A DNA stretch of 64,000 bases. It comes from Rhodobacteraceae bacterium LMO-JJ12 (GTDB taxonomy: Bacteria > Pseudomonadota > Alphaproteobacteria > Rhodobacterales > Rhodobacteraceae). The notes under the pieces were generated by a model, which was not told the DNA's origin, did no database searches, and saw only the letters and a list, made by a program, of their open reading frames with translations. Made by a program: the position numbers and the translations under genes. Every line of letters starts with the position of its first letter. Position 1 is the stretch's first letter. The stretch covers positions 868,001-932,000 of the forward strand of contig JAKGBX010000001.1 of NCBI GenBank assembly GCA_021555075.1, read 5' to 3'. This document shows, in pieces, positions 1 to 64,000 of this stretch.

Positions 1-1
1 G

Positions 2-238
2 CGTGTCTTGCGGGATGGCGTCCAGGTGAGTGAGGGGGTCGGGGCGAATGCGCTGGGCGATCCCTTGGCGGTTATGGTCTGGCTGGCCAATGATCTGAAC
101 CAGCGCGGCAAGGGGCTTGGCGTCGGTGATGTGGTTGCAACCGGGTTGATAGCGGACGTGGTGCAGGCCAGCCCCGGTGCGCGGTTTGAGGCGGTGTTTG
201 GCACGCTTGGGCGGGTGTCGCTTGGGGTTGCGGGTTAA
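2..238 (+). CDS. 2-keto-4-pentenoate hydratase family protein, C-terminal fragment
   Basis: The open frame enters from the left edge, so only about 78 C-terminal residues are visible and the true start lies outside the window. The segment with GVGANALGDPLAVMVWLAN, then a G-x-x-L-x-x-G-D-V-V-x-T-G stretch, matches the C-terminal part of the MhpD/HpaH hydratase fold, where it closes the FAH-like beta-roll near the metal site. Such enzymes hydrate 2-hydroxypenta-2,4-dienoates in meta-cleavage pathways. A TTG at 8 is in frame but is an internal Leu codon, not a start. A second, complete family member lies at 15556-16353, so this one may serve another pathway. Family call by resemblance only; substrate unknown. 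Confidence 0.6.
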   Translation, partial: RVLRDGVQVSEGVGANALGDPLAVMVWLANDLNQRGKGLGVGDVVATGLIADVVQASPGARFEAVFGTLGRVSLGVAG

Positions 239-345
239 AGTGTCTTGCTGTTCATCCGGGTCACGGATTTGATGCAAAGTGCCGATAGTATTGAAGGTCG
301 TGGACCTTTTCCATTTTCCCTGTTTCAGGAAAAATGCAAACGACT

Positions 346-1467
346 TTAGACCCGCTCAACGATCACAGAACCGACAGAATAGCCCGCCCCGAAGGAGCAG
401 ATCAGGCCGAGATCGCCGGGGGCCATATCGTCGGAATGCTTGGCAAAGGCGATGATCGAACCGGCGGATGAAGTGTTGGCGTAATCTTGCAGGATATTGG
501 GCTGCTCGCCCGTTTCCGGTGTGCGGCCAAGCACCTTGCGGCCAATGAAATCGTTCATCGATTTGTTGGCCTGGTGCAGCCAGAGCCGCTTGAGATCGCT
601 TGCCTCGACCCCGGTTTCGGCCAGGTGTTCGGCGATGTGGGCTGAGACCATCGGTACTACCTCTTTGAACACTTTGCGGCCATTTTGCATGAACTGCATG
701 TCGCGCCGATCGGCCACGCCGTCGGGGCGGTTGCGGCGCAGGAAACCGTTGTTGTTGCGGATATTGTTGGAGAACTCGGTGGCACAGCGCACGGAGCGCA
801 CCAGCCAGTGCGCGCCCTTTGCGTCTTGGGCGCGTTCCATCACCGTGGCGGTGCAGACGTCGCCGAAGATGAAATGGCAATCGCGGTCGCGCCATTCGAG
901 ATGGCCGGAAGTGATCTCGGGGTTGACGATCAGCGCCTTTTTCACCGAGCCGGAGCGGATCATGTCGGCGGCAGCTTGAATGCCGAAGGTGGCCGAGGAG
1001 CAAGCGACGTTCATGTCAAACGCAAAGCCGCCCGCGCCGATGGCGTTCTGAATCTCGACGCCGATCGCCGGATAGGCGCGCTCCATGTTGGAGGCGGCGC
1101 AGATCACGAGGTCGATTTCTGAGGCGTCAATTCCGGCCTGATCGAGCGCCTTGGTGCAGGCGTCGATTGCGATTTCGGTCATGATACCGTGTTCATCGTC
1201 GGAGCGCTGACGGAAGCGGGGATACATCCTGGAGGGATCTAGAACACCTTCTTTATCAAGCACATAGCGCTGTTCAATGCCTGATGCCTTGAAGATGAAT
1301 TCGGTCGAGGAGGGTTCGAGCGCGTCGAGTTCACCGGCGGCGATGGCCGCGGCGTTGTCGGCGTTGAACTTGTCGACGTAGGTGTTAAAGGCGTGCACCA
1401 ATTCTTCATTGGTGATGGATTGGGCGGGGGTGAAGACGCCGGTGCCTGTGATCGCTGCTTGGTGCAT
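346..1467 (-). CDS. beta-ketoacyl-ACP synthase III family protein
   Basis: A 373-residue thiolase-fold condensing enzyme of the FabH type. The catalytic triad can be read: Cys156 in NVACSSATFG, His298 in LHQANKSM and Asn331 in YANTSSAGS. FabH-type enzymes condense an acyl-CoA with malonyl-ACP. At 373 residues it is longer than housekeeping FabH (about 320), with extra sequence near residues 25-60, so it may belong to a side branch acting on non-acetyl starters rather than being the primary FabH. An ATG 11 codons upstream is possible, but the ATG at 1467 has GGAAGGA six bases before it and is preferred. It is monocistronic, convergent with the left-edge fragment. Cytosolic; substrate is inference. 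Confidence 0.85.
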   Translation of the reverse strand: MHQAAITGTGVFTPAQSITNEELVHAFNTYVDKFNADNAAAIAAGELDALEPSSTEFIFKASGIEQRYVLDKEGVLDPSRMYPRFRQRSDDEHGIMTEIAIDACTKALDQAGIDASEIDLVICAASNMERAYPAIGVEIQNAIGAGGFAFDMNVACSSATFGIQAAADMIRSGSVKKALIVNPEITSGHLEWRDRDCHFIFGDVCTATVMERAQDAKGAHWLVRSVRCATEFSNNIRNNNGFLRRNRPDGVADRRDMQFMQNGRKVFKEVVPMVSAHIAEHLAETGVEASDLKRLWLHQANKSMNDFIGRKVLGRTPETGEQPNILQDYANTSSAGSIIAFAKHSDDMAPGDLGLICSFGAGYSVGSVIVERV

Positions 1468-1548
1468 TTTATTCCTTCCCGAAGGCTTTCCCGAGATCAC
1501 CCCGGAACGGCGGGGAAATCAAGGGGCTGTCGTCTGATTTTGCGTTGC

Positions 1549-2499
1549 TCAGACCACATTGGGCGGGGTCTGACCATCGAAATATGCGCGCAGGTTGGCA
1601 ACCGCCATCAGTCCCATATCGCTGCGCACATCCAGAGCGGCGGTGCCGAGGTGGGGCAGCAGAACGACATTTTCCAGCGCGATCAGCGCGTCGGGCACGT
1701 GTGGTTCGTGTTCATAGACATCAAGGCCCGCGCCCGCGATGGTGTTGTTTTGAAGGGCGTTGATCAGAGCGGCCTCGTCAACCACGTCGCCGCGCGAGAT
1801 ATTGATGAGGTGGGCAGTGGGGCGCATTGAGGAAAGAAAGCCGGGGCCGATCAAGTGACGGGTTTCGCGCCCGCCGGGGACGGCGATGACGACGATATCG
1901 GCACGGCGTGCGAGCTCGTGTTGGGGGACTTGCTCGGAGGGGAAGTCCATATGTTTTTCCGAGCGGTTGGCATAGAGCACTTCCATGCCAAACCCATGAT
2001 GACAGCGTCGCGCGATTGCCTGACCGATGCGGCCCATGCCGATGATGCCGACGGTCTTGCCTGTGACATGAAGCCCCAGCATCTGCATCGGATTCCAGCC
2101 GACCCATTTGCCAGCGCGCAACATGCGTTCGCCTTCGCCAAGGCGGCGTGCGCTCATCAGGATCAGGGCCATGGCGATGTCGGCGGTGGCATCGGTCACC
2201 GCGCCGGGCGTGTTGGTGACAGTGACGCCGCGCGCGGCGGCAGCGGTGGCGTCGATATGATTGTAGCCGACGCCGAAATTGGCGAGGATTCTCGTGCGCG
2301 GCTTGGGCGCATCGGCGAACACCTGTTCGGAGAAGGCATCGCCGAGGGTTGGAAGGATGGCGTCATAATCGTGCAGCGCGACGCGCAATTCGTCATCGCT
2401 TAGCGGGTCGATGCTGTCGCGCACAGTCACGTCGAGGAATGCACGCGCGGCGTCGAGCACGGCGGCGGGATGGGGGCGGGTTATGAGCAGCTTCTTCAA
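1549..2499 (-). CDS. NAD(P)-dependent D-2-hydroxyacid dehydrogenase
   Basis: A 316-residue member of the D-isomer-specific 2-hydroxyacid dehydrogenase family, probably a glyoxylate/hydroxypyruvate reductase type. The Rossmann dinucleotide loop GMGRIG sits at residues 154-159, and the catalytic Arg236 (NISRGD), Glu265 (DVYEHEP) and His283 (LPHLGTAA) are all present. The start is TTG at 2499, which overlaps the TGA of the upstream CsaA-like gene in a TTGA junction; there is no in-frame ATG nearby, so translational coupling is likely. It is the last gene of the proC operon. Preferred substrate cannot be read from sequence; glyoxylate, hydroxypyruvate or a branched 2-oxoacid are all possible. Confidence 0.88.
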   Translation of the reverse strand: MKKLLITRPHPAAVLDAARAFLDVTVRDSIDPLSDDELRVALHDYDAILPTLGDAFSEQVFADAPKPRTRILANFGVGYNHIDATAAAARGVTVTNTPGAVTDATADIAMALILMSARRLGEGERMLRAGKWVGWNPMQMLGLHVTGKTVGIIGMGRIGQAIARRCHHGFGMEVLYANRSEKHMDFPSEQVPQHELARRADIVVIAVPGGRETRHLIGPGFLSSMRPTAHLINISRGDVVDEAALINALQNNTIAGAGLDVYEHEPHVPDALIALENVVLLPHLGTAALDVRSDMGLMAVANLRAYFDGQTPPNVV

Positions 2500-2837
2500 T
2501 GCATTCTTGCCCCGTTGGGCACCTCTTGATCCGGTTTGATGAGCACGATGCCGCCATCGCTATCAGAGGCACCGAGCACCAGACATTCCGACATGAACTT
2601 GCCGATCTGGCGGGGTGGGAAATTGACCACGGCCATGACCTGGCGACCGACCAGGGCTTCGGGGGTGTAATGCGCGGTAATCTGCGCCGAGCTTTTACGT
2701 TCCCCGATTTCGGGGCCGAAATCGATCCAGAGCTTGATAGCAGGTTTACGTGCTTCGGGGTAGGGTTCGGCGCGGATCACGGTGCCTGCGCGGATTTCCA
2801 CCTTGAGGAAATCGTCGAATGTGAGTTCGTCAGCCAT
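2496..2837 (-). CDS. CsaA-like tRNA-binding domain protein
   Basis: A 113-residue single-domain OB-fold protein of the CsaA/tRNA-binding family (the domain found at the C-terminus of some methionyl-tRNA synthetases). The N-terminal DFLKVEIRAGTV segment and the VNFPPRQIGKFMSECLVLGA segment are typical. CsaA proteins bind tRNA and have been described as export-related chaperones in Bacillus; the role in alphaproteobacteria is not settled. The start at 2837 is chosen because it lies in an ATGGCTGA overlap with the proC stop; the longer frame to 2912 would run far into proC. Downstream it overlaps the hydroxyacid dehydrogenase start, so the three genes form one coupled operon. Confidence 0.85.
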   Translation of the reverse strand: MADELTFDDFLKVEIRAGTVIRAEPYPEARKPAIKLWIDFGPEIGERKSSAQITAHYTPEALVGRQVMAVVNFPPRQIGKFMSECLVLGASDSDGGIVLIKPDQEVPNGARMH

Positions 2838-3645
2838 TGGCAAGCTCGCGCGAGCGGTCGGCGGCAGCGGCGACGGTTTGTTTGATGAGCGGTGGCAGGC
2901 CTGTTTGGGCATTCATAAGCACTTCTAATCCGGCTTGGGTGGTGCCATTGGGCGAGGTGACATTGATTCGCAACTGTTCGGGGCTTTCGTCGCTTTGCAT
3001 TGCCAGTGCACCGGCGCCTGCGACGGTGGCCTTGGCCAATTGCATGGCGAGATCGGGGGCGAGGCCTTGGGCCTCACCAGCGGCGGCCATACATTCGATC
3101 ATGTGAAACACATAAGCCGGGCCGGAGCCCGAGAGGCCGGTGACGGCGTCCATCTGGGACTCCGAGTCGAGCCGGACCACTTCGCCGACGGCCATGAGTA
3201 AGGCTTCGGCCATGTCGAGCGCGGCGGCGGAAGCGTGGGCATTGCCGATCATCGCGGTGATTCCCTTGGCGATGGCGGCGGGGGTGTTAGGCATGGCGCG
3301 AATGACGGGGGTATTGGCACCCAGTGTCGCCTCGTAATGCGCAATCGGCGTGCCAGCGGCGACGGAGAGGAAGACGGTTTGGCCATTGCCAAGCGGCGCC
3401 AGCACCGGCAGGGCTTCGGCCATCATCTGAGGCTTGACGGCAACCAGCACGATGGCGGGATCATCAGGCAGGGGGGCATTGAGATGGACGCCGGTGGCGC
3501 GCAGCCAGTCGGAGGGCGCGGGATCGAGCACATAGACCGAAGTTGGCGGCAATCCGCCATCAAGCCAGCCTTCGAGCATGGCCGAGCCCATCTTGCCACA
3601 GCCCAGCAGTACCAGCCCGGATTCAGCGATTTTATTGAAAGACAT
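2830..3645 (-). CDS. proC: pyrroline-5-carboxylate reductase
   Basis: A 271-residue ProC that reduces 1-pyrroline-5-carboxylate to proline with NAD(P)H, the final step of proline synthesis. The N-terminal nucleotide-binding loop GCGKMG is at residues 14-19, and the C-terminal dimerisation domain carries GLSGSGPAYVF, a family hallmark. The ATG at 3645 follows AGAAGGGAG by five bases and gives the usual family N-terminus; an in-frame ATG 14 codons upstream lacks a ribosome site. It is first in an operon with the CsaA-like gene (8-base overlap) and the 2-hydroxyacid dehydrogenase. The terminator-like hairpin at 3700-3745 separates it from the upstream YbjN unit. Confidence 0.95.
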   Translation of the reverse strand: MSFNKIAESGLVLLGCGKMGSAMLEGWLDGGLPPTSVYVLDPAPSDWLRATGVHLNAPLPDDPAIVLVAVKPQMMAEALPVLAPLGNGQTVFLSVAAGTPIAHYEATLGANTPVIRAMPNTPAAIAKGITAMIGNAHASAAALDMAEALLMAVGEVVRLDSESQMDAVTGLSGSGPAYVFHMIECMAAAGEAQGLAPDLAMQLAKATVAGAGALAMQSDESPEQLRINVTSPNGTTQAGLEVLMNAQTGLPPLIKQTVAAAADRSRELANG

Positions 3646-3699
3646 GATGCTCCCTTCTGTGTGGATCCGCTTTGATCCGCAAATCATAAAGGAGGATGT

Positions 3700-3745
3700 T
3701 AAAACGTTTCGAGACGAACTTGAAACATGAGTTTGACTCGAAACG
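3700..3745 (-). terminator. rho-independent terminator of the YbjN/small membrane protein unit
   Basis: Inverted repeat CGTTTCGAG (3705-3713) / CTCGAAACG (3737-3745), with further partial pairing of AACT/AGTT inside. Read on the minus strand it is followed by TTTTAAC. It lies 50 bases past the 70-residue membrane protein gene and just upstream of proC. Confidence 0.7.
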
Positions 3746-3793
3746 CCTTAAGACGGCTTGGGCGCGGCGGCGTTGCCAAGAGCGGCCCGGCGT

Positions 3794-4006
3794 TCAGCGT
3801 CGGGTCATCACCGCGAGTACCCCAAGGAACAGATTGACCATGATCGCGATGAGCGCGGTCATTTCATACATGAAAAACCGGCCGAAAATGCCAAATGTGG
3901 CGTCGTAGCCGGGAAGCACCCTGGCATCGACCAGAGCGATCCAGATTAGCCACACCAGGACGGCGAGGTTGAAGAGAATAAAGCACCATCTGATCCAGGG
4001 TTGCAT
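3794..4006 (-). CDS. small two-span inner membrane protein
   Basis: A 70-residue protein with two predicted hydrophobic spans, about residues 7-27 and 46-66, joined by a short polar loop (DARVLPGYDATFG) and ending in basic TRR. The length, membrane topology and tight spacing (15 bases after the YbjN gene on the same strand) support a real co-transcribed gene. No enzymatic motif is visible. It may be a membrane partner or regulator of something nearby, but I do not recognise a function. A terminator follows directly, marking the end of the transcript. Confidence 0.7.
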   Translation of the reverse strand: MQPWIRWCFILFNLAVLVWLIWIALVDARVLPGYDATFGIFGRFFMYEMTALIAIMVNLFLGVLAVMTRR

Positions 4007-4021
4007 GGCGGGCCGGGTTAT

Positions 4022-4522
4022 TCAGGCGCGACCGTAGGCTTCGGCCATGGCAATTTGCAGCGCGTCGCGCGGGCTACGATCACCATAAACGACAAGCTGA
4101 AGTGCGGGATAGTAGCGTTCGGCGCTGATCACGGCTGCCGAGATCAGGGTGTTGATCTGATCGGGGCCGGCCAGTTGTCCACCCGCCAGCACAAGGCCAT
4201 AGCGATAGACCATCAGCTTTTGCTCTGCCCAATAGGTGAAGGCGCCTGCCCAGCATTCATCGTTGATCGCATTGAGGGTTTCATAGAGTATCGGTAGCTT
4301 GTCGGCGGGCGGCTCCATTTCGAAGGTGCAGACCATGCGCAGGGTTTCATCATAGCCCGACCAGGCGAGCGTGATGGAATAGGTGCGCCATTGGCCCTCG
4401 ACGGCCATGGCGATTTGATCTTCGGCAATGCGGTCAAAATCCCATTCGTGGTGCGCCGCTAGGCTTTCAACGATGTCTATGGGGTGAAGATCGTCGTCAA
4501 GATAATGCTCAGACAAGGCCAT
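4022..4522 (-). CDS. YbjN domain-containing protein
   Basis: A 166-residue acidic cytosolic protein of the YbjN family, which shares the type III secretion chaperone-like fold. The N-terminal HPIDIVESLAAHHEWDFDR and the central YSITLAWSGYDETLRMVCTFE are typical of alphaproteobacterial members. In E. coli YbjN is linked to stress and motility control by genetics, but its biochemical role is unresolved. The start at 4522 is chosen because AGAGGTGG precedes it by five bases; the 27-codon upstream extension has no family character. It is the first gene of a two-gene unit with the small membrane protein downstream, ended by the hairpin at 3700-3745. Confidence 0.85.
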   Translation of the reverse strand: MALSEHYLDDDLHPIDIVESLAAHHEWDFDRIAEDQIAMAVEGQWRTYSITLAWSGYDETLRMVCTFEMEPPADKLPILYETLNAINDECWAGAFTYWAEQKLMVYRYGLVLAGGQLAGPDQINTLISAAVISAERYYPALQLVVYGDRSPRDALQIAMAEAYGRA

Positions 4523-5135
4523 GTCGCCACCTCTTTCATTGTTTTGCGCTGGGGTTTGGCAGCGCCCCCAAGCGCTTGGTGCCTGCTCTAGGGAATGGGG
4601 CAATGCCTACATTCTCTACGATATATGGTGCGGCGCGGGGAATGCCCTGTAAAGCGATTTGTTGGGGATAACCCCAAGAAGTTGTGGATTACCTGAGATG
4701 TGGCACAAATTCTGCGGGGGAGTGCGAGGTAATTATACGAGTCGCCGATCGGCTAAACTGTTTGAAACGCCCGCGTTTTGGTTGCCAGTTGGCAAAGGCA
4801 CGCTAAGGTGTAGATAGAAAGTACTTTTCTGCTGCACGAGCGGTCAAGGATCCTGACGCCACGTTATGCGCGACAAGGCAAAGAAATCCTTGAGTTCGTG
4901 CCGTAGCGCTTTCTTTAATAGGGTCGCAGACTTGGACCATTTCCGGCAACTGTGTCGGGGAGGAGTGGCACGGGTCTTTAATGAGGGGTGAATACCTAAG
5001 GGGAACGAGCGGTGTGAATCAAGCCGGGGAGTGTGCAGCGAAGCGTTGCGCCAATGCCCCCGGGCGCAGTGCGCAAAAACGGATGGATACAATCCGGGTG
5101 CGCTGAACCAAATCAATCTAGGGAGGAAAGACCAT
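4523..5135. other. 613-bp intergenic region between divergent ybjN unit and ABC transporter operon
   Basis: No convincing gene. It holds a TTGGGG/CCCCAA inverted repeat at 4662-4677 and a sigma-54-like sequence at 4701-4715. The last 15 bases contain GGGAGGAAAG, the ribosome site of the transporter binding protein. Weak ORFs on the minus strand here have atypical composition and no family resemblance. Confidence 0.6.
4701..4715 (+). promoter_or_regulatory. possible sigma-54 (-24/-12) promoter
   Basis: TGGCAC-AAATT-CTGC matches the RpoN consensus TGGCAC-N5-TTGC at nine of ten defined positions, with the GG and GC dinucleotides correctly ten bases apart. It points toward the transporter operon but lies about 420 bases upstream of its first codon, which would imply a long leader. 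Chance occurrence is possible. Confidence 0.3.
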
Positions 5136-6377
5136 ATGAAATCGTTTAAGAAACTGGTTCTGAGTGCGGTTGTTGCAGGTATTGCGGCGACGGCGGCTCA
5201 TGCCGAAAGTGTCAAGATCGCGTATATTGATCCGCTGTCGGGGCCGTTTGCCGCGACTGGCGTCAACGGTCTGCATCAATTTGAATTCGCCGCCGACTAT
5301 CTGGTGAATGACAAGGGCGGTGTTCTGGATGGCACGACGTTCGAAGTTATCGGTTTTGACAACAAGACCAGCCCTAAGGAATCGCTGATCCAGCTTCAGG
5401 TCGCGATTGACCAAGGCGCGCGCTATATCGTGCAGGGCAACGGCTCGGGTCCGGCGCATGCGCTGACCGATGCGATTGAAAAGCATAACAAACGCAACCC
5501 TGACGCCCGAGTTCTGTTCCTGAACTATTCGGCTGTCGATCCAGCGCTGACCAACGAGGCCTGCAACTTCTGGCATTTCCGCTTTGACGCCAATGCCGAC
5601 ATGAAGATGGATGCAATGACCGACGTGATCGCGGCAGATGAATCGATCAAGAAGGTCTATGTCATTGGTCAGGATTATAGCTTTGGTAAGGCTGTGTCCG
5701 CCGCTGCGGCCAGCATGCTGGGCGCAAAGCGCCCCGATATTGAGATCGTCGGGAACGAGTTGCACCCGATTGGCAAGGTGAAGGACTTCACCCCCTATGC
5801 GCGCAAGATCGTGTCATCGGGTGCTGATGCGGTGATCACGGGCAACTGGGGTTCGGACATGCTGGGCCTGGGCAAATCGGCCATCGAGAACGGCTTTGAT
5901 GGGCCGATCTTTACCTACTATGGTGCTGGTTCGGGTATGACGGCTGCGTTTGGCGAGTCCGGCAAGAACAGCATCCGTTTGGTCGCGGAAAGCCAGATCA
6001 ACCCTCCGGCGAGCGATGAGGCGACTGCCCTCTACAATGCCTTCAAGGCCAAGTATCCTGATGGCAATATCGACCAAGGCCGTATCTTCAACGTGATCAA
6101 CATGCTGGCCATGGCCGCCGAGAAAGCCGGAACTGCAACTGACGTTGTTGCTGTGGCGAGTGCTTTGGAAGGTATGGAAGCTGATGGTGTGTTCGGCGGC
6201 AAGCTGATGATGCGCGCGCAAGATCACCAGATCATTCAGGATATCCACATCCAGGTTCACACCAATGAGGGTATCACGTTTACCTATGACAATTCGGATT
6301 ATGGTGTGTTGCAGGAATCCACTGTCACCATGGCGTCCAAGGATGCTCCGACGACTTGCGAAATGAAGCGCCCGTAA
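5136..6377 (+). CDS. branched-chain amino acid-type ABC transporter substrate-binding protein
   Basis: A 413-residue periplasmic binding protein of the LivK/type I family. A Sec signal peptide covers roughly residues 1-23 (basic start, hydrophobic core, AHA cleavage motif), followed by VKIAYIDPLSGPFAATG, the canonical first strand and ligand loop of this family. The fold of two Rossmann-like lobes is consistent with the length. The ATG at 5136 is preceded by GGGAGGAAAG; the longer frame from 5031 is untranslated leader. It is the first gene of a five-gene transporter followed by a coupled hydrolase. The ligand is unknown; similar proteins bind branched-chain amino acids, amides, urea or aromatic acids. 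Confidence 0.9.
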   Translation: MKSFKKLVLSAVVAGIAATAAHAESVKIAYIDPLSGPFAATGVNGLHQFEFAADYLVNDKGGVLDGTTFEVIGFDNKTSPKESLIQLQVAIDQGARYIVQGNGSGPAHALTDAIEKHNKRNPDARVLFLNYSAVDPALTNEACNFWHFRFDANADMKMDAMTDVIAADESIKKVYVIGQDYSFGKAVSAAAASMLGAKRPDIEIVGNELHPIGKVKDFTPYARKIVSSGADAVITGNWGSDMLGLGKSAIENGFDGPIFTYYGAGSGMTAAFGESGKNSIRLVAESQINPPASDEATALYNAFKAKYPDGNIDQGRIFNVINMLAMAAEKAGTATDVVAVASALEGMEADGVFGGKLMMRAQDHQIIQDIHIQVHTNEGITFTYDNSDYGVLQESTVTMASKDAPTTCEMKRP

Positions 6378-6392
6378 GCCGGGTCTTTTAAT

Positions 6393-6423
6393 GGTCCGGG
6401 CCGCAACACGCGCGGCCCGGACC
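6393..6423 (+). terminator. strong stem-loop after binding-protein gene, likely attenuator or mRNA stabiliser
   Basis: Perfect 12-bp stem GGTCCGGGCCGC (6393-6404) / GCGGCCCGGACC (6412-6423) with a 7-base loop and no T-run. Its position between the binding-protein gene and the first permease gene is typical of hairpins that let the binding protein be made in excess over the membrane components. Confidence 0.75.
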
Positions 6424-6481
6424 TATCTCGCCGCTCATCAAACATATCAATGAACCGATCGAAGAAAGGGGACCGCATCTG

Positions 6482-7438
6482 ATGTCGCTCTTCATCGTCA
6501 ACATCCTGGACGGGCTCGTCACGGGGCTGCTACTGTTTATGCTCTGCAGCGGGCTTACGCTGATCTTTTCCATGATGGGTGTGCTGAACTTTGCCCATGC
6601 CAGTTTCTATATGCTGGGCGCCTATTTCGCCTATCAGATAAGCACCTATACGGGGTTCTGGGTCGGTTTGATCGTGGCGCCTATCATTGTCGGCGTGTTT
6701 GGCGCGCTGATCGAGCGATACGGGCTTAGGCGGGTGCATAAATACGGCCATGTTCCCGAGTTGATCTTTACCTTTGGTCTGGCACTTTTGATCGAAGAAG
6801 TGGTGCAGTTCTTCTGGGGTCGCAGTCAGATGCCATATCGGGCGCCCGAGGCGTTGGATTTCGCCGCCTTCTCTATCGCGGGCAATGCTTTCCCAGCTTA
6901 CAAGGTTTTCATGATCTTCGTCGCGATCGGTCTTTTCCTCGCGCTGCTATACATTCTTACCAAGACCCGCATCGGAATGACCATTCAGGCAGCTCTGAGC
7001 TATCCCGAAACGGTGCAGAACCTTGGCCATAACGTGCCTTTGGTCTTCATGGGCGTGTTTGGCGTTGGCACGGCGATGGCCGGGCTTGCGGGGGTGATTG
7101 CCGGACCTGTGATGGGCACATTTCCGGGGATGGCGGTGTTTTTGGGGTCAATTGTCTTTGTGACCATCGTGATCGGTGGTTTGGGATCGCTCTGGGGTGC
7201 GTTGATCGCGTCATTGCTTATTGGCTGGATCCAGACGTTTGCAGCGACGTACAATGTGCGTATGGAAGATATTCTGACCGGTCTTGGCTTTGATAAACCC
7301 GAGCCGATCTGGGATAGTGCCTGGCAGGATCTTTGGACGCTGACGCTGCCGCAGATCGGGCCGATCTTGCCCTATCTCTTGATGGTAATCGTTCTTGTGG
7401 TGCGCCCACAGGGCCTGTTCGGGAAGCGTGAATCATGA
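6482..7438 (+). CDS. livH: branched-chain amino acid-type ABC transporter permease, LivH-like
   Basis: A 318-residue polytopic inner membrane permease with eight or so hydrophobic segments. It opens with the family pattern of an amphipathic start followed by LVTGLLLFMLCSGLTLIFSMMGVLNFAHASFYMLGAY, cited here by its motif NFAHASFYMLG, and contains the GGLGSLWGALIASLLIGW segment that docks to the ATPase. GAAAGGGGACC precedes the ATG. Its stop overlaps the next permease start (ATGA at 7435-7438), showing translational coupling. With LivM it forms the heterodimeric channel. Substrate range follows the binding protein and is not known. Confidence 0.92.
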   Translation: MSLFIVNILDGLVTGLLLFMLCSGLTLIFSMMGVLNFAHASFYMLGAYFAYQISTYTGFWVGLIVAPIIVGVFGALIERYGLRRVHKYGHVPELIFTFGLALLIEEVVQFFWGRSQMPYRAPEALDFAAFSIAGNAFPAYKVFMIFVAIGLFLALLYILTKTRIGMTIQAALSYPETVQNLGHNVPLVFMGVFGVGTAMAGLAGVIAGPVMGTFPGMAVFLGSIVFVTIVIGGLGSLWGALIASLLIGWIQTFAATYNVRMEDILTGLGFDKPEPIWDSAWQDLWTLTLPQIGPILPYLLMVIVLVVRPQGLFGKRES

Positions 7439-8724
7439 GTATTTCGCCCAACACCCCGCTGACCGCTGGCACCCGACGCCTGCTTCCGCTCAATCTGTTG
7501 TGGCCATGGCTTGTGGCGGCGGTCATTCTAATCATTCTGCCGCTGGTTTTTGACTCGCGTTCGGCGTTGACCATCATGAACCAGATGGGGATCACCATCG
7601 TTTTTGCGCTGAGCTATAACATGCTTTTGGGGCAGGGCGGGATGCTGTCGTTCGGCCATGCCGTCTATATGGGGCTTGGCGGTTTCTGTGCGATGCATGT
7701 GATGAACATGGTCGAGGGTGGGCTTTGGCTGCCGCTGCCGCTGCTGCCTATCGTCGGCGGGATTTTCGGTTTGTTCTTTGCCTTTTTGATCGGCTCCTTC
7801 TCGACGCGACGCGCCGGGACTGTCTTTGCCATGATCTCGCTCGGTGTGGGAGAGCTTGTGGCTGCCAGCTCAATCATCATCGTGATCTTTTTTGGCGGTG
7901 AAGAGGGGATCAGCGGTGATCGGACCATGGGGCCGGAATTCTTCGGGCTGGATTTCGGAGCGCAATCGCAGGTCTATTACCTGACTGCGTTATGGCTCTT
8001 TATCGCGGCGCTGGGCATGTATCTCTATACCCGTACGCCGATTGGGCGGATTTCCAATGCGGTGCGTGATAATGAGGAACGAGCAGAATTCCTGGGCTAT
8101 AGCCAACGCCATGTGCGCTGGATCAGCTTTTGTGCGTCGGGTTTCTTTGCTGGTATCGCAGGGGCGCTTTTCGCCATCAACTTTGAAATCCTGACCGAGG
8201 AAAACCTGAACCTTGTGACCTCTGGTTCGATCCTTTTGGCGACGTTCCTTGGCGGGGTTGGATTCTTCATCGGTCCGATCATTGGGGCGATTGTGTTTAC
8301 CTTGCTGCAAACGGTTCTGGCGCTCTATACAGAGATTTGGTCGCTCTATCTGGGCATTCTGTTTCTGGCGACGGTGATGTTCTTTCCGTTCGGGTTAACC
8401 GGGCTTCTGGCGATCCATATTCTGCCTTGGAAGCTTGGCAAGTTCAGGCTGCTGGTCAAGCCATATGCCTTGATGGCGATCCCGGCGCTGATGGTGGTTC
8501 TGGGTGGTGCCGCGTTTCTTGAGATTCTGTTTCACATCCGAAGCGCTGCGGTGGGTGACAGCGAAATGACGCTGTATGGTATCACCTTCGACAGCCATGG
8601 AGTTTTGCCAATGCTGAGCGCTATCGTGGTGTTCGTGATTGGAGTTTATCTCCTCAACAAACTCGCCCCGATGCTGAAGGAAGCCTTTGCGCAAGCCACA
8701 TCAATGAAGGGAGCCGGATCATGA
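7435..8724 (+). CDS. livM: branched-chain amino acid-type ABC transporter permease, LivM-like
   Basis: A 429-residue inner membrane permease. The core has the LivM landmarks: a conserved NMLLGQGGMLSFGHAVYMGLG segment in the first third (motif GQGGMLSFGHA) and ARG-rich loop RDNEERAEFLGY before the later spans, which contacts the ATPase. It is about 70-100 residues longer than many LivM proteins, the extra length being two C-terminal hydrophobic segments joined by a polar loop (about residues 340-415). It starts within the livH stop and its own stop overlaps livG (ATGA at 8721-8724). Function and partner assignment follow from context. Confidence 0.92.
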   Translation: MSISPNTPLTAGTRRLLPLNLLWPWLVAAVILIILPLVFDSRSALTIMNQMGITIVFALSYNMLLGQGGMLSFGHAVYMGLGGFCAMHVMNMVEGGLWLPLPLLPIVGGIFGLFFAFLIGSFSTRRAGTVFAMISLGVGELVAASSIIIVIFFGGEEGISGDRTMGPEFFGLDFGAQSQVYYLTALWLFIAALGMYLYTRTPIGRISNAVRDNEERAEFLGYSQRHVRWISFCASGFFAGIAGALFAINFEILTEENLNLVTSGSILLATFLGGVGFFIGPIIGAIVFTLLQTVLALYTEIWSLYLGILFLATVMFFPFGLTGLLAIHILPWKLGKFRLLVKPYALMAIPALMVVLGGAAFLEILFHIRSAAVGDSEMTLYGITFDSHGVLPMLSAIVVFVIGVYLLNKLAPMLKEAFAQATSMKGAGS

Positions 8725-9482
8725 GCACCCCAGCGATCGAGTTGCGAAACCTTTCCAAAAGCTTTGGGCTTGCGAAGATCATTCAAGATGTGAACCTCAA
8801 GATTGCCAAGGGTGAGCGGCATGCCATTATCGGCCCGAACGGCGCGGGCAAATCGACGTTGTTCAACCTGATCACCGGGAAATACACTCCGACATCCGGC
8901 GGTGTGTATCTGCATGGCAAGAATGTTAGCGGCAAGAAGCCGTTTGAGATCAACCGTATGGGTCTGTCGCGCAGTTTCCAGATCACCAACATCTTCCACA
9001 ATATGACGGTGTTTGAAAACGTGCGCTGTGGGCTGATGTGGTCGGAGGGGTATAAATACAGCTTCTGGCATATGGTGAACGGGCAGAAGCGGCTGACTGA
9101 GCGGGCTGATGCCATTCTCGACCAGATCAACCTCTTGGGGCGGCGCAATATGATCGCCGGGTCGCTGGCCTATGCCGAACAGCGCGCGCTGGAAATCGGG
9201 ATCACCATTGCGGGCGGGGCCGATATCATCATGCTGGATGAGCCCTGCGCGGGGATGAGCCATTCGGAAACCAGCCTGATTGTCGATCTGATCCGCAAGG
9301 TGACTGAGGACAAGACCCTGATTGTGGTGGAACATGACATGGGGGTGATCTTTGATCTGGCCGACCGGATCAGCGTTCTGGTTTATGGCGAGATCATCGA
9401 AAGCAACACGCCGGAACAGGTGCGCGCCTCCAAGGCGGTGCAGGAAGCCTATCTTGGCACGCCACTGGAGGACGCATCATGA
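8721..9482 (+). CDS. livG: ABC transporter ATP-binding protein, LivG-like
   Basis: A 253-residue cytosolic ATPase subunit. Walker A GPNGAGKST is at residues 38-46, the Q-loop region is SFQITNIF, Walker B ends in IIMLDEP and the switch His is in VVEHDMGVI. The signature loop reads LAYAEQR rather than LSYGEQR, with the key Gly replaced by Ala, as occurs in some LivG proteins. The C-terminal AYLGT ending is typical of LivG. It overlaps both neighbours by ATGA, so all transporter parts are made from one coupled message. It pairs with LivF as the heterodimeric motor. Confidence 0.93.
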   Translation: MSTPAIELRNLSKSFGLAKIIQDVNLKIAKGERHAIIGPNGAGKSTLFNLITGKYTPTSGGVYLHGKNVSGKKPFEINRMGLSRSFQITNIFHNMTVFENVRCGLMWSEGYKYSFWHMVNGQKRLTERADAILDQINLLGRRNMIAGSLAYAEQRALEIGITIAGGADIIMLDEPCAGMSHSETSLIVDLIRKVTEDKTLIVVEHDMGVIFDLADRISVLVYGEIIESNTPEQVRASKAVQEAYLGTPLEDAS

Positions 9483-10189
9483 GCGCGATGCTGGAAGTCA
9501 CTGATTTACATGCCTATTACGGCAAGAGCCACATCCTTCAGGGGGTGGATCTTAATGTCGGCGAAGGTGAAATCGTTGCCCTTCTGGGGCGCAATGGTGT
9601 GGGACGGTCAACCACCTGCAAGGCGGTGATGGGTGAGGTCACGCCGAAAGGTTCGGTCAAGTTTCGTGGTCAGGAATTGGCGGGCAAGCCAAGCTATGAA
9701 ATTGCCAAGGCGGGCTTGGGTTACGTGCCGGAAAACCGCGACATCTTTCCAGGGCTGACGACGCGGCAGAACCTGATCCTGGGGTTGAAGCCGGGGCAGA
9801 AAGACGGCGACGGTCGCTGGTCGATAGAAGATATGTTCGACCAGTTCGAGAATCTACGCACGCGCGCTGATATCGAAGCCTCGGTTCTGTCGGGCGGGGA
9901 AAAGCAGATGTTGACCGTGTGCCGTGCCTTGATGGGGGATCCGGATTTCATCATGATCGACGAGCCGACCGAGGGGCTGGCGCCCAAGATCGTCGAACAG
10001 GTCGGCGACATGCTTGAAATGATTGCTAAACGTGGCGTGTCGATCCTTCTGGTTGAGCAGAAACTGACCATCGCGCTCCGGGTGGCGTCGCGGGTTTACG
10101 TGATGGGTCATGGACGGATGGTGTTCGAGGGCACGCCCGATGAACTGATGGCCAATGAGGATGTGCGCAAGGAGTGGCTGGAAGTATGA
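9479..10189 (+). CDS. livF: ABC transporter ATP-binding protein, LivF-like, with Arg in Walker A
   Basis: A 236-residue ATPase subunit partnering LivG. The signature LSGGEKQML, Walker B FIMIDEP and switch VEQKLTIAL are intact. The P-loop, however, reads GRNGVGRST at residues 37-45: the invariant Lys is Arg43 (codon CGG at 9604-9606). The Lys normally contacts the ATP beta and gamma phosphates, so this site may bind or hydrolyse ATP poorly and the LivG site may dominate, or Arg may be tolerated as a clade feature. The gene is coupled to livG (ATGA) upstream and to the serine hydrolase (ATGA at 10186-10189) downstream. Confidence 0.93.
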   Translation: MSAMLEVTDLHAYYGKSHILQGVDLNVGEGEIVALLGRNGVGRSTTCKAVMGEVTPKGSVKFRGQELAGKPSYEIAKAGLGYVPENRDIFPGLTTRQNLILGLKPGQKDGDGRWSIEDMFDQFENLRTRADIEASVLSGGEKQMLTVCRALMGDPDFIMIDEPTEGLAPKIVEQVGDMLEMIAKRGVSILLVEQKLTIALRVASRVYVMGHGRMVFEGTPDELMANEDVRKEWLEV

Positions 10190-11385
10190 GCCTGGACCTG
10201 GGCTTTGACGCTGAGCGTTTGAAGCGGATCGATACCTGGATGGCGGCGAACCGCGAAGCCGGGCGCTATTCGGGGTCGTCCTTCCTGCTGGCGCGGCGTG
10301 GCGAGATTGCCTATCTCGCGTGTGACGGGCTGCGGTCGATTGACAAGGGTTTGCCCTACGAACGTGACACGATCGTGCGGATCTATTCGATGACCAAAGT
10401 GGTGACATCGGTGGTTTTCGCCATGCTGCTGGAGCGCGGCGAGGTTTATCTTGACACTCCGGTGAGCGAATACATCCCGGCATTTGGCAAGTTGCGGGCG
10501 TTGATCCCCGGCGCCGGGCAGGGCGATCAGACGGAACCGGCCGCCTCGCCGACCCTGCACCAGCTTCTGACCCATACATCGGGCATGACCTATGGCTTCA
10601 ACCCCGGGTTGGCAGCGCAAATCTATGCCGAGGAAAAGATCGATTTCGGCCCGCGTGTCGGCGCGCTGAGTGCGATGTGCGACCGGGCGGCGGCGCAGCC
10701 ATTGTCGTTTCAGCCGGGCGCGCGCTGGGAGTATTCGGTGGGGATCGATATCATCGGCCGGGTGATCGAGGTGATCACCGGAAAAACGCTCGATCAGGTG
10801 TTTCGCGAATGGGTGTTCGAGCCGCTGGGCATGAAAGATACCTTCTTTGCTGTGCCGCGCGACAGGCTCGGGCGCTTCGCCGATTGCTATGTCAAAACCG
10901 AGGATGACCCCCTGGCGCTGCTTGATTCGGCGCAAGACAGCGCCTTTAGCCAAGGTCAGGTGAGCTGTCTGTCAGGCGGTGGGGGCCTGTGTTCAACGCT
11001 CGACGACTATTTCCGCTTTGGCGAGATGATCCGGCGTGGTGGTGCGTTGGATGGCGCGCGGCTTCTTGGGCCGCGCACGCTGAACTTCATGCGTCGCAAT
11101 CACCTCAACGGCGATATTGCCTCGATGGGCGCCAAGACATTCTCTGAAATGCCGATGAGCGGCATGGGCTTTGGAATCGGCGGCGGTGTCGTGCTCGATC
11201 CGGCGTTGGCACGCGCGCCCGGTTCGGTGGGCGACTTTGGATGGGGTGGCATGGCCAGCACCAATTTCTGGACCGACCCGGTGGAAGAGCTGACGGCGGT
11301 GTTTTTCACCCAGCTCGTGCCGTCTTCGTCCTATACGTCGCGCGCCGAGTTGAAGGCGCTGGTGCATGGCGCATTGATCAACTGA
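10186..11385 (+). CDS. serine hydrolase of the beta-lactamase/class C esterase family
   Basis: A 399-residue serine hydrolase. The nucleophile motif SMTK is at residues 68-71 and the second catalytic motif is Tyr183-Ser in EYSVG; HTSGMTYGF is the usual structural signature between them. Family members include class C beta-lactamases, D-amino peptidases, and family VIII esterases such as EstB, with esterase or amidase activity more common than lactamase in this subgroup. There is no signal peptide, so it should act in the cytosol. The ATG at 10186 overlaps the livF stop; an in-frame GTG at 10174 is less likely. Coupling to the transporter suggests it cleaves the imported compound. Confidence 0.85.
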   Translation: MSLDLGFDAERLKRIDTWMAANREAGRYSGSSFLLARRGEIAYLACDGLRSIDKGLPYERDTIVRIYSMTKVVTSVVFAMLLERGEVYLDTPVSEYIPAFGKLRALIPGAGQGDQTEPAASPTLHQLLTHTSGMTYGFNPGLAAQIYAEEKIDFGPRVGALSAMCDRAAAQPLSFQPGARWEYSVGIDIIGRVIEVITGKTLDQVFREWVFEPLGMKDTFFAVPRDRLGRFADCYVKTEDDPLALLDSAQDSAFSQGQVSCLSGGGGLCSTLDDYFRFGEMIRRGGALDGARLLGPRTLNFMRRNHLNGDIASMGAKTFSEMPMSGMGFGIGGGVVLDPALARAPGSVGDFGWGGMASTNFWTDPVEELTAVFFTQLVPSSSYTSRAELKALVHGALIN

Positions 11386-11450
11386 GCCTGCTGCCCAAGA
11401 TCGGGAAATCGCCACATCTTGCCAACGCGCACACCGGCGGATGGATTATC

Positions 11451-11473
11451 GGGGCCGAGCGAAGCGAGGCCCC
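11451..11473. terminator. GC-rich stem-loop between convergent genes
   Basis: GGGGCC (11451-11456) pairs with GGCCCC (11468-11473), with an AGC/GCG-rich interior. It lies between the convergent hydrolase (+) and thioesterase (-) genes and may terminate either transcript, though no T-run follows. Confidence 0.4.
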
Positions 11474-11527
11474 CGGCGACGCCGCCAAGCGGGGCCACCG
11501 CTCAATCGTCAAAGCGGTTGTGCCGTG

Positions 11528-12019
11528 TCAGGCCATTTTCATGATGATACAGGTGGTCGAACCCGTGGCGTAAAGCTTACCATCTTCAACGCCGCGGATT
11601 TCACCATCGGCGATTCCGGTCGAGCGCCCGGCATGATGCACGGTGCCAATCGCATTCACCTGCATGTCGACGGGGATCGGACGGATGATGTTCACCTTGT
11701 ATTCCAGGGTGGTATAGGTCGATCCACGGGGTACTTTGGTTTGAATCGCGCAGGCCATACAGCTGTCGAGCACGGTGCCATACCAACCGCCATGCACCGT
11801 GCCGATGGGATTCATCACGTCAAAACTTGGGGCGCCGGTAAAGATCACCTTGCCATCTTCGACATGCGACGGCCAGAACCCAAGGGTGCGTCCGATTGGC
11901 GGGCCGGGCAGGCGGCCTTCCTTTACCGCAAGCATGAACTCCAGCCCCGACATCGACAGGATTTCGTCGATCTTGGGCAGATCGTCGAAGCTTTCGGCAT
12001 ATTTTCGGGTATCGCCCAT
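11528..12019 (-). CDS. PaaI-family hotdog thioesterase
   Basis: A 163-residue hotdog-fold acyl-CoA thioesterase. The core FDVMNPIGTVHGGWYGTVLDS (motif GTVHGGWYGT) is the family's active-site region: the HGG loop and following helix bind the CoA thioester, and in PaaI relatives a nearby acidic or Asn residue activates water. AGGGAGAAC precedes the ATG at 12019. It stands alone between a convergent hydrolase and metF, which is transcribed in the same direction upstream. Substrate is unknown; short or aromatic acyl-CoAs are usual. Confidence 0.85.
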   Translation of the reverse strand: MGDTRKYAESFDDLPKIDEILSMSGLEFMLAVKEGRLPGPPIGRTLGFWPSHVEDGKVIFTGAPSFDVMNPIGTVHGGWYGTVLDSCMACAIQTKVPRGSTYTTLEYKVNIIRPIPVDMQVNAIGTVHHAGRSTGIADGEIRGVEDGKLYATGSTTCIIMKMA

Positions 12020-12090
12020 GGTTGTTCTCCCTCTTTGCGCAGGGATGCTAGGGCGGCGGCGCTGGAGCGTCCAGACGGGGTGGTGCCCCG

Positions 12091-12954
12091 TTACGCGACG
12101 TTTTGAAGTTGCACCTGCGGCGCGATGCCAAGCGCGTGGCAGACATTGCGGGTCAGTTCGGGACGGTTGAGGGTGTAGAAATGCAGGTTGTCCACGCCTT
12201 CGCTGATCAGATCCGAGCAGAGCTCGGTGCAGATTGCGGTCGCCAGCAGGTCTTCGCGCCCATCGCGCGCCGCCTTGGCAAAACCATCGTCAAGCCACGC
12301 CGGGATGGTGGTGCCGCAGCGCAGGGCGAAATTGCGCGCGCCTTTCCAGTTCTCGATCGGCAGGATGCCGGGGGTGATCGGCTTGGTGATGCCGGCCTTG
12401 GCGCAGGCGTCGCGGAAGCGCAGGAAGGTTTCGGCCTCAAAAAAGAATTGGGTGATGGCTTCGTCGGCCCCGGCGTCGAGTTTGGCTTTCAGCCAGTCGA
12501 TATCGGCCTGGGAATCGCGCGCTTCGGGATGGCGGTCGGGGTAGGCGCCGACGCGCAGGGTGAATTTGCCGGTTGCGGCGAGCGCTTCGATCAACTCAAC
12601 TGAGTTGGCAAAACCATCGGCGTGGGGCGTAAAACCGTTTGAGCCTTTGGGCGGGTCGCCGCGCAGGGCGACGATTTCGCTCACGCCCGAGGCGGCGTAA
12701 TCTGCAGCGATTTCAAGCGTTTCAGCGCGCGTTGCATCGACACAAGTGAGGTGGGCAGCGACGGGCAGGCCGGTGGCCTTGTTGATCGTGCGCACGGCGT
12801 CGCGGGTCAGGTCGCGGGTGGTGCCGCCCGCGCCGTAAGTGACCGAGACGAAACGCGGCGCCAACGGAGCGAGTGCATGGATCGTGTCCCACAGCCGGAA
12901 CGAACCTTCGAGGTTTTGCGGCGGGAAGAATTCGAGGGAGATCTTCGGGGGCAT
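12091..12954 (-). CDS. metF: 5,10-methylenetetrahydrofolate reductase
   Basis: A 287-residue FAD-dependent TIM-barrel enzyme that makes 5-methyltetrahydrofolate for methionine synthesis. SLEFFPPQ near the N-terminus, the FVSVTYGAGGTTR segment, HLTCVDATRAE and the EAITQFFFEAETFLRF region (folate and flavin contacts) identify the family. The ATG at 12954 gives the standard length; a longer frame to 13032 would fill the shared promoter with atypical sequence. It is divergent from the metR homologue at 13073, the same arrangement of a met gene facing metR seen in enterobacteria, and a candidate MetR site lies between them. Confidence 0.93.
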   Translation of the reverse strand: MPPKISLEFFPPQNLEGSFRLWDTIHALAPLAPRFVSVTYGAGGTTRDLTRDAVRTINKATGLPVAAHLTCVDATRAETLEIAADYAASGVSEIVALRGDPPKGSNGFTPHADGFANSVELIEALAATGKFTLRVGAYPDRHPEARDSQADIDWLKAKLDAGADEAITQFFFEAETFLRFRDACAKAGITKPITPGILPIENWKGARNFALRCGTTIPAWLDDGFAKAARDGREDLLATAICTELCSDLISEGVDNLHFYTLNRPELTRNVCHALGIAPQVQLQNVA

Positions 12955-13003
12955 TTGACGACTCGCTTGATTGGTTTCGCCTCTTGTGCCGCATTTATGT
13001 TCA

Positions 13004-13016
13004 TGAAACAAACTCA
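13004..13016. promoter_or_regulatory. candidate MetR operator in metF-metR divergent promoter
   Basis: TGAA-ACAAA-CTCA differs by one base from the enterobacterial MetR consensus TGAA-N5-TTCA. It overlaps a TTCATGAA palindrome (13000-13007) and is 50 bases upstream of metF and 57 upstream of metR. Confidence 0.45.
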
Positions 13017-13072
13017 TATAATTCACGTTCAATATGAGGGCGGCTCAGAAACGGGCCGCAATCGGGTTAGCG

Positions 13073-13978
13073 ATGCATATCGAATTTCGTCATCTGCGCA
13101 CTATTCGGGCGATCCATGAAACCGGTGGTTTGGCGCGGGCCGCCGAGCAGCTTAACATCACGCAATCGGCGCTGAGCCATCAGATCAAGGGTATCGAGGA
13201 CCAAGCCGGGGTCGAGCTTTTTGTCAGACGTTCCAAGCCTTTGCGTCTCTCGGCGGCGGGGCAAAGATTGCTCAGGACCGCCGAGACGGTGCTGCCCGAG
13301 ATCGAGGCGCTTGAGGCTGAATTTGAGGGGCTGCGCGAGGGCAGTGCCGGGCGGATGCACATCGCCATTGAATGCCATGCCTGTTTCGAGTGGCTGTTTC
13401 CGGTGCTTGAGCAGTTTCGCAAGGCCTGGGGGGATGTTGATGTGGATATTCGCCCCGGTCTGGCATTTGATGCGTTGCCCGCATTGGGGCGCGAGGCTGT
13501 GGACGTTGTAATTTCTTCTGACCCTGAAGATTTGCCCGGCGTCGTGTTTCGACCGCTGTTTGATTACGAACCGGTTTTCGTGGCGGCGGCCAGCCATCCA
13601 CTGGCGCAGAAAGAGTTTGTCGAGGCTGAGGATTTTCGCGACGAGTTGCTGATCACTTATCCAGTGGAGCGCAGTCGGTTGGATGTGTTTACCGAGCTTC
13701 TGACGCCTGCGAAGGTCGAACCGCGCGCGGTGAGGCAGGTTGAGTTGACGGCGGTGATCCTGATGCTGGTGGCGTCGAACCGGGGGGTTGCCGTTCTGCC
13801 CGATTGGGTGGTGCGGGAGGTGCGCTATTCAAGCGATTATGTAACGCGGCCAATCACCAAGGAGGGGCTGACCAAGCGGCTCTATGCGGCGATCCGCGAA
13901 GATGACGGCGACAAGCCGTTCATGGCGCATTTTCTCAAGCTGGCACGCGAGATTCCGGTGCGGTTGCAACGCGGGTAG
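13073..13978 (+). CDS. metR: LysR-family regulator, MetR homologue
   Basis: A 301-residue LysR-type regulator. The winged helix-turn-helix occupies about residues 5-65 (GLARAAEQLNITQSALSHQI), followed by the effector domain. Specific MetR landmarks are present: IAIECHAC at the start of the effector domain, DVVISSD, and YPVERSRLDVF, all closely matching E. coli MetR, which uses homocysteine as co-effector to control met genes. The ATG at 13073 gives MHIEFRHL, the MetR-type N-terminus. It is divergent from metF, its likely target and the reason for the assignment's strength. It probably represses its own gene, as LysR regulators usually do. Confidence 0.9.
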   Translation: MHIEFRHLRTIRAIHETGGLARAAEQLNITQSALSHQIKGIEDQAGVELFVRRSKPLRLSAAGQRLLRTAETVLPEIEALEAEFEGLREGSAGRMHIAIECHACFEWLFPVLEQFRKAWGDVDVDIRPGLAFDALPALGREAVDVVISSDPEDLPGVVFRPLFDYEPVFVAAASHPLAQKEFVEAEDFRDELLITYPVERSRLDVFTELLTPAKVEPRAVRQVELTAVILMLVASNRGVAVLPDWVVREVRYSSDYVTRPITKEGLTKRLYAAIREDDGDKPFMAHFLKLAREIPVRLQRG

Positions 13979-14100
13979 GGCAGGGCGCAGGGGCGCAAGC
14001 GCGGCGAACCCGGTTTCGGGGCAGATCAAAGCCGCCTAACCCTTGGCAACGGGGCGATCCGGGGCTATACGCGCGCTCTGACCAACCAAGGAGCCGGGCC

Positions 14101-14892
14101 ATGCAAGGCAGTGCGAATCTCAACATCATGATGAAGGCGGCGCGCAAGGCGGGTCGGAGCCTTGTGAAGGATTTCCGCGAGGTCGAGAACCTTCAGGTCA
14201 GCATGAAGGGGGCGGGTGATTTTGTCAGCCGTGCGGATATCCGGGCGGAAGGCATTCTGAAGGAAGAGCTGCGCGAGGCGCGTCCGACCTATGGCTGGCT
14301 GGCCGAAGAAGGTGGCGCCGAGGATGGTGATGATCCGACACGGCGCTGGATTGTCGATCCGCTGGACGGCACCACCAACTTCTTGCATGGGCTGCCGCAT
14401 TGGTCGGTGTCGATTGCTTTGGAGCATAAGGGGCAGGTTGTTTCGGGTGTGGTTTATGACCCGGCCAAGGATGAGATGTTTTATGCCGAAAAAGGCGAGG
14501 GTGCCTGGCTGAACAATGCGCAGCGTCTGCGGGTTTCGGGACGTCGCCGCATGATCGAGTGCATATTCGCCACGGGTTTGCCGTTTGGCGGGCGGGCCGA
14601 TCTGCCCGAGACGCTGAGGGATCTGGGGCGGATCTTGCCGGGATGTGCCGGGGTGCGGCGGTTCGGATCGGCGGCTCTGGATTTGGCCTATGTCGCGGCG
14701 GGGCGTTACGATGGCTTCTGGGAGCGGCGTCTCAAACCCTGGGACATGGCGGCGGGAGTGGTGATCGTGCGCGAAGCGGGCGGAATGATTGAGCCGTTGA
14801 GACCGGGGGAAAACCTTCTGGAGGATGGCGGGGTGATCTGTGCCAATGAGGCGATGTTTGATCCGTTTGCGAAAATCATTCGTGACGCGTAG
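14101..14892 (+). CDS. suhB: inositol monophosphatase family protein (SuhB-like)
   Basis: A 263-residue Mg-dependent phosphatase of the inositol monophosphatase fold. Metal ligands are readable: Glu70 (LAEEGG), Asp86 and Asp89 in DPLDGTTNF, and Asp215 in WDMAAG. The family hydrolyses inositol-1-phosphate and related sugar or nucleotide phosphates; bacterial SuhB also binds NusA and RNA polymerase during rRNA synthesis. AAGGAGCCGGGCC precedes the ATG at 14101. It is followed after 87 bases by the cytochrome gene on the same strand. Whether it is the moonlighting SuhB or a plain phosphatase cannot be decided from sequence. Confidence 0.9.
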   Translation: MQGSANLNIMMKAARKAGRSLVKDFREVENLQVSMKGAGDFVSRADIRAEGILKEELREARPTYGWLAEEGGAEDGDDPTRRWIVDPLDGTTNFLHGLPHWSVSIALEHKGQVVSGVVYDPAKDEMFYAEKGEGAWLNNAQRLRVSGRRRMIECIFATGLPFGGRADLPETLRDLGRILPGCAGVRRFGSAALDLAYVAAGRYDGFWERRLKPWDMAAGVVIVREAGGMIEPLRPGENLLEDGGVICANEAMFDPFAKIIRDA

Positions 14893-14979
14893 GGCGTCCC
14901 CGCTCTGACGGTTTGTGACTTGACCCTCCCATAGGGGAAGGGTGCTTGGTGCCTTTCCTTGGAAATGGGGAGGCACGGT

Positions 14980-15468
14980 TTGAACAACAGAAATTTGCTG
15001 ACAATCATCGCGGTAGTGACGCTGGGCACGTTGGGGTGGTGGTATTTGCGCCCTGATGGCGCGATGGCGCCGACGGGTCACATGGGCGGTGGCGTTGGAT
15101 TGTCGAATGCAATGAGCAGCACCACCATGGATGGAATTTCCGAGGGTGCCATGATCGTTGATCCGGTCTTGCCAAGTCAGTTGAGCGATCAGGCGCAGAT
15201 GGGCAAACGCGGCTTCGAGGCGAAATGCGCCGCGTGTCATGGCGAGAATGCGGGCGGTATCAAGGGCACGGCGCCGCCGTTGGTTCACAAGATCTATGAG
15301 CCTTCGCACCATGCCGATTTCGCCTTCCTGCGGGCAGTGCAAAATGGCGTGCGCGCGCATCACTGGCCGTTTGGCGATATGGCGCCCGTGGAGGGGCTGA
15401 CCGAGGCCGATGTTGGCGCGATCGTGGCTTATGTGCGCGCCCTTCAACAGGCGAACGGGATCAACTGA
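14980..15468 (+). CDS. membrane-anchored c-type cytochrome
   Basis: A 162-residue monoheme cytochrome c. One N-terminal hydrophobic span (about residues 5-22) anchors it with the heme domain outside the inner membrane. The heme site is Cys83-x-x-Cys86-His87 (CAACH) and the likely axial Met is Met134 in FGDMAP, followed by the class I C-terminal helix. A low-complexity Gly/Met-rich linker (residues 28-60) joins anchor and heme domain. TTG at 14980 is preferred because GGGGAGG lies six bases upstream; the in-frame ATG at 14965 would sit within that ribosome site. Redox partner unknown. Confidence 0.8.
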   Translation: MNNRNLLTIIAVVTLGTLGWWYLRPDGAMAPTGHMGGGVGLSNAMSSTTMDGISEGAMIVDPVLPSQLSDQAQMGKRGFEAKCAACHGENAGGIKGTAPPLVHKIYEPSHHADFAFLRAVQNGVRAHHWPFGDMAPVEGLTEADVGAIVAYVRALQQANGIN

Positions 15469-15493
15469 AGCGGGGGCGCCAGTGCGGCGCGTC

Positions 15494-15511
15494 GGGGGGG
15501 GCGCTGCCCCC
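15494..15511. terminator. GC hairpin between convergent genes
   Basis: GGGGGC (15497-15502) and GCCCCC (15506-15511) form a compact stem between the convergent cytochrome and hydratase genes. The dispersed element at 15521 follows directly. Confidence 0.45.
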
Positions 15512-15520
15512 ACACCCCCG

Positions 15521-15542
15521 GGATATTTCAGGCAAGATGAAG
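15521..15542 (+). repeat. dispersed intergenic element, copy A
   Basis: GATATTTCAGGCAAGATGAAG here matches the 22-bp element found at three other intergenic sites in the window (consensus GAGTATTTC then GGAAAGATGAAG, read on the plus strand). Divergent by three or four positions. It follows the hairpin at 15494-15511. Confidence 0.65.
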
Positions 15543-15555
15543 GGACGGGTTCGGG

Positions 15556-16353
15556 TCAGCCAAACTGGCAAGTGACGTGGCCCCATGGGCCGAAATCGGC
15601 GTCGATCCGGGTGCCGGTGGGGCATTCGATGGGGCGTATGAAAGAGCCTGAGAGGACTACCTGCCCGGCGTCGATGCTGGCTCCGTATTGCTCCATGCGC
15701 TCGGCCAGCCAGATGATGCCGGCGACCGGATCATTGAGCACGCCGGCGCCGAGGCCGGTTTCCTCTACCTGGCCATTGGCCGAGACGATGGCGCCGGTCC
15801 AGCGCAGGTTTTCGTGTGATGGATCAAAGCGGCCTTTGCCAAGGATGATGCCGGCATTCGCGGCGTTGTCGGCGATGGTATCGAAGATGCGGCGCGGTTG
15901 GCCGGTGGCGGGATCGGAGCGAAGGATGCGGGTGTCGAGAATTTCGATGGCGGGGGCGACGTAATCGGTGGCGGCGAGCACGTCGTTGTGGCTGATACGG
16001 CCTTTGAGAGGGGCTTTCATCACGAAGGCGATTTCTGCCTCGATGCGGGGCTGGATGAAGCGCCCGGCGGGGATGGTGGCGTCGTTCTCGAACGACATGT
16101 CATCGAGCAGCACGCCGCTATCGGGGATATCGATGCCGAGGGCTTGTTGCATGGCGCGCGAGGTGAGGCCGATCTTCCAGCCGATCACGCGGCGGCCTGC
16201 GGCCTGTTTTCGCGCGACCAGGGCGGTCTGGATGGCATAGGCGTCGTTCATGGTGATGTAGGGATGGGCGACCGAGAGGAGGCCGATCTGCTGACCGGAT
16301 TCGTCGGCGTGAAAGAGCGCATCGGCGGCGGCGGCGATTTCGGCGGGGGTCAT
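15556..16353 (-). CDS. hpaH: 2-oxo-hept-4-ene-1,7-dioate hydratase
   Basis: A 265-residue member of the hydratase/FAH fold. GWKIGLTSRAMQQALGI and RIEAEIAFVM are the N-terminal landmarks of HpaH/MhpD hydratases, with the Glu pair EAE as probable Mg ligands. In homoprotocatechuate degradation this enzyme hydrates 2-hydroxyhepta-2,4-diene-1,7-dioate to the 4-hydroxy-2-oxo acid. The start overlaps the upstream FAH-family gene (ATGA), making it the last gene of the operon visible here. The next enzyme, the HpaI aldolase, is not in the window. Specific substrate is inferred from the operon. Confidence 0.85.
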   Translation of the reverse strand: MTPAEIAAAADALFHADESGQQIGLLSVAHPYITMNDAYAIQTALVARKQAAGRRVIGWKIGLTSRAMQQALGIDIPDSGVLLDDMSFENDATIPAGRFIQPRIEAEIAFVMKAPLKGRISHNDVLAATDYVAPAIEILDTRILRSDPATGQPRRIFDTIADNAANAGIILGKGRFDPSHENLRWTGAIVSANGQVEETGLGAGVLNDPVAGIIWLAERMEQYGASIDAGQVVLSGSFIRPIECPTGTRIDADFGPWGHVTCQFG

Positions 16354-17207
16354 GCCTCGTCCTCGACGCCATTGACCAGAGTGCCGATGCCTGTCGCGCT
16401 GACGGTGATTTCGTCGCCCGGTTTGAGAAAGCGGGGCGGATCAAAGCGCGCGCCTGCACCGGTGGGGGTTCCGGTGACGATGATGTCGCCGGGGACGAGC
16501 GTGGTGAAGGTCGAGATATAGGCGATCTGGCGGCGGATCGGGAACAGCATCCGGCTGGTGCGGTCGTCTTGGCGAAGTTCGCCGTTCACATGCGTGGTGA
16601 GGCGGATATCGTCGAGCTGGGCCGCATGGGTGAAGGGGATGAGGCCGGGGCCCATGGCGCCGGAGCGGTCCCAGTTCTTGCCTTGGGTCACGTTGAATTT
16701 AGCATGGCGCACCCAATCGCGCAGGGTGCCTTCGTTGCACAACGTCAGCGCGGCGATATGGTCATAGGCCTGGGCCTCGGGAATGCGGCGCCCGCCTTTG
16801 CCGATGATGATGGCGATTTCGCCCTCATAGTCGAGTTGGGGCGTTTCGGGCGGGCGGATCAACGGTTGTGCATGGCCGGTGAACGAGCGCGGGAAGCGGA
16901 TGAACAGCGACATGTTGGGCGGGGCGTCTTGCCCGTCCTTGTATTCAGCGTTGCGGTCGGGAAAGTTGACGCCGACGCAGATGATCTTTTCCGGGTCGGG
17001 CACGGGGATTTCAAGGGTGAACCTGCCGGGGGCATGGGTAATGGCGCGATCCAGCGCGGCATGGGCAAGCTCCTTCAAGGCGTCGGCTTCGATCACATTG
17101 CGCAGGGTTTTCCATTGTGGGAAATCGGCGGAGAGGGCGATGAAGCCATCCTCGCGCAGGATACCGTAAAGCTGCTCACTGTCGGCGCGGATGGTTGCGA
17201 ATTGCAT
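16350..17207 (-). CDS. hpaG: FAH-family decarboxylase/isomerase of homoprotocatechuate pathway (HpaG-type)
   Basis: A 285-residue fumarylacetoacetate hydrolase-fold protein. KIICVGVNFPDRNAEY marks the start of the catalytic domain, DYEGEIAIIIGKGGRRI carries the metal-binding Glu pair, and PGDIIVTGTPTGAG is the conserved closing strand. In HpaG the reaction is decarboxylation of 5-oxopent-3-ene-1,2,5-tricarboxylate, then isomerisation; E. coli HpaG is a tandem duplication of about 430 residues, whereas this is a single copy with an N-terminal extension. AAAGGGATAACCC precedes the ATG and contains the cupin stop. The role is inferred from operon context. Confidence 0.8.
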   Translation of the reverse strand: MQFATIRADSEQLYGILREDGFIALSADFPQWKTLRNVIEADALKELAHAALDRAITHAPGRFTLEIPVPDPEKIICVGVNFPDRNAEYKDGQDAPPNMSLFIRFPRSFTGHAQPLIRPPETPQLDYEGEIAIIIGKGGRRIPEAQAYDHIAALTLCNEGTLRDWVRHAKFNVTQGKNWDRSGAMGPGLIPFTHAAQLDDIRLTTHVNGELRQDDRTSRMLFPIRRQIAYISTFTTLVPGDIIVTGTPTGAGARFDPPRFLKPGDEITVSATGIGTLVNGVEDEA

Positions 17208-17210
17208 GGG

Positions 17211-17525
17211 TTATCCCTTTTTGTCGAGAAGTTCGATTTCGATGAAAGCGCAGGGGAAATCATTGCCGCTGATCACGTCATGCTCAACACCGAGTTCGCG
17301 GAAATAGGGAACACCGGTTTTCAGCTCGGCTGTCATGTGTTTGCTGTCGGGCAGGTCGATTTCGAGCGCGCCATCGAATTGCGGAACCACCACGTAATCA
17401 TGTTCGTGCCGGTGCCAGCCGGTGTTGTCGCCCTTGTTGGCGAAGGACCAACGGGTGACGCGCACGCGGGTATTGTCAATCAGGATGTCGCTGGTGGCGG
17501 TGCCGCCGAGAGTTGCATCACACAT
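17211..17525 (-). CDS. small cupin protein
   Basis: A 104-residue single-domain cupin. The two cupin motifs are visible: WHRHEHDYVV in the first half, giving the His-x-His and Glu/His metal ligands, and a weaker second motif with GVEHDVISG. Small cupins bind Fe, Mn or Zn and act as dioxygenases, isomerases or sugar-binding sensors. It sits inside the homoprotocatechuate operon, between the VOC dioxygenase and the FAH-family gene, with only three bases to the latter. No standard hpa gene encodes a cupin, so it may be an accessory step or metal/effector sensor. Function not known. Confidence 0.75.
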   Translation of the reverse strand: MCDATLGGTATSDILIDNTRVRVTRWSFANKGDNTGWHRHEHDYVVVPQFDGALEIDLPDSKHMTAELKTGVPYFRELGVEHDVISGNDFPCAFIEIELLDKKG

Positions 17526-17548
17526 GGGGTTTTCTTTCCGGTCCGCTG

Positions 17549-17570
17549 TTTCATCTTTCTACAAATACTC
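17549..17570 (-). repeat. dispersed intergenic element, copy B
   Basis: Minus-strand copy of the 22-bp element: it reads GAGTATTTGTAG then AAAGATGAAA. It lies in the 58-base gap between the VOC dioxygenase stop and the cupin start, inside an operon. Confidence 0.7.
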
Positions 17571-17583
17571 AAAATTCCGCCGC

Positions 17584-18564
17584 TCACGGTGCGATGATCG
17601 GTTGGGCTTTCATGTCGCTATCTACCGGGGTGGTGCCTTCGAAAACGCTGCCTTCCTCGAACCAGGAGCGCGGCGCGGGGGCGCCCCAAAGGGTCTGGCG
17701 CTGGGGGTCTTTGAGATCCCATTTGATCGCTTCGAGATCGGGATCGACGGTTTGATAGTCCGAGCAATAGATCTCGATGCGGTGGCCATCGGGGTCGCGG
17801 ATGTAGAGGAAGAAGGCGTTGGAGATGCCATGCCGCCCAGGGCCGCGCTCGATGTTGGAGACCCAGCCTGTGGTGGCCATCAGATCGAGCAGGTCGATGA
17901 TGTTGAGCGGGGTCGGCACCCAGAAGGCGGTGTGATGCAAGCGCGGGCCGGTGCCGTTGGTGAAGGCCACATCATGCACGCCGCCCTTGCGGTGCATCCA
18001 GGCGGCCCAGACGCGGCCAGACTCGTCATCTTCGGTGTATTCGGTCGTGCGGAAGCCGATCTCGTTGTAGAAGGCGACGCTGTCATCGACATTCGACGAG
18101 AACATGTTGAAATGGTCGATCCTGAGTGGTTTTACCCCCTGGTAGAGCTTGTATTCTTGGTGGATCGGCGCGAGGCGGTCCATCTTGACGTAGAACTCGA
18201 GCGGGATGCCGAAGGGATCGCGGGTGCGCAGGGTGCGGCCCATATAGGGGCGCTCGACCCATTCGGTGGGCAAGCCTTTGGATCGGAAGAACGCTTCGGC
18301 CTTGTCGAGGTCGGGTTCGTCATAGAGCTTGAAGCCGAGCACGCCGACATTTGCCTCTCCGGCTTGTTTCAGAACGATGCAGTGATGGCCGCGTTCCTCC
18401 ATCGCGCGCAGGTAAATCTCGCGCGCGTCTTCATGGGTGACTTGCAGACCCAAGGTGTCAACGTAAAAGGCGCGCGATTTTTGCAGGTCGGTTATGTGGT
18501 ATTCAACGTGAGACAGCCGCACGATGTTGAACGGCGGGTAAAGGACAGGGGCGGGAACGGGCAT
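17584..18564 (-). CDS. type I (VOC-fold) homoprotocatechuate 2,3-dioxygenase
   Basis: A 326-residue two-domain vicinal oxygen chelate extradiol dioxygenase. It follows the Brevibacterium fuscum HPCD pattern closely: His151 (RIDHFN), His211 (PRLHH) and Glu264 (HRIEIY) correspond to the metal ligands His155, His214 and Glu267, and His197 (VHDVAF), Tyr254 and Trp189 correspond to the second-sphere residues His200, Tyr257 and Trp192. ERGPGRHGISNAFFLYI is shared almost word for word. It should open the ring of 3,4-dihydroxyphenylacetate next to the hydroxyls using Fe(II) or Mn(II). AAGGAGACTTGAT precedes the ATG. A non-homologous enzyme for the same reaction is the next gene upstream. Confidence 0.9.
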   Translation of the reverse strand: MPVPAPVLYPPFNIVRLSHVEYHITDLQKSRAFYVDTLGLQVTHEDAREIYLRAMEERGHHCIVLKQAGEANVGVLGFKLYDEPDLDKAEAFFRSKGLPTEWVERPYMGRTLRTRDPFGIPLEFYVKMDRLAPIHQEYKLYQGVKPLRIDHFNMFSSNVDDSVAFYNEIGFRTTEYTEDDESGRVWAAWMHRKGGVHDVAFTNGTGPRLHHTAFWVPTPLNIIDLLDLMATTGWVSNIERGPGRHGISNAFFLYIRDPDGHRIEIYCSDYQTVDPDLEAIKWDLKDPQRQTLWGAPAPRSWFEEGSVFEGTTPVDSDMKAQPIIAP

Positions 18565-18651
18565 ATCAAGTCTCCTTCAGCGAGCAGCCGCTTGGTCTGA
18601 CGTCGTTTTCCTCGAAGGAAAACAGGTCGGCATTTTTTGTAAAATTCTGCA

Positions 18652-19506
18652 TCAGGTCACCGGAAAGATCACGTTGGTCTGGCCGGTGCCGGAAGACGGG
18701 AAATAGGGCGTGACCACCTCGCATTTGGCGTCATATTTGTCCCAGCCAAGCGCGCCGTAGAGCATTGCCGTGTCGTGCATGAACCCTTCACCGCAGCATA
18801 GGCTGGCATAATCACCGAGCATTTTGAGGAAGGTGGCATGATCGCCGTTCTTCCACATCTCGAGCACGTGCAGATCCATTTGACGGTTGAATTCCGAGCT
18901 GATGGTGAAGGTGCCGTTATTGGCGGCGTAATCCTTGTTGGGCCAGATCTTGTGTGACAGTGAGCCGGAGGCGACCAGCAGAACCTTGCTGTCGGAAGCC
19001 TCAACCGCTTCGCGGATTGCTTGGCCTACAATGCGGCTTTCGTCGTGGCCATGCACGGTGCACCAGGCCGCGACGGAGACGACCTTCATCTCGTGTTCAC
19101 GCGACATGAACCGTAGCGGCACCAGCGAGCCATATTCCAATTCGAGACTGTCGAGGTGATGGGCCAGCGTGTGGGCGCCCTTGTCGGTGGCGACCGTGGC
19201 GATAGCATCCCCCAGCGCGGGGTTGCCCTCATAGGCGTAGGGCATGTTCTGGATGAAATGGGGGAATTCGTTGGAGGTGAACAGCCCCTTGAAACGGCTG
19301 TTGGCGTTGATGTGAAAGCCCGCGTTAACCACCCAATGGGTGTCACATATCACCACGGTGTCAGCGCCCAGAGCCTTGGCACGGCTGGCGATTTCGGTGT
19401 GACCGTCAATGGCGGGCTGGCGTTTGCCTTTCACGGGTCCATCCTGTTCGGACATCAGCATGGTCGGCACGTGGGTCATCTTGGCGGCGAGAACGATCTC
19501 TCCCAT
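18652..19506 (-). CDS. hpaD: type II (LigB-fold) homoprotocatechuate 2,3-dioxygenase
   Basis: A 284-residue class III extradiol dioxygenase closely resembling E. coli HpaD/HpcB along its full length (MGEIVLAAKMTHVP start, CDTHWVVNAGFHIN, TSNEFPHFI, SSGTGQTNVIFP end). Expected Fe(II) ligands are His12, His57 and Glu240 (GEGFMHDT), with His185 (GSLSHK) as the acid-base residue. It cleaves 3,4-dihydroxyphenylacetate to 5-carboxymethyl-2-hydroxymuconate semialdehyde. AGGGAGACCAGAC precedes the ATG. It is 27 bases downstream of hpaE and 87 upstream of a VOC-fold enzyme predicted to do the same step; no key residue looks lost in either. Confidence 0.93.
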   Translation of the reverse strand: MGEIVLAAKMTHVPTMLMSEQDGPVKGKRQPAIDGHTEIASRAKALGADTVVICDTHWVVNAGFHINANSRFKGLFTSNEFPHFIQNMPYAYEGNPALGDAIATVATDKGAHTLAHHLDSLELEYGSLVPLRFMSREHEMKVVSVAAWCTVHGHDESRIVGQAIREAVEASDSKVLLVASGSLSHKIWPNKDYAANNGTFTISSEFNRQMDLHVLEMWKNGDHATFLKMLGDYASLCCGEGFMHDTAMLYGALGWDKYDAKCEVVTPYFPSSGTGQTNVIFPVT

Positions 19507-19533
19507 GTCTGGTCTCCCTGCGGGGCTTTCGGG

Positions 19534-21057
19534 TCAGGCACCTAGCCGCATGATCGTGTGTTGGCCGGTGGCGAATCCGATGTGCTTTTGCTCCATGTAG
19601 AACTCAAAACTCCAGTCGCCGCCATCACGCCCAATGCCGCTGGCCTTGACGCCTCCAAACGGGGTCGGCAGGTGGCGGACGTTTTCGGAGTTTACCCAGA
19701 TCATGCCCGCTTCCAGCCTGTCGGTAAAGCGCAGCGCGCGGGTGAGATCGTTGGTCCAGACGTAACCCGTCAGGCCGTATTGTGTGTCATTGGCCATTTC
19801 CAGCGCTTCTTCTTCCGTGCTGAACGGGATCGAGGTCAGCACCGGGCCGAAGATCTCCTCCTGCGCGATGCGCATCTTGTTGGTCGCATTGGTGAACAGG
19901 GTGGGGCGGATGAAATAGCCCTCATCGCCAATCTTTTCGCCGCCAGCGGCAATGGTGGCGCCGTCTTCGTGCGCGACTTGGAAATAGGAGGTGACCTTGT
20001 TGTAGTGTTCTTCGCTCACAAGAGGGCCGATTTCGGTCGCGGGATCAAGCGGGTGACCGACCTTGATGTTGTTGACGCGCTCGACAAGGCGCGCCTCAAA
20101 TTCCTCGCGGATCGTGTCCTGCACCAGCAGGCGGGAAGACGAGGTGCAGCGCTCGCCGTTGATGGAATAGATCATGAAGATCACCGCATCGAGCGCGCGT
20201 TCTAGATCAGCATCATCAAACACAATGACGGGGTTCTTGCCGCCAAGTTCGAGATGCATGCGCTTGAGCGTGTCGGCGCCTTGTTTGGTGATGATCGAGC
20301 CTGTGCGGCTTTCACCGACAAAGGCGATGGCCTTGATCGCGGGGTGCTCGGTGAGGCGTTTGCCGGCGTCATGTCCATAGCCATTAACGGTGTTCAGGAC
20401 GCCCGGCGGCAGGCCGGCTTCTTCGGCGATCTCAACCAGCAGGCGTGCGCTTAGCGGGCTGTCTTCGGCGGGTTTGTGCACCACGGTGCAGCCAGCCGCC
20501 AGCGCCGGGGCAATTTTCCAGGTCGAGAGCATGAACGGCGTGTTCCACGGGGTGATCACGCCCACGGGGCCGATTGGTTTGCGGGTGGTGATGTTCATCA
20601 ACGTGGGCGATTGAAGGTGCTGGCCGTCGCGCGCCTGAACCACCTGATCGGCGAAATAGCGGAAATTTTCAGCTCCGCGCAGAGCGGCTTTGGACATGAA
20701 GCGTAAGGTCTGGCCTGTGTCCCAGCACTCACAGAGCGCGATTTCCTCGGCGCGTGCTTCGATGGCGTCGGCGACATTGATCAGGATCTTCTTGCGCTCA
20801 AGCGCGGGCATGTCGCGCCATGCAGGGAAGGCATCGGCAGCGGCCTTGGCAGCGGCATCAATATCGGCTTCGTTGCCGCGTGCCACATCACAGATCACTG
20901 ATTTGTTCACGGGCGAGATTGTCTGAAACACGCCGCCCGATCCCGCGCAATCTTTGCCGGCAATGCGATTCATGATCCCGGTTTCCTTGAAGCGGGCAAG
21001 GTAGCCGGAAAGCTTTTCGATGTTCTGCGCAAGTGCTGTCATGGCGTAATCTTTCAT
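19534..21057 (-). CDS. hpaE: 5-carboxymethyl-2-hydroxymuconate semialdehyde dehydrogenase
   Basis: A 507-residue NAD-dependent aldehyde dehydrogenase. The nucleophile Cys304 (NGERCTSSSRLL) and general base Glu270 (HLELGGKNP) are present; the dinucleotide fold carries GVITPWNTP. GERCTS is characteristic of the HpaE subgroup. It oxidises the ring-cleavage product to 5-carboxymethyl-2-hydroxymuconate. The ATG at 21057 overlaps the isomerase stop (ATGA); a second ATG at 21042 with GAAAG eight bases before it would give MTALAQ and is equally possible. Position between isomerase and dioxygenase genes supports the pathway assignment. Confidence 0.9.
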   Translation of the reverse strand: MKDYAMTALAQNIEKLSGYLARFKETGIMNRIAGKDCAGSGGVFQTISPVNKSVICDVARGNEADIDAAAKAAADAFPAWRDMPALERKKILINVADAIEARAEEIALCECWDTGQTLRFMSKAALRGAENFRYFADQVVQARDGQHLQSPTLMNITTRKPIGPVGVITPWNTPFMLSTWKIAPALAAGCTVVHKPAEDSPLSARLLVEIAEEAGLPPGVLNTVNGYGHDAGKRLTEHPAIKAIAFVGESRTGSIITKQGADTLKRMHLELGGKNPVIVFDDADLERALDAVIFMIYSINGERCTSSSRLLVQDTIREEFEARLVERVNNIKVGHPLDPATEIGPLVSEEHYNKVTSYFQVAHEDGATIAAGGEKIGDEGYFIRPTLFTNATNKMRIAQEEIFGPVLTSIPFSTEEEALEMANDTQYGLTGYVWTNDLTRALRFTDRLEAGMIWVNSENVRHLPTPFGGVKASGIGRDGGDWSFEFYMEQKHIGFATGQHTIMRLGA

Positions 21058-21443
21058 CAGGTCTTGGGCAGGTGGTCGCGGATGGTGCCGGTCTTGGGGC
21101 TGAGATCGGGATCGATATCGCGCATCTCGACCGATAGCGCGATGGAATGGCGGGCAAGTGCGGGGGCCATGAAGGTTTGCAGCGCGTCAAATACAGCTTG
21201 CGTGGCGCGGGATTTATCCTCGGGCGCGCGCCCGGCGCGCAGGCGGATCGACAGATCAAGGAAGGCGTGTTTGGGATCGCCATTGGCTATTGAGACATGG
21301 GTCGCGCGAAAGGCCCGAACGCGCACGCCGGGCATCGGGAAAACACCGGTTTCAATGGCGGCGCGGCGCAGGTGATCGCAAAGGGCTGCGATATCCACCA
21401 TGTCTTCCAGATTGGCCGAATACTCGATGCTGAAATGCGGCAA
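21057..21443 (-). CDS. hpaF: 5-carboxymethyl-2-hydroxymuconate delta-isomerase
   Basis: A 128-residue tautomerase-superfamily enzyme, CHMI. After Met removal the N-terminus is Pro1-His-Phe, the catalytic imino acid of the family, and the segments GIFP-like TGVFPMPGVRVRAF and IALSVEMRDIDP match E. coli HpaF/HpcD. It isomerises 5-carboxymethyl-2-hydroxymuconate to the 2-oxo tautomer for decarboxylation. The start codon is TTG at 21443, supported by GGAGGAG seven bases upstream; a weak start in front of the first gene could limit expression. It is the first gene of the leftward hpa operon and overlaps hpaE by four bases. Confidence 0.88.
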   Translation of the reverse strand: MPHFSIEYSANLEDMVDIAALCDHLRRAAIETGVFPMPGVRVRAFRATHVSIANGDPKHAFLDLSIRLRAGRAPEDKSRATQAVFDALQTFMAPALARHSIALSVEMRDIDPDLSPKTGTIRDHLPKT

Positions 21444-21473
21444 GTCAGGTCTCCTCCCAGATCACCCTCCCAG

Positions 21474-21500
21474 TATTAATTAACATGTTAAGAAAAATAG
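21474..21500. promoter_or_regulatory. AT-rich palindrome in the hpa operon leader, probable repressor operator
   Basis: Perfect 12-bp palindrome TTAACATGTTAA at 21480-21491 inside a TATTAAT...AAAAATAG AT-rich patch about 35 bases upstream of hpaF, in otherwise GC-rich DNA. MarR-type (HpaR/HpcR) repressors control homologous operons and favour such sites; the regulator itself is not in the window. Confidence 0.55.
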
Positions 21501-21565
21501 CAAAGCTGAGTCAAGCCAAAATGCGCGCATTATTACAGGCCCCTCGGACAGGGCGCGCGAGTGTG

Positions 21566-21587
21566 CTTCATCTTTCCTGAAATACTC
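21566..21587 (-). repeat. dispersed intergenic element, copy C
   Basis: Minus-strand copy reading GAGTATTTCAGG then AAAGATGAAG, the best match to the consensus. It lies between metG's 3' end and the hpa leader. Confidence 0.75.
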
Positions 21588-21640
21588 GCTGCGCCACGTC
21601 GGCCACAGGCACAAGGCCTGCGGCGCGCACGCGGGTCAGC

Positions 21641-23353
21641 TTAGCTGCGTGTGCCGGAAAAGCGGCTTGCCCAGTCTTCACGCTGTTCGTCGTCGATTTT
21701 CGAGAACAGGTTCTCGGGCACTGAAAACTCATGACCTGCGGGCAGCGCCGACAGAGCCTCGGCCACGTCGTCGGGCCATTCGGTATCAAGCGTGTTCATC
21801 GCCGACAGGAGCGTTGCCGTAGCATCGGGGATGAAGGGTGAGGACAGCACCGCATAGAGCCGGATGAGGTTGAGCGCGAGGCGGATTTGCGCGGCCGCCT
21901 TGTCGGGGTCGGTCTTGAAGGTGGACCAAGGCGCGGCCTCTTGCAGGTATTCGTTGCCTGCCGACCAGATCGCGCGCAACTCTTGCGCGGATTTGCGTAC
22001 CTCCATCGCTTCCATGTTGGACTCGTAAGCGCGAATGCGGGTGGTGAGTTCAACGATCAGGCGTTCTTCATCTGGCCCATAGGTGCCTGCCTCGGGAACC
22101 GTTTCACCGAATTTCGAGCGGCAGAATTTGGTGACGCGGGAGACGAAATTGCCCAAGACATCCGCCAGATCCTTGTTGACCGACGCCTGGAAGTTTTCCC
22201 AGGTGAATTCGCTGTCCGAGCTTTCGGGTGCGTGGCTGAGCAGCCACCAGCGCCAGTAATCCGGTGGGAGGATTTCCAAAGCCTGATCCATGAACACGCC
22301 GCGGCCTTGGCTGGTGGAGAACTGGCCACCATCGTAATTCAGATAATTGAAGGATTTGATGTAGTCGACCAGCTTCCAAGGCTCGCCTGACCCGATGATC
22401 GTCGCCGGGAAGCTGAGCGTATGGAACGGCACGTTGTCCTTGCCCATGAACTGGGTATAGCGCACGTCGTCCGCGCCTTTATCGGTGCGCCACCAGCGTT
22501 GCCAATCGTCGCCTTTGCCCGCCTCGACCCATTCCTGTGCGGCGGCAATATATTCGATGGGGGCGTCAAACCAGACGTAAAAAACCTTGCCCTCCATACC
22601 GGGCCAGGGTTCTTCGCCTTTCATGACCGGGATGCCCCAATCAAGATCGCGGGTGATGCCACGATCGCGCAGGCCGTCACCATCGTTGAGCCATTTCTTG
22701 GCAATCGAAGTGGTTAGTACCGGCCAGTCGGTCTTGGTGTCGATCCACGCGTTGAGCTGATCGCGCATTTTCGACTGGGTAAGATAGAGGTGCTTTGTTT
22801 CACGCACTTCCAGATCGGTGGAGCCGGAAACGGCGGAACGCGGGTTGATCAGATCGGTTGGATCAAGTTGTTTGGTGCAGTTTTCGCATTGATCACCACG
22901 GGCATTTTCATAGCCACAATTGGGGCAGGTGCCTTCGATATAGCGATCCGGCAGGAAACGGCCATCGGCCTTGGAATAGACTTGCTTTTCCGAGACTTCC
23001 TCGATCAGTCCGGCCTCGGCCAGTTTGCCTGCGAAATGCTGGGTCAGCTTGTGGTTTTGCGGGCTGGAGGAGCGGCCGAAGTGATCAAATGACAGGCGGA
23101 AGCCATCGGCAATTTTGGCCTGTACGGCGTGCATTTCGGCGCAGAATTCGGCGACCGGTTTGCCAGCTTTGGCGGCTGCAAGTTCGGCCGGGGTGCCGTG
23201 TTCGTCGGTGGCACAGAGGAACAATACTTCGTTGCCGCGGGCGCGTTGGTAGCGCGCGAAGAGATCGGCGGGCAGTTGAGAGCCGACAAGATTGCCTAGG
23301 TGCTTGATGCCGTTGATATAGGGAATGGCAGAGGTGATGAGATGGCGGGCCAT
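21641..23353 (-). CDS. metG: methionyl-tRNA synthetase
   Basis: A 570-residue class I aminoacyl-tRNA synthetase that charges tRNA-Met. The HIGH-type motif is HLGN at residues 18-21 after PYINGIK, the zinc knuckle is [17 protein letters not shown] (two CxxC pairs), and the KMSKS-type loop reads FSTSQGRG. The anticodon-binding helical domain fills the C-terminal third. It lacks the C-terminal tRNA-binding OB domain found in E. coli MetG; a free CsaA-like domain is encoded at 2496. The upstream 57-codon ORF ends 14 bases before the ATG. Confidence 0.95.
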
Positions 23354-23367
23354 GGGGTATCCCTGAT

Positions 23368-23541
23368 CTAAGGCGTTTCACCTTGTTCCTGAGACAGGGA
23401 TGAGGCGAAACGCGGCGCGACGAATGTTTGTTGCGGGCGTTTCACACAAGCACCCGAGAGGCAGGTTTTGTGCGAGACGCCTTGGCGTTTGCGCATCCAA
23501 TAAACCATCGTGCGGCGGAGTGCCAGCGCCGGAAACCGCAT
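23368..23541 (-). CDS. small coupled ORF, 57 residues, hypothetical
   Basis: A 57-residue ORF whose ATG (23541-23539) shares its first base with the TAA stop of the MFS gene, a TAATG junction typical of reinitiation. The product is basic with two Cys (TCLSGAC) and no hydrophobic span. It has no recognisable family, and no obvious ribosome site. The tight junction and its placement in a 187-base gap before metG are the only support; it may be non-coding. If real, its translation would depend on the MFS gene. Confidence 0.3.
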
Positions 23542-24761
23542 TACTTCTCGCGGGTTTTTCCAAACAGGCGACCGATCAGGAAGGTTGTGCGCGGCGACCA
23601 GACATAAGGCGTGCGCATCTCTGGCGCGGCGCGTGAGCGCATCCGTGTGAGGCCGAACACGATCAGCACGGCGTGACCGGCCCCGATCATGAAGAAGAGC
23701 GCCGATGGGCCGTATCCTTCCATCAGCCACGACGCCACGAGCGGCGCCGCGATAGCGCCGGTCGCATACCAGAACATCAATGCGGCAGAAAGCTCGACCC
23801 GTTCGTCATTGCTGGCGAAATCATGGGCGTGGGCGGCCGAAATGGAATAAATCGGAAAGGTGGTGAGGCCAAATATGCCAGCCAGCAGCATGATGCCTGT
23901 TGTTGTCAGCCCGGTGAGGAGCGCCGTGGCTGCGCAGCTAAGCGTTGCGGCGAGAGACATGGCGATCAGCACCCAGCGGCGGTCAAATTTGTCCGCCAGC
24001 CAGCCAACCGGATATTGCGCCAGTGCCCCGCCGAGCACGAAGGCGGCAAGGAACCAGGCGATCTGGGTCGTCGCGAGGCCGACTTCTTGGCCATAGACCG
24101 GCCCGACCATGCGAAATGATGCCGAGCTGAGCGCCGCCACGACAACCCCGGCGGCGGCCAGCGGCGAACGGGTCACGGCCAGCATCGGGCGCAGCCGGGG
24201 GGCGGCGGGGGTGTCCGGCTGGGGCGTTTTTGACAGGGTGAGCGGCAGGAGGGCAGCGCAACACAAGAGCGCCAGCAAGTTGTAGGAAACATAGGAGGCC
24301 GGAGCGAGAACCGAGATCACCAATTGCGCAGCGAGCGAACCCGTCATGTCGACAATCCGGTAAACGCCCATCGCGCGACCACGGGTTTCGTTGGTGACCT
24401 TGGCTTGCAGCCACGCTTCGACCACCGTGTAGCAGCCCGCAACACAAAGCCCCGAGGCGACCCGCATTATGGCCCAGGCGTAGGGGTCGATCACGAGATA
24501 ATGGCCCAGAAGCCCGATGGCGCCAGTGGCTGTGAAGGCGGCGAAGGCACGCGAATGGCCGACATTGCCCATCAGGCGCGGCGCCCACCAGCAGCCGATG
24601 AAGAAACCGAAGAAATGCGCTGACCCGAGCAGGCCAATCTGTTCGCGGCTGAAACCGAGCGCGAGGCCCGATAGTGCATCCAGCGGTCCGACGCCGCCCG
24701 AGGAAAGCTGCAACAGGATGACCGACAGGAACAGGGCGGCAAAGGAAATCAACAAACGCAT
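23541..24761 (-). CDS. MFS transporter, YcaD-like
   Basis: A 406-residue major facilitator with about twelve hydrophobic spans. The first half carries GSAHFFGFFIGCWWAPRL between spans 2 and 3 and RGRAMGVYRI in the loop after span 4-5, as in the YcaD/TetA-like subgroup; the second half has the repeated WLADKFDRRWVL motif. The C-terminal tail (about residues 385-406) is basic and cytoplasmic. Members export drugs or metabolites with proton antiport. It is divergent from an aldo/keto reductase across 292 bases and followed by metG. Substrate unknown. Confidence 0.85.
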   Translation of the reverse strand: MRLLISFAALFLSVILLQLSSGGVGPLDALSGLALGFSREQIGLLGSAHFFGFFIGCWWAPRLMGNVGHSRAFAAFTATGAIGLLGHYLVIDPYAWAIMRVASGLCVAGCYTVVEAWLQAKVTNETRGRAMGVYRIVDMTGSLAAQLVISVLAPASYVSYNLLALLCCAALLPLTLSKTPQPDTPAAPRLRPMLAVTRSPLAAAGVVVAALSSASFRMVGPVYGQEVGLATTQIAWFLAAFVLGGALAQYPVGWLADKFDRRWVLIAMSLAATLSCAATALLTGLTTTGIMLLAGIFGLTTFPIYSISAAHAHDFASNDERVELSAALMFWYATGAIAAPLVASWLMEGYGPSALFFMIGAGHAVLIVFGLTRMRSRAAPEMRTPYVWSPRTTFLIGRLFGKTREK

Positions 24762-25053
24762 GGGGCCAGCATGTCATGCGAGCCGGGCTTGGCAAGTGGC
24801 GGAGCGACAGGGACGTGTCGTTTTTCTTGGTTGGGTGCAGCTTGCGCCAGTTGTGTGTTTCGGGTTTGGATGTTTGTTGCAGAGATGGCCCGCTTTTAGC
24901 GGGATGGTTAAGACAAACACCTTGCCACCGTGTGTGTTGGAAGAAGACCAAGGCGGGGGCTGGATAACGACCTCACCCCGAAGTTGGGTTGATGCCCTGA
25001 CATAGCGGTGTAAGGGTGCCGCTGAAAATTTGGTAACCGCAAGGGGCAGGTGG
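24762..25053. other. 292-bp divergent promoter region, MFS / aldo-keto reductase
   Basis: Non-coding region between the MFS gene (-) and the aldo/keto reductase gene (+). I see no clear operator or conserved promoter element; the last 15 bases hold GGGGCAGGTGG, the ribosome site for the reductase. Confidence 0.5.
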
Positions 25054-26097
25054 ATGAAACGGGTGGCATTGGGGCGGTCGGGGATTGAGGTGAGCGAAAT
25101 GTGCCTCGGCTCGATGACATGGGGAACGCAGACATCGCAAGGCGAAGCACATGCCCAGATCGAACGCGCATTGGCGTGCGGGGTGGATTTCATCGATACA
25201 GCCGAAATGTACCCGGTCAATCCGGTGAGTGCCGAAACCACGGGCCGCACAGAAGAGGTGATCGGCAACTGGTTTGCCCGCACAGGGCGGCGGGCAGAGG
25301 TGGTTCTGGCCACCAAACATTCCGGTGAAGGAATGAAGCACGCGCGCGATGGTGCGCCGATTTCCAGCGAGACCATTCCGGGTGCGATCGAGGACAGTTT
25401 GCGGCGGCTCAAGACGGACTATATCGACCTGTATCAGCTGCATTGGCCCAATCGCGGGTCTTACATGTTTCGCCAGAACTGGCGTTATGATCCGTCATCG
25501 CAAGACCGCGACCAAACCATCGCCCATATGGAAGATGTGTTGGGCGCGCTTGGTGATGAGGTGGCCAAGGGGCGTATTCGCGCCTTTGGCCTGTCTAACG
25601 AGAGCGCCTGGGGCACAGCGCAATGGCTTGGTGTGGCCGAGCGGGTCGGAGGCCCGCGCGTTGCGTCGATCCAGAACGAATATTCTCTGCTTTGCCGGTT
25701 GTTCGATACCGATCTGGCCGAGTTGAGCCACAATGAGGATGTGCCGCTTCTGGCGTTTTCGCCGCTGGCGGCAGGGCTATTGAGCGGAAAATACCAAGGC
25801 GGCGCGGTGCCTGAAGGATCGCGGATGAGCCTGGTTCCCGAGCTTGGCGGGCGGCGGACCGAGCGGGTGTTTCCGGCGATCGACGCCTATATTGAGATTG
25901 CGCGACGCCATGGGCTCGACCCGTCGCAGATGGCACTGGCTTGGACCCTGGCACGGCCCTTCCCCTGCATACCGATTTTCGGCGCAACGACGCTGGAACA
26001 ATTGGAACTGGCGTTGGGCGCTGCGGATGTGGTGCTCTCTGATGAGGTTCTGGACGAGATCGACACGGCACACCGCGCACATCCAATGCCATATTGA
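25054..26097 (+). CDS. aldo/keto reductase, Tas-like
   Basis: A 347-residue NADPH-dependent (alpha/beta)8 oxidoreductase. DFIDTAEMYPVNP carries the catalytic Asp and Tyr, the catalytic His is in LYQLHWPNR, and the C-terminal FGATTLEQLE segment binds the NADP phosphate. The shape (long loop with FRQNWRYDPSSQDRDQT) matches the Tas subgroup of E. coli, whose natural substrates are not settled. The ATG at 25054 follows GGGGCAGG by four bases; the frame from 25030 is an upstream extension. A strong bidirectional terminator at 26206 ends the transcript against pckA. Confidence 0.85.
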   Translation: MKRVALGRSGIEVSEMCLGSMTWGTQTSQGEAHAQIERALACGVDFIDTAEMYPVNPVSAETTGRTEEVIGNWFARTGRRAEVVLATKHSGEGMKHARDGAPISSETIPGAIEDSLRRLKTDYIDLYQLHWPNRGSYMFRQNWRYDPSSQDRDQTIAHMEDVLGALGDEVAKGRIRAFGLSNESAWGTAQWLGVAERVGGPRVASIQNEYSLLCRLFDTDLAELSHNEDVPLLAFSPLAAGLLSGKYQGGAVPEGSRMSLVPELGGRRTERVFPAIDAYIEIARRHGLDPSQMALAWTLARPFPCIPIFGATTLEQLELALGAADVVLSDEVLDEIDTAHRAHPMPY

Positions 26098-26205
26098 TCG
26101 GGCAGAAGCCGCTGCAGGCTTGCACAGACGTTTTCTTGGCCCTGAATACCTAAATGCTGCGCGTCCCCTTGCGGGGCGTCAGTTGGGAGCGCTGCCCCTC
26201 AAAGC

Positions 26206-26247
26206 AAAACGCCCTGATCATTTCTGACCAGGGCGTTTGAGGTTTTT
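26206..26247. terminator. bidirectional rho-independent terminator
   Basis: AAACGCCCTG (26207-26216) pairs with CAGGGCGTTT (26229-26238), extended by TCA/TGA inside; GAGGTTTTT follows on the plus strand and GCGTTTTGC on the minus. It separates the convergent aldo/keto reductase and pckA genes. Confidence 0.85.
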
Positions 26248-26276
26248 GCAGGGTGGCGGATCACACCGCCGACCGC

Positions 26277-27875
26277 TCAGCCAATTGCGGCGGCTTTGAC
26301 GTCATCATCGATGAACGGCACATACTGCTCGAAATTGTCGGCGAACATCTGCACCAGTTTGGCGGCCTGCGCATCATAGCCTTCCTTGTCGGCCCATGTT
26401 GCGCGCGGATCGAGCAGCGTGGAGTCCACGCCCGGCACCGTAACGGGCACGTCGAAACCAAAGTTGGGATCCTTGCGGAAAGTGGCTTCGTTGAGCGAAC
26501 CGTCGAGCGCGGCCGTAAGAAGTGCGCGGGTGGCTTTGATCGGCATCCGCGAGCCAGTGCCATAGGCGCCGCCGGTCCAGCCGGTGTTGACCAGCCAGCA
26601 GGTGGCGCCGTGCTTGGCGATCTTGTCGCGCAGCAGGTTGCCATAAGCCTCGGGGCGGCGCGGCATAAAGGGCGCGCCAAAGCAGGTCGAGAAGGTCGGT
26701 TCGGGTTCGGTCACGCCGCGTTCGGTGCCAGCCACCTTGGAGGTGAAGCCCGACAGGAAGTGATACATCGCCTGCGCCGGGGTCAGCCGGGCAATCGGAG
26801 GCAGCACGCCAAACGCATCGCAAGTCAACATAATGACATTTTTGGGGTGCCCACCAAGGGCCGTCTCGGATGCGTTGGAGATATAATTCAGCGGGTAGGC
26901 GCAACGCATGTTGGCGGTGAGGCTGTCATCGTCAAAATCAAGCGCCCGGGTTTCTTCGTCGAAAACCATATTTTCGATTACGGTGCCGAATTTCTGGGTC
27001 GTGGCATAGATTTCGGGTTCGGCCTCGGCGCTGAGGTTGATCGTCTTGGCATAGCAGCCGCCTTCAAAATTGAAGGTACCGCGATCCGACCAGCCATGTT
27101 CGTCATCACCTATCAAAGTGCGCGAGGGGTCGGCCGAGAGCGTGGTTTTGCCAGTGCCCGACAGGCCGAAGAATACGGCTGTGTCGACCGGGTTGCCTGT
27201 GGCGTGGTTGGCCGAGCAATGCATCGGCATGATGCCTTTTTCGGGTAAAAGGTAATTCAGCAGGGTGAACACTGATTTCTTGTTTTCACCAGCATATTCG
27301 GTGTTGGCGACCAGGATCAGCTTTTTGTCGAAGTTCAATGCAATCACTGTGTCAGAACGACAATCGTGGCGCGCCGGGTCGGATTTGAAATTGGGGCAGT
27401 TGATAATGGTGAAATCGGCGACGTAACTATTCAGTGCTTCGCTGGAGGGGCGGCGCAGCAGATGGCGGTTGAACAGCCCGTGCCAGGCCAGTTCAGTGAC
27501 CATGCGCACGTTGATGGCATGTTCGGGATCGGCTCCGCCGACCAAATCTTGTACGAAATAGTCGCCGCCCTTCATGTGCTCGAGCATGTCATTATAGAGC
27601 GCGTCAAAACCTTCAGGCGACATTTCAGCGTTGTTTTCCCACCAGATTTTGTCAACGACCGATGGAGTTTTGACCACATGTTTGTCTTTTGGGGACCGAC
27701 CAGTGAACTTGCCGGTCGAAACCAGAAAAGTGCCGCCTTGGCCCAAATTGCCTTCGCTACGTTTCACTGCTTCTTCGATAAGCGCGGGCTCCAAGAAGTT
27801 GTAATAGACATTACCCAGCCCGTTAATACCTTGATCTTCAAGCCGAAAGTTCGGGTTTACCCGTCCAGTAGTCAT
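26277..27875 (-). CDS. pckA: phosphoenolpyruvate carboxykinase (ATP)
   Basis: A 532-residue ATP-dependent PEP carboxykinase, converting oxaloacetate to PEP for gluconeogenesis. The kinase P-loop GLSGTGKT is at residues 237-244; the [13 protein letters not shown] and [12 protein letters not shown] segments bind substrate and nucleotide. The ATG at 27875 gives the usual MTTGRVNP start and follows GAGGAG by ten bases; a further ATG at 27893 lacks a ribosome site. It is divergent from chvI, a pairing conserved in alphaproteobacteria. A 20-bp-spaced direct repeat in the shared promoter could control it. Confidence 0.95.
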
Positions 27876-28244
27876 GTCGCTTATGCTCCTCATTCGCCCG
27901 CGTTTGTCGCGGAAAAGTCTTGTTCGCGGGGCGCAAAATGCTGCCTCCCGGCGGCCCGGAGGGGCCGTGTCGGGGTCTTAGCATGCGGGTTGTGGCAGGG
28001 AACAGGCAGGTTTGCCCCAGTTAGCGCAACCAATGCCGGGTTAGCGCAATCAACGGCGAAATCGCGCCATCAGATTTCCAATATGAAACAGAATGTGAGG
28101 CAAATTAGTCATTCCTAAGCGTTTTTCTCGTCACTATTGGGAGGAAAGCCCCGCTGATTCGCGGTTGGGGATTGATTGTATAGGCGAATGCGGCAATTGT
28201 GCCTGAAAAAATAAGCATAATGAGCAGTATGAAGGACTTCTAAT
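27876..28244. other. 369-bp divergent pckA-chvI control region
   Basis: Non-coding control region. The pckA-proximal part is GC-rich with a CGGCGGCCCGGAGG run; the centre holds a 14-bp direct repeat (28020-28053); the chvI-proximal part is AT-rich (TAATCATTCC, then ATAAGCATAATGAGC), as expected for its promoter. No small gene is visible. Confidence 0.7.
28020..28053 (+). repeat. 14-bp direct repeat with 20-bp period in pckA-chvI promoter
   Basis: GTTAGCGCAACCAA (28020-28033) and GTTAGCGCAATCAA (28040-28053) differ at one position and are spaced two helical turns apart, so a dimeric regulator could bind both on one face. ChvI autoregulation or a pckA regulator are candidates. Confidence 0.65.
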
Positions 28245-28946
28245 ATGTCGAAAATCGCCCTTGTGGACGATGACAGGAACATCCTGACATCCGTGGCCAT
28301 GACTCTCGAGGCAGAGGGTTTTGAGGTTGAAACCTATCATGACGGTCAGCAGGCGCTGGATGCGTTCAACCGACAATTGCCGGATATGGCCGTGTTGGAC
28401 ATCAAGATGCCGCGCATGGACGGCATGGACCTGCTTCAGCGGCTTCGCCAGAAAACCAGCATGCCGGTGATCTTCCTGACCTCGAAAGATGACGAAATTG
28501 ACGAGGTTCTGGGACTGCGTATGGGGGCAGATGACTACGTCAAGAAACCCTTCAGTCAGAGGCTCTTGGTGGAGCGCATTCGCGCACTTCTGCGCCGCCA
28601 GGAGGCGGTGGCCGGTGATATCGTCGGCGACACTGAAGAAACCAAGGTGATGGACCGCGGTGAGCTTCGGATGGACCCGTTGCGCCATGCGGTGACATGG
28701 AAGGGCAAGGATGTTTCGCTGACCGTGACCGAGTTCTTGTTGTTGCAGGCCCTGGCCCAGCGGCCCGGTTTCGTAAAATCGCGCGACCAGTTGATGGATG
28801 TGGCCTATGACGATCAGGTCTATGTCGACGATCGCACCATCGACAGCCACATCAAGCGCCTGCGCAAGAAGATGCGTAGCGTTGATGAAGAGTTCTCGGC
28901 GATTGAGACGCTCTACGGTATCGGCTACAGATATAACGAGGAGTAA
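28245..28946 (+). CDS. chvI: OmpR-family response regulator ChvI
   Basis: A 233-residue two-domain regulator. The receiver has acidic Asp8-Asp9, phosphoacceptor Asp52 ([11 protein letters not shown]) and Lys in VKKPF; the C-terminal winged helix has the OmpR-type recognition region [19 protein letters not shown]. ChvI and its kinase ChvG control envelope, acid and host-adaptation genes in alphaproteobacteria. A ribosome site GAAGGA lies 12 bases upstream of the ATG. The gene leads a rightward operon with chvG (36-base gap) and the PTS genes, divergent from pckA, a conserved neighbourhood linking ChvIG to carbon metabolism. Confidence 0.95.
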
Positions 28947-28982
28947 GGCGTAAAGCCCTCCGCCAAGGCCGAAAGGATCGAC

Positions 28983-30677
28983 GTGCGCGACATGGCGCCT
29001 GAACGCGACGGAGATATTGTGCTGGGCGACGATTTCGTTGCACCGGGCAGTACCGTCGATGATGAGCTCCGCGTTTCGAGAGAGAAGCGCGGATTGTTTT
29101 CGTTGCGTTCCTCGCCGCTGGCACGCAGGATCATCACCTTTAATCTGATCGCGCTGAATGTTCTGGTCGCGGGCATTCTTTATCTCAATTCGTCGCGTGA
29201 CGGGCTGGCCCTGCAACGCGCCCGCGGGATGGTCAGCGAGGTCGAGCTGATCGCCGACGTATTCGAAGCCCAGATGCGGGGAACGGCCCCGATCAACCTG
29301 GCGGCGGGCGACGGGATCGACGTTGACGAGACGCTGGACGGGCTGGACATGCGCAAGGGGGTGCAGGTTTTCCTGTTCGATACCGACGGTGCGCTGATCG
29401 GGACTGCCGGCGGGCGTGGCATCGATTCTGCACTTGATGACGGCAAGACCGATAACCGGACGGTTCTGACGGACGGGCTGACCTGGCTGTGGGACAGTAT
29501 TTCGACTGTGTTCACGGGCGAGAAGCCTGCCAAGCCCCTGATCGACGTGGAAGATCAGGCGCGTCAACTGGTGGCCAGCACGCTGACCGATGGCGCACAG
29601 GTTGCATCGGGCAGCGAAGGGGAGGGACGGGTCTATACCGTCACGACGCTTGTAATGCGCGGTGAAACGCCTGTCGGCGTTGTGGCGCTGGCTTCGACGT
29701 CGGGCGAAATTGACCAGCTGGTGCGATTGGATCGTGAGCGCGTGTTGCAAATGTTCATCGTCGGCATGCTCGTGTCGATCGGGTTGAGTCTTGTGCTTGC
29801 TTCGACCATCGCCAATCCGCTGAGCGATCTGGCGGCGGCGGCCGAGATTGGCAGAGATCGAGACAACCGCAAGAAATCACCAGGGCGCATTCGCATCCCT
29901 GACCTGACCGCGCGCCCTGACGAGATCGGGCGTTTGTCGGGGGCGTTACGCGGAATGGTGAGCGCGCTTTATGACCGTATCGACGGTAACGAACAATTCG
30001 CCGCCGACGTCGCCCATGAAATCAAGAACCCGCTGGCGTCGTTGCGTAGCGCCGTGGGCAGTTTGCGGATGGTCAAGAAGGATGAACAGCGCGCCAAGCT
30101 TCTGGATGTGATCGAACATGACGTGCGTCGCCTCGACAGGTTGGTGAGTGACATTTCGAACGCGTCGCGGCTCGATAGCGAGTTGGTCAAGGAGGAACAG
30201 GAAAGCTTCGACCTCATGAAAATGCTGGGCAATCTCTGTCAATTCCTAGGCGAGGATGCAAAGTCAAAAGGCATCGACTTCATCACCGATCTGCCGGTCA
30301 ATCCGATTATCATCAACGGGCTGGAGGCGCGGTTGGCGCAGGTGTTTGTCAATCTGATCACCAACGCGACATCCTTTTGCGAGGACGGTGATGCGATCCG
30401 GGTCTGGGCGCGCCGACGGCAGAACCGGGTTCTCGTCGTGGTCGAAGATACCGGACCGGGTATTCCGGAAGAGGCGCTGCAAAAGGTGTTCAAGAGGTTC
30501 TATTCCGAGCGCCCCGAAGGCCAGTTCGGGAATAATTCCGGGCTGGGGCTGGCGATCTCGAAACAGATTGTCGATGCACATGACGGCGTGATCTGGGCCG
30601 AGAACATCCGCCCCACGGATGCCGACATATCCTCTGATCCTCTGGGGGCCCGATTTGTTGTGGGCCTGCCTGTCTGA
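28983..30677 (+). CDS. chvG: sensor histidine kinase ChvG
   Basis: A 564-residue membrane kinase paired with ChvI. It has a cytosolic N-terminal tail (about 45 residues), TM1 about residues 49-69, a large periplasmic sensor domain of roughly 185 residues, TM2 about 256-274, a HAMP linker, the H-box with His345 (ADVAHEIKNPL) and an ATPase domain (NLITNATSF, DTGPGIPEE, GLGLAISKQI). In rhizobia the periplasmic repressor ExoR binds ChvG. The start is GTG at 28983 (ATG at 28992 is an alternative). Downstream hprK begins after 17 bases. Confidence 0.93.
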   Translation: MRDMAPERDGDIVLGDDFVAPGSTVDDELRVSREKRGLFSLRSSPLARRIITFNLIALNVLVAGILYLNSSRDGLALQRARGMVSEVELIADVFEAQMRGTAPINLAAGDGIDVDETLDGLDMRKGVQVFLFDTDGALIGTAGGRGIDSALDDGKTDNRTVLTDGLTWLWDSISTVFTGEKPAKPLIDVEDQARQLVASTLTDGAQVASGSEGEGRVYTVTTLVMRGETPVGVVALASTSGEIDQLVRLDRERVLQMFIVGMLVSIGLSLVLASTIANPLSDLAAAAEIGRDRDNRKKSPGRIRIPDLTARPDEIGRLSGALRGMVSALYDRIDGNEQFAADVAHEIKNPLASLRSAVGSLRMVKKDEQRAKLLDVIEHDVRRLDRLVSDISNASRLDSELVKEEQESFDLMKMLGNLCQFLGEDAKSKGIDFITDLPVNPIIINGLEARLAQVFVNLITNATSFCEDGDAIRVWARRRQNRVLVVVEDTGPGIPEEALQKVFKRFYSERPEGQFGNNSGLGLAISKQIVDAHDGVIWAENIRPTDADISSDPLGARFVVGLPV

Positions 30678-30694
30678 ACGGCAATACCGGCGCG

Positions 30695-31141
30695 ATGGAG
30701 AAAAACGACAGCTTCGGGATGGCAAATGACATCACCCTGCATGCCAGCTGTGTGGCGGTCGAGGGGCGTGCGGCGCTGATCCTGGGTAAATCGGGTGCCG
30801 GAAAATCGGGCCTCGCGCTGGAATTGATGGCTCTTGGCGCGATGCTGGTGGCGGATGACCGGGTGCGGCTCTGGCGTGAGGGAGACGGCATTCTGGTCGC
30901 TGCTCCCGAGGCGATAGCCGGGCGGATCGAAGCGCGTTTCGTGGGTATTTTGAACGCCAAGATCATGGCGCAGGCACCGCTGGCGTTGGTCGTCGATCTG
31001 GATCATCACGAGGGCGACCGGCTTCCGCCGCGGCGCAGCAAAAAAGTGCTGGGGATTTCATTGCCGCTGCTTCACAATGTCGAGACAAGACATTTTCCGG
31101 CGGCGATTCTGCAATATCTCAAAGTCGGCAGATGTGACTGA
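30695..31141 (+). CDS. hprK: HPr kinase/phosphorylase, short alphaproteobacterial type
   Basis: A 148-residue protein equal to the C-terminal kinase core of HprK; the N-terminal domain of firmicute HprK is missing, as is normal in alphaproteobacteria. The P-loop GKSGAGKS is at residues 31-38, and the downstream EARFVGILNAKIMAQAP and PPRRSKKVLGISLPLL segments match the capping and K-loop regions. It phosphorylates and dephosphorylates HPr on its regulatory serine, tying the PTS to metabolic state. An alternative start at 30719 cannot be excluded. It sits between chvG and rapZ. Confidence 0.9.
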   Translation: MEKNDSFGMANDITLHASCVAVEGRAALILGKSGAGKSGLALELMALGAMLVADDRVRLWREGDGILVAAPEAIAGRIEARFVGILNAKIMAQAPLALVVDLDHHEGDRLPPRRSKKVLGISLPLLHNVETRHFPAAILQYLKVGRCD

Positions 31142-31199
31142 TCCTTACCAAGTTTCGCATTTATGCCCGCGAAATCCGCAACGAAAGGCATGAGACGCA

Positions 31200-32138
31200 A
31201 TGAAATCTCCCGCCGACCTGCAATCGCCGCCGCGCTGCGTCATGGTGACCGGCCCTTCGGGCGCCGGGCGCTCGACTGCGATCCGTGCGCTTGAAGATCT
31301 GGGATTCGAGGCCATTGACAACCTGCCGCTGAGCCTGTTGCCGCGGCTTCTGGATGGGCCGCATCATGATCGGCCGCTGGCGCTGGGTGTTGATACCCGC
31401 AACCGTGAGTTTTCCGCGAATGCGCTAATTCAGGCGATTGACGGATTTGGGGAGCGTTTCGGGCGGTCGCTGGAGCTGTTCTATGTAGATTGCAGCGAGG
31501 ATATCTTGTTGCGACGTTTTTCCGAAACCCGGCGACGCCATCCGATGGCAACGGCGGAGAGCCCCGGTGTGGGCATTGCACGCGAGTTTGATTTGTTGGT
31601 GCCGATAAGGACGCGGGCCGATATTCTTGTCGATACATCCGATATGACCCCGCATGAGCTGCGCGCCGAGGTCGAACGCTGGTTTGCGCCCGACGCGGGG
31701 CGCGGGTTGGCGGTTTCGGTCAATTCGTTTTCTTATAAGCGCGGGCTGCCTCGCGGTATCGACATGGTTTTCGATTGTCGGTTCCTGCGCAATCCCTATT
31801 GGGAGGAATCCATGCGCCCGTTGAACGGAACTGATGCGCGCGTGGCCGACTATGTGGCGCAAGACGCGCGCTATGATGCGTTCTTCGAACGGGTAAGCGA
31901 GTTGGTCGATATGCTGCTGCCGGCCTATTCGGAAGAGGGTAAAGCACATCTCGCAATCGGCTTTGGCTGTACTGGTGGGCAGCACCGTTCGGTGGCTTTG
32001 GCGGAAAACCTTGCCAAGGCTCTTGCGAAGGGCGGCTGGCCAGTGTCAATTAGGCACCGCGAACTCGAGCGACGGCCGGGCGGCGCGTCGGAGCACCGGG
32101 GACCGGACCTCGGGCGGGAACTTGGGGCAGGACATTGA
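31200..32138 (+). CDS. rapZ: RapZ-family nucleotide-binding protein with Arg in the P-loop
   Basis: A 312-residue RapZ/YvcJ protein. In E. coli RapZ delivers the GlmZ sRNA to RNase E to set glucosamine-6-phosphate synthase levels. The N-terminal P-loop reads GPSGAGRST at residues 18-26, with Arg24 in place of the usual Lys; the [15 protein letters not shown] segment and the C-terminal [16 protein letters not shown]-binding region are intact. Arg at this place also occurs in the window's LivF. The gene lies between hprK and the EIIA gene, its conserved PTS neighbourhood. The RNA target in this organism is not known. Confidence 0.9.
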
Positions 32139-32148
32139 GGGGAGCGGC

Positions 32149-32544
32149 TTGATCGGGATCGTGATTGTGGCACATGGCGGGCTGGCGAAGGAGTATCTGG
32201 CCGCGTTGGAACATGTGGTGGGCGCCCAGAAGGGCGTGCGTCAGGTGTCGATTCAGGCCGATTCCGACCGGAGCGAGAAGCAAGCCGAGATTTGCGCCAT
32301 GGCCGAAGAGGTTGACCAGGGCGACGGCGTGGTTGTGGTTGTGGACATGTTCGGCGGCTCGCCGTCCAATCTGTCGCTTTTGGCCTGTGCGTCCGAGAAC
32401 CGTCGCCTTCTTCATGGCGCCAACCTTCCCATGTTGATCAAGCTTGCGAAATCCCGCCACCTCAACGTTGCGGATGCTGTGCGTTTGGCGAAAGAGGCCG
32501 GCCGTAGGTATATTGACAGTCAGAACATCAATGCCGAGACATGA
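32149..32544 (+). CDS. PTS EIIA component, mannose family
   Basis: A 131-residue EIIA(Man)-family protein. It begins at TTG 32149, supported by GAGGGGAG a few bases upstream; the upstream frame overlaps rapZ. The active-site His9 is in VAHGGLAKEYL, and VVVVDMFGGSPSN is the conserved second motif. No EIIB or EIIC subunit is encoded nearby, so it probably receives phosphate from HPr and acts as a regulator rather than a sugar transporter. Six bases separate it from ptsH, and it belongs to the hprK-rapZ operon. Confidence 0.88.
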   Translation: MIGIVIVAHGGLAKEYLAALEHVVGAQKGVRQVSIQADSDRSEKQAEICAMAEEVDQGDGVVVVVDMFGGSPSNLSLLACASENRRLLHGANLPMLIKLAKSRHLNVADAVRLAKEAGRRYIDSQNINAET

Positions 32545-32550
32545 GGGCCC

Positions 32551-32829
32551 ATGACCGAGACCACAATGCGTAAATTGACCATCGTCAATGAAAAGGGGCT
32601 GCATGCCCGCGCTTCGGCCAAGCTGGTCGAGGTGGTAGAGGGGTTCGACGCCTCGGCTGAAATCAGTCGCGATGGTGTTAGCGCCAGTGGCGACAGCATC
32701 ATGGGGCTTTTGATGTTGGCAGCGCCGAAAGGAAGCACTATTGACGTGCAGACATTCGGAGCGGACGCCGAAGCGCTGGCCTTTGCCATTGAGGCGCTTG
32801 TGGCGGATCGGTTCGGCGAGGACTACTAA
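32551..32829 (+). CDS. ptsH: HPr phosphocarrier protein
   Basis: A 92-residue HPr. Phosphorylatable His18 lies in EKGLHARAS (equal to His15 of E. coli) and the regulatory serine is Ser49 in ASGDSIMGLLML (equal to Ser46), the target of HprK. It relays phosphate from Enzyme I, which is not in the window, to the EIIA upstream. ATG at 32551 is used; one at 32566 would give the standard length. It is co-transcribed with the EIIA gene and followed by an acyltransferase gene. Confidence 0.95.
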   Translation: MTETTMRKLTIVNEKGLHARASAKLVEVVEGFDASAEISRDGVSASGDSIMGLLMLAAPKGSTIDVQTFGADAEALAFAIEALVADRFGEDY

Positions 32830-32876
32830 CCACGCCCGAGCGGGGCGCCAGTGCGACAAGTGAGGTTCAACCCAAC

Positions 32877-33767
32877 GTGGTGGACAGTTTCCGCGACAGC
32901 AGCGAGACCGATGCCAAGGACGTGCAGGATATGAGCACGCCTCCGATACGGCATGCCCGCGGCACGTTGACCTATGCAAGCTCGTTTGACAGCCGACTGC
33001 GCAGCACGGTGATCCGCGCCATCGAGTGGATGACCGGCAAGATTTCGATCATCCGCATGGTTCGCGAGTTTGAGCGTATGGGTGCGCCGCGCGGGCAAGC
33101 CTTTTGGCCCGCGACGCTGAAGGTGATGGGGATCGACCTGAACACCCCGGAAGAGCAACTGGCGCGAATCCCCAAGGAAGGCCCGGTTGTGGTGGTGGCC
33201 AATCATCCACACGGGCTGGTTGATGGTATGATCCTGGCCGATTTGATCGGGCGGGTGCGCAACGATTACCGAATCCTGACGCGTGCGTTGCTGACCGGTA
33301 TTGACGAAGTCGCCTCTTCTTACATGATCCCTGTGCCGTTTCCCTATGAACAGGACGCGCAGCAGAAATTCGTCGAGATGCGGCGCCAGGCGATGAACCA
33401 CCTGAAGGCGGGGGGATTGGTCACGCTCTTCCCCTCGGGTGTGGTGGCTTCATCGGACAGCATGTTTGGCCCGGCGATTGAGCGGGAATGGAATGTTTTT
33501 ACCGCCCAGATGATTCGACGGTCCGGCGCGCAGGTTGTGCCGGTGCGTTTTACCGGCTCGAATTCGCGCCTGTATCAGATCGCCAATCAGCTTTCGGCGA
33601 CGCTGCGACAGGGGCTTTTGTTGCACGAGATCGTCTATAGCTGCAATAAACCGCAGGCGCCTGTGATCGGCCATCCGATTGCGCAAGACAAGCACGAGTT
33701 GCTCAAGACGGATCCGCGCGGGTTTATGGCCTGGCTGCGCGAACATACCTTGTCTTTGAAAGACTAG
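32877..33767 (+). CDS. 1-acylglycerol-3-phosphate acyltransferase family protein (PlsC-like)
   Basis: A 296-residue membrane-associated acyltransferase. The catalytic NHPHGLVDG box (His-x4-Asp type) begins near residue 105, and the LFPSGVVASSDS region follows the motif order of the PlsC/lysophospholipid acyltransferase family. The start is uncertain: GTG at 32877 opens the frame, while ATG at 32931 (MSTPPIRHARG) is a plausible alternative. It ends the ChvIG/PTS block and may transfer acyl groups to lysophospholipid or ornithine-type lipids; without an OlsB neighbour that assignment is open. Confidence 0.8.
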   Translation: MVDSFRDSSETDAKDVQDMSTPPIRHARGTLTYASSFDSRLRSTVIRAIEWMTGKISIIRMVREFERMGAPRGQAFWPATLKVMGIDLNTPEEQLARIPKEGPVVVVANHPHGLVDGMILADLIGRVRNDYRILTRALLTGIDEVASSYMIPVPFPYEQDAQQKFVEMRRQAMNHLKAGGLVTLFPSGVVASSDSMFGPAIEREWNVFTAQMIRRSGAQVVPVRFTGSNSRLYQIANQLSATLRQGLLLHEIVYSCNKPQAPVIGHPIAQDKHELLKTDPRGFMAWLREHTLSLKD

Positions 33768-33834
33768 GTTTCAACAAATCTCGTTTGAGCCTTGTCGGAC
33801 ATCGCAGTGTCGCACCAAAGGATGCCTTCGGCGG

Positions 33835-33856
33835 GAGTATTTCTGGAAAGATCAAG
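33835..33856 (+). repeat. dispersed intergenic element, copy D
   Basis: GAGTATTTCTGG then AAAGATCAAG, one base from the consensus at two places. It is preceded by TGCCTTCGGCG and lies between the acyltransferase and BKACE genes. Confidence 0.7.
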
Positions 33857-33933
33857 GAATATATGTCGCACTTGGGCGCGTTTGCGGGAAAGATGCTGAC
33901 ATAGATTCTGGATAACGAGCAGAGGAGGGCGCC

Positions 33934-34851
33934 ATGCCACTTGCCATGAACCGAGAGGTTTTCATCACTTGCGCCGTGACCGGGTCGGGGGCCACGCAGG
34001 ACCGATCGCCGCATGTGCCGCGCAGTCCGAGCGAGATTGCCGAGAGTGCTATTGACGCGGCGCGCGCCGGGGCGGCGGTGGTGCATTGCCACGTGCGCGA
34101 CCCAGAGACCGGCGCGCCGAGCCGGAGGCTTGACCTTTATCGTGAGGTAACAGAGCGAATTCGCGAGGCGGAAGTCGATGTGGTGCTGAACCTGACCGCG
34201 GGGATGGGGGGCGACATGGTGTTTGGCCCGAGTGAGCAGCCGCTGCCATTGCGCGACGCGGGCACCGATATGGTGGGGGCGGCCGAGCGGGTCGAGCATG
34301 TCAAGCAATGTCGGCCAGAGATTTGCACGCTTGATTGCGGCACGATGAATTTTGCCGAGGCCGATTACGTGATGACCAACACACCCGGCATGTTGCAGGC
34401 GATGGGCCGGATGATGACGCATCTGGGTGTGAAACCCGAGATCGAGGCATTTGATACGGGTCATCTTTGGTATGCCAAGCAGTTGGTCAAAGATGGCGTG
34501 TTGGACGGCCCGGCGCTGGTTCAACTCTGCATGGGGGTGCCTTGGGGCGCACCGGATGATCTCAATACTTTAATGGCGATGGTTAATAATGTGCCCGAAG
34601 ACTGGACCTTTTCGGCCTTCGGACTGGGGCGCAATCAGATGGGCTATGTCGCGGCGAGCGTTCTGGCCGGGGGCAATGTGCGCGTCGGGCTGGAAGACAA
34701 CCTTTGGCTCGACAAGGGGGTGTTGGCGAGCAATGCGCAGCTTGTGGAACGCGCCGTCGGCATCATCGAGGGTATGGGTGCGCGGGTGATTGGGCCACAA
34801 GAGGTGCGCGACAAGTTGGGATTGCTCAAGCGTGCGCCCGAAGCGGCTTAG
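33934..34851 (+). CDS. beta-keto acid cleavage enzyme (DUF849/BKACE), probable dehydrocarnitine cleavage
   Basis: A 305-residue TIM-barrel BKACE protein. The Zn-binding His pair is in VVHCHVRDPETG; TNTPGML and EIEAFDTGHL carry further active-site positions of the family. These enzymes condense acetyl-CoA with a beta-keto acid and cleave it; homologues beside carnitine dehydrogenase act on 3-dehydrocarnitine, giving betainyl-CoA and acetoacetate. The thioesterase domain of the neighbouring dehydrogenase would then release glycine betaine. GAGGAGGGCGCC precedes the ATG. Carnitine is inferred from context, not proven. Confidence 0.82.
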   Translation: MPLAMNREVFITCAVTGSGATQDRSPHVPRSPSEIAESAIDAARAGAAVVHCHVRDPETGAPSRRLDLYREVTERIREAEVDVVLNLTAGMGGDMVFGPSEQPLPLRDAGTDMVGAAERVEHVKQCRPEICTLDCGTMNFAEADYVMTNTPGMLQAMGRMMTHLGVKPEIEAFDTGHLWYAKQLVKDGVLDGPALVQLCMGVPWGAPDDLNTLMAMVNNVPEDWTFSAFGLGRNQMGYVAASVLAGGNVRVGLEDNLWLDKGVLASNAQLVERAVGIIEGMGARVIGPQEVRDKLGLLKRAPEAA

Positions 34852-34885
34852 ATCGCGTCGGGTGGGCAGAAAAATGGGGGGTATT

Positions 34886-35305
34886 GTGAAAGTCTTATCG
34901 AGGTTGAAATGGGCGCTTGTTCTGGCCTGTCTTCCGGTTGCTGCGGGGGCAGATGAGTGGTGGCAAGGAAAATGGGCTTGGGACAAGGCATGGTGTGATC
35001 GTGTGAACCAGATCGGCAGAGTTACGCCCGCACCGATTGCCATCACGCCGACCGAGGTTTTGGGCTATGAAAACAGCTGTGCTATCCGGCGCGCCCAACC
35101 GCTGCGCGGCATGGCGGCGGTGCGCCTGGAGTTGAAGTGTCGGTCAGAGGGAAACACCTATGAAGAGTCGCGTCTGATCATGCGCGGCGGCGACGGCAGG
35201 GACCTTGGCAAGGAAATCTGGATCTGGTTTGGCGAGGGCGAACCGACGAGGTTTTTTCGATGCCCTGAAATCAACGCCTCGGACGGCTGGTGGTACAAGA
35301 AATGA
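34886..35305 (+). CDS. exported hypothetical protein with four cysteines
   Basis: A 139-residue secreted protein. A signal peptide spans roughly residues 1-25 (KVLSRLKWALVLACLPVAAGA) and the mature part contains four Cys, which could form disulfides in the periplasm, plus Trp-rich ends. GTG at 34886 is preferred: GGGG lies four bases before it; the ATG at 34874 would add four residues. The stop overlaps the following lipoprotein start. No family is recognisable. It lies between two carnitine catabolic genes, so an envelope role in that pathway is possible. Confidence 0.65.
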   Translation: MKVLSRLKWALVLACLPVAAGADEWWQGKWAWDKAWCDRVNQIGRVTPAPIAITPTEVLGYENSCAIRRAQPLRGMAAVRLELKCRSEGNTYEESRLIMRGGDGRDLGKEIWIWFGEGEPTRFFRCPEINASDGWWYKK

Positions 35306-35886
35306 TGAAGCGCGGGGCGGGTCTGCTGCGGCAGTTGATGTGTCTTTCGCTTGGTGGCTTGCTGTTGGCTTGTGCGCCGACGACGGATACTTCGGGGCTG
35401 CGTGACATGCAGGCGCCAATATCCAGCCAAGTGGATGTAACGGCAGAGCGCCTCGGCGGTGCCTGGGTGATCCGGCGCTCCTGGCCTGGCATGCCCTATC
35501 TTGCAGAACCCGGGGCGGACCGTCGGATACCCGACGGGGGCGATCTGCGGCTTGTGACGAGTAAGAACGGCTTGCAGGTTTCCGGCCAGAGATTCGACAT
35601 TGATGATGCGGGCGTTGCGGGTTTTGAGAGCTTTTCAACGGTGTTGTCAGCGAGTGGAAACGGGCGCTTTCGCGAAACCGGCGGCAAGGTGTTTGCCGGC
35701 AAGGCGGTGTGGGTCTTGTGGATGGATGCGGACAATCGGACTGCGGCCATCGGTACGCCCGGAGGTGAGTTTGGCTGGATCATGGACCGGCGCGCAACAG
35801 GCGGGCAGGACCGGTTGAAGGCGGCAAGCGAGATCATGCAGTGGATGGGCTATGACATGGAAGTGATGCGGAAGGGTTCGAAATGA
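35302..35886 (+). CDS. lipoprotein with lipocalin-like domain
   Basis: A 194-residue predicted lipoprotein. The lipobox LLLAC ends the hydrophobic leader, with Cys as the acylated residue followed by APTT. The C-terminal half has YRTA-like DNRTAAIGTPGGEFGWIMDR, which resembles the terminal strands of bacterial lipocalins (Blc family), suggesting a small ligand-binding barrel. ATG at 35302 overlaps the stop of the exported protein, and its own stop overlaps the dehydrogenase start, so three genes are translationally coupled. Ligand unknown; a carnitine-related or lipid substrate is conjecture. Confidence 0.65.
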   Translation: MMKRGAGLLRQLMCLSLGGLLLACAPTTDTSGLRDMQAPISSQVDVTAERLGGAWVIRRSWPGMPYLAEPGADRRIPDGGDLRLVTSKNGLQVSGQRFDIDDAGVAGFESFSTVLSASGNGRFRETGGKVFAGKAVWVLWMDADNRTAAIGTPGGEFGWIMDRRATGGQDRLKAASEIMQWMGYDMEVMRKGSK

Positions 35887-37358
35887 AGAAGGTCGCGGCG
35901 ATCATTGGGGGCGGTGTGATTGGCGGTGGCTGGGCTGCACGGTTTGCGCTGAATGGTTGGGAGGTGCGGGTGTTTGATCCGGACCCACAAGCCGCGCGAA
36001 AGATCGGTGAAGTGATGGAGAACGCCCGTCTTGCGCTTCCGGGGTTGGGCAATGTGGCGCTTCCTCAGGAGGGCGAGGTGCGGTTTTGTGACACGATTGA
36101 AGAAGCCGTTGTTGGTGCGGATTGGGTGCAGGAAAGTGTGCCCGAGCGAATTGAATTGAAGCAGAAGGTTTACGGCGCGTTGATGGCGCATGTTCCGGAG
36201 GGGGCGGTGATTGGCTCCTCGACGTCGGGCTATAAACCATCCGAATTGCAGGCGGGGTTGGGGCGGCCCGGTCAGGTGGTCGTGGCGCATCCTTTCAACC
36301 CGGTCTATTTGTTGCCGCTGGTCGAGTTGGTAACGACCAAAGCCAATGATGCCGGGGTGATCGCACGGGCGCAGGAGGTGTTGCGCGGTGTGGGCATGTA
36401 TCCATTGCATGTGAAAAAGGAGATCGACGCGCATATCGCAGATCGCTTCCTTGAGGCGGTCTGGCGCGAGGCGCTGTGGCTGATCAAGGATGGCATCGCC
36501 ACGACGAAAGAGATTGATGAGGCGATCCGACTGGGATTTGGTCTCAGGTGGGCGCAGATGGGGCTTTTTGAAACCTATCGTGTGGCCGGTGGCGAGGCGG
36601 GAATGCGTCACTTCATTGAGCAGTTCGGACCCTGCCTTAAATGGCCATGGACCAAGTTGATGGATGTGCCCGAGCTGACCGATGATCTGATTGATGCGAT
36701 TGCCGATCAATCCGACGCGCAATCAGGGGCGCATTCGATCCGCGAGTTGGAACGCATTCGAGATGCCAATCTGGTGGGTATAATGCGCGCGCTTTTGCGA
36801 GAAGACTGGGGCGCGGGCGCGGTGCAAAAGGCGCATGATGCCAGCATTGAGGCCGCTGCAGGGCTGGTGCGTCATGTTGACGAGTTGAGCGATCTTGGTA
36901 CGCCGGTGCTGACCGCGCGCCGCGCGGTGCCGCTGGAATGGCTCGACTATAACGGCCACATGACCGAGAGTCGGTATCTTGAAGCTTTTGCGGACGCAAC
37001 CGACCGTTTCATGATGATGATCGGTTGTGATGCCGAGTATATCGCCAACGGCGGCAGCTATTTCACGGCCGAGACCCATATTCGCCATATCGACGAGGCG
37101 CATGCCGGGATGATTATCGAGATCCGAACGCAGGTAATTGCCGGGGCGGGCAAGAAGATGCATCTTTTCCATGAAATGCGTGAAGGCGAACGGTTGGTGG
37201 CGACCGGAGAGCATATGCTATTGCATGTTGATCTGAAAAGCCGACGCTCAACACCGCCTGCCGAACAGGTTGAGGCGGCGTTGGTGAAGGTGGCCGAGGC
37301 TCATGCCAATCTGCCGGACCCCGAAGGCTTGGGCCGTGCGATAGGTGAGCGGCGTTAA
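35883..37358 (+). CDS. carnitine 3-dehydrogenase fused to a hotdog thioesterase domain
   Basis: A 491-residue fusion. Residues 1-330 form a 3-hydroxyacyl-CoA dehydrogenase-type NAD domain with GGGVIGGGW at 9-17 and catalytic His136 in AHPFNPVYLLP, the motif of carnitine dehydrogenases. Residues about 340-491 are a hotdog domain with DYNGHM at 355-360, the 4HBT-type active-site segment. The fusion pattern matches rhizobial L-carnitine dehydrogenases. It would oxidise L-carnitine to 3-dehydrocarnitine and hydrolyse betainyl-CoA after the BKACE step. ATGA overlap with the lipoprotein gene. Confidence 0.88.
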   Translation: MKKVAAIIGGGVIGGGWAARFALNGWEVRVFDPDPQAARKIGEVMENARLALPGLGNVALPQEGEVRFCDTIEEAVVGADWVQESVPERIELKQKVYGALMAHVPEGAVIGSSTSGYKPSELQAGLGRPGQVVVAHPFNPVYLLPLVELVTTKANDAGVIARAQEVLRGVGMYPLHVKKEIDAHIADRFLEAVWREALWLIKDGIATTKEIDEAIRLGFGLRWAQMGLFETYRVAGGEAGMRHFIEQFGPCLKWPWTKLMDVPELTDDLIDAIADQSDAQSGAHSIRELERIRDANLVGIMRALLREDWGAGAVQKAHDASIEAAAGLVRHVDELSDLGTPVLTARRAVPLEWLDYNGHMTESRYLEAFADATDRFMMMIGCDAEYIANGGSYFTAETHIRHIDEAHAGMIIEIRTQVIAGAGKKMHLFHEMREGERLVATGEHMLLHVDLKSRRSTPPAEQVEAALVKVAEAHANLPDPEGLGRAIGERR

Positions 37359-37373
37359 GTGTACTGGCTGAAC

Positions 37374-38237
37374 TCAATCGGGCAGAAGTTGCTTCAGATC
37401 TTTGATTCGGTTGGGAAATTCCCGAGCGGTGATGGTGGCTTCACGCACCAGTTGGTCGAAATGCGCGGTGAAGGCCGAAACGCGTTCCGTGTCACGGAAG
37501 GCGAGATAGTTGCGTCCCATGTAGAGCACGGCCAGCATCGGACCAAAGATGGTGAGCGGCGCGGAGAACAATCGGCGGGCATCGAAGAGATAAATCCGCA
37601 GACGTGGGTAAAGCTGATCGTGCAGGAGCGCCAGGCGGTCAAGCTGTTCGCGACGCAGGGCAGCATCAAGCCCGGTGTAGTAGCCCTCGGCATATGCGAA
37701 GCTGGTCAATTCGTGCAGCGGGAAGGCAATTTCATAGTCTGATTGTGCGCCGCGCATCCAGGTTAACCGATCCTCTGAGGCACCAATGGCCTGGGTTGCG
37801 CTGCGCCCGAGATGCGGTGAGTATTCCCATTCGAGAATTGCGCGCGTTTTCAGCATATCAGGGAGCGATGCCGGCACATGGCGGATTTTCATGCCGGCTG
37901 CTTCGGTGTGCCATGCAAAGATTTGCTCATCGACCAGCGCGCGAGGCGCCTTGGTGACGGTGAGAGCCGTTGCCAGAAGATCGGCCGCCGTTTCGGAGCG
38001 GTCAGACAGCGACAACAGCCAATCTGCCGACACACCCAGAGCCGCGGCGCATTCACCCACCACCTGCGCATTGGGCAGGCGCGCGCCGGTGCCTTTCAAA
38101 AGTTGCGACACGGTTGAGCGATCCACCCCGATCCGCCGCGCCAGCGCGCTTTGATTGGTTTGCGTGCGCCGCATCGCCTGATCTAGGCGATTGCGAAACT
38201 GGGCGGCGCGAATGCGTTTGTCGAGTTTATGCGGCAT
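37374..38237 (-). CDS. XRE-family transcriptional regulator
   Basis: A 287-residue regulator with an N-terminal Cro/CI-type helix-turn-helix (about residues 25-85; NQSALARRIGVDRSTVSQLL) and a larger C-terminal domain of about 190 residues of unknown ligand specificity. It is convergent with the carnitine dehydrogenase gene, 15 bases away, and divergent from the DUF2061 gene. It is a reasonable candidate to control the carnitine cluster, though known CdhR-type regulators are AraC-like, so this would be a different solution. Target not proven. Confidence 0.8.
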   Translation of the reverse strand: MPHKLDKRIRAAQFRNRLDQAMRRTQTNQSALARRIGVDRSTVSQLLKGTGARLPNAQVVGECAAALGVSADWLLSLSDRSETAADLLATALTVTKAPRALVDEQIFAWHTEAAGMKIRHVPASLPDMLKTRAILEWEYSPHLGRSATQAIGASEDRLTWMRGAQSDYEIAFPLHELTSFAYAEGYYTGLDAALRREQLDRLALLHDQLYPRLRIYLFDARRLFSAPLTIFGPMLAVLYMGRNYLAFRDTERVSAFTAHFDQLVREATITAREFPNRIKDLKQLLPD

Positions 38238-38343
38238 GTGTTGAGTTATATCACCAATTGTGAGGTTTGTTAATCATATTCAGAATGGCCGCGATGCGAG
38301 GCACGGAATAACGATTTCGTGACATCTCATAAACGGAGCATTT

Positions 38344-38547
38344 ATGGAAAGCCGAACCCGAAGCCTTGTGAAAGCGGTTTGCTGGAACCTGCTTGGCCTT
38401 TTGACCATGGCGCTGGTCGGGCTGGCGATGACCGGGTCCTGGGCGTTGGGCGGGACCATGGCGGCGCTGAACACGGGTATCGGGTTTGTCACCTATCTCG
38501 GATACGAGCGGTTCTGGGCCGGGGTGCGTTGGGGGCGGCATGGATAA
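38344..38547 (+). CDS. DUF2061 small membrane protein
   Basis: A 67-residue protein with a hydrophobic core of two predicted spans (about residues 14-34 and 42-56) and the family pattern SLVKAVCWNLLG then GYERFWAG near the end, with the Glu-Arg preceding the last basic stretch. Function of DUF2061 is unknown. ATG at 38344; its stop (TAA at 38545-38547) overlaps the fatty acid desaturase start (ATG at 38540), so the two are likely coupled and may work in membrane lipid modification. Confidence 0.75.
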   Translation: MESRTRSLVKAVCWNLLGLLTMALVGLAMTGSWALGGTMAALNTGIGFVTYLGYERFWAGVRWGRHG

Positions 38548-39436
38548 GCGGCGGCGGATAGAGTGGCCGACGTGGGGCATGCTGGCGCTGACCTATGTGG
38601 TTTGGAGTGTGGCGACGACATGGGCGGCGGAGCTGTTTTTACCGCTTGGCATGGTGATGGTTACGCTTTCGACGGCGCAGCACTCGTCGCTTTGCCATGA
38701 GGTGCTGCACGGTCATCCCACGCGGCTGAGGTGGCTGAACGAAGCGTTGGTTTTTCCGGCGCTGAGCCTTGCCATTCCCTACAAACGCTTTCGCGATACC
38801 CACATTGCCCATCATCATGATGAGACATTGACCGACCCCTATGACGACCCCGAGACAAATTTTCTTGATCCGCGCGCGTGGGAGAGGCTGCCGGTCTTGG
38901 TCAGGGCGATTCTGCGGTTTAACAACACGCTGCTTGGTCGGGTTTTGATCGGGCCGTTGATCGGGCAGATTGCTTTCATGAGGTGCGATTGGCGCAAGAT
39001 ACGCGCGGGAGATGTCGCCGTTCTGGCGGGATGGCTTTGGCATATTCCGGCGCTGGGAGTGGTGATATGGTGGATGGTGGTGGTTGGGAAAATGCCGGTC
39101 TGGGCGTTCGTGCTGAGCAGCTATGGGGCGCTGTCTATCCTGAAAATCCGCACATTTCTTGAGCATCGCGCACATGAGAACGCGCCTGGACGCAGCGTGT
39201 TGATCGAAGATCGCGGGCTGCTGGCGCTGATATTTCTCAACAACAACCTACATATCGTGCATCATTCGCATCCCGGCGTGGCATGGTATGATCTGCCTGC
39301 GCGGCTTGCCGCCGAGCGCGATGCGTTTCTGGTGCGCAATGACGGGTATCACTACCGTTCCTATGGAGAGATTTTTCGGCGCTATTTCTGGCGCGCGAAA
39401 GACCCGGTGCCGCATCCTCTCTTTCGCGAGCGCTAA
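38540..39436 (+). CDS. fatty acid desaturase family protein
   Basis: A 298-residue diiron membrane desaturase/hydroxylase. The three histidine boxes are HSSLCHEVLHGHP, HIAHHHDE and HIVHHSHPGVAW, in the right order and spacing for a non-heme diiron site, and about four membrane spans separate them. The fold is shared by fatty acid desaturases and beta-carotene hydroxylases, so the substrate is not certain. A start at 38486 would run across the DUF2061 gene; 38540 (MDKRRRIEW) is preferred. Followed after 19 bases by an EamA transporter. Confidence 0.88.
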   Translation: MDKRRRIEWPTWGMLALTYVVWSVATTWAAELFLPLGMVMVTLSTAQHSSLCHEVLHGHPTRLRWLNEALVFPALSLAIPYKRFRDTHIAHHHDETLTDPYDDPETNFLDPRAWERLPVLVRAILRFNNTLLGRVLIGPLIGQIAFMRCDWRKIRAGDVAVLAGWLWHIPALGVVIWWMVVVGKMPVWAFVLSSYGALSILKIRTFLEHRAHENAPGRSVLIEDRGLLALIFLNNNLHIVHHSHPGVAWYDLPARLAAERDAFLVRNDGYHYRSYGEIFRRYFWRAKDPVPHPLFRER

Positions 39437-39455
39437 GGGCGTGCGATAGGGCCTT

Positions 39456-40355
39456 ATGGCCTGGATCATACTTTCCATAGCGGCGGCGGCGTTTCAAACA
39501 CTACGCTTCATGCTGCAAAAATCACTCAGCGGCGGCGCGCTAAGCGCCGGTGGCGCGACACTGGCGCGGTTTTTCTATTCGATGCCTTTCGTGCTGAGCC
39601 TTGCGCTGGGTTATATCTTGTGGAGTGGCGCAGGTTGGCCCGCGCTTTCGGGCGCCTTCTGGGTCTATGCGATGATTGGCGGGCTGACGCAGATATTGGC
39701 GACCTGGTGTGTCGTGGCCATATTCGCGCATCGCAATTTCGCCGTCGGGATCACGTTCAAGAAAACGGAAGTGGTGCAGACCGCTCTAATAGGGTTTGTT
39801 CTGCTGGGTGATACGGTTTCGCCCTGGGGGCTGGCGGCCATTGTTCTAGGGCTCGTGGGGGTTCTGATCCTGTCGGACAATCCCGGCGGGGCGGGTGGCT
39901 TTGCGCGACGCATCATGAACAGAACGTCGGGTTTGGGGCTGCTCTCGGGGGCGTTTTTTGCCGTCTCTGCGGTTTGCTATCGCGGGGCGACGCTAGAGGT
40001 GCCGTCAGATGACGCCTTTTTGCGCGCGGTGGTGTCGCTGGCGATTGTCACGACGATGCAGACGCTGGCGCTTTCGGTCTGGCTGGGGTGGCGCGAGAAG
40101 GGTCAACTGGCCCGGGTGATTGGCGCGCGCAAGACGGCGGTCTGGATGGGGCTGTCCGGGCTTGGCGGTTCGATCTGCTGGTTCACCGCCTTCACCTTGC
40201 AGAACGCGGCCTATGTTTTTGCCGTGGGGCAGGTAGAAGTGATTTTTTCCATCGCCGCATCGGTGTTGTTTTTCGGCGAGAAATTGGCGCGCAAGGAATT
40301 GGCCGGTATCGGTTTTCTGACTGTGAGCATTCTGGCGTTGGTGTTGTTGGGCTAG
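39456..40355 (+). CDS. EamA/DMT-family transporter
   Basis: A 299-residue drug/metabolite transporter with ten predicted spans made of two EamA repeats (about 5-140 and 155-297). The usual helix-breaking GVLILSD region closes the first repeat, and FFGEKLARKELAGI closes the second. These proteins export amino acids, purines or drugs. It begins 19 bases after the desaturase gene on the same strand and is convergent with the Nudix gene. Substrate unknown. Confidence 0.83.
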   Translation: MAWIILSIAAAAFQTLRFMLQKSLSGGALSAGGATLARFFYSMPFVLSLALGYILWSGAGWPALSGAFWVYAMIGGLTQILATWCVVAIFAHRNFAVGITFKKTEVVQTALIGFVLLGDTVSPWGLAAIVLGLVGVLILSDNPGGAGGFARRIMNRTSGLGLLSGAFFAVSAVCYRGATLEVPSDDAFLRAVVSLAIVTTMQTLALSVWLGWREKGQLARVIGARKTAVWMGLSGLGGSICWFTAFTLQNAAYVFAVGQVEVIFSIAASVLFFGEKLARKELAGIGFLTVSILALVLLG

Positions 40356-40389
40356 AGAGGCGACGGGCAACGCCCGCACGGCACACGGA

Positions 40390-41124
40390 TCAATCGTGTG
40401 TGATCAGCTTGCCCGATAGCGGGCCGCGGCCCTTGAGCCTCTCAAACAGGCTGGCCTCTTCGGTATTCTTGAAAAATGGCACATTGTCGGGCGGAGTAAG
40501 AATAGACGCGCGTGTTGCCACTTCGGCTAGCACGACTTCGGTTATGAACGGGAGATCAAAGCCGCGCACCTCACGGACCGGAATCCATTGCAGATGCGAC
40601 AACTCATCTTGAGCGGCGGAGAAATCATCAAGATCGTTGGCGACCTCGTCGGCATCAACCAGAAAGAAGCGGGCATCAAACCGCCGCGGGCGGCCCGGGG
40701 GGGTGACGGCACGAAAGACGAATTGCAAAGGGTGGGCATCGGGCAGATATCCCAGATCGGCAAATCCGGCCCAATCTTTGGGTGGTTCGGCCGCCCATGC
40801 GCCGGGTTGCCCGAGGATCAGCCCGGTTTCCTCCCATAATTCGCGAATCGCGGCAGTGGCGAGCGCATGGCTGAAATCTTCCATGGAGTCTTCGAGCAGA
40901 CGCTTCCGACAGACCTGTGGCATGCGGCGGACCAGCGGCACACCGGCATCGTCGGGATCGACTGCGCCACCTGGAAAGACGAATTTGTTGGGCATGAACG
41001 CAGCCTTTGCACCGCGTTGCCCCATGAGCACTTTCGGGTCTTCCAGACGGTCGCGCAAAACGATTACGGTTGCTGCATTCCGCAGGGCAGTCTTGTCGAT
41101 AGGTGCCAGATTATCTTTGGTCAT
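40390..41124 (-). CDS. Nudix hydrolase with an insertion in the Nudix box
   Basis: A 244-residue Nudix hydrolase. The helix half of the Nudix box is clear (AAIRELWEETGLIL), but the opening GGAVDPDDAG is separated from it by an insertion of roughly 30 residues, as in the NUDT19/CoA-diphosphatase-like subgroup where Nudix boxes carry long inserts. Substrates in that group are nucleoside diphosphate derivatives, CoA or its thioesters. DUF983 lies 33 bases upstream on the same strand. Catalytic competence is not proven. Confidence 0.82.
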   Translation of the reverse strand: MTKDNLAPIDKTALRNAATVIVLRDRLEDPKVLMGQRGAKAAFMPNKFVFPGGAVDPDDAGVPLVRRMPQVCRKRLLEDSMEDFSHALATAAIRELWEETGLILGQPGAWAAEPPKDWAGFADLGYLPDAHPLQFVFRAVTPPGRPRRFDARFFLVDADEVANDLDDFSAAQDELSHLQWIPVREVRGFDLPFITEVVLAEVATRASILTPPDNVPFFKNTEEASLFERLKGRGPLSGKLITHD

Positions 41125-41157
41125 TGCCGCGCCTCTGCTTTTCGTGCGGGGCTGGTT

Positions 41158-41595
41158 TCAGCTTGGTTCGTGGCTTCTTGCCTTGTTGAACCCATGCATT
41201 TGCCGGGCCCATTGGAACCCCACAACCGCCCCCTTCAATCTTGGCAGAAGGTATAACGACAAAGCGACGCAGCCAATAGCGAAGATAGTGAACAAAACCA
41301 GCGGTTCAGGTCGCCACCGTACAAATACCATATACAAGAGCGGTGCCATCAGATGTCCGACGATCAAGATGGTCAAATAGGCGGGTCCATCATCGGCGCG
41401 GTGGTGAAAAAGCTCTTCACGGCAGACCGAGCATTCGTCGTGTACCTTGAGATAACCCTTTAGAAGCGGGCCTGAGCCGCAATTGGGGCAACGTCTGCGC
41501 CAGCCATTGCGCAGCGCGGGCCCCAACTGGCGTTCTTCCGTCTCGGTGTCTGTGCTGGTCGTTGTGTCGCGCGCGGCAACGATCGTGTTGGTCAT
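41158..41595 (-). CDS. DUF983 membrane protein with zinc-ribbon-like motif
   Basis: A 145-residue protein. An N-terminal polar stretch is followed by CPNCGSGPLLKGYLKVHDECSVC, two CxxC pairs that suggest a small Zn site, and then two hydrophobic spans (about residues 78-98 and 104-124). DUF983 members are found near cytochrome c oxidase genes in some alphaproteobacteria, though no such genes are here. The ATG at 41595 has GTGAGG six bases upstream; the ATG at 41601 would leave no spacing. Function unknown. Confidence 0.78.
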   Translation of the reverse strand: MTNTIVAARDTTTSTDTETEERQLGPALRNGWRRRCPNCGSGPLLKGYLKVHDECSVCREELFHHRADDGPAYLTILIVGHLMAPLLYMVFVRWRPEPLVLFTIFAIGCVALSLYLLPRLKGAVVGFQWARQMHGFNKARSHEPS

Positions 41596-41824
41596 GTCCA
41601 TCCTCACGTGTTCGCTCTGAAAGTGCGACATAAGCAGTCGGTTTTAAAGGCCGAGAAGCCGCCTTGCGGCGCCATGTCGCAAAGATTCGGCTCAAATGCA
41701 CCAAAAAAGTTTTGCATCGTGCGACGGAAAGCTGGTCCTGGTGCGTTTGAGCTTGTGGAAACGGGAGGAAATACCCGGCCTCGGCAAGAGGTGAAACCCG
41801 AAAGCTCTCGAAGGAGAAACCAAG

Positions 41825-42334
41825 ATGAAACGCAATTATTTTATCACTGGCGTTGTGGCAATCAGCCTTTTGACCGGGGCCGGTGCGGCGCTGGCCCAAG
41901 ATAAGCAAGGCGGAAAACGCGGCATGGGGCCGATGATGTTTGAGTTTAGCGAAGTTGACACAAACGGTGACGGCAAGCTTTCGAAAGACGAGATGGCAGC
42001 CCACGCCAAGGCACGTTTTGACGCGGCTGACACTGATGGCAACGGCAAGCTGTCTGCTGCCGAGATGGCAGCGGCCGCCAAGAAGAAGCAAGAGGATCGT
42101 CGCGCCAAGATGATGACGAAGATGATTGAGCGGATGGATGCCGACAAGGATGGCGAGTTGAGTTTTGACGAGATGCCGGGGCAACAATCGCGTGCCGATA
42201 AGATGTTCTCGCGGCTCGACAAGGATGGCGATGGAGCGATTAGCGAAGAAGAACTGAAGGCTGCCAAGAAAAAGGGTGGTAAACACCGTGGGCATGACCG
42301 CCACGACAAGCAGGGCAAACGCGGTTCGAACTAA
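41825..42334 (+). CDS. secreted EF-hand protein with four calcium-binding loops
   Basis: A 169-residue periplasmic protein. A signal peptide (about residues 1-25, ending AALAQ) is followed by four EF-hand loops: DTNGDGKLSKDE, DTDGNGKLSAAE, DADKDGELSFDE and DKDGDGAISEEE. All have the 12-position acidic pattern, so calcium binding is likely. The C-terminus is basic and Gly/His-rich (GGKHRGHDRHDKQGK), perhaps a metal-binding tail. AAGGAGAAACC precedes the ATG. It is followed by a stem-loop and an ECF sigma factor gene on the same strand. Confidence 0.88.
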   Translation: MKRNYFITGVVAISLLTGAGAALAQDKQGGKRGMGPMMFEFSEVDTNGDGKLSKDEMAAHAKARFDAADTDGNGKLSAAEMAAAAKKKQEDRRAKMMTKMIERMDADKDGELSFDEMPGQQSRADKMFSRLDKDGDGAISEEELKAAKKKGGKHRGHDRHDKQGKRGSN

Positions 42335-42350
42335 GACCTTGATCAGAACT

Positions 42351-42377
42351 GTTCGGGCGGCGCATACCCGCCCGAAC
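42351..42377. terminator. stem-loop after the EF-hand gene
   Basis: GTTCGGGCGG (42351-42360) pairs with CCGCCCGAAC (42368-42377) over a 7-base loop. No T-run follows, so it may be weak or act as a transcript 3' end processing signal. Confidence 0.5.
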
Positions 42378-42439
42378 GCGGCCTAAACACAAGGGGCCGA
42401 TTTGCCAGATGTCAGGGAAACGGATACGCCAAGTTCAGG

Positions 42440-43030
42440 ATGACTATGCCGCGCGACATGTTTGCCGATGTGCCCAACGAGACGCTTTTGAAGTTGTTTG
42501 CCAACGGCGACAGGGCGGCGGCGCATTCTCTGACAACCCGGTTGACCCCGATTGTCATGGCGCATGCCTATCGGTTGCTGGGGGATTGGACCGAGGCCGA
42601 AGATGTGACCCAGGAGGCGATGATGCGGCTCTGGAGGATTGCCGAAGAGTGGCGACAGGGCGAGGCCAAGGTTACGACCTGGCTTTACCGGGTCGTGGCC
42701 AACTTGGCGACAGACCGACTGCGGCGTCGTAAACGCAACGGACCTGCGCTCGATGATATACCCGAGCCGGCGGATGACAAGCTTGGGCCGTCGGAACACA
42801 TGGTTGAGCAGGAGCGGCAGGCGGCTTTGCAACAAGCGCTGAACACGCTGCCCGAGCGACAGCGACAGGCAGTGGTGTTGCGCCACATTGAAGAGATGGG
42901 GAACCCGGAAATTGCCGCCATCATGGAAATCAGTACTGAAGCGGTTGAAAGCCTGACCGCGCGGGGCAAGCGGGCGTTGGCGGCAGCTTTGGCCGGGCAG
43001 CGTGAGGAATTGGGATATGGCGATGGATAA
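42440..43030 (+). CDS. ECF-type RNA polymerase sigma factor
   Basis: A 196-residue sigma-70 family factor. Region 2 is residues about 20-85 (LTPIVMAHAYRLLGDWTEAEDVTQEAMMRLW, motif EAEDVTQEAM) and region 4 is residues about 125-185 with LPERQRQAVVLRHIEEMGNPEIA and the EISTEAVESLTARGKRAL helix-turn-helix. It lacks region 3, as expected. The start could be 42440 or 42446. The stop lies inside the next gene's 5' end, so they are coupled; that product is a small membrane protein likely to be its regulator. Confidence 0.88.
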   Translation: MTMPRDMFADVPNETLLKLFANGDRAAAHSLTTRLTPIVMAHAYRLLGDWTEAEDVTQEAMMRLWRIAEEWRQGEAKVTTWLYRVVANLATDRLRRRKRNGPALDDIPEPADDKLGPSEHMVEQERQAALQQALNTLPERQRQAVVLRHIEEMGNPEIAAIMEISTEAVESLTARGKRALAAALAGQREELGYGDG

Positions 43031-43397
43031 GACGGATCAAGACGACAATCTGCAGGCATTTTTCGACGCTGCACGAGAACAGCCGGCGCCGACTTCTGAA
43101 GCGCTATTGGCGCGGGTTCTGAAGGATGCGCTGTCCGTTCAGGACGCGACAGAAACGGTGAGGTCAGAGGTGCCAAAGGTTGGGCTTTTGGCGGGGCTTT
43201 GGGCCGCCCTGGGCGGTTGGCCTGCGATGATCGGGCTTGCCACTGCCACTGTGGCCGGTCTGTGGATCGGGGTCAGCCCCTCGTTGGGTCTGAGTGATGC
43301 CGTGACCACCGCGTTGGGGGCGAATGGCGTTGAAAGCTACATTGACGAGTTTGCGACCGGTTTTGATTATGCCTTCGAAGAAGGAGAGACAGGATGA
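43017..43397 (+). CDS. probable anti-sigma or sigma-associated membrane protein
   Basis: A 126-residue protein with a Gln/Asp-rich N-terminus (DKTDQDDNLQAFFDAAREQP), one hydrophobic span (about residues 62-80, GGWPAMIGLATATVAGLWIG) and an acidic, Glu/Gly C-terminal tail. Overlap with the sigma gene and the topology (cytoplasmic N-domain, one span, short outer tail) fit an anti-sigma regulator, but I see no ZAS zinc motif, so this is inference. The start may be ATG at 43017 or 43023. Its stop overlaps the next gene by ATGA (43394). Confidence 0.6.
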   Translation: MAMDKTDQDDNLQAFFDAAREQPAPTSEALLARVLKDALSVQDATETVRSEVPKVGLLAGLWAALGGWPAMIGLATATVAGLWIGVSPSLGLSDAVTTALGANGVESYIDEFATGFDYAFEEGETG

Positions 43398-43927
43398 ATG
43401 ACAAGGAAATGAGAACGCCGGGCATGAAACGGACTTTGCGCGTGTTGCTGGTTGCCTCTCTTGCACTCAACCTTCTGGTGGTGGGAGCCGTTCTGGGTAT
43501 GGTGGTATCGAACCGCGGCAAGGATGAACGTCACCCGCCACGTGTGTCGCAACCCGGTGGGCCGTTGACAGCGGCTTTGGAACGGCAGGACCGCAAAGCG
43601 GTTGGTCGCGATCTGCGCAACGCGATGCGCGCCGAACAGGCCGAACGAGGGGACGGCGCGGCAAACTTTTCGGTCGTCATTTCCGCGTTGACCACTGATC
43701 CTTACGATTCTGCTGCCGTGCGAGCGGCGGTGGAGGCTCAGATGCAGCAGGTCACGCGCCGGGTGGATCTGGGTGTGGATATCCTACTCAAACGGTTCGA
43801 TGAGATGAGCGCGGCAGATCGTACAGCCTATGCTGAACGACTGCAAAAAGTTATTGAGCGCGGGCCACGTCGTAAGCCCAAGGGCCAGCGCGGCGAGGGC
43901 AAGCGCTGGTTCGGGTCACATGACTGA
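43394..43927 (+). CDS. periplasmic heavy-metal sensor/CnrX-like protein
   Basis: A 177-residue protein with an N-terminal membrane anchor (about residues 13-40) and an outer alpha-helical domain. Its Arg/Glu-rich helical body and C-terminal KPKGQRGEGKRWFG tail resemble the CnrX/ZraP-like family of periplasmic metal or stress sensors. With the ECF sigma factor and the predicted membrane regulator it forms a three-gene unit like CnrYXH. Ligand or metal residues are not obvious, since no His or Met cluster is clear. Convergent with the cyclase gene 51 bases away. Confidence 0.65.
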   Translation: MNDKEMRTPGMKRTLRVLLVASLALNLLVVGAVLGMVVSNRGKDERHPPRVSQPGGPLTAALERQDRKAVGRDLRNAMRAEQAERGDGAANFSVVISALTTDPYDSAAVRAAVEAQMQQVTRRVDLGVDILLKRFDEMSAADRTAYAERLQKVIERGPRRKPKGQRGEGKRWFGSHD

Positions 43928-43978
43928 GTTGCTGGCGAAAATGGTGATGATACGCAGGGAATTGCGGGGCGGTCGAAG

Positions 43979-45391
43979 TCAGGCTGCTGAACGCACTTGG
44001 CTGAGCGCGACCTGATTGCGACCATGCGCCTTGGCCTCATAGAGGGCTTTGTCTGCGCCATCGAGAACCGCTTCATGCTGTGACAGGGTCGGGTCTGTGG
44101 GTGTGCCGATGTCCGAACCCATGGCGACACCGATACTGACGGTGACTTGCAGCGGGCACAACCGACCAGGCATTTCGAATACGGTGTCGCGGATCTGCCT
44201 GCATAGTCTCTGAGCCATGATCCGGGCGGTGCGCCGCCCGGTCTGTGGCATGACGACGAGAAACTCTTCGCCACCTACGCGCGCCAACAGGTTTGGCTCT
44301 GTCACGGACTGCTTTAGAATCTCGGCAAGTCGGATCAACACGGTATCGCCCGGGGAATGGCCGAAACGATCATTGATCAACTTGAAATGGTCGACGTCGA
44401 TAATCATGACGGCATAGTCGCCGGTACACCCTCCGCTGCGCGCGGCGTCAGCAATCGCAGCGAGGTTTGGCATCGCATACCGTCGGTTGAAGAGGCCTGT
44501 AAGTGGATCGGTCAGCGCCGCACGCAACCCATCGCGCATGTCTTTACGCAGCCGTTCAAGTGTGCGTTTACGGGCGGTCAGCCGATCAAGTCTGAGGGCG
44601 ATTTCATGGACAGTCGCTCCTTTGGTCAACGCGTCATTTGCGCCTCGGTCGAGCGCATCTGCGGCGTAGCGTTCGGCGTGTTCGCCATCTGCGAGAACCA
44701 GAACGCCACAATCGCGGGTTTCCGGCTTAGCCTTCAGGTCGGCAAGGAGTTGTAATCCTGATTCGGCGCACTCTGGCGTCAGGATCACGGCGACGACATC
44801 GGGCGCGGCCCCTTCGCTCATCTGCAAGATCGCATCGCGATACCCATAAGAATGGTGTTTGCCCGGAATATGACTGGACAGCTTGCGACTCCATTTCACG
44901 GCTGTGTCGCTCCGCGGAGCGACAATTGCCGTTGGTCCCGGCGTGACATAGCACTCTGTCGCTTCGGCGAGGCCAAGGGCGCGACTGGCACCTTCGCGCA
45001 GAGTGAGTTCTGCGGCAGTTTCGCGCAATCGGAGCAAACTGCGCAAGCGCGCCAGCAGCAGGCGTTCGCCGTGCGGTTTGACCAGTATGTCATCGGCGCC
45101 GGATAGAAGCAATTGCAGACGACGTTCAGAGTTATGGCTCATCGCTTCGACGATGAGCGGTGTTGATCTGCTTGACGGAGCGGTTCGCAGCGTGCGAGCA
45201 AATGTCTCGGTCGTCATGTCGGGTAGATGGTCTGCGCACAAGATAAGATCGGGACGCAGTTGGCGCGCAGTTTCCAATCCTTCGTTCCCACTGTCTGCTT
45301 GCGCTACCTGGTAACAAGCCCTAGCCAGCTTCACCTTCATGACGATCCGGTTGGTTGCGACGGGGTCGATGATCAGGATTGTTGCGGGCAC
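43979..45391 (-). CDS. PleD-like diguanylate cyclase with degenerate receivers
   Basis: A 470-residue REC-REC-GGDEF protein. The GGDEF domain is complete: GGEEF at residues 373-377 (VGGEEFLVV) and IDVDHFKLINDRFGH before it. The first receiver (residues about 3-120) has Ala53 where PleD has the phosphoacceptor Asp, with Asp54 next to it, and DP instead of DD at the acidic pocket; its Lys105 remains. The I-site RxxD upstream of GGEEF is absent (residues 364-367 TEPN). It makes c-di-GMP, probably not controlled by phosphorylation in the usual way. GTG at 45391 follows AAAGGGG. Confidence 0.85.
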   Translation of the reverse strand: MPATILIIDPVATNRIVMKVKLARACYQVAQADSGNEGLETARQLRPDLILCADHLPDMTTETFARTLRTAPSSRSTPLIVEAMSHNSERRLQLLLSGADDILVKPHGERLLLARLRSLLRLRETAAELTLREGASRALGLAEATECYVTPGPTAIVAPRSDTAVKWSRKLSSHIPGKHHSYGYRDAILQMSEGAAPDVVAVILTPECAESGLQLLADLKAKPETRDCGVLVLADGEHAERYAADALDRGANDALTKGATVHEIALRLDRLTARKRTLERLRKDMRDGLRAALTDPLTGLFNRRYAMPNLAAIADAARSGGCTGDYAVMIIDVDHFKLINDRFGHSPGDTVLIRLAEILKQSVTEPNLLARVGGEEFLVVMPQTGRRTARIMAQRLCRQIRDTVFEMPGRLCPLQVTVSIGVAMGSDIGTPTDPTLSQHEAVLDGADKALYEAKAHGRNQVALSQVRSAA

Positions 45392-45479
45392 GGAAGAGAC
45401 CCCTTTCAAGACATGTGACTTGTATCACCCACATCATTCCATCAGAGTAGTTAACAAATCCTTTCCGGAATTCTTTTAA

Positions 45480-45764
45480 ATGTCGATGTCGCAAGAAACC
45501 GCTGAAACCATTGCGCTCCAGGCTTTGGGCTGGTTGGCGGCAGATGAGGAATTGCTCGCGGTTTTTCTCGGCTCGTCCGGGTCGGCGGGGAATGAATTGC
45601 GCGAACGTGTCAAGGATGCCGAATTCCTCGGCTCGATTCTCGACTTCCTGCTGATGGACGATGCCTGGGTGGTGCGATTTTGCGACACGGCCGGCCTCAG
45701 CTATGACAAACCGATGCTGGCGCGCGCTGCGTTACCCGGCGGCAAGGAGGTTTTTTGGACCTGA
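45480..45764 (+). CDS. DUF3572 protein
   Basis: A 94-residue alphaproteobacterial DUF3572 protein. It opens with ETAETIALQALGWLAADEELLAVFLG, the family motif, and has a Leu-rich helical pattern throughout. Function is unknown; homologues lie next to PleD-like genes, as here (divergent cyclase 88 bases away). ATG 45480. Its end overlaps the HAD phosphatase start by about 10 bases, so the two are coupled. Cytosolic. Confidence 0.82.
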   Translation: MSMSQETAETIALQALGWLAADEELLAVFLGSSGSAGNELRERVKDAEFLGSILDFLLMDDAWVVRFCDTAGLSYDKPMLARAALPGGKEVFWT

Positions 45765-46513
45765 ACGAAGAGACCCGCACCGCCAAGACCGACGCGCCAA
45801 ACCCGACCCGTGAACCAATGCTGCTGGACGGGTTGATCTTTGACAAGGATGGCACGCTTTTCGACTTTTCCGCGTCCTGGGTAAGCTGGGCGCTGGCGCT
45901 TGTTGGCGAGCTGGCTGACGGTGATGCCGAGCGCTTTGAGTTAATCAATAGTGCAATCGGATTTGACAATGAAAACAGACGCTTCAGCCCAGATTCAATC
46001 GTCATTGCCCACACGGCTGACGAGATTGCCGCCGCTGTGGAGCCTTTGCAGGACAGATATGATTACACCGGGCTGGTGGAACGAATGAATGCGGGGGCCG
46101 AGGCCGCGCCGATGGCCCCGGCGGTGCCGCTTTTGCCGCTTCTTTCGGGGTTGCGCGGGCGCGGTTTGCTGCTGGGACTGGCGACCAATGACGGCGAAGG
46201 CCCGGCCAAGGCGCATCTGCGTCAGGCGGGGATTTCAGAGATGTTCGATTTCGTCGCCGGGTTTGACAGCGGGCATGGCGGAAAACCGGCGCCGGGGCAG
46301 CTTTTGGCCTTTGCGCGCGCCACCGGGTTGGCGCCCGAACGCATTGCCATGGTGGGCGACAGCACACACGATCTGGAGGCCGGACGGCGCGCTGGAATGC
46401 GCACGATTGGCGTTCTCACAGGGCTGGCCGGGGCCGAAGAACTGGCCGGGTTGGCGGATGTGATCCTTCCCGATATCGGCCATATTCCGCCGCTGGTATT
46501 AGCAAGCCGTTAA
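45755..46513 (+). CDS. HAD-superfamily phosphatase, phosphoglycolate phosphatase-like
   Basis: A 252-residue HAD phosphatase. Motif I is DKDGTLFDF (nucleophile Asp), motif II ends GLATND, and motif IV is MVGDSTHDLEAGR. A helical cap lies between motifs I and II. The best match is to phosphoglycolate phosphatase/Gph-like members, but substrates vary widely. The TTG start at 45755 is backed by AAGGAGG four bases upstream; ATG at 45818 (MLLDGLIFDKDG) would also start directly at the fold. Coupled to DUF3572. Confidence 0.85.
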   Translation: MDLNEETRTAKTDAPNPTREPMLLDGLIFDKDGTLFDFSASWVSWALALVGELADGDAERFELINSAIGFDNENRRFSPDSIVIAHTADEIAAAVEPLQDRYDYTGLVERMNAGAEAAPMAPAVPLLPLLSGLRGRGLLLGLATNDGEGPAKAHLRQAGISEMFDFVAGFDSGHGGKPAPGQLLAFARATGLAPERIAMVGDSTHDLEAGRRAGMRTIGVLTGLAGAEELAGLADVILPDIGHIPPLVLASR

Positions 46514-46811
46514 TCTTTGGCGCAACGCCCCGGCGGGTTAACCATGCGGTTTGCGCATGGGAGGCTTGGGGGTGACTCCCGGCTGACATCCGGCTGACTC
46601 CCGGCTGCCGGGGAAATCGGGATTGGGTTAAGGGATTGTTAGGTTAATGGGGGGTACGGTGGGCGACTGCATGCGTGAAAGGCAGGTGTGCGGACGAAGG
46701 TTGAATTCGCTGCGCTGACCAGGAAGGTCGGGTTCGGGAAATACTGCCATTCGCCGGGCCGCGCACGAACTGGTAAGATGCGCAACGAAGTGGGCATCCA
46801 ATACTCAGCTT
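46514..46811. other. 298-bp intergenic region with tandem repeat
   Basis: Non-coding. It contains an 11-bp tandem repeat (46573-46605), a TTAACCAT element near 46538 resembling a CtrA half-site, and TTAAGGGATTGTTAG near 46628. It borders a low-GC gene, suggesting an island edge. No further gene is apparent. Confidence 0.5.
46573..46605 (+). repeat. 11-bp tandem repeat, 3 units
   Basis: TGACTCCCGGC, TGACATCCGGC and TGACTCCCGGC follow one another without gap at 46573-46605; a partial fourth TGCCGG follows. The period of 11 suggests one helical turn per unit. Confidence 0.8.
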
Positions 46812-47504
46812 TCAAAGTCTTCTTTCTACGAAGCTGTCAAGTAGCAACGGCAGCTTTTCCATTGCCTCATCTAGAGGAACTTCGATTTTTTTATTCTTGG
46901 AGCCGTTGGATGGGTATCGGTAATCGTACCAGAAACCGTCGCGGTAAAACCGGCATTGGTCCCAATTTCCCATTGCCACACACTCAGGCACATCCACTCT
47001 ACGTGGTTGCTTGAATGATCCGCTGGAACGTTCCCGACTTCCCTCGGGCGATTTCTGAAACCACACCTTTACCTGACGTTGTGACTTCCCGTCTTGGAGC
47101 GGCGTAAATCCAGGATAAACGACCCAAATCCCAATCGTATTGTAGACACTGTTCCCTGACGGATGATAGCGCCAAGGAATTTCATACTGATCGCCAGCAA
47201 GCTCCTTTCGATAGACGTACCCAGTGTCCATGCTGTAAGTCACGATTTGCACCCCCAACAGCATGAAACATCCAAGGATGCCTGCAATCATCGCGCGCAT
47301 ACGGTGCTGCTCTGGACCCAAATGAACACTGAAACCAACAGCAATCAGTAAGAGTATTTCGGCCGAGATAATTTGCTCTGTGTAGCGCATCCCCCAATAT
47401 CCTAGGGAGTAAGCTTCAGCGTGTGTACTCAGACCTTTTGCCATAAACTGACAAAATGCGACACCTCCCCAAAGAACTGAGAATATCCAAAAGAAAACTC
47501 GCAT
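46812..47504 (-). CDS. hypothetical inner membrane protein of low GC content
   Basis: A 230-residue protein with an N-terminal hydrophobic span (residues 1-24), two more around 44-65 and 68-88, and a soluble C-terminal half of about 130 residues. The C-terminal half has aromatic and basic content (GNWDQCRFYRDGFWYDYRYP) and no recognisable family. GC content is visibly lower than that of flanking genes and codons are AT-biased, which suggests recent transfer. It is isolated, with a repeat-rich gap downstream. Function unknown. Confidence 0.65.
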   Translation of the reverse strand: MRVFFWIFSVLWGGVAFCQFMAKGLSTHAEAYSLGYWGMRYTEQIISAEILLLIAVGFSVHLGPEQHRMRAMIAGILGCFMLLGVQIVTYSMDTGYVYRKELAGDQYEIPWRYHPSGNSVYNTIGIWVVYPGFTPLQDGKSQRQVKVWFQKSPEGSRERSSGSFKQPRRVDVPECVAMGNWDQCRFYRDGFWYDYRYPSNGSKNKKIEVPLDEAMEKLPLLLDSFVERRL

Positions 47505-47683
47505 GGTTGTGATCTTTATCTGGAAACGTGTTTTCTAAATAGAGGCACACAATGCGCGGGAAAACAAGAATAGTGCGAAGCGGTCCTTCATGAAACTCGC
47601 AGCATTTGTTACTAAGGGCTCAATCCTGCCGTTTGCCACCCCGCCCGGAATCAAGGCCGCAGGCCGCCGGGCGAGCGCATGCC

Positions 47684-47812
47684 CGTTCCGGCGGGCTGGC
47701 GCTTTGGTGAGGGCGTGCAACGTTCTTATGTCAGAAGGGTTTGGCGGGATAAATTGCGCTCCATTGGCGTTGCAGCGCCACCCCACGGGCAGGCGCGCGC
47801 CCGGCTTCGTGG
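47684..47812 (+). repeat. 129-bp direct repeat, copy 1
   Basis: About 95 percent identical to copy 2 with a 151-bp offset; GC-rich, with GTGAGGGCGTGCAACG and CATTGGCGTTGCAGCGCC inside. The sequence resembles dispersed intergenic elements of this clade (conceptual translation with RSIGVAAPPHG). Confidence 0.85.
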
Positions 47813-47834
47813 GGGCGGTGGATTTGGTTCGGGG

Positions 47835-47963
47835 CGTTCCGGCGGATTGGCGCTTTGGTGAGGGCGTGCAACGTACTTATGTCAGAAGGGTTTGGCGAGA
47901 TAAATTGCGCTCCATTGGCGTTGCAGCGCCACCCCACGGGCATGCGCGCGCCCGGCTTTGTGG
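47835..47963 (+). repeat. 129-bp direct repeat, copy 2
   Basis: Second copy of the 129-bp unit, differing at about seven positions (for example GGGCTGG/GGATTGG and CGTTCTTATG/CGTACTTATG). A 22-bp gap (47813-47834) separates the copies. It ends 133 bases before the methyltransferase start. Confidence 0.85.
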
Positions 47964-48096
47964 AAGAAATCTGGAGCCTGCGCGGCATCAGCGTCTGATC
48001 CGACTTGCCCAAATGCGACAGCTTTCGTCGCGGGTGGACAGGCGGCCTGGCGCGCAGCGGCGAATGATCGAAGGGAGGCGATCAGGGAGAACGGCC

Positions 48097-49656
48097 ATGG
48101 CAGAAGCGGCACAAGGCGGGCGGCGCAGCGGCGGGCGGGCTGGAAAATCGGCGCGGCGCGGCTCGGCTGTAATCGAGCAGAGCGCATGGCGTTTGCCAAT
48201 CAATCAGGACCGCCCGATCGAGCCGATGGGCGAGGAGGGTGTGCAGGCGATCCACGAAGGGGCGATGCGTATTCTCGAAGACATCGGGATTGAAATTCTC
48301 AACACCGAAGCTCTGGAAATTTTTCGTGAGGCGGGGGCGATCATCAACGGCACGAATGTGCGGTTGGGGCGCGATTTCATCATGGAAATGGTGGGCAAGG
48401 CGCCCGCGCAATGGTGGATGACGCCGCGCAACCCCGAGCGCGCAATCCCCATCGGGGGCAAGCATATCCTGTTTGGCAATGTCAGCTCTCCGCCCGCCTA
48501 CTGGACATTGGAAACCGGGCGCAAGATGGTCGGGACGCGCGCCATGTGTGCCGATTTTATCAAGCTGAGCCAGTATTTTAACTGTATCCATTTCATCGGC
48601 GGTTATCCGGTTGAGCCGCAGGATATTCACGCCTCGGTGCGCCATCTGGATGTGCTTTATGACAAGCTGACGCTGTCCGATAAGGTGGTGCATACCTATT
48701 CGCTTGGCAAAGAGCGGGTCGAGGATGTGATGGAGATGGTGCGGATCGCGGGCGGGCATAGCCATGAGGAATTTGATGCCGGGCCAAAGCTCTATACCAA
48801 CATCAATTCGACATCGCCGCTGAAGCATGACGAGTTGATGCTGGATGGCTGGATGCGGCTGGCGCGGCGGGGTCAGGGATTGGTGGTGACGCCGTTCACG
48901 CTGGCCGGGGCCATGGCGCCGGTGACGATGGCGGGGGCGGTGGCGCAATCGCTGGCTGAGGGGCTGATTGCGATTGCCTTGGCGCAGTATATCAAGCCGG
49001 GGGTGGCCTGTGCGATCGGGACGTTTACCAGCAATGTTGACATGAAGTCGGGCGCGCCGGCGTTCGGCACGCCGGAATATATGCGCGCGACCCAGATGAC
49101 GGGGCAGATGGCGCGGTTTTATGGGTTGCCGCTGCGTTCAAGCGGGGTGTGCGCGGCGAATGTGCCGGATGCGCAGGCAATGTGGGAGACCAGCAATTCG
49201 CTCTGGGCGGCGGTGCAGTCGGGCACGCATATGGTTTATCACGCGGCTGGATGGCTGGAAGGGGGGCTGATTGCGTCGCCTGAGAAATTTGTGATGGATT
49301 GTGAGGTTTTGCAGCAGATCCAGCGCTATATGGAGCCGCAGATCTGGGCGACGACGCCGGAGGATATTGCGCTAGAGGCGATTGCCTCAGTGGGGGCGCA
49401 GGGGCATTTCTTTGGGCTGGAGCATACGCAGGAGCGTTATACGACGGCGTTTTATCAGCCGTTTCTGAGTGATTGGCGCAACTTTGAAGCCTGGGATCTG
49501 GCCGGTGGGGTGTGGACGGCGGAGCGGGCGCATGGGATTTACAAGCGCATCGTAGAGGAATTCGTGCCGCCGACGATGGATGAGGCGATCCGTGAGGAGC
49601 TTGGGGAGTTTGTGGCGCGGCGCAAGGCGGAAGGCGGGGCGCCGACGGACTTTTGA
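48097..49656 (+). CDS. trimethylamine methyltransferase (MttB) family protein, non-pyrrolysine type
   Basis: A 519-residue MttB-superfamily methyltransferase. The N-terminal 45 residues are Gly/Ala/Arg-rich; the TIM barrel covers the rest, with CIHFIGGYPVEPQDI, TFTSNVDMKSGAP and GAQGHFFGLEHTQERY as family landmarks. There is no in-frame amber codon, so it does not use pyrrolysine; non-Pyl MttB proteins demethylate glycine betaine, proline betaine or carnitine to a corrinoid protein. No corrinoid gene is nearby. The ATG at 48097 follows AGGGAGA; the longer frame from 47590 runs through direct repeats. The link to the carnitine cluster is only proximity. Confidence 0.85.
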   Translation: MAEAAQGGRRSGGRAGKSARRGSAVIEQSAWRLPINQDRPIEPMGEEGVQAIHEGAMRILEDIGIEILNTEALEIFREAGAIINGTNVRLGRDFIMEMVGKAPAQWWMTPRNPERAIPIGGKHILFGNVSSPPAYWTLETGRKMVGTRAMCADFIKLSQYFNCIHFIGGYPVEPQDIHASVRHLDVLYDKLTLSDKVVHTYSLGKERVEDVMEMVRIAGGHSHEEFDAGPKLYTNINSTSPLKHDELMLDGWMRLARRGQGLVVTPFTLAGAMAPVTMAGAVAQSLAEGLIAIALAQYIKPGVACAIGTFTSNVDMKSGAPAFGTPEYMRATQMTGQMARFYGLPLRSSGVCAANVPDAQAMWETSNSLWAAVQSGTHMVYHAAGWLEGGLIASPEKFVMDCEVLQQIQRYMEPQIWATTPEDIALEAIASVGAQGHFFGLEHTQERYTTAFYQPFLSDWRNFEAWDLAGGVWTAERAHGIYKRIVEEFVPPTMDEAIREELGEFVARRKAEGGAPTDF

Positions 49657-49795
49657 GATACGGTCCGAAGGGCGTGCGCGCGGGGGTCTGATCAGGGGTG
49701 ATCGAACCCGCGTGGGGGGTGGGTGACGGGTGAACCTGTTGTTTGTCCCCAAGATCGGCTAAATCCATCGAAGCAAGCGAATTTGAGAAACGGCC

Positions 49796-50863
49796 ATGAT
49801 GGATCAACCCCTGAGCGAACTTCCTGTGGTGCAGGATGTGATTGCGGCATTTGCGCTGCCCACGCTGGCCATCGGGCAGGCGGGGAAGGTCGAGGCCGTG
49901 AACAGCGCCGCCGAAGCCCTGTTGGGCAAGAACATGGTGGGGCGGCATTTCACGACCTACCTGCGCCATCCCGGGCTGGTTGAGGCGGTCGAGCATGGCT
50001 TGCGTGATCCGTCCGGGCAGGAAGTATCCTATCAAGTTGTCGAGAACGGCAAGGATGTCCACTATGATGTGCATCTAAAGACAATTGCGGCCACTGGTCT
50101 GTTGTTGGTCAGTTTTCAGAATGCCACGGAACTGGCGCAGGCCGAGCAGATGCGCCGCGATTTTGTTGCCAATGTCAGCCACGAGTTGCGCACGCCTCTT
50201 ACGGCGGTCATGGGCTTTGTCGAAACCCTGCGCACGACCGCGCGTAATGATGCCGTCGCGCGGGAGCGGTTTCTTGGTATCATGGCGGGTGAGGCCGAGC
50301 GGATGAACCGGCTTGTCGGTGCGTTGTTGTCGTTGAGCCGGGTTGAAGCGGGCGAACGGGTGCGCCCCACCGCACGGCTTGATCTTGGCAAAGTGGTGCA
50401 AACCACCTTGAGCAATCTTGAAACGCTTGCGCGGGACAATAATGTGACGCTGCAATTTGATCCGGCGCAGCAGGCACCGCAGCATGTCATTGGTGATGCC
50501 GATCAGTTGATGCAGGTCTTTACCAATCTGGTGGAGAACGCGATCAAATATGGTGGCGCGGATCAATCGGTTGATATCGAGATCAGGCCCGTCGCGCATG
50601 ATCCCATTCTGCGCGGCCCGGCGATTGAGGTTGTGATTTGCGATCATGGACCGGGTATTGAGCCGATACATTTGCCACGTCTGACCGAGCGGTTCTATCG
50701 CGCCGACAGTCATCGCAGCCGTGAACTTGGGGGTACCGGTTTGGGGCTGGCGATTGTGAAGCATATTCTGAACCGTCACAGGGGCCGCTTGAAGATCGCA
50801 AGCCAGCCGGGGGAGGGATCGCAATTCAGCGTGGTACTGCCCCCGGAAACAACCGAGGCCTGA
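49796..50863 (+). CDS. phoR: phosphate regulon sensor kinase PhoR
   Basis: A 355-residue soluble histidine kinase. A PAS domain occupies about residues 10-110, followed by the H-box with His129 (VANVSHELRTPL), N-box NLVENAIKYGG, and G-boxes DHGPGIEP and GGTGLGLAIV. No transmembrane span is visible, unlike E. coli PhoR; signal input must be through the PAS domain or PhoU/Pst contact. It should phosphorylate PhoB, encoded 850 bases downstream, during phosphate starvation. The start at 49796 is MMDQPLSELP. Downstream comes a Pho box, then phoU. Confidence 0.9.
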   Translation: MMDQPLSELPVVQDVIAAFALPTLAIGQAGKVEAVNSAAEALLGKNMVGRHFTTYLRHPGLVEAVEHGLRDPSGQEVSYQVVENGKDVHYDVHLKTIAATGLLLVSFQNATELAQAEQMRRDFVANVSHELRTPLTAVMGFVETLRTTARNDAVARERFLGIMAGEAERMNRLVGALLSLSRVEAGERVRPTARLDLGKVVQTTLSNLETLARDNNVTLQFDPAQQAPQHVIGDADQLMQVFTNLVENAIKYGGADQSVDIEIRPVAHDPILRGPAIEVVICDHGPGIEPIHLPRLTERFYRADSHRSRELGGTGLGLAIVKHILNRHRGRLKIASQPGEGSQFSVVLPPETTEA

Positions 50864-50895
50864 ATTTCGGCGAATGAAACGGGCGCTTGGGCGGG

Positions 50896-50924
50896 TTGTC
50901 ATAAAACTGTAATGAAACTGTCAC
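50896..50924 (+). promoter_or_regulatory. three-unit Pho box upstream of phoU-phoB
   Basis: Three direct 7-mers spaced four bases apart: TTGTCAT (50896-50902), CTGTAAT (50907-50913) and CTGTCAC (50918-50924). The 11-base period is that of PhoB boxes (consensus CTGTCAT-N4). It lies about 75 bases upstream of phoU and would place phoU-phoB under PhoB control. Confidence 0.88.
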
Positions 50925-51000
50925 ACAACCGCAGTGCTTGGTGCGGATAAGCGCGCCAGGATCACCGGGAAACAGGATGACCGGCAGGATTGGATGAACC

Positions 51001-51708
51001 ATGACGCATGACCATATTTCTTCAGCTTTCGATGCAGATCTGGAAGCGGTTCAAGCACAGATCATGAAAATGGGCGGGCTGGTTGAAGATGCCATTCGCT
51101 TTGGCATGAAATCGCTTGAGACCCGTGACGAAGAGCTTGCCCGGAAGGTTCGCGCCGCCGATGCGGCCATTGATGCATTGGAAGAGACGATCAACGAGGG
51201 GGCCGCCCGCATCATTGCGCTGCGCGCGCCGACGGCGATTGATCTGCGTCTGATCCTGAGTGTGATCAAGATCAGCGGCAATCTTGAACGGATCGGTGAT
51301 TATGCAAAGAACATGGCCAAACGCACCGAGGTTCTGTCAAAGGCGGAGTCGTTCAGCGACAGCACGGGTACGCTCCGACGCATGACACGCGCGGTTGAAT
51401 TGATGCTGAAGGATGCTCTGGATGCCTATATCCATCGCGATGTTGCGCTGGCGGCTGATGTGATCGCGCGCGATGTTGATGTCGACCAGATGTATAATGC
51501 GCTGTTTCGTGAATTGCTGACCTTCATGATGGAAAATCCGCGCAATATTACTGCCTGCCTGCACCTGCATTTCATTTCGAAGAACACCGAACGCATGGGG
51601 GATCATGTTACCTCTATCGCGGAACAGGTGATCTATCTGGCAACCGGAAAGCAGCCGGACGAGACGCGCCCGAAAGCCGATACAACAGCCGCAATTTCAG
51701 AGGTCTGA
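51001..51708 (+). CDS. phoU: phosphate transport system regulator PhoU
   Basis: A 235-residue helical protein of two PhoU repeats. Each carries the E/D-x-x-x-D metal-binding pattern (AIDALEETINE, ISKNTERMGDHVTSIAEQ). PhoU links the Pst transporter to PhoR and damps the Pho response; loss usually gives constitutive Pho expression. The gene follows a Pho box and directly precedes phoB (3-base gap). No pst genes are in the window, so PhoU may act with a transporter encoded elsewhere. Confidence 0.92.
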   Translation: MTHDHISSAFDADLEAVQAQIMKMGGLVEDAIRFGMKSLETRDEELARKVRAADAAIDALEETINEGAARIIALRAPTAIDLRLILSVIKISGNLERIGDYAKNMAKRTEVLSKAESFSDSTGTLRRMTRAVELMLKDALDAYIHRDVALAADVIARDVDVDQMYNALFRELLTFMMENPRNITACLHLHFISKNTERMGDHVTSIAEQVIYLATGKQPDETRPKADTTAAISEV

Positions 51709-51711
51709 GCG

Positions 51712-52401
51712 ATGCCGCCACTACAACCGCAGGTACTTTTGGTTGAGGATGACCCAGCCCAGCGTGAGGTCTTGAGTTATAATCTGGTGGCCGAGGGGTT
51801 TGCCGTGCGCTGCGCCGAAAACGGCGAAGAGGCCATGTTGATGGTTGCCGAAGCTCTGCCCGATCTGGTGATTTTGGATTGGATGATGCCCTTGATGAGC
51901 GGGATCGAGGTTTGTCGTCAGCTTAAATCGCGCAACGAGACGCGCCATATCCCGGTGATCATGTTGTCGGCCAGATCTGAGGAGGTGGACACCGTGCGCG
52001 GTCTGGAGACCGGCGCGGATGACTATATGATCAAGCCGTATTCGGTAAATGAGCTTATGGCGCGCGCGCGCACGCAAATTAGGCGCACCCGCCCGGCGGT
52101 GGTGGGAAAGGGGCTGACGTTTGAAGATATCAGCCTTGATCCTGAAAGCCATCGCGTCACCCGTGACAACCATGATCTCAAGCTGGGCCCGATCGAGTTT
52201 CGGCTTCTGACCACTCTGATGGAGCGGCCGGGGCGGGTGTTCAGCCGCGAGCAACTGCTTGATCTGGTTTGGGGGCGCGAGATTTTCGTGGATGCGCGCA
52301 CGGTTGATGTTCATGTCGCGCGGCTGCGCAAGACGTTGATGCGATATGACGGGAGCGACCCGATCCGCACGGTGCGCGGTGCCGGATATGCGCTTGGATA
52401 A
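51712..52401 (+). CDS. phoB: phosphate regulon response regulator PhoB
   Basis: A 229-residue OmpR-family regulator. The receiver has the acidic pair (EDDP), phosphoacceptor Asp56 (VILDWMMP) and Lys in MIKPY; the C-terminal winged helix carries GREIFVDARTVDVHVARLRK. It binds Pho boxes such as that at 50896-50924, so it may control its own operon. Coupled to phoU by a three-base gap. It is convergent with the ABC permease gene, 21 bases away. Confidence 0.94.
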   Translation: MPPLQPQVLLVEDDPAQREVLSYNLVAEGFAVRCAENGEEAMLMVAEALPDLVILDWMMPLMSGIEVCRQLKSRNETRHIPVIMLSARSEEVDTVRGLETGADDYMIKPYSVNELMARARTQIRRTRPAVVGKGLTFEDISLDPESHRVTRDNHDLKLGPIEFRLLTTLMERPGRVFSREQLLDLVWGREIFVDARTVDVHVARLRKTLMRYDGSDPIRTVRGAGYALG

Positions 52402-52422
52402 AGCGCGACGGGGCGCGAGGGG

Positions 52423-53634
52423 TCATTGGTGTCGCAATGCGTCAATCGGATCCATGCGCGCGGCGCGGCGCGCGGGAAAATAGCCAAACAAGACGCCAAC
52501 GAGCGCCGAAAACCCGAAGGCGCCCAGGATGACCGTGATGTCGGGCGCAAACGGCACGGCAAGGGCATTTGCGCCCACCAGCGCCAGAGCAAGACCCAGC
52601 AGAATGCCGATGAGTCCGCCGATCAGCGAGAGCACGATTGCTTCGACCAGAAACTGCATCAACACCTGACGTTCGGTCGCGCCGACCGCCAGACGAATGC
52701 CGATTTCGCGGGTTCTTTCGGTGACGGACACGAGCATGATGTTCATGATGCCGATTCCCCCCACAAGCAGGCTGACGGCGGCGACGGCGGACAAGAGGCC
52801 GGTCAGAACCGTTGTAATGCCCGTCAACATCGAGGTGATCTGTTCGGTGTCAAAAACATTGAAGTCGTCATCCTCGCCCGGACTTATCCGGCGTCTTTCG
52901 CGCATCAGGCGTTCGATATCGGCCTTGGCCTTGTCTGTTGAAACGTTGTTTCGGATCGAGGCATAGATCATCGACACGTCTTGGTTGCCTGCCACACGGC
53001 GATGGAAGGCTCGGATCGGGATCAGCACCAGGTCATCTTGATCGCTGCCGAAGCTCGATGCGCCCTTGGCTTCGAGCACGCCGATGACGCGGCAGGAAAT
53101 CTGCTTGATGCGGATCACCTCGCCCAAGGGGCTTGAGCTGCCGAACAGCTCCTGTCGGACCGTCTCGCCCAGGATGCAGGCCGCGGTGCCGCTGCGCAAT
53201 TCGCTGTCGTAGAATTCGCGCCCCTCGGCGATGGGCCAATCGGTTGCCACGAGATAGCGGTTGTCGGTGCCGGTTATGTTGGTCGAATAGTTGGTATTGC
53301 CGAAAATCACGGTCATCATCCGCGAATTGCTGGGCGTGGCGACGGCGACGCCCGAAATCTGGCTGTCGATTGCGTCGACATCCTTGAGGGTCAGGGGGGC
53401 GGCGGTGCTGCCGGTGCCGCCGGGGCCGTTTTGCGCCTGTCCCGGTCGAATCATCAAGAGGTTGGTGCCAAGTTTGGAGACGTCGGCTTCGACCTGTGCG
53501 GTCGATCCCTGGCCAACGGTGACCATGGCGATGACCGCGGCCACGCCGATCACGATGCCGAGGACGGTCAGGAAGGAGCGCATGGTGTTGCGAAAGATCG
53601 CCTGCACGGCGAGATGAACCGTTTCAAGAAACAT
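52423..53634 (-). CDS. ABC transporter permease, MacB-like (FtsX fold)
   Basis: A 403-residue permease. One N-terminal span (about residues 20-42) precedes a large periplasmic MacB-PCD domain (about 45-270), and three spans follow near residues 275-300, 325-350 and 360-385, the usual MacB topology. In E. coli the ATPase and permease are fused; here the ATPase is a separate, overlapping gene. The ATG at 53634 lies 11 bases inside the ATPase 3' end. With the ATPase and the adaptor protein it should form a tripartite efflux pump needing an outer membrane channel not present here. Substrate unknown. Confidence 0.88.
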   Translation of the reverse strand: MFLETVHLAVQAIFRNTMRSFLTVLGIVIGVAAVIAMVTVGQGSTAQVEADVSKLGTNLLMIRPGQAQNGPGGTGSTAAPLTLKDVDAIDSQISGVAVATPSNSRMMTVIFGNTNYSTNITGTDNRYLVATDWPIAEGREFYDSELRSGTAACILGETVRQELFGSSSPLGEVIRIKQISCRVIGVLEAKGASSFGSDQDDLVLIPIRAFHRRVAGNQDVSMIYASIRNNVSTDKAKADIERLMRERRRISPGEDDDFNVFDTEQITSMLTGITTVLTGLLSAVAAVSLLVGGIGIMNIMLVSVTERTREIGIRLAVGATERQVLMQFLVEAIVLSLIGGLIGILLGLALALVGANALAVPFAPDITVILGAFGFSALVGVLFGYFPARRAARMDPIDALRHQ

Positions 53635-54346
53635 CGGCGACCTCACGGGTGACAAGGCTGTCGGATTCGATCTTGCCATCGACAAAATGGATCAGGCGCC
53701 CGGCATATTCGGCCATGTCGGGTTCGTGGGTGACCATCATGATGGTAATGCCCTCGTCGCGGTTCAGCTGGGTCAGCAATTCCATGATTTCGCGGCTGCG
53801 CGCCGTATCAAGGTTGCCCGTGGGTTCATCGGCCAACAACACATCCGGGCGGGTGACGATGGCGCGCGCGATTGCGACGCGCTGTTGCTGGCCTCCGGAC
53901 AGTTGCGAGGGGTCGTGATGTTCGCGCCCCGCCAGACCGACGCGCTCCAAGGCTTGCAGCGCCAAGGCCCTGCGCTCGGATTTTGCCATGCCCTGATAGA
54001 TCAGGGGCAGCTCGACATTGTCGATGGCCGAGGTCCGGGCGAGCAGGTTATAGCCCTGAAAAACGAACCCGAGATAGTTTCGCCGCAACAGCGCGCGCTG
54101 ATCGCGCCCTAGCGCGCCCACTTCGGCGCCCATGAAGCGATAACTGCCGCTGGTGGGGGTGTCGAGGCATCCGATCACGTTCATCGCGGTCGATTTTCCC
54201 GACCCGGAAGGGCCCATCACGGCCACGAATTCGCCCTTGGAGATGGTCAGGTCGACGTCTTGCAAGGCGCGCACTTCGGCTTCGCCCTCGCCATAAACCT
54301 TGCATATACCGCTGAGTTCGATCAGCGGCGCGACCGCGTGGCTCAT
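53624..54346 (-). CDS. ABC transporter ATP-binding protein, MacB/LolD-like
   Basis: A 240-residue ATPase. Walker A GPSGSGKST, signature LSGGQQQRVAIARA, Walker B DVLLADEP and switch MVTHEPD are intact. LolD and MacB ATPases share this pattern. The C-terminus (DSLVTREVADVS) overlaps the permease start by 11 bases, so the two are coupled. The start at 54346 overlaps the adaptor stop by four bases. Drives export of an unknown substrate. Confidence 0.9.
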   Translation of the reverse strand: MSHAVAPLIELSGICKVYGEGEAEVRALQDVDLTISKGEFVAVMGPSGSGKSTAMNVIGCLDTPTSGSYRFMGAEVGALGRDQRALLRRNYLGFVFQGYNLLARTSAIDNVELPLIYQGMAKSERRALALQALERVGLAGREHHDPSQLSGGQQQRVAIARAIVTRPDVLLADEPTGNLDTARSREIMELLTQLNRDEGITIMMVTHEPDMAEYAGRLIHFVDGKIESDSLVTREVADVS

Positions 54347-55596
54347 TGTGTCACCATGTCCACGACAACCCGGTCACCCTGGGCAAGTGCGCCGGCAACG
54401 ATTTCGGTGCGTATACCATCTGTTTCGCCGGTTTCGATCTCGACGGACTTCAAGTCGTCGCCGTTCGCGACCCAGACCGTGCGCAAACCGCTCTGGGCCT
54501 GTTGTGTGGTCGAGGCCGCGTGCGAGGGGGGCTTGAAAAGCAAGCCGAGAAAACCGCTGCCGCCGGCTTCTTCCTCGGCCTGAACGGGGGGTGAAAATCG
54601 CAGGGCGGCATTCGAGATTGTCAGGGCGTTGTCGAGATTGGCCACGGTGACATCTGCCGTTGCCGTCATGCCCGGACGCAAGAGCAGGTCTGAATTGTCG
54701 ATTGAAAGGATGCCTTCGTAGGTGACGACGCCGTCGATTGTCTGGGGCGCAAATCGCAATTCGGAAATGACGGCGGGAAAGGTGCGGTCTTGATAGGCTT
54801 CCACCGTGAATTGGGCGGTATCGCCAACATCGACCTTGCCGATATCGGCTTCGTCGATATCGACGCGCAGTTCCATACGCTTCAGATCCTCGGCAATGGA
54901 AAACAGGATCGGTGCCTGAAACGACGACGCCACGATCTGGCCGACATCGACGTTGCGTTCGAGCACAACGCCATCAATCGGGGAACAGATGCAGGCCTTG
55001 TTGAGATTGGCCTCGTCGACCTTCAGATCTGCGGCGGCGACGCGCACGTCGGCCCGCGCGCTGGCGACGGCTGCTTTTGCGCGGGCAAGCGCGGCATGGG
55101 CGGCCAGAAAACTCTGCGTTGTGGTCACGCCGCGACGGTCAAGCTCAAGCGCGCGTTCATAATTGCTTTGTGCTTCGTCCAGAGTTGCCTGAGCTTCGGC
55201 CACGCGGGCTTCGCGCGCGGCAAGAGTCGCGCGGCTATGCTCCAATTGCGCCTCCAGCTTCTCGGTATCCAGCTCTGCCAGAACCTGGCCCTTGGAAACG
55301 GTGCTGTTGTGATCAACCATGACTGATTTGATCGTGCCGCTGAGTTCGCTTGAAATTTCGACCAGGTTTGTCGGTTCAACCGAGCCTGTCGCCGTCACCT
55401 TTACAACAATCGCCGCCCGTTCAATCGAATCGGTTTCATAGGTGACGCCGCTGTTGGTGGAGCTCCACGCGAACCACATCCAACCGCCGCCAAGGATAAG
55501 GATGACAAGGATGGTCCAGATGATCCAACGGCGCGCCTTATGACTTGTGCTGCCGCTTGCGACGATCTGATCAATGTTGGTTTTTGTCGCGGGCAT
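54343..55596 (-). CDS. MacA-like periplasmic adaptor protein
   Basis: A 417-residue membrane fusion/adaptor protein. A single N-terminal membrane span lies at about residues 25-45 (WIIWTILVILILGGG), followed by a biotinyl-lipoyl-like domain, a long coiled-coil hairpin (about 100-200, EARVAEAQATLDEAQSNYERALELDRR), and beta-barrel segments. The start at 55596 (MPATKTNIDQ) follows AAGGA ten bases away; longer frames to 55776 have no coding features. It joins the MacB pair to an outer membrane channel. Leads the leftward three-gene operon, divergent from the GSCFA gene. Confidence 0.87.
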   Translation of the reverse strand: MPATKTNIDQIVASGSTSHKARRWIIWTILVILILGGGWMWFAWSSTNSGVTYETDSIERAAIVVKVTATGSVEPTNLVEISSELSGTIKSVMVDHNSTVSKGQVLAELDTEKLEAQLEHSRATLAAREARVAEAQATLDEAQSNYERALELDRRGVTTTQSFLAAHAALARAKAAVASARADVRVAAADLKVDEANLNKACICSPIDGVVLERNVDVGQIVASSFQAPILFSIAEDLKRMELRVDIDEADIGKVDVGDTAQFTVEAYQDRTFPAVISELRFAPQTIDGVVTYEGILSIDNSDLLLRPGMTATADVTVANLDNALTISNAALRFSPPVQAEEEAGGSGFLGLLFKPPSHAASTTQQAQSGLRTVWVANGDDLKSVEIETGETDGIRTEIVAGALAQGDRVVVDMVTQ

Positions 55597-55952
55597 TGAG
55601 AATGGTCCTTGTTTTGCCGTGAACCGACTTGCAGAGGGATTGGCCGTGCAATGAGACAGATTTTTTACCATGGGGTTCTCGCTGTCGTCATTGACGTAGA
55701 TCATTGGTTCGGGCCGTGAATGCATATCGCACAGTAAAGTGGCGGAAATGGCGAGGCGGCGCCGGGTTTGCCCCAATGCGGGTTGTGATGAGACCGCAGT
55801 AGGGGTAAGTTTTTCCGGTCATGAGTTTGCCGTGTACTACTTGGCGGTGAACGAATGCGGTCTGGGTGTGACGCCTGTCGAATTTGGGCCGTGTGATTGA
55901 CGATTCGTTGATGAAGATTCTGTTCAATCCACTGTCAATTAGGTGAAATACA
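55597..55952. other. 356-bp divergent promoter region, MacA / GSCFA
   Basis: Non-coding region between the adaptor gene (-) and GSCFA gene (+). A TTGACG sequence at 55897-55902 could be a -35 element for the GSCFA gene, but no clear -10 follows. An AGGTG ribosome site lies just before the TTG start. Nothing else is recognisable. Confidence 0.45.
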
Positions 55953-56987
55953 TTGGTAGACCATCCGTACAAGGGGCTTCCCGATAATCGATTCTGGAAA
56001 AGGGCAATTGCGGAAAAAGGTATTTTTGACCTTTCCGATGTCTACGAGAAAAAATTCGATATCGATCCAAATGAACCCATTGCGACCGCAGGCAGCTGTT
56101 TCGCTCAGCACATTGCGAAACGCCTGCAATCAAGCGGCTATCGCTATCTTGATGCGGAAGCCGCCCCGTTCAATTTCCCGCCTGACGATATGGAGGCGTT
56201 TGGATACGGGCTATATTCGGCGCGTTTCGGAAACGTGTACACCTCGCGGCAGCTTCTTCAACTGGCACAAAGAGCGTTTGGAAAATTTGAACCAGTTGAA
56301 CATATCGTGGAACACAAAGGTCGGATTTACGATCTGTTGCGCCCCACGGTTGAGCGCGACGGTTTCGCCAGTCGCGACGAGTATGCGGAAATTCTGCAAT
56401 ATCATCATCGTGCTGTCCGGCACATGCTTACACGTTGCGGTGTCTTTATCTTCACCTTCGGTTTGACCGAGGCTTGGGTGGATAAGCGGGACGGAACAGT
56501 CTATCCGATTTGTCCGGGCACTGCGGCGGGTGAATTTGATCCTGCCAAATACAGTTTCAAAAATTTCACAGTGTCGGAAAACCTGGCTGACATGCGGGAA
56601 TTCATTGAGTTGGTTCGAAGCGTCAATCCCGGTGTGAAGTTCATGTTTACGGTTTCACCCGTGCCACTTGTTGCAACCGCGGAAGAACGTCACGTAATGG
56701 TTTCGACGGTCTATTCCAAATCGGTCTTGCGCGCGGTGGCGGGCGAGCTGGAGCAGCAGGACCCCTTGATTGACTATTTCCCGTCATATGAAATCATTAG
56801 CGGTATCCCGTCGCGGAGCATGTTTTTCCTACCGGACATGAGGTCGGTGCATCCCAAGGGTGTGGATCTGGTTATGGAGCATTTCTTTAAGCAGCATCCG
56901 CCCGCAAGAGCGACGGTTTCGCATATTCAGCGTCAAGAAGAAGAACGTGATCCCGCCTGTGACGAGATCCTATTGGAGGCGGAATAA
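55953..56987 (+). CDS. GSCFA domain protein
   Basis: A 344-residue protein of the GSCFA family, an SGNH-hydrolase-related group. The family motif TAGSCFAQHI is at residues 45-54 with Ser48 as the possible nucleophile; FGLTEAW lies mid-protein and SVHPKGVDLV near the C-terminus may hold the Asp/His pair. GSCFA proteins are uncharacterised but are proposed carbohydrate-acetyl esterases or transferases. The start is TTG at 55953, with AGGTG upstream, so expression may be modest. Its stop overlaps the next gene start by one base. GC content is lower than the window average. Confidence 0.85.
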   Translation: MVDHPYKGLPDNRFWKRAIAEKGIFDLSDVYEKKFDIDPNEPIATAGSCFAQHIAKRLQSSGYRYLDAEAAPFNFPPDDMEAFGYGLYSARFGNVYTSRQLLQLAQRAFGKFEPVEHIVEHKGRIYDLLRPTVERDGFASRDEYAEILQYHHRAVRHMLTRCGVFIFTFGLTEAWVDKRDGTVYPICPGTAAGEFDPAKYSFKNFTVSENLADMREFIELVRSVNPGVKFMFTVSPVPLVATAEERHVMVSTVYSKSVLRAVAGELEQQDPLIDYFPSYEIISGIPSRSMFFLPDMRSVHPKGVDLVMEHFFKQHPPARATVSHIQRQEEERDPACDEILLEAE

Positions 56988-57751
56988 TGGGGTATGACTT
57001 TCAAGCACCGAAATACCATATTTTTGGCGATAGCAACGTGAACAGGCTTCTGGTTGCCTCGCAAGGAATGAGGGCGCAAATAGCGGCTTCCGGATTTCCC
57101 TTAGGTCTTGTTCGCGCGCTGGGTGCTGCGAACGAGTTCTATGCTCCTTTCTATGAACTGAGCGACTCGAAATTGCGGATTACTGATCCCAAGTTGAAAT
57201 CTCGACTGGAAGGCGAGCTTTGTGACGAAAACGGCTTCATGCATGAGCCGGATGGATCGCTGTGGCTGATATCCGGAGGGTTTCACACGCTCGGTTTCCT
57301 GAACAGTGCGCGCTGGGACACTCATCGGCTTTGGCGTGTCGGCTCGGACCGGCAGCTCGCACCTATCAGCGATGGGGCGTTCAAGGCTATGGTTCTCGAT
57401 CTCAACCGGTTCTTTTTGGGTTTCCTGAGAGACGCGATGGCGCTGGGATACCGCGTGGCGGTATTGTCTTCCGCGCCGCCGACCGAGAGATTCGTCGAGA
57501 GATTGGCCAGCAAAAAGTGGACGCGCGATGAGATACTGTTGATGGATGGCGCTGTTCGAGAGGTGATGACAACGCAGTTGGCCGAGATGGGCATAGCCCT
57601 TATTACTCCGCCGGAAGATGTGGCCAAGGATGGCTTTCTGAAATCAGAGTATCTGATGGCGAACCTCGCGGATTCGCACCATGGGGACGTCGAGTATTCC
57701 AAGAAATACCTGGGAAAGATTGCCGAAACTTGCGGGTATTCGGTAGCTTAA
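56987..57751 (+). CDS. SGNH-like hydrolase paired with GSCFA
   Basis: A 254-residue protein that starts with YHIFGDSNVNRL, where GDSN (residues 14-17) matches block I of SGNH esterases with Ser16 as candidate nucleophile. Near the end Asp229-x-x-His232 (ADSHHGD) matches block V. Blocks II and III are weak, so the assignment rests on these two. Overlap by one base with the GSCFA gene (TAATG) shows coupling. The pair may act in succession on a polysaccharide or lipid acyl group. GC content is low like its partner. Function not established. Confidence 0.7.
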   Translation: MGYDFQAPKYHIFGDSNVNRLLVASQGMRAQIAASGFPLGLVRALGAANEFYAPFYELSDSKLRITDPKLKSRLEGELCDENGFMHEPDGSLWLISGGFHTLGFLNSARWDTHRLWRVGSDRQLAPISDGAFKAMVLDLNRFFLGFLRDAMALGYRVAVLSSAPPTERFVERLASKKWTRDEILLMDGAVREVMTTQLAEMGIALITPPEDVAKDGFLKSEYLMANLADSHHGDVEYSKKYLGKIAETCGYSVA

Positions 57752-57770
57752 GTCGGTATAAATCGCTTTT

Positions 57771-58517
57771 TCAGCGCGCGAGCAGTTTTCTGCGCAGTTG
57801 GTTGATTTCGTCCGAGGGCATGCCGATGGATCTGAGATAACCGGTGGTCGAGCCGTGGCGGGTGTCGATCTTCTCAAGCGTGCGGGCCATGGTGGTGGCC
57901 GGGCTTTGCAGGAGTTTGGCATAGCTTTCGGTATCGCCGCCGCGCGCGCGCGACAGGGCGAGGAATTCTGTCACCAGATCGGGAATGAGTTCGGCGGTCA
58001 GAGTGTAATCGGCCACGATCTGATCATGTGAAACGTCGGCCACTCCGAGCAGCAGCGCGGCGATGATGCCAGTGCGGTCCTTGCCAGCGGTACAGTTGAA
58101 CAGAACGGCGCCGCGTTCGACCGTGGCAATTTCGGACAGGATCGTGCGGATCGCGGGGCCACGGGTGTCGAGCGCGGCGGTGTAAAAGGACAGCAGAGGA
58201 TCATCGCCCGGACGCCGTGTTTTGGAAAGGGCGGAGGGCGAGAGATCGTCAAACAGCGGCAGGTTGAGGAATTGCACCTCGGCGTAGTTTGCGAAGGGGC
58301 TTGGCTTCTCTCTGATTTCATCGGGCGTGCGCAGGTCGATCACCTTGTTCAGGCCTTCGCCGTGCAGACGTTTGGTTTCACTTTTTTCAAGTCGGTGAAG
58401 GCTGTCGGCACGCAGGAAGCGACGCCAGGGGATAGTGTCGCCAGACGCGGATTTGTAACCGCCGAGATCACGGATGTTATAGGCGCCCTGGGCCGGGAAA
58501 TGCCGTGAGGGGGCCAT
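57771..58517 (-). CDS. tyrosine/serine phosphatase family protein (CX5R)
   Basis: A 248-residue phosphatase. The CX5R signature is Cys142-TAGKDR-Thr (NCTAGKDRTG), with Arg148, and the N-terminal NIRDLGGYKS matches the Y_phosphatase3/Siw14-like family, which removes phosphate from tyrosine, phosphoinositides or polyphosphates. It starts in the preceding gene's stop (TGATG junction, 58515-58519), so it is coupled to the metallophosphoesterase. It is the last gene of a seven-gene operon starting at the peptide-type transporter. Substrate unknown. Confidence 0.85.
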   Translation of the reverse strand: MAPSRHFPAQGAYNIRDLGGYKSASGDTIPWRRFLRADSLHRLEKSETKRLHGEGLNKVIDLRTPDEIREKPSPFANYAEVQFLNLPLFDDLSPSALSKTRRPGDDPLLSFYTAALDTRGPAIRTILSEIATVERGAVLFNCTAGKDRTGIIAALLLGVADVSHDQIVADYTLTAELIPDLVTEFLALSRARGGDTESYAKLLQSPATTMARTLEKIDTRHGSTTGYLRSIGMPSDEINQLRRKLLAR

Positions 58518-59323
58518 CAGGCGAAGGTTTCCAGCCGGGCGCGATCGACGACGCCGATTTCGCGAGGCTCAGGCGTGAGCGGCACGAAAGAGACGCTTAG
58601 GCCCGAGGGGCGCCAATCGCAGATACCAAAGCTGGTGCCTTCGACAAGGCGCAGATCGGTGGTTTCAAGAAGGTCGACCGAGCTGTCGAGGCCGCCGGAG
58701 ACGAAAATGGGAATGCCGTGCCAATGCATCACCCGGTTGATGTGGATATGGCCCGACAGGATGCCCGCGACGTTGTGCCCGGCAAGGGCGGCGGCCAGCC
58801 GTTCGGTGCTGGCCATATCGAGCGTGGCCCAGGGCAGGCCGTTGGGGTCGATCCGGGGGGGATGGTGGATAACCAGCAGCTTTGGCAGGTCGGGATGGCG
58901 GGTGAGCGCGTGGGTGAGAAAGGTGAACTGGGCTTCGCAGATCGCACCGGCGACATGGCCGGGAACCGAACTGTCGAGGGTGATGATATGGAGGTCGCCA
59001 TGCACCACATCATGGAAATAGGGCGCGTCGGAACCGGCATTGCCGCGCATTTCGTGAAATGCGGCGCGTTTGTCGTGATTGCCAAGCGCCATGAGGAGGG
59101 GCGCCTTTAACGGGGCAGTGAGATCGCGAAAGAGGTTGTAGCTTGCGACATCGCCCATATCGGTGAGATCGCCGCTGGCGACGACAAAGGCGGGCTGCTG
59201 CGGCATGGCGTTGATGATTTCCACCATACGGCTAAGTATGGCGGGGTTATCGGCCTTGTGACCGGGTGCGCCCGCGCCGGGAGCCGAGATGTGGATGTCG
59301 GTGAGGTGGATGAAACGGGTCAT
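58517..59323 (-). CDS. metallophosphoesterase, CpdA-like
   Basis: A 268-residue calcineurin-like phosphoesterase. The metal-binding motifs are in order: LTDIHI (D-x-H), GDLTDMG (GD), GNHDKR (GNHD), VIHHPP and GHIHINRV (GHxH). CpdA-type members hydrolyse cAMP; others act on nucleotide or glycerophospho-diesters. The ATG overlaps the upstream ABC ATPase stop, placing it in the transporter operon, which suggests an imported phosphodiester as substrate. Cytosolic. Specificity is inference. Confidence 0.87.
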   Translation of the reverse strand: MTRFIHLTDIHISAPGAGAPGHKADNPAILSRMVEIINAMPQQPAFVVASGDLTDMGDVASYNLFRDLTAPLKAPLLMALGNHDKRAAFHEMRGNAGSDAPYFHDVVHGDLHIITLDSSVPGHVAGAICEAQFTFLTHALTRHPDLPKLLVIHHPPRIDPNGLPWATLDMASTERLAAALAGHNVAGILSGHIHINRVMHWHGIPIFVSGGLDSSVDLLETTDLRLVEGTSFGICDWRPSGLSVSFVPLTPEPREIGVVDRARLETFA

Positions 59324-60105
59324 GGGCGCGCTCCTGCGGCTTGCAACAGGGTTTGGGTATAGCTGTGGGTGGGTGCATGCAATATGTCCGTTGCGGCACC
59401 GGATTCAACCACTTTGCCGCGCTGCATGACCAGAACATGATCGCAGACCGAGGCGACAACTGCGAGATTGTGGCTGATGAAGAGTATGCCAAGGTCGAGT
59501 TCGTCCTGCAGATCGAGCAGCAGGTTGAGCACTTGTGCCTGCACCGAAACATCAAGGGCCGACACCGCCTCATCCGCCACGAGAAGTGCCGGGCGGGTGA
59601 CGATGGCGCGCGCGATTGCAATGCGCTGACGCTGACCGCCGGAGAATTCATGGGGGTATTTGGTGGCGTCCTTGGAGTGCAGGCCGACTTGTTCGAGCGC
59701 CTCGTCCACCCGTTTGCCGTTGTCTGTGGTGGCGCCGGTGGCGCGCAGCGGTTCTGCGATGGACCAGCCGACCTTGCGACGCGGATCGAGCGAGCCGTAG
59801 GGGTCTTGAAAGACCATCTGGAACTTCTGACGCAACTGGCGCAGGGCGCGATGTGAGAGGCTGTGTGGGCATTGACCCTGGAAGCGAATCTCGCCCGCGT
59901 CGGGGCGTTCAAACGCCATGACCATGCGGGCCAGCGTGGATTTACCAGACCCCGACTCGCCAACGATTCCGAGGGTTTCACCGGCTTCAAGTGTGAAGCT
60001 GGCGTTTTGTACGGCGGTGAGGACCGGCGCGGGTTGAAAGAGCGATTGGCGCGGCAGCCGGTAGTGGCGGGTGAGGCCGGTGGCTTGCAGAAGCGGAGCG
60101 GTCAT
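59320..60105 (-). CDS. peptide-type ABC transporter ATP-binding protein (DppF-like), short
   Basis: A 261-residue ATPase. Walker A GESGSGKS at residues 49-56, signature FSGGQRQRIAIARA, Walker B LLVADEA and switch ISHNLAVV are present. It is shorter than most DppF proteins (about 320), lacking the C-terminal oligopeptide-type extension. The start at 60105 overlaps the DppD-like stop by four bases. With DppD it powers the transporter. Coupled to the phosphodiesterase downstream. Confidence 0.9.
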   Translation of the reverse strand: MTAPLLQATGLTRHYRLPRQSLFQPAPVLTAVQNASFTLEAGETLGIVGESGSGKSTLARMVMAFERPDAGEIRFQGQCPHSLSHRALRQLRQKFQMVFQDPYGSLDPRRKVGWSIAEPLRATGATTDNGKRVDEALEQVGLHSKDATKYPHEFSGGQRQRIAIARAIVTRPALLVADEAVSALDVSVQAQVLNLLLDLQDELDLGILFISHNLAVVASVCDHVLVMQRGKVVESGAATDILHAPTHSYTQTLLQAAGARP

Positions 60106-61079
60106 GGCGCGCCCCCTGTTTCGTCAAGCAGGTGGCAGGCGGCGATGCGGGTTGTGCTCAGGGCGTGCGGGGTGGGACGCTGCGCCGCGCATTGGGGCAG
60201 TTCGACCACGCAACGCCCCGAGAAGCGGCACCCGTGGGGCAGCGCGCTCAGCGGCGGGACGCTTCCGGGGATGGTGGGCAGGCGGGCGCGTTTGCCGTCA
60301 CGGTCGCGTCGCTGGGCCAGGGATTCGGGGCGCGCATCGAGCAAGCCCTTGGTATAGGGGTGCGCCGGGGCAGAGAGCACCTCGTCGGTCAGGCCACGCT
60401 CGACGATATCGCCGCCATACATCACCGCGATGTCGCGGGTGGCGCGCGCGACGGCGGCGAGATCGTGTGAGATCAGCACAAGCGCCATTTGGCGTTCTTT
60501 GGCAAGCCGGACCAGCAGATCGGTGATGCGCAGGGCGACGCTGGCGTCGAGCGCGGTGGTCGGCTCGTCTGCGATCAGAAGGTCCGGGTTACAAGCCAGC
60601 GCCAGCGCGATCAGCACGCGTTGACGTTGCCCCCCCGAAAGCTGGTGGGGGAACTGACGCAGGCGGGCTTCCGGGTCGTTGATGCCGACCTCGTTGAAGA
60701 GCGCGAGTGCGCGTGTGCGGGCGGCGTCGCCGGTGAGACCTTCGTGCACGATCATGGGTTCGGCCACGGTATCGCCGACGCGGCGCAGCGGGTTGAGCGC
60801 GGCCATGGGTTCCTGAAAGATCATCGCGACGCGGCGGGCGCGCAGGGCGGCCCATGTGCGCTCAGAGGCGTTGCTCATGTCGGTGGTGTCGATGGTGATC
60901 TGGCCGCTCAGGGTGGCGGCATCGGGGGCCATGCCCATCAGGCAGAGCGCCAGAAGGCTCTTGCCCGACCCGCTTTCGCCGACCACACCAAGCCGGTCGC
61001 CGGGCGCGATGGAGAGCGTGATGTCGCGCAGGGCGGCGTGGCCGTCAAATCGCGCGGTGAGGTTTTCGAGTTCGATCAT
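60102..61079 (-). CDS. peptide-type ABC transporter ATP-binding protein (DppD-like)
   Basis: A 325-residue ATPase. Walker A GESGSGKS is at residues 34-41, signature LSGGQRQRVLIALA, Walker B LLIADEP. The C-terminal oligo_HPN extension (PHGCRFSGRCVVELPQC) is present, with Cys pair that binds iron-sulfur in DppD. The start at 61079 follows directly after the permease stop; a longer frame to 61169 would overlap it by 88 bases. Operon position between permease and DppF-like genes supports the role. Confidence 0.92.
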   Translation of the reverse strand: MIELENLTARFDGHAALRDITLSIAPGDRLGVVGESGSGKSLLALCLMGMAPDAATLSGQITIDTTDMSNASERTWAALRARRVAMIFQEPMAALNPLRRVGDTVAEPMIVHEGLTGDAARTRALALFNEVGINDPEARLRQFPHQLSGGQRQRVLIALALACNPDLLIADEPTTALDASVALRITDLLVRLAKERQMALVLISHDLAAVARATRDIAVMYGGDIVERGLTDEVLSAPAHPYTKGLLDARPESLAQRRDRDGKRARLPTIPGSVPPLSALPHGCRFSGRCVVELPQCAAQRPTPHALSTTRIAACHLLDETGGAP

Positions 61080-61081
61080 GT

Positions 61082-61900
61082 CTAACGCTCCCGCACCAGT
61101 CGGGGATCGGTCACGTCGCGCAACCCGTCCCCCAGGAGGCCAAAGCCGAGCACGGCGGTGACGATGCAAAGACCGGGATAGATCGCGAGATGCGGCGCGA
61201 GATACATCAGGGTTTGCGCCTCAGACAGCATTCTCCCCCAGCTTGACGCGGGGGGTTGCGCGCCGAGGCCGAGATAGGAGAGCGCAGCTTCGGCGAGAAT
61301 GGCGACGGCGAATTCGATGGTGGCCTGCACGATTACCGGGGCGGCGATGTTGGGCAGGATATGATCGCGGCTGATGGCAAAGCGGCTCATCCCGGCGGCG
61401 CGGGCAGCCGAGACAAAATCGCGGGTCCAGACCTGATTGGCCGAGGCGCGCGCGACGCGGGCAAAGACCGGGATGTTGATGAAGGCGATGGCCATCACCG
61501 CGTTGGTGAGCGAGGGGCCGAAGACAGCGGCCAGCATGATGGCAAAGAGCAGCGCGGGGAAAGCGAAGCCGAGATCGGCAAGGCGCATCACGCCGTCTTC
61601 GACCCAGCCGCCCAGGGCCGAAGCGAAGAGGCCAAGGGCGACGCCGATCGAGCCGCCGACCAGCACGGCGATCAGCGCCACCGCCATTGAATTTCGCGCG
61701 CCCGCCATGAGTTGCGAGACGATATCGCGGCCCAACTGATCGGTACCGAGCCAGTAGGTCGGTGAGGGGTCGGCGAATTTGCCACGAATGTTCATCAGGG
61801 TTGGGTCATGCGGGGTCCAGACCAGCGAAAGCGCGGCGACACCGACAACCAGCGTGACGAGCACCGCGCCGAGGATGAGGTTTGTCGGAAGACGGCTCAT
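61082..61900 (-). CDS. peptide-type ABC transporter permease (DppC-like)
   Basis: A 272-residue permease with about six spans; the EAA-type cytoplasmic loop reads SAARAAGMSRFAISRDHILPN, matching the DppC/OppC family. The N-terminal span (LILGAVLVTLVVGVAALSL) is followed by a periplasmic segment with GTDQLGRD, the DppC landmark. ATGA overlap with the DppB-like gene. Substrate follows the binding protein. Confidence 0.92.
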   Translation of the reverse strand: MSRLPTNLILGAVLVTLVVGVAALSLVWTPHDPTLMNIRGKFADPSPTYWLGTDQLGRDIVSQLMAGARNSMAVALIAVLVGGSIGVALGLFASALGGWVEDGVMRLADLGFAFPALLFAIMLAAVFGPSLTNAVMAIAFINIPVFARVARASANQVWTRDFVSAARAAGMSRFAISRDHILPNIAAPVIVQATIEFAVAILAEAALSYLGLGAQPPASSWGRMLSEAQTLMYLAPHLAIYPGLCIVTAVLGFGLLGDGLRDVTDPRLVRER

Positions 61901-62841
61901 GCGCGGGCCTTGAGGCGCGGGTCAATCACCACATAGAGCAGATCTACGATGAAGTTGGCGGTGACCACGATGGCGGCGAAAAGCATGACCAGCGCCTGCA
62001 CCGTGGGCAGGTCGCGGTTGGAGATGGATTGAAAGATCAGCCGTCCGAGGCCGGGCAGGTAGAACACGTTTTCGATCACGATGGTGCCGGTGACGAGGGC
62101 GGCGAACTGCATGCCGACGATGGTGATGATCGGCACCAGCGCGTTGGGCAGCACATGACGCCAGAGGATGCGGCGGTGTGACAGACCCGAGGCGCGCGCG
62201 GTGCGCACGAAATCCTGACGCATGACTTCGAGGGCGGAGGAACGCGTGACGCGGGTGAGCACCGCCGATTGCACCAGCGCCAGCGCCACGGTGGGCAGAA
62301 TGAGCGAGCGCATCGCAAGCACCGGATCGGACCAGCCGGGAAAGCCGCCGGGGGGCAGCCAGCGCAGTTTGACCGCGAAGAGCATCACCAGAAGGATCGA
62401 GAGCCAGAAGGCGGGGATGGCGATGCCAAGTTGACTGAGAAACATGACGCCCCAGTCGCCAAAGGTGCGGTGACGAGCGGCGGCGCCGATACCAAGCGTG
62501 AGGGCGACGATCAGGGTCAGCACCATGCCGGAAACGGCGAGAGAAATGGTCATGGGAAGGCGTTCGCCGATTAGCGTCGCCACCGGCACGCGGAACGAAT
62601 GGCTTATCCCGAAATCGCCGTGCAGCGCGTTCCAGACCCAATGGACATAGCGCGTCAGCAGCGGCTCATTCAGGCCGAGTTGTTCGCGCAGGGCCGCAAG
62701 GGCGTCATCGGTGGCATCAAGCCCGAGGATGGTGAGTGCCGGATCGCCCGGCAGCACGTTCATCACGGCAAAGACCACGACCGACACGGCCAGCAGGGTC
62801 AGTGCGAAGCCGAGCGTGCGGCGAAAGAGGAAATAACCCAT
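61897..62841 (-). CDS. peptide-type ABC transporter permease (DppB-like)
   Basis: A 314-residue permease with six spans and the DppB hallmarks: MNVLPGDPA after the first span, LGLNEPL before the second, and the EAA-like loop VRTARASGLSHRRILWRHVLPN. It pairs with the DppC-like subunit. Fifty bases separate it from the binding-protein gene upstream, and its stop overlaps the DppC start (ATGA). Inner membrane. Confidence 0.93.
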   Translation of the reverse strand: MGYFLFRRTLGFALTLLAVSVVVFAVMNVLPGDPALTILGLDATDDALAALREQLGLNEPLLTRYVHWVWNALHGDFGISHSFRVPVATLIGERLPMTISLAVSGMVLTLIVALTLGIGAAARHRTFGDWGVMFLSQLGIAIPAFWLSILLVMLFAVKLRWLPPGGFPGWSDPVLAMRSLILPTVALALVQSAVLTRVTRSSALEVMRQDFVRTARASGLSHRRILWRHVLPNALVPIITIVGMQFAALVTGTIVIENVFYLPGLGRLIFQSISNRDLPTVQALVMLFAAIVVTANFIVDLLYVVIDPRLKARA

Positions 62842-62891
62842 GGGAATCTAACAGGCTGCGGGCAGAGATCCGCCCGCAGCACGCCTTTGCT

Positions 62892-64000
62892 TCAGCCTTT
62901 GCTCACGCCTTTGAGGGGCATGTAGAGCACCGGGGCGGAGGACCAATAGCCTTTCACGTCGTTGCGAAAGACCCCCAGAAGCGGCAGTTGAAAGAGGAAG
63001 CCATGCACAGATTGGTCGGAGAGGTATTGCTGCCCTTCCTTGAGCAATTCATCGCGTTTGGCGGGATCAGACTCGGTCTGGATGGCGTCCCAGAGGGCGG
63101 TGAATTCGGCGTCATCATAGCCATAGAAATAATCCGGGCCGCGGGCGAAATTTCCCATGTCGTTGGGGCCGGTGTGGGCGATGATGGTCATGTCATAGTT
63201 TTTCTTCTTGTAGACCTCATCAATCCAGAAACCCCATTCGACGTTCTCGACCTTGGCATCAAGCCCGGCCTCGGCCAGTTGTGCCTGAATAATTTCGCCC
63301 GAGCGCATGGCATAGGGGAAGGGCGGCACACGCAGGGTCACGGTGGTGCCTGCGATACCGGCGGCGTCAAATGCCGCCTTGGCCTTGGCGGTGTCATGCG
63401 GATAGGCGCCAGTGAGATCGACGTAAGCGGTGCCATGTGGCGGATAAAAGCTGCCGATGGGGGTGGCTTGGCCATACATTGCGCCGTCGATGATTTCGTC
63501 GCGGTCAATCGCCGTGGCGATGGCGCGGCGGACTTCGATATTGTCGAAAGGTGGCTTGGAGTTGTTCATCGCCAGGATGACTTCGCCTTCGGTCGAGCCG
63601 ATGTTCACGCGAAAGCGCGGGTCGGCTTCGAACTGGGGCAGAAGCTCAGGCGCGGGGAAGCCGGGGAAGGCGTCAAGCTCTTCGGCCATCATCGCGGCGG
63701 TGGCGGCTGCCGGATCAGAGATGAAGCGATATGTCACCTTGTCGAGCGCAACATTGGCCGCATCGCGGTAGTCGGCGTTCTTGACCAGCGTCAGGCGGTC
63801 GCCCCGCGTCCAGCTGTCATATTTGAACGGGCCGGTGCCGATGGGGGTGACATTGTTGGTGGCGGCGGATTCCTCGGCGACGATGGCGCTGTCGCCCTGA
63901 CCCATGTTGAAGAGGAAGAAGGCGTCTTTTTTGTTGAGCGTAAATACAACCGTGCTTGCATCAGGTGCACTTATGCTTTCGATCGGTTTGAAGATGCTCT
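62892..64000 (-). CDS. peptide-type ABC transporter substrate-binding protein, N-terminus cut by window edge
   Basis: The frame is open to the right edge; about 369 codons are visible and the first part with the signal peptide is outside. The family SBP_bac_5 signature is present (GTGPFKYDSWTRGDRLTL) and NVEWGFWIDEVYKK lies in the C-terminal lobe. It should deliver a peptide, glycoside or phosphodiester to the DppB/C permeases. A Met at 63903-63905 is internal, since preceding codons (FLFNMGQGDS) read in frame as SBP sequence. First gene of the leftward operon. Ligand unknown. Confidence 0.9.
   Translation of the reverse strand, partial: SIFKPIESISAPDASTVVFTLNKKDAFFLFNMGQGDSAIVAEESAATNNVTPIGTGPFKYDSWTRGDRLTLVKNADYRDAANVALDKVTYRFISDPAAATAAMMAEELDAFPGFPAPELLPQFEADPRFRVNIGSTEGEVILAMNNSKPPFDNIEVRRAIATAIDRDEIIDGAMYGQATPIGSFYPPHGTAYVDLTGAYPHDTAKAKAAFDAAGIAGTTVTLRVPPFPYAMRSGEIIQAQLAEAGLDAKVENVEWGFWIDEVYKKKNYDMTIIAHTGPNDMGNFARGPDYFYGYDDAEFTALWDAIQTESDPAKRDELLKEGQQYLSDQSVHGFLFQLPLLGVFRNDVKGYWSSAPVLYMPLKGVSKG

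What the first reader, a model, noticed from the sequence alone, without database searches (positions are those of the whole stretch)
55953..57751. GSCFA protein coupled to an SGNH-like protein
Two SGNH-related proteins of unknown function overlap by one base and share lower GC than their neighbours. The candidates for catalytic residues are Ser48 in TAGSCFA and Ser16 with Asp229/His232. They may act as a two-step acyl esterase/transferase system on surface polysaccharide or lipid. I know of no characterised enzyme pair like this.
Basis: partly seen in the sequence, partly recalled or inferred. Interest (0 to 1): 0.62.

Follow-up and report, generated by a model that had tools for sequence, protein, structure and literature searches.

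The report
Two-protein acyl-transfer enzyme module
Two overlapping bacterial genes most likely make the two halves of one enzyme that attaches small acyl groups (such as acetyl) to a molecule inside the cell; this kind of gene pair is widespread, and related proteins were recently linked by experiment to the last acetylation step of a natural product.

Summary
In detail: a GSCFA-family gene (55953-56987) overlaps by one base a gene of no named family (56987-57751), both low in GC. The pair is conserved. All 8 genomes with a detectable partner among 248 relatives have it beside a GSCFA gene, and 155 of 166 distinct GSCFA genes of this subtype lie beside, or fused to, a hydrolase-like or WcbI partner. 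Both proteins are predicted SGNH folds without membrane segments. The partner keeps Ser16/Asp229/His232. This GSCFA subtype lacks the block-V His (0 of 165 aligned); the other subtype, for which no partner was found (0 of 34), keeps it (34 of 34). The partner family is homologous to the protein beside GSCFA in detoxin/rimosamide-like clusters, where published mutants link PipF+PipG (with PipD) to a final O-acetylation. Most likely: a two-subunit cytoplasmic O-acyltransferase working like PipF/PipG, without PipD, outside such a cluster, acceptor unknown. New here: wide distribution, the lost His, and three sequence-unrelated partner types (SGNH, alpha/beta hydrolase, WcbI), each seen fused to GSCFA. 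WcbI binds CoA, and its authors proposed an unidentified partner.

The parts
55953..56987 (+). GSCFA-family subunit (type A), 344 aa, TTG start
   Evidence: PF08885 179.1 bits, cut-off 25; homologues align from the same N-terminus; AlphaFold pLDDT 93.5, SGNH fold
56987..57751 (+). SGNH-fold partner subunit, 254 aa, homologous to the protein beside GSCFA in detoxin-like clusters
   Evidence: no Pfam or NCBIfam or PHROG match of its own at E <= 1; profile match to detoxin-cluster proteins, probability 98.8; AlphaFold pLDDT 95.7, SGNH fold
56091..56105 (+). G47-S48-C49-F50-A51 motif; Cys49 follows the GSCFA Ser, as Cys47 follows Ser46 in PipG
   Evidence: S48 and C49 in 166 of 166 type-A genes; PipG numbering
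56835..56849 (+). D295-M-R297-S298-V299: former block V; no His at 298
   Evidence: His at 298 in 0 of 165 aligned type A (1 gapped), 34 of 34 type B
57026..57037 (+). G14-D15-S16-N17: block I nucleophile of the partner
   Evidence: Ser16 in 136 of 138 partners, 2 gapped
57671..57682 (+). D229-S-H-H232: block V of the partner
   Evidence: H232 in 135 of 138, D229 in 121 of 138 plus 5 Glu
55941..55946 (+). possible ribosome-binding site AGGTGA before the TTG start
   Evidence: read from sequence
56975..56979 (+). possible ribosome-binding site GGAGG before the partner
   Evidence: read from sequence

Best explanation
The two genes encode the two subunits of one cytoplasmic O-acyltransferase, most likely an O-acetyltransferase. 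Shown: conserved pairing, two SGNH folds (predicted models), a conserved Ser/Asp/His in the partner, absence of the usual catalytic His in this GSCFA subtype, and homology of the partner to the protein beside GSCFA in detoxin-like clusters. Inferred: (1) the partner's Ser16, activated by His232/Asp229, takes an acyl group from a soluble donor such as acetyl-CoA; (2) the GSCFA subunit, a non-canonical SGNH protein, completes the active site, with Cys49 either a relay thiol or an essential contact, and holds the acceptor; (3) the acyl group passes to a hydroxyl of a cytosolic acceptor. No membrane segment is predicted in either protein, so export-coupled transfer as in OatA or PatA/PatB is unlikely.
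For: [quoted passage not shown] pipG deletion is complemented by pipFG but not by pipG alone; PipF Ser18 and His211 and PipG Cys47 matter. Homology: partner profile vs detoxin-cluster proteins, probability 98.8, E 1.1e-16 over 214 columns; the same HMM finds the PipF-like gene of a detoxin-like cluster in an unnamed pseudomonadote of another class at E 3.8e-27. Nearest Pfam relative of the partner family is PF19040, the SGNH domain of AT3 O-acetyltransferases: 9 of 58 members, best E 4.7e-5. Folds: partner vs PatB 7tjb Z 11.0, rmsd 3.8, 183 aligned, tied with the top row; Foldseek hit to the LPS acetyltransferase domain 6se1, E 1.2e-4. His absence and partner coincide: His 0 of 165 vs 34 of 34, partner 155 of 166 vs 0 of 34. 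Pair distances correlate, r 0.61, shuffle maximum 0.05, 138 pairs. GSCFA fused to each partner type.
Against: No activity, donor or acceptor is known to me for any pair outside detoxin-like clusters. PipD is required in the published system and was not found here. The same paper saw no acetylation in E. coli given pipDFG, and in the passages read reports importance for PipF Ser18 and His211 but not for Asp208, nor for PipG His51 or Thr238. Types A and B look like two clades, so the His/partner link is one evolutionary correlation. P0001 itself has a His at 300, two residues beyond the usual place (4 of 166 type A). SGNH folds are shared by esterases, so fold does not tell transferase from hydrolase. 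The distance correlation also reflects shared species history.
Confidence: 0.6

Rival explanations
1. A two-subunit esterase (deacylase): the partner triad removes acyl groups from a cytosolic substrate, with GSCFA as specificity subunit.
For: Closest folds include acetylesterases, and Ape1 for P0001 (8gkd_C Z 12.2, rmsd 3.8, 209 aligned); the partner triad is complete.
Against: The related complex adds acetyl groups in vivo; SGNH domains of O-acetyltransferases are the nearest Pfam relatives.
Confidence: 0.17
2. GSCFA is the true catalyst through Cys49 (Cys acyltransferase) and the partner is a loader or scaffold.
For: Cys49 in 166 of 166 type A; PipG Cys47 matters in vivo; partner type differs between clades while GSCFA stays.
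Against: The partner Ser and His are nearly as conserved as Cys49 and PipF Ser18/His211 are needed. Cys49 is also in 30 of 30 aligned type-B proteins (4 gapped), so it is not specific to the pair.
Confidence: 0.15
3. Two independent enzymes in sequence on surface polysaccharide or lipid.
For: Several plasmid copies lie among glycan genes; among 35 close same-strand neighbours 3 are SASA acetylesterases, 2 GT41, 2 sulfotransferases.
Against: Fusions, complementation of pipG only together with pipF, and absence of the His in GSCFA favour one complex; no membrane segment predicted.
Confidence: 0.06
4. A recently acquired pair with no present role here.
For: Low GC; the one same-genus genome searched keeps the neighbouring block without the pair.
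Against: Both frames open, all key residues present.
Confidence: 0.02

Closest known systems
PipD/PipF/PipG O-acetylation complex of pseudotetraivprolide (detoxin/rimosamide-like) biosynthesis, PMC12828459
   Same: GSCFA protein (PipG) with an SGNH-like partner (PipF); matching Ser, Asp-x-x-His and Cys positions; homologous partner family through detoxin-type clusters
   Different: No PipD homologue found, no NRPS cluster beside it, acceptor unknown
GSCFA family PF08885
   Same: Window GSCFA is a clear member
   Different: Belongs to a subtype without the block-V His that comes with a partner; a 2022 review lists no known function for the family
SGNH-AT3 O-acetyltransferases (OatA, OafB) and PatB
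   Same: Partner shares fold and weak sequence similarity
   Different: No membrane acyltransferase domain; the second protein is another soluble SGNH-fold protein
WcbI (PF18588), PMC4104973
   Same: CoA-binding putative acetyltransferase proposed to need a partner; found beside or fused to the same GSCFA subtype in 4 loci
   Different: No detectable sequence relation to the window partner; 7 of 9 WcbI loci in 248 relatives (1.5 kb flanks) show no GSCFA gene

Membership tests
GSCFA (PF08885) | Pfam gathering score | tested here: met
   179.1 vs 25 bits
GSCFA (PF08885) | GSCFA motif | tested here: met
   residues 47-51
Canonical SGNH hydrolase (applied to P0001) | SGNH fold | tested here: met
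   predicted model; 8gkd_C Z 12.2, rmsd 3.8, 209 aligned
Canonical SGNH hydrolase (applied to P0001) | block V Asp-x-x-His | tested here: not met
   D295 present, S298 in place of His; 0 of 165 aligned type A have His there; P0001 has a His at 300
Canonical SGNH hydrolase (applied to P0002) | SGNH fold | tested here: met
   predicted model; 4hf7 Z 11.8, rmsd 3.6, 172 aligned
Canonical SGNH hydrolase (applied to P0002) | block I Ser and block V Asp-x-x-His | tested here: met
   S16, D229, H232; conservation
[quoted passage not shown]
   only columns 97-98 read; Gly98 in 25 of 58
PipDFG O-acetylation complex | GSCFA subunit | tested here: met
PipDFG O-acetylation complex | PipF homologue | tested here: met
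   via detoxin-type clusters, not the PipF sequence itself: probability 98.8
PipDFG O-acetylation complex | PipD homologue | tested here: not met
   a 3-sequence PipD-like model gives nothing in the window at E <= 10 and at best E 0.22 over 38 positions in the genome, against 4e-119 in G586, itself one of the three; in 271 loci it finds only its own three. A very divergent PipD could be missed.
PipDFG O-acetylation complex | NRPS cluster with dioxygenase around it | tested here: not met
   flanks are a HlyD/MacB-type transporter and phosphatases
PipDFG O-acetylation complex | O-acetyltransferase activity | not testable with these tools
   needs assay
SGNH-AT3 / PatA-PatB | membrane acyltransferase part | tested here: not met
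   maximum 19-residue hydropathy 1.23 and 1.30; no such gene among the flanking proteins scanned

The most novel reading that the evidence does not exclude
Type-A GSCFA proteins are the common subunit of a modular class of soluble acyltransferases. They lost their own catalytic His and became obligate, Cys-bearing partners of exchangeable acyl-loading subunits of three unrelated kinds (SGNH, alpha/beta hydrolase, CoA-binding WcbI), and they include the missing partner of WcbI-type capsule acetyltransferases.
Probability: 0.35. Interest if true: 0.78.

Novelty: new variant of a known kind. Interest (0 to 1): 0.58.

Why it matters
GSCFA was one of five SGNH families without a known function in a 2022 review. 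PipG gave a role in 2025 but left open what its Cys does and why two hydrolase-like subunits are needed. The missing His in exactly the partnered subtype gives a testable reason. The partner swap, with fusions, turns an odd step of one natural product into a widespread enzyme class and offers a candidate partner for WcbI, whose activity had not been shown in the paper I read.

Tried and rejected
Defence system: no PADLOC match at E <= 0.1. Phage origin: only one PHROG match, E 0.24. Neighbourhood as guide to acceptor: flanking genes of SGNH-type pairs are in near-random orientation, 58 same/46 opposite upstream and 53/53 downstream. Of 98 flanking proteins from 49 of 66 eligible loci the first 25 of 86 families show only scattered glycan ones; 50 flanking proteins of type-B genes look alike, with 2 GDP-mannose dehydratases/epimerases among the first 25 of 41 families. 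Pho regulation: the best Pho-box-like matches before the pair score 9-10 of 14, as do 202 sites in the window. Structure of a natural fusion: a trial alignment placed partner rows on the wrong half, so no fusion or complex was modelled. A first HMM iteration was contaminated by the GSCFA half of a fusion and was redone. WcbI and alpha/beta-hydrolase profiles do not match the SGNH partner profile (0.6% and 0.7%), nor does GSCFA (3%). PDB sequence searches gave nothing useful. A genome-contig scan with P0002 alone found nothing.

Full report
OBSERVATION. The window (contig 1, 868001-932000 of a 4.35 Mb genome) carries on the + strand a 344-aa ORF (55953-56987, TTG) and a 254-aa ORF (56987-57751, ATG) that share one base. 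The first matches GSCFA, PF08885, at 179.1 bits (cut-off 25); the second has no Pfam, NCBIfam or PHROG match at E <= 1. GC is 51.3% and 54.0%, second and third lowest of 56 ORFs with mean 59.7% and sd 3.4. One GSCFA match in this genome. Flanks: HlyD/MacB-type transporter genes upstream and a tyrosine-phosphatase-like and a metallophosphatase gene downstream, all on the - strand.

PAIRING. A search with the partner in 248 genomes of the same family finds it in 8, the window genome included; the other 7 all have a GSCFA gene adjacent, while GSCFA itself occurs in 108 of the 248. An iterated profile then finds the partner beside most GSCFA genes. After removing duplicates and domain fragments under 180 residues, 200 distinct genes remained: 166 score above 400 bits on a profile built from P0001 and its relatives (type A, the window's kind), 34 below 320 (type B), none between. 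Of 166 type A, 155 have a partner within 400 bases on the same strand, or fused: 138 the SGNH kind of the window (one of them with a weak alpha/beta match as well), 14 an alpha/beta-hydrolase kind (1 fused), 3 WcbI (1 fused). The 11 others: L074 and L148 are fusions with a C-terminal SGNH-like part (in L148 assigned by motif only; no credible Pfam match); L122 is fused to a second GSCFA-like domain (31.9 bits); L073 looks interrupted, with the partner 3 kb on; L168 and L181 end at the contig edge; L078 has a partner-family gene about 34 kb away at the other end of what reads as one NRPS gene cluster; for L089, L090, L091 and L092 none was found. Of 34 type B, none has a partner by the same test; many of these loci carry only about 2.5 kb of flank. 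The partner profiles were built from some of the same loci.

FUSIONS. GSCFA plus SGNH partner: L054/L074, 593 aa. Alpha/beta hydrolase plus GSCFA: L159, 895 aa. WcbI plus GSCFA: L172, 788 aa, WcbI 76.5 bits, and independently L269, 653 aa, WcbI part at 14-309 and GSCFA at 302-653. WcbI adjacent to GSCFA: L069, 103 bits, and L105/L268. Against: the 9 WcbI loci found in 248 relatives hold a GSCFA gene in 2 (L268 adjacent, L269 fused) and none within 1.5 kb in 7. On a FastTree tree of 167 GSCFA genes (57 of 164 inner branches weak) the partner kind, known for 159, needs only 2 changes, so partner kinds follow clades.

LOST HISTIDINE. In all 34 type-B proteins block V holds Asp at 295 and His at 298; in 166 type A the column at 298 never holds His (0 of 165 aligned, 1 gapped) and Arg297 is present in 165. 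Ser48 and Cys49 are present in 166 of 166 type A and in 30 of 30 aligned type B (4 gapped). P0001 has a His at 300, found in 4 of 166 type A, which cannot be excluded as a substitute. In the partner, Ser16 is present in 136 of 138 (2 gapped), His232 in 135, Asp229 in 121 plus 5 Glu. So the subtype without the His is the one that has a partner with a full triad. This is one clade-level correlation.

FOLDS. AlphaFold models: P0001 pLDDT 93.5, pTM 0.92, 60 sequences; P0002 95.7, 0.92, 58 sequences. P0002: 4hf7 Z 11.8, rmsd 3.6, 172 aligned; PatB 7tjb Z 11.0, rmsd 3.8, 183 aligned; Foldseek to the LPS acetyltransferase domain 6se1 E 1.2e-4. P0001: Ape1 8gkd_C Z 12.2, rmsd 3.8, 209 aligned; OatA domain 6wn9_A Z 10.0, rmsd 3.2, 151 aligned. 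Fold does not tell esterase from transferase, and no coordinates were at hand to measure triad geometry. Maximum 19-residue hydropathy is 1.23 and 1.30, so I expect no membrane segment.

LINK TO A TESTED SYSTEM. PMC12828459 (passages read) reports for Pseudomonas entomophila that PipG (GSCFA) and PipF are encoded side by side and, with PipD, carry out the last O-acetylation; pipG deletion is complemented by pipFG, not by pipG alone; PipF Ser18 and His211 and PipG Cys47 matter, the last called unexpected. Importance of PipF Asp208 and PipG His51 and Thr238 is not reported in what I read, and pipDFG gave no acetylation in E. coli. The paper calls PipDFG exclusive to such clusters; the loci here show that homologues of PipF and PipG occur widely outside them. 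PMC9503745 (passages) lists GSCFA genes in miramide, rimosamide and detoxin clusters. Streptomyces plasmid loci L070 and L072 have that layout: NRPS-type genes, GSCFA, hypothetical protein, TauD-type dioxygenase, with SpcZ in L070. The two hypothetical proteins match the window partner family with probability 98.8, E 1.1e-16, 214 columns. I did not have the PipF and PipG sequences themselves, and that SpcZ corresponds to PipD is my inference. PipD-like proteins occur in none of the other loci fetched, not in the window, and not credibly in the window genome (best E 0.22 over 38 positions; a single-sequence search gave nothing). Nine of 58 partner-family members match PF19040, the SGNH domain of AT3 O-acetyltransferases, best E 4.7e-5. 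Pair distances correlate (r 0.61; maximum of 500 shuffles 0.05; 138 pairs), partly from shared species history.

ACCEPTOR. Unknown. Of 8 plasmid loci annotated (from 39 plasmid records with a match), 6 are SGNH-type pairs, 1 alpha/beta-type, 1 type B without partner. In 5 of the 6, glycan genes lie within 6 kb: rfbABCD, rhamnan synthesis and sulfotransferase (Octadecabacter), glycosyltransferase 61 (Thalassovita), glycosyltransferases and epimerase (Rhizobium), polysaccharide export and sugar transferase (Leisingera), glycosyltransferases (Paracoccus); the sixth (Rhodobacter) has only an epimerase/dehydratase. I chose these records by their annotation, so this is weak. Among 35 of the 37 closest same-strand neighbours of SGNH-type pairs, 3 are SASA acetylesterases, 2 GT41, 2 sulfotransferases, 2 CoA transferases. 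Over 49 loci there is no conserved neighbour. The genus mate G633 keeps the downstream block without the pair and has a GSCFA/alpha-beta-hydrolase pair elsewhere, which with the low GC suggests a mobile pair.

MECHANISM. The best reading is a two-subunit soluble O-acyltransferase. Shown: pairing, predicted folds, residue patterns, homology. Inferred: acyl-CoA as donor, Ser16 as first acyl carrier, Cys49 as relay or structural contact, hydroxyl acceptor in the cytosol. The alpha/beta-hydrolase partner has an invariant G-x-S-x-G, Asp210 and His248 in 9 of 9, and one (L159) weakly resembles Asp2 (E 0.0028, below cut-off), a protein linked to O-acetylation of glycoproteins in PMC5578698 and PMC7948813 (listing only). 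WcbI binds CoA at Cys14 and His201, showed no activity alone, and its authors propose a partner (PMC4104973, passages). That all three partner kinds point to acyl chemistry is the strongest general argument, and the most speculative.

NOVELTY. In the held library 7 papers contain 'GSCFA'; I read passages of 4. Those passages do not describe the His loss, the partner families or the WcbI link; the other 3 were not opened, and most subscription papers and all bioRxiv preprints are not held. Two searches on WcbI listed no later partner report. The window pair is a new variant of the PipF/PipG kind, not a member of the PipDFG complex, since PipD and the cluster are missing.

Noticed in passing
window 50896-50924 (+): Tandem Pho-box-like repeat, two overlapping matches of 12 of 14, before a PhoU gene (51001-51708); a histidine kinase lies upstream and a response regulator downstream.
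   Followed up: partly
window 46815-47534 (-): 240-aa ORF with the lowest GC of the 56 ORFs (47.9%) and no Pfam match.
   Followed up: no
L262 (G717:C15): Type-A GSCFA and partner both split by stops into several frames: a decayed pair.
   Followed up: no
L073 (Sinorhizobium meliloti GR4 plasmid): GSCFA frame ends early and the partner lies 3 kb downstream, as if interrupted; an alpha/beta-hydrolase-like gene lies upstream.
   Followed up: no
L094/L114: Closest relative (71% GSCFA identity): the open partner frame lacks its N-terminal GDS part, with one stop inside the match.
   Followed up: no
L108 6130-9301: Three partner-family genes in a row near one GSCFA gene.
   Followed up: no
L098 8039-11958: Two convergent GSCFA/partner pairs.
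   Followed up: no
window 56958-56960 (GSCFA residue 336): A second Cys near the C-terminus is present in 162 of 166 type-A proteins (3 gapped, 1 Ala); role unknown.
   Followed up: no
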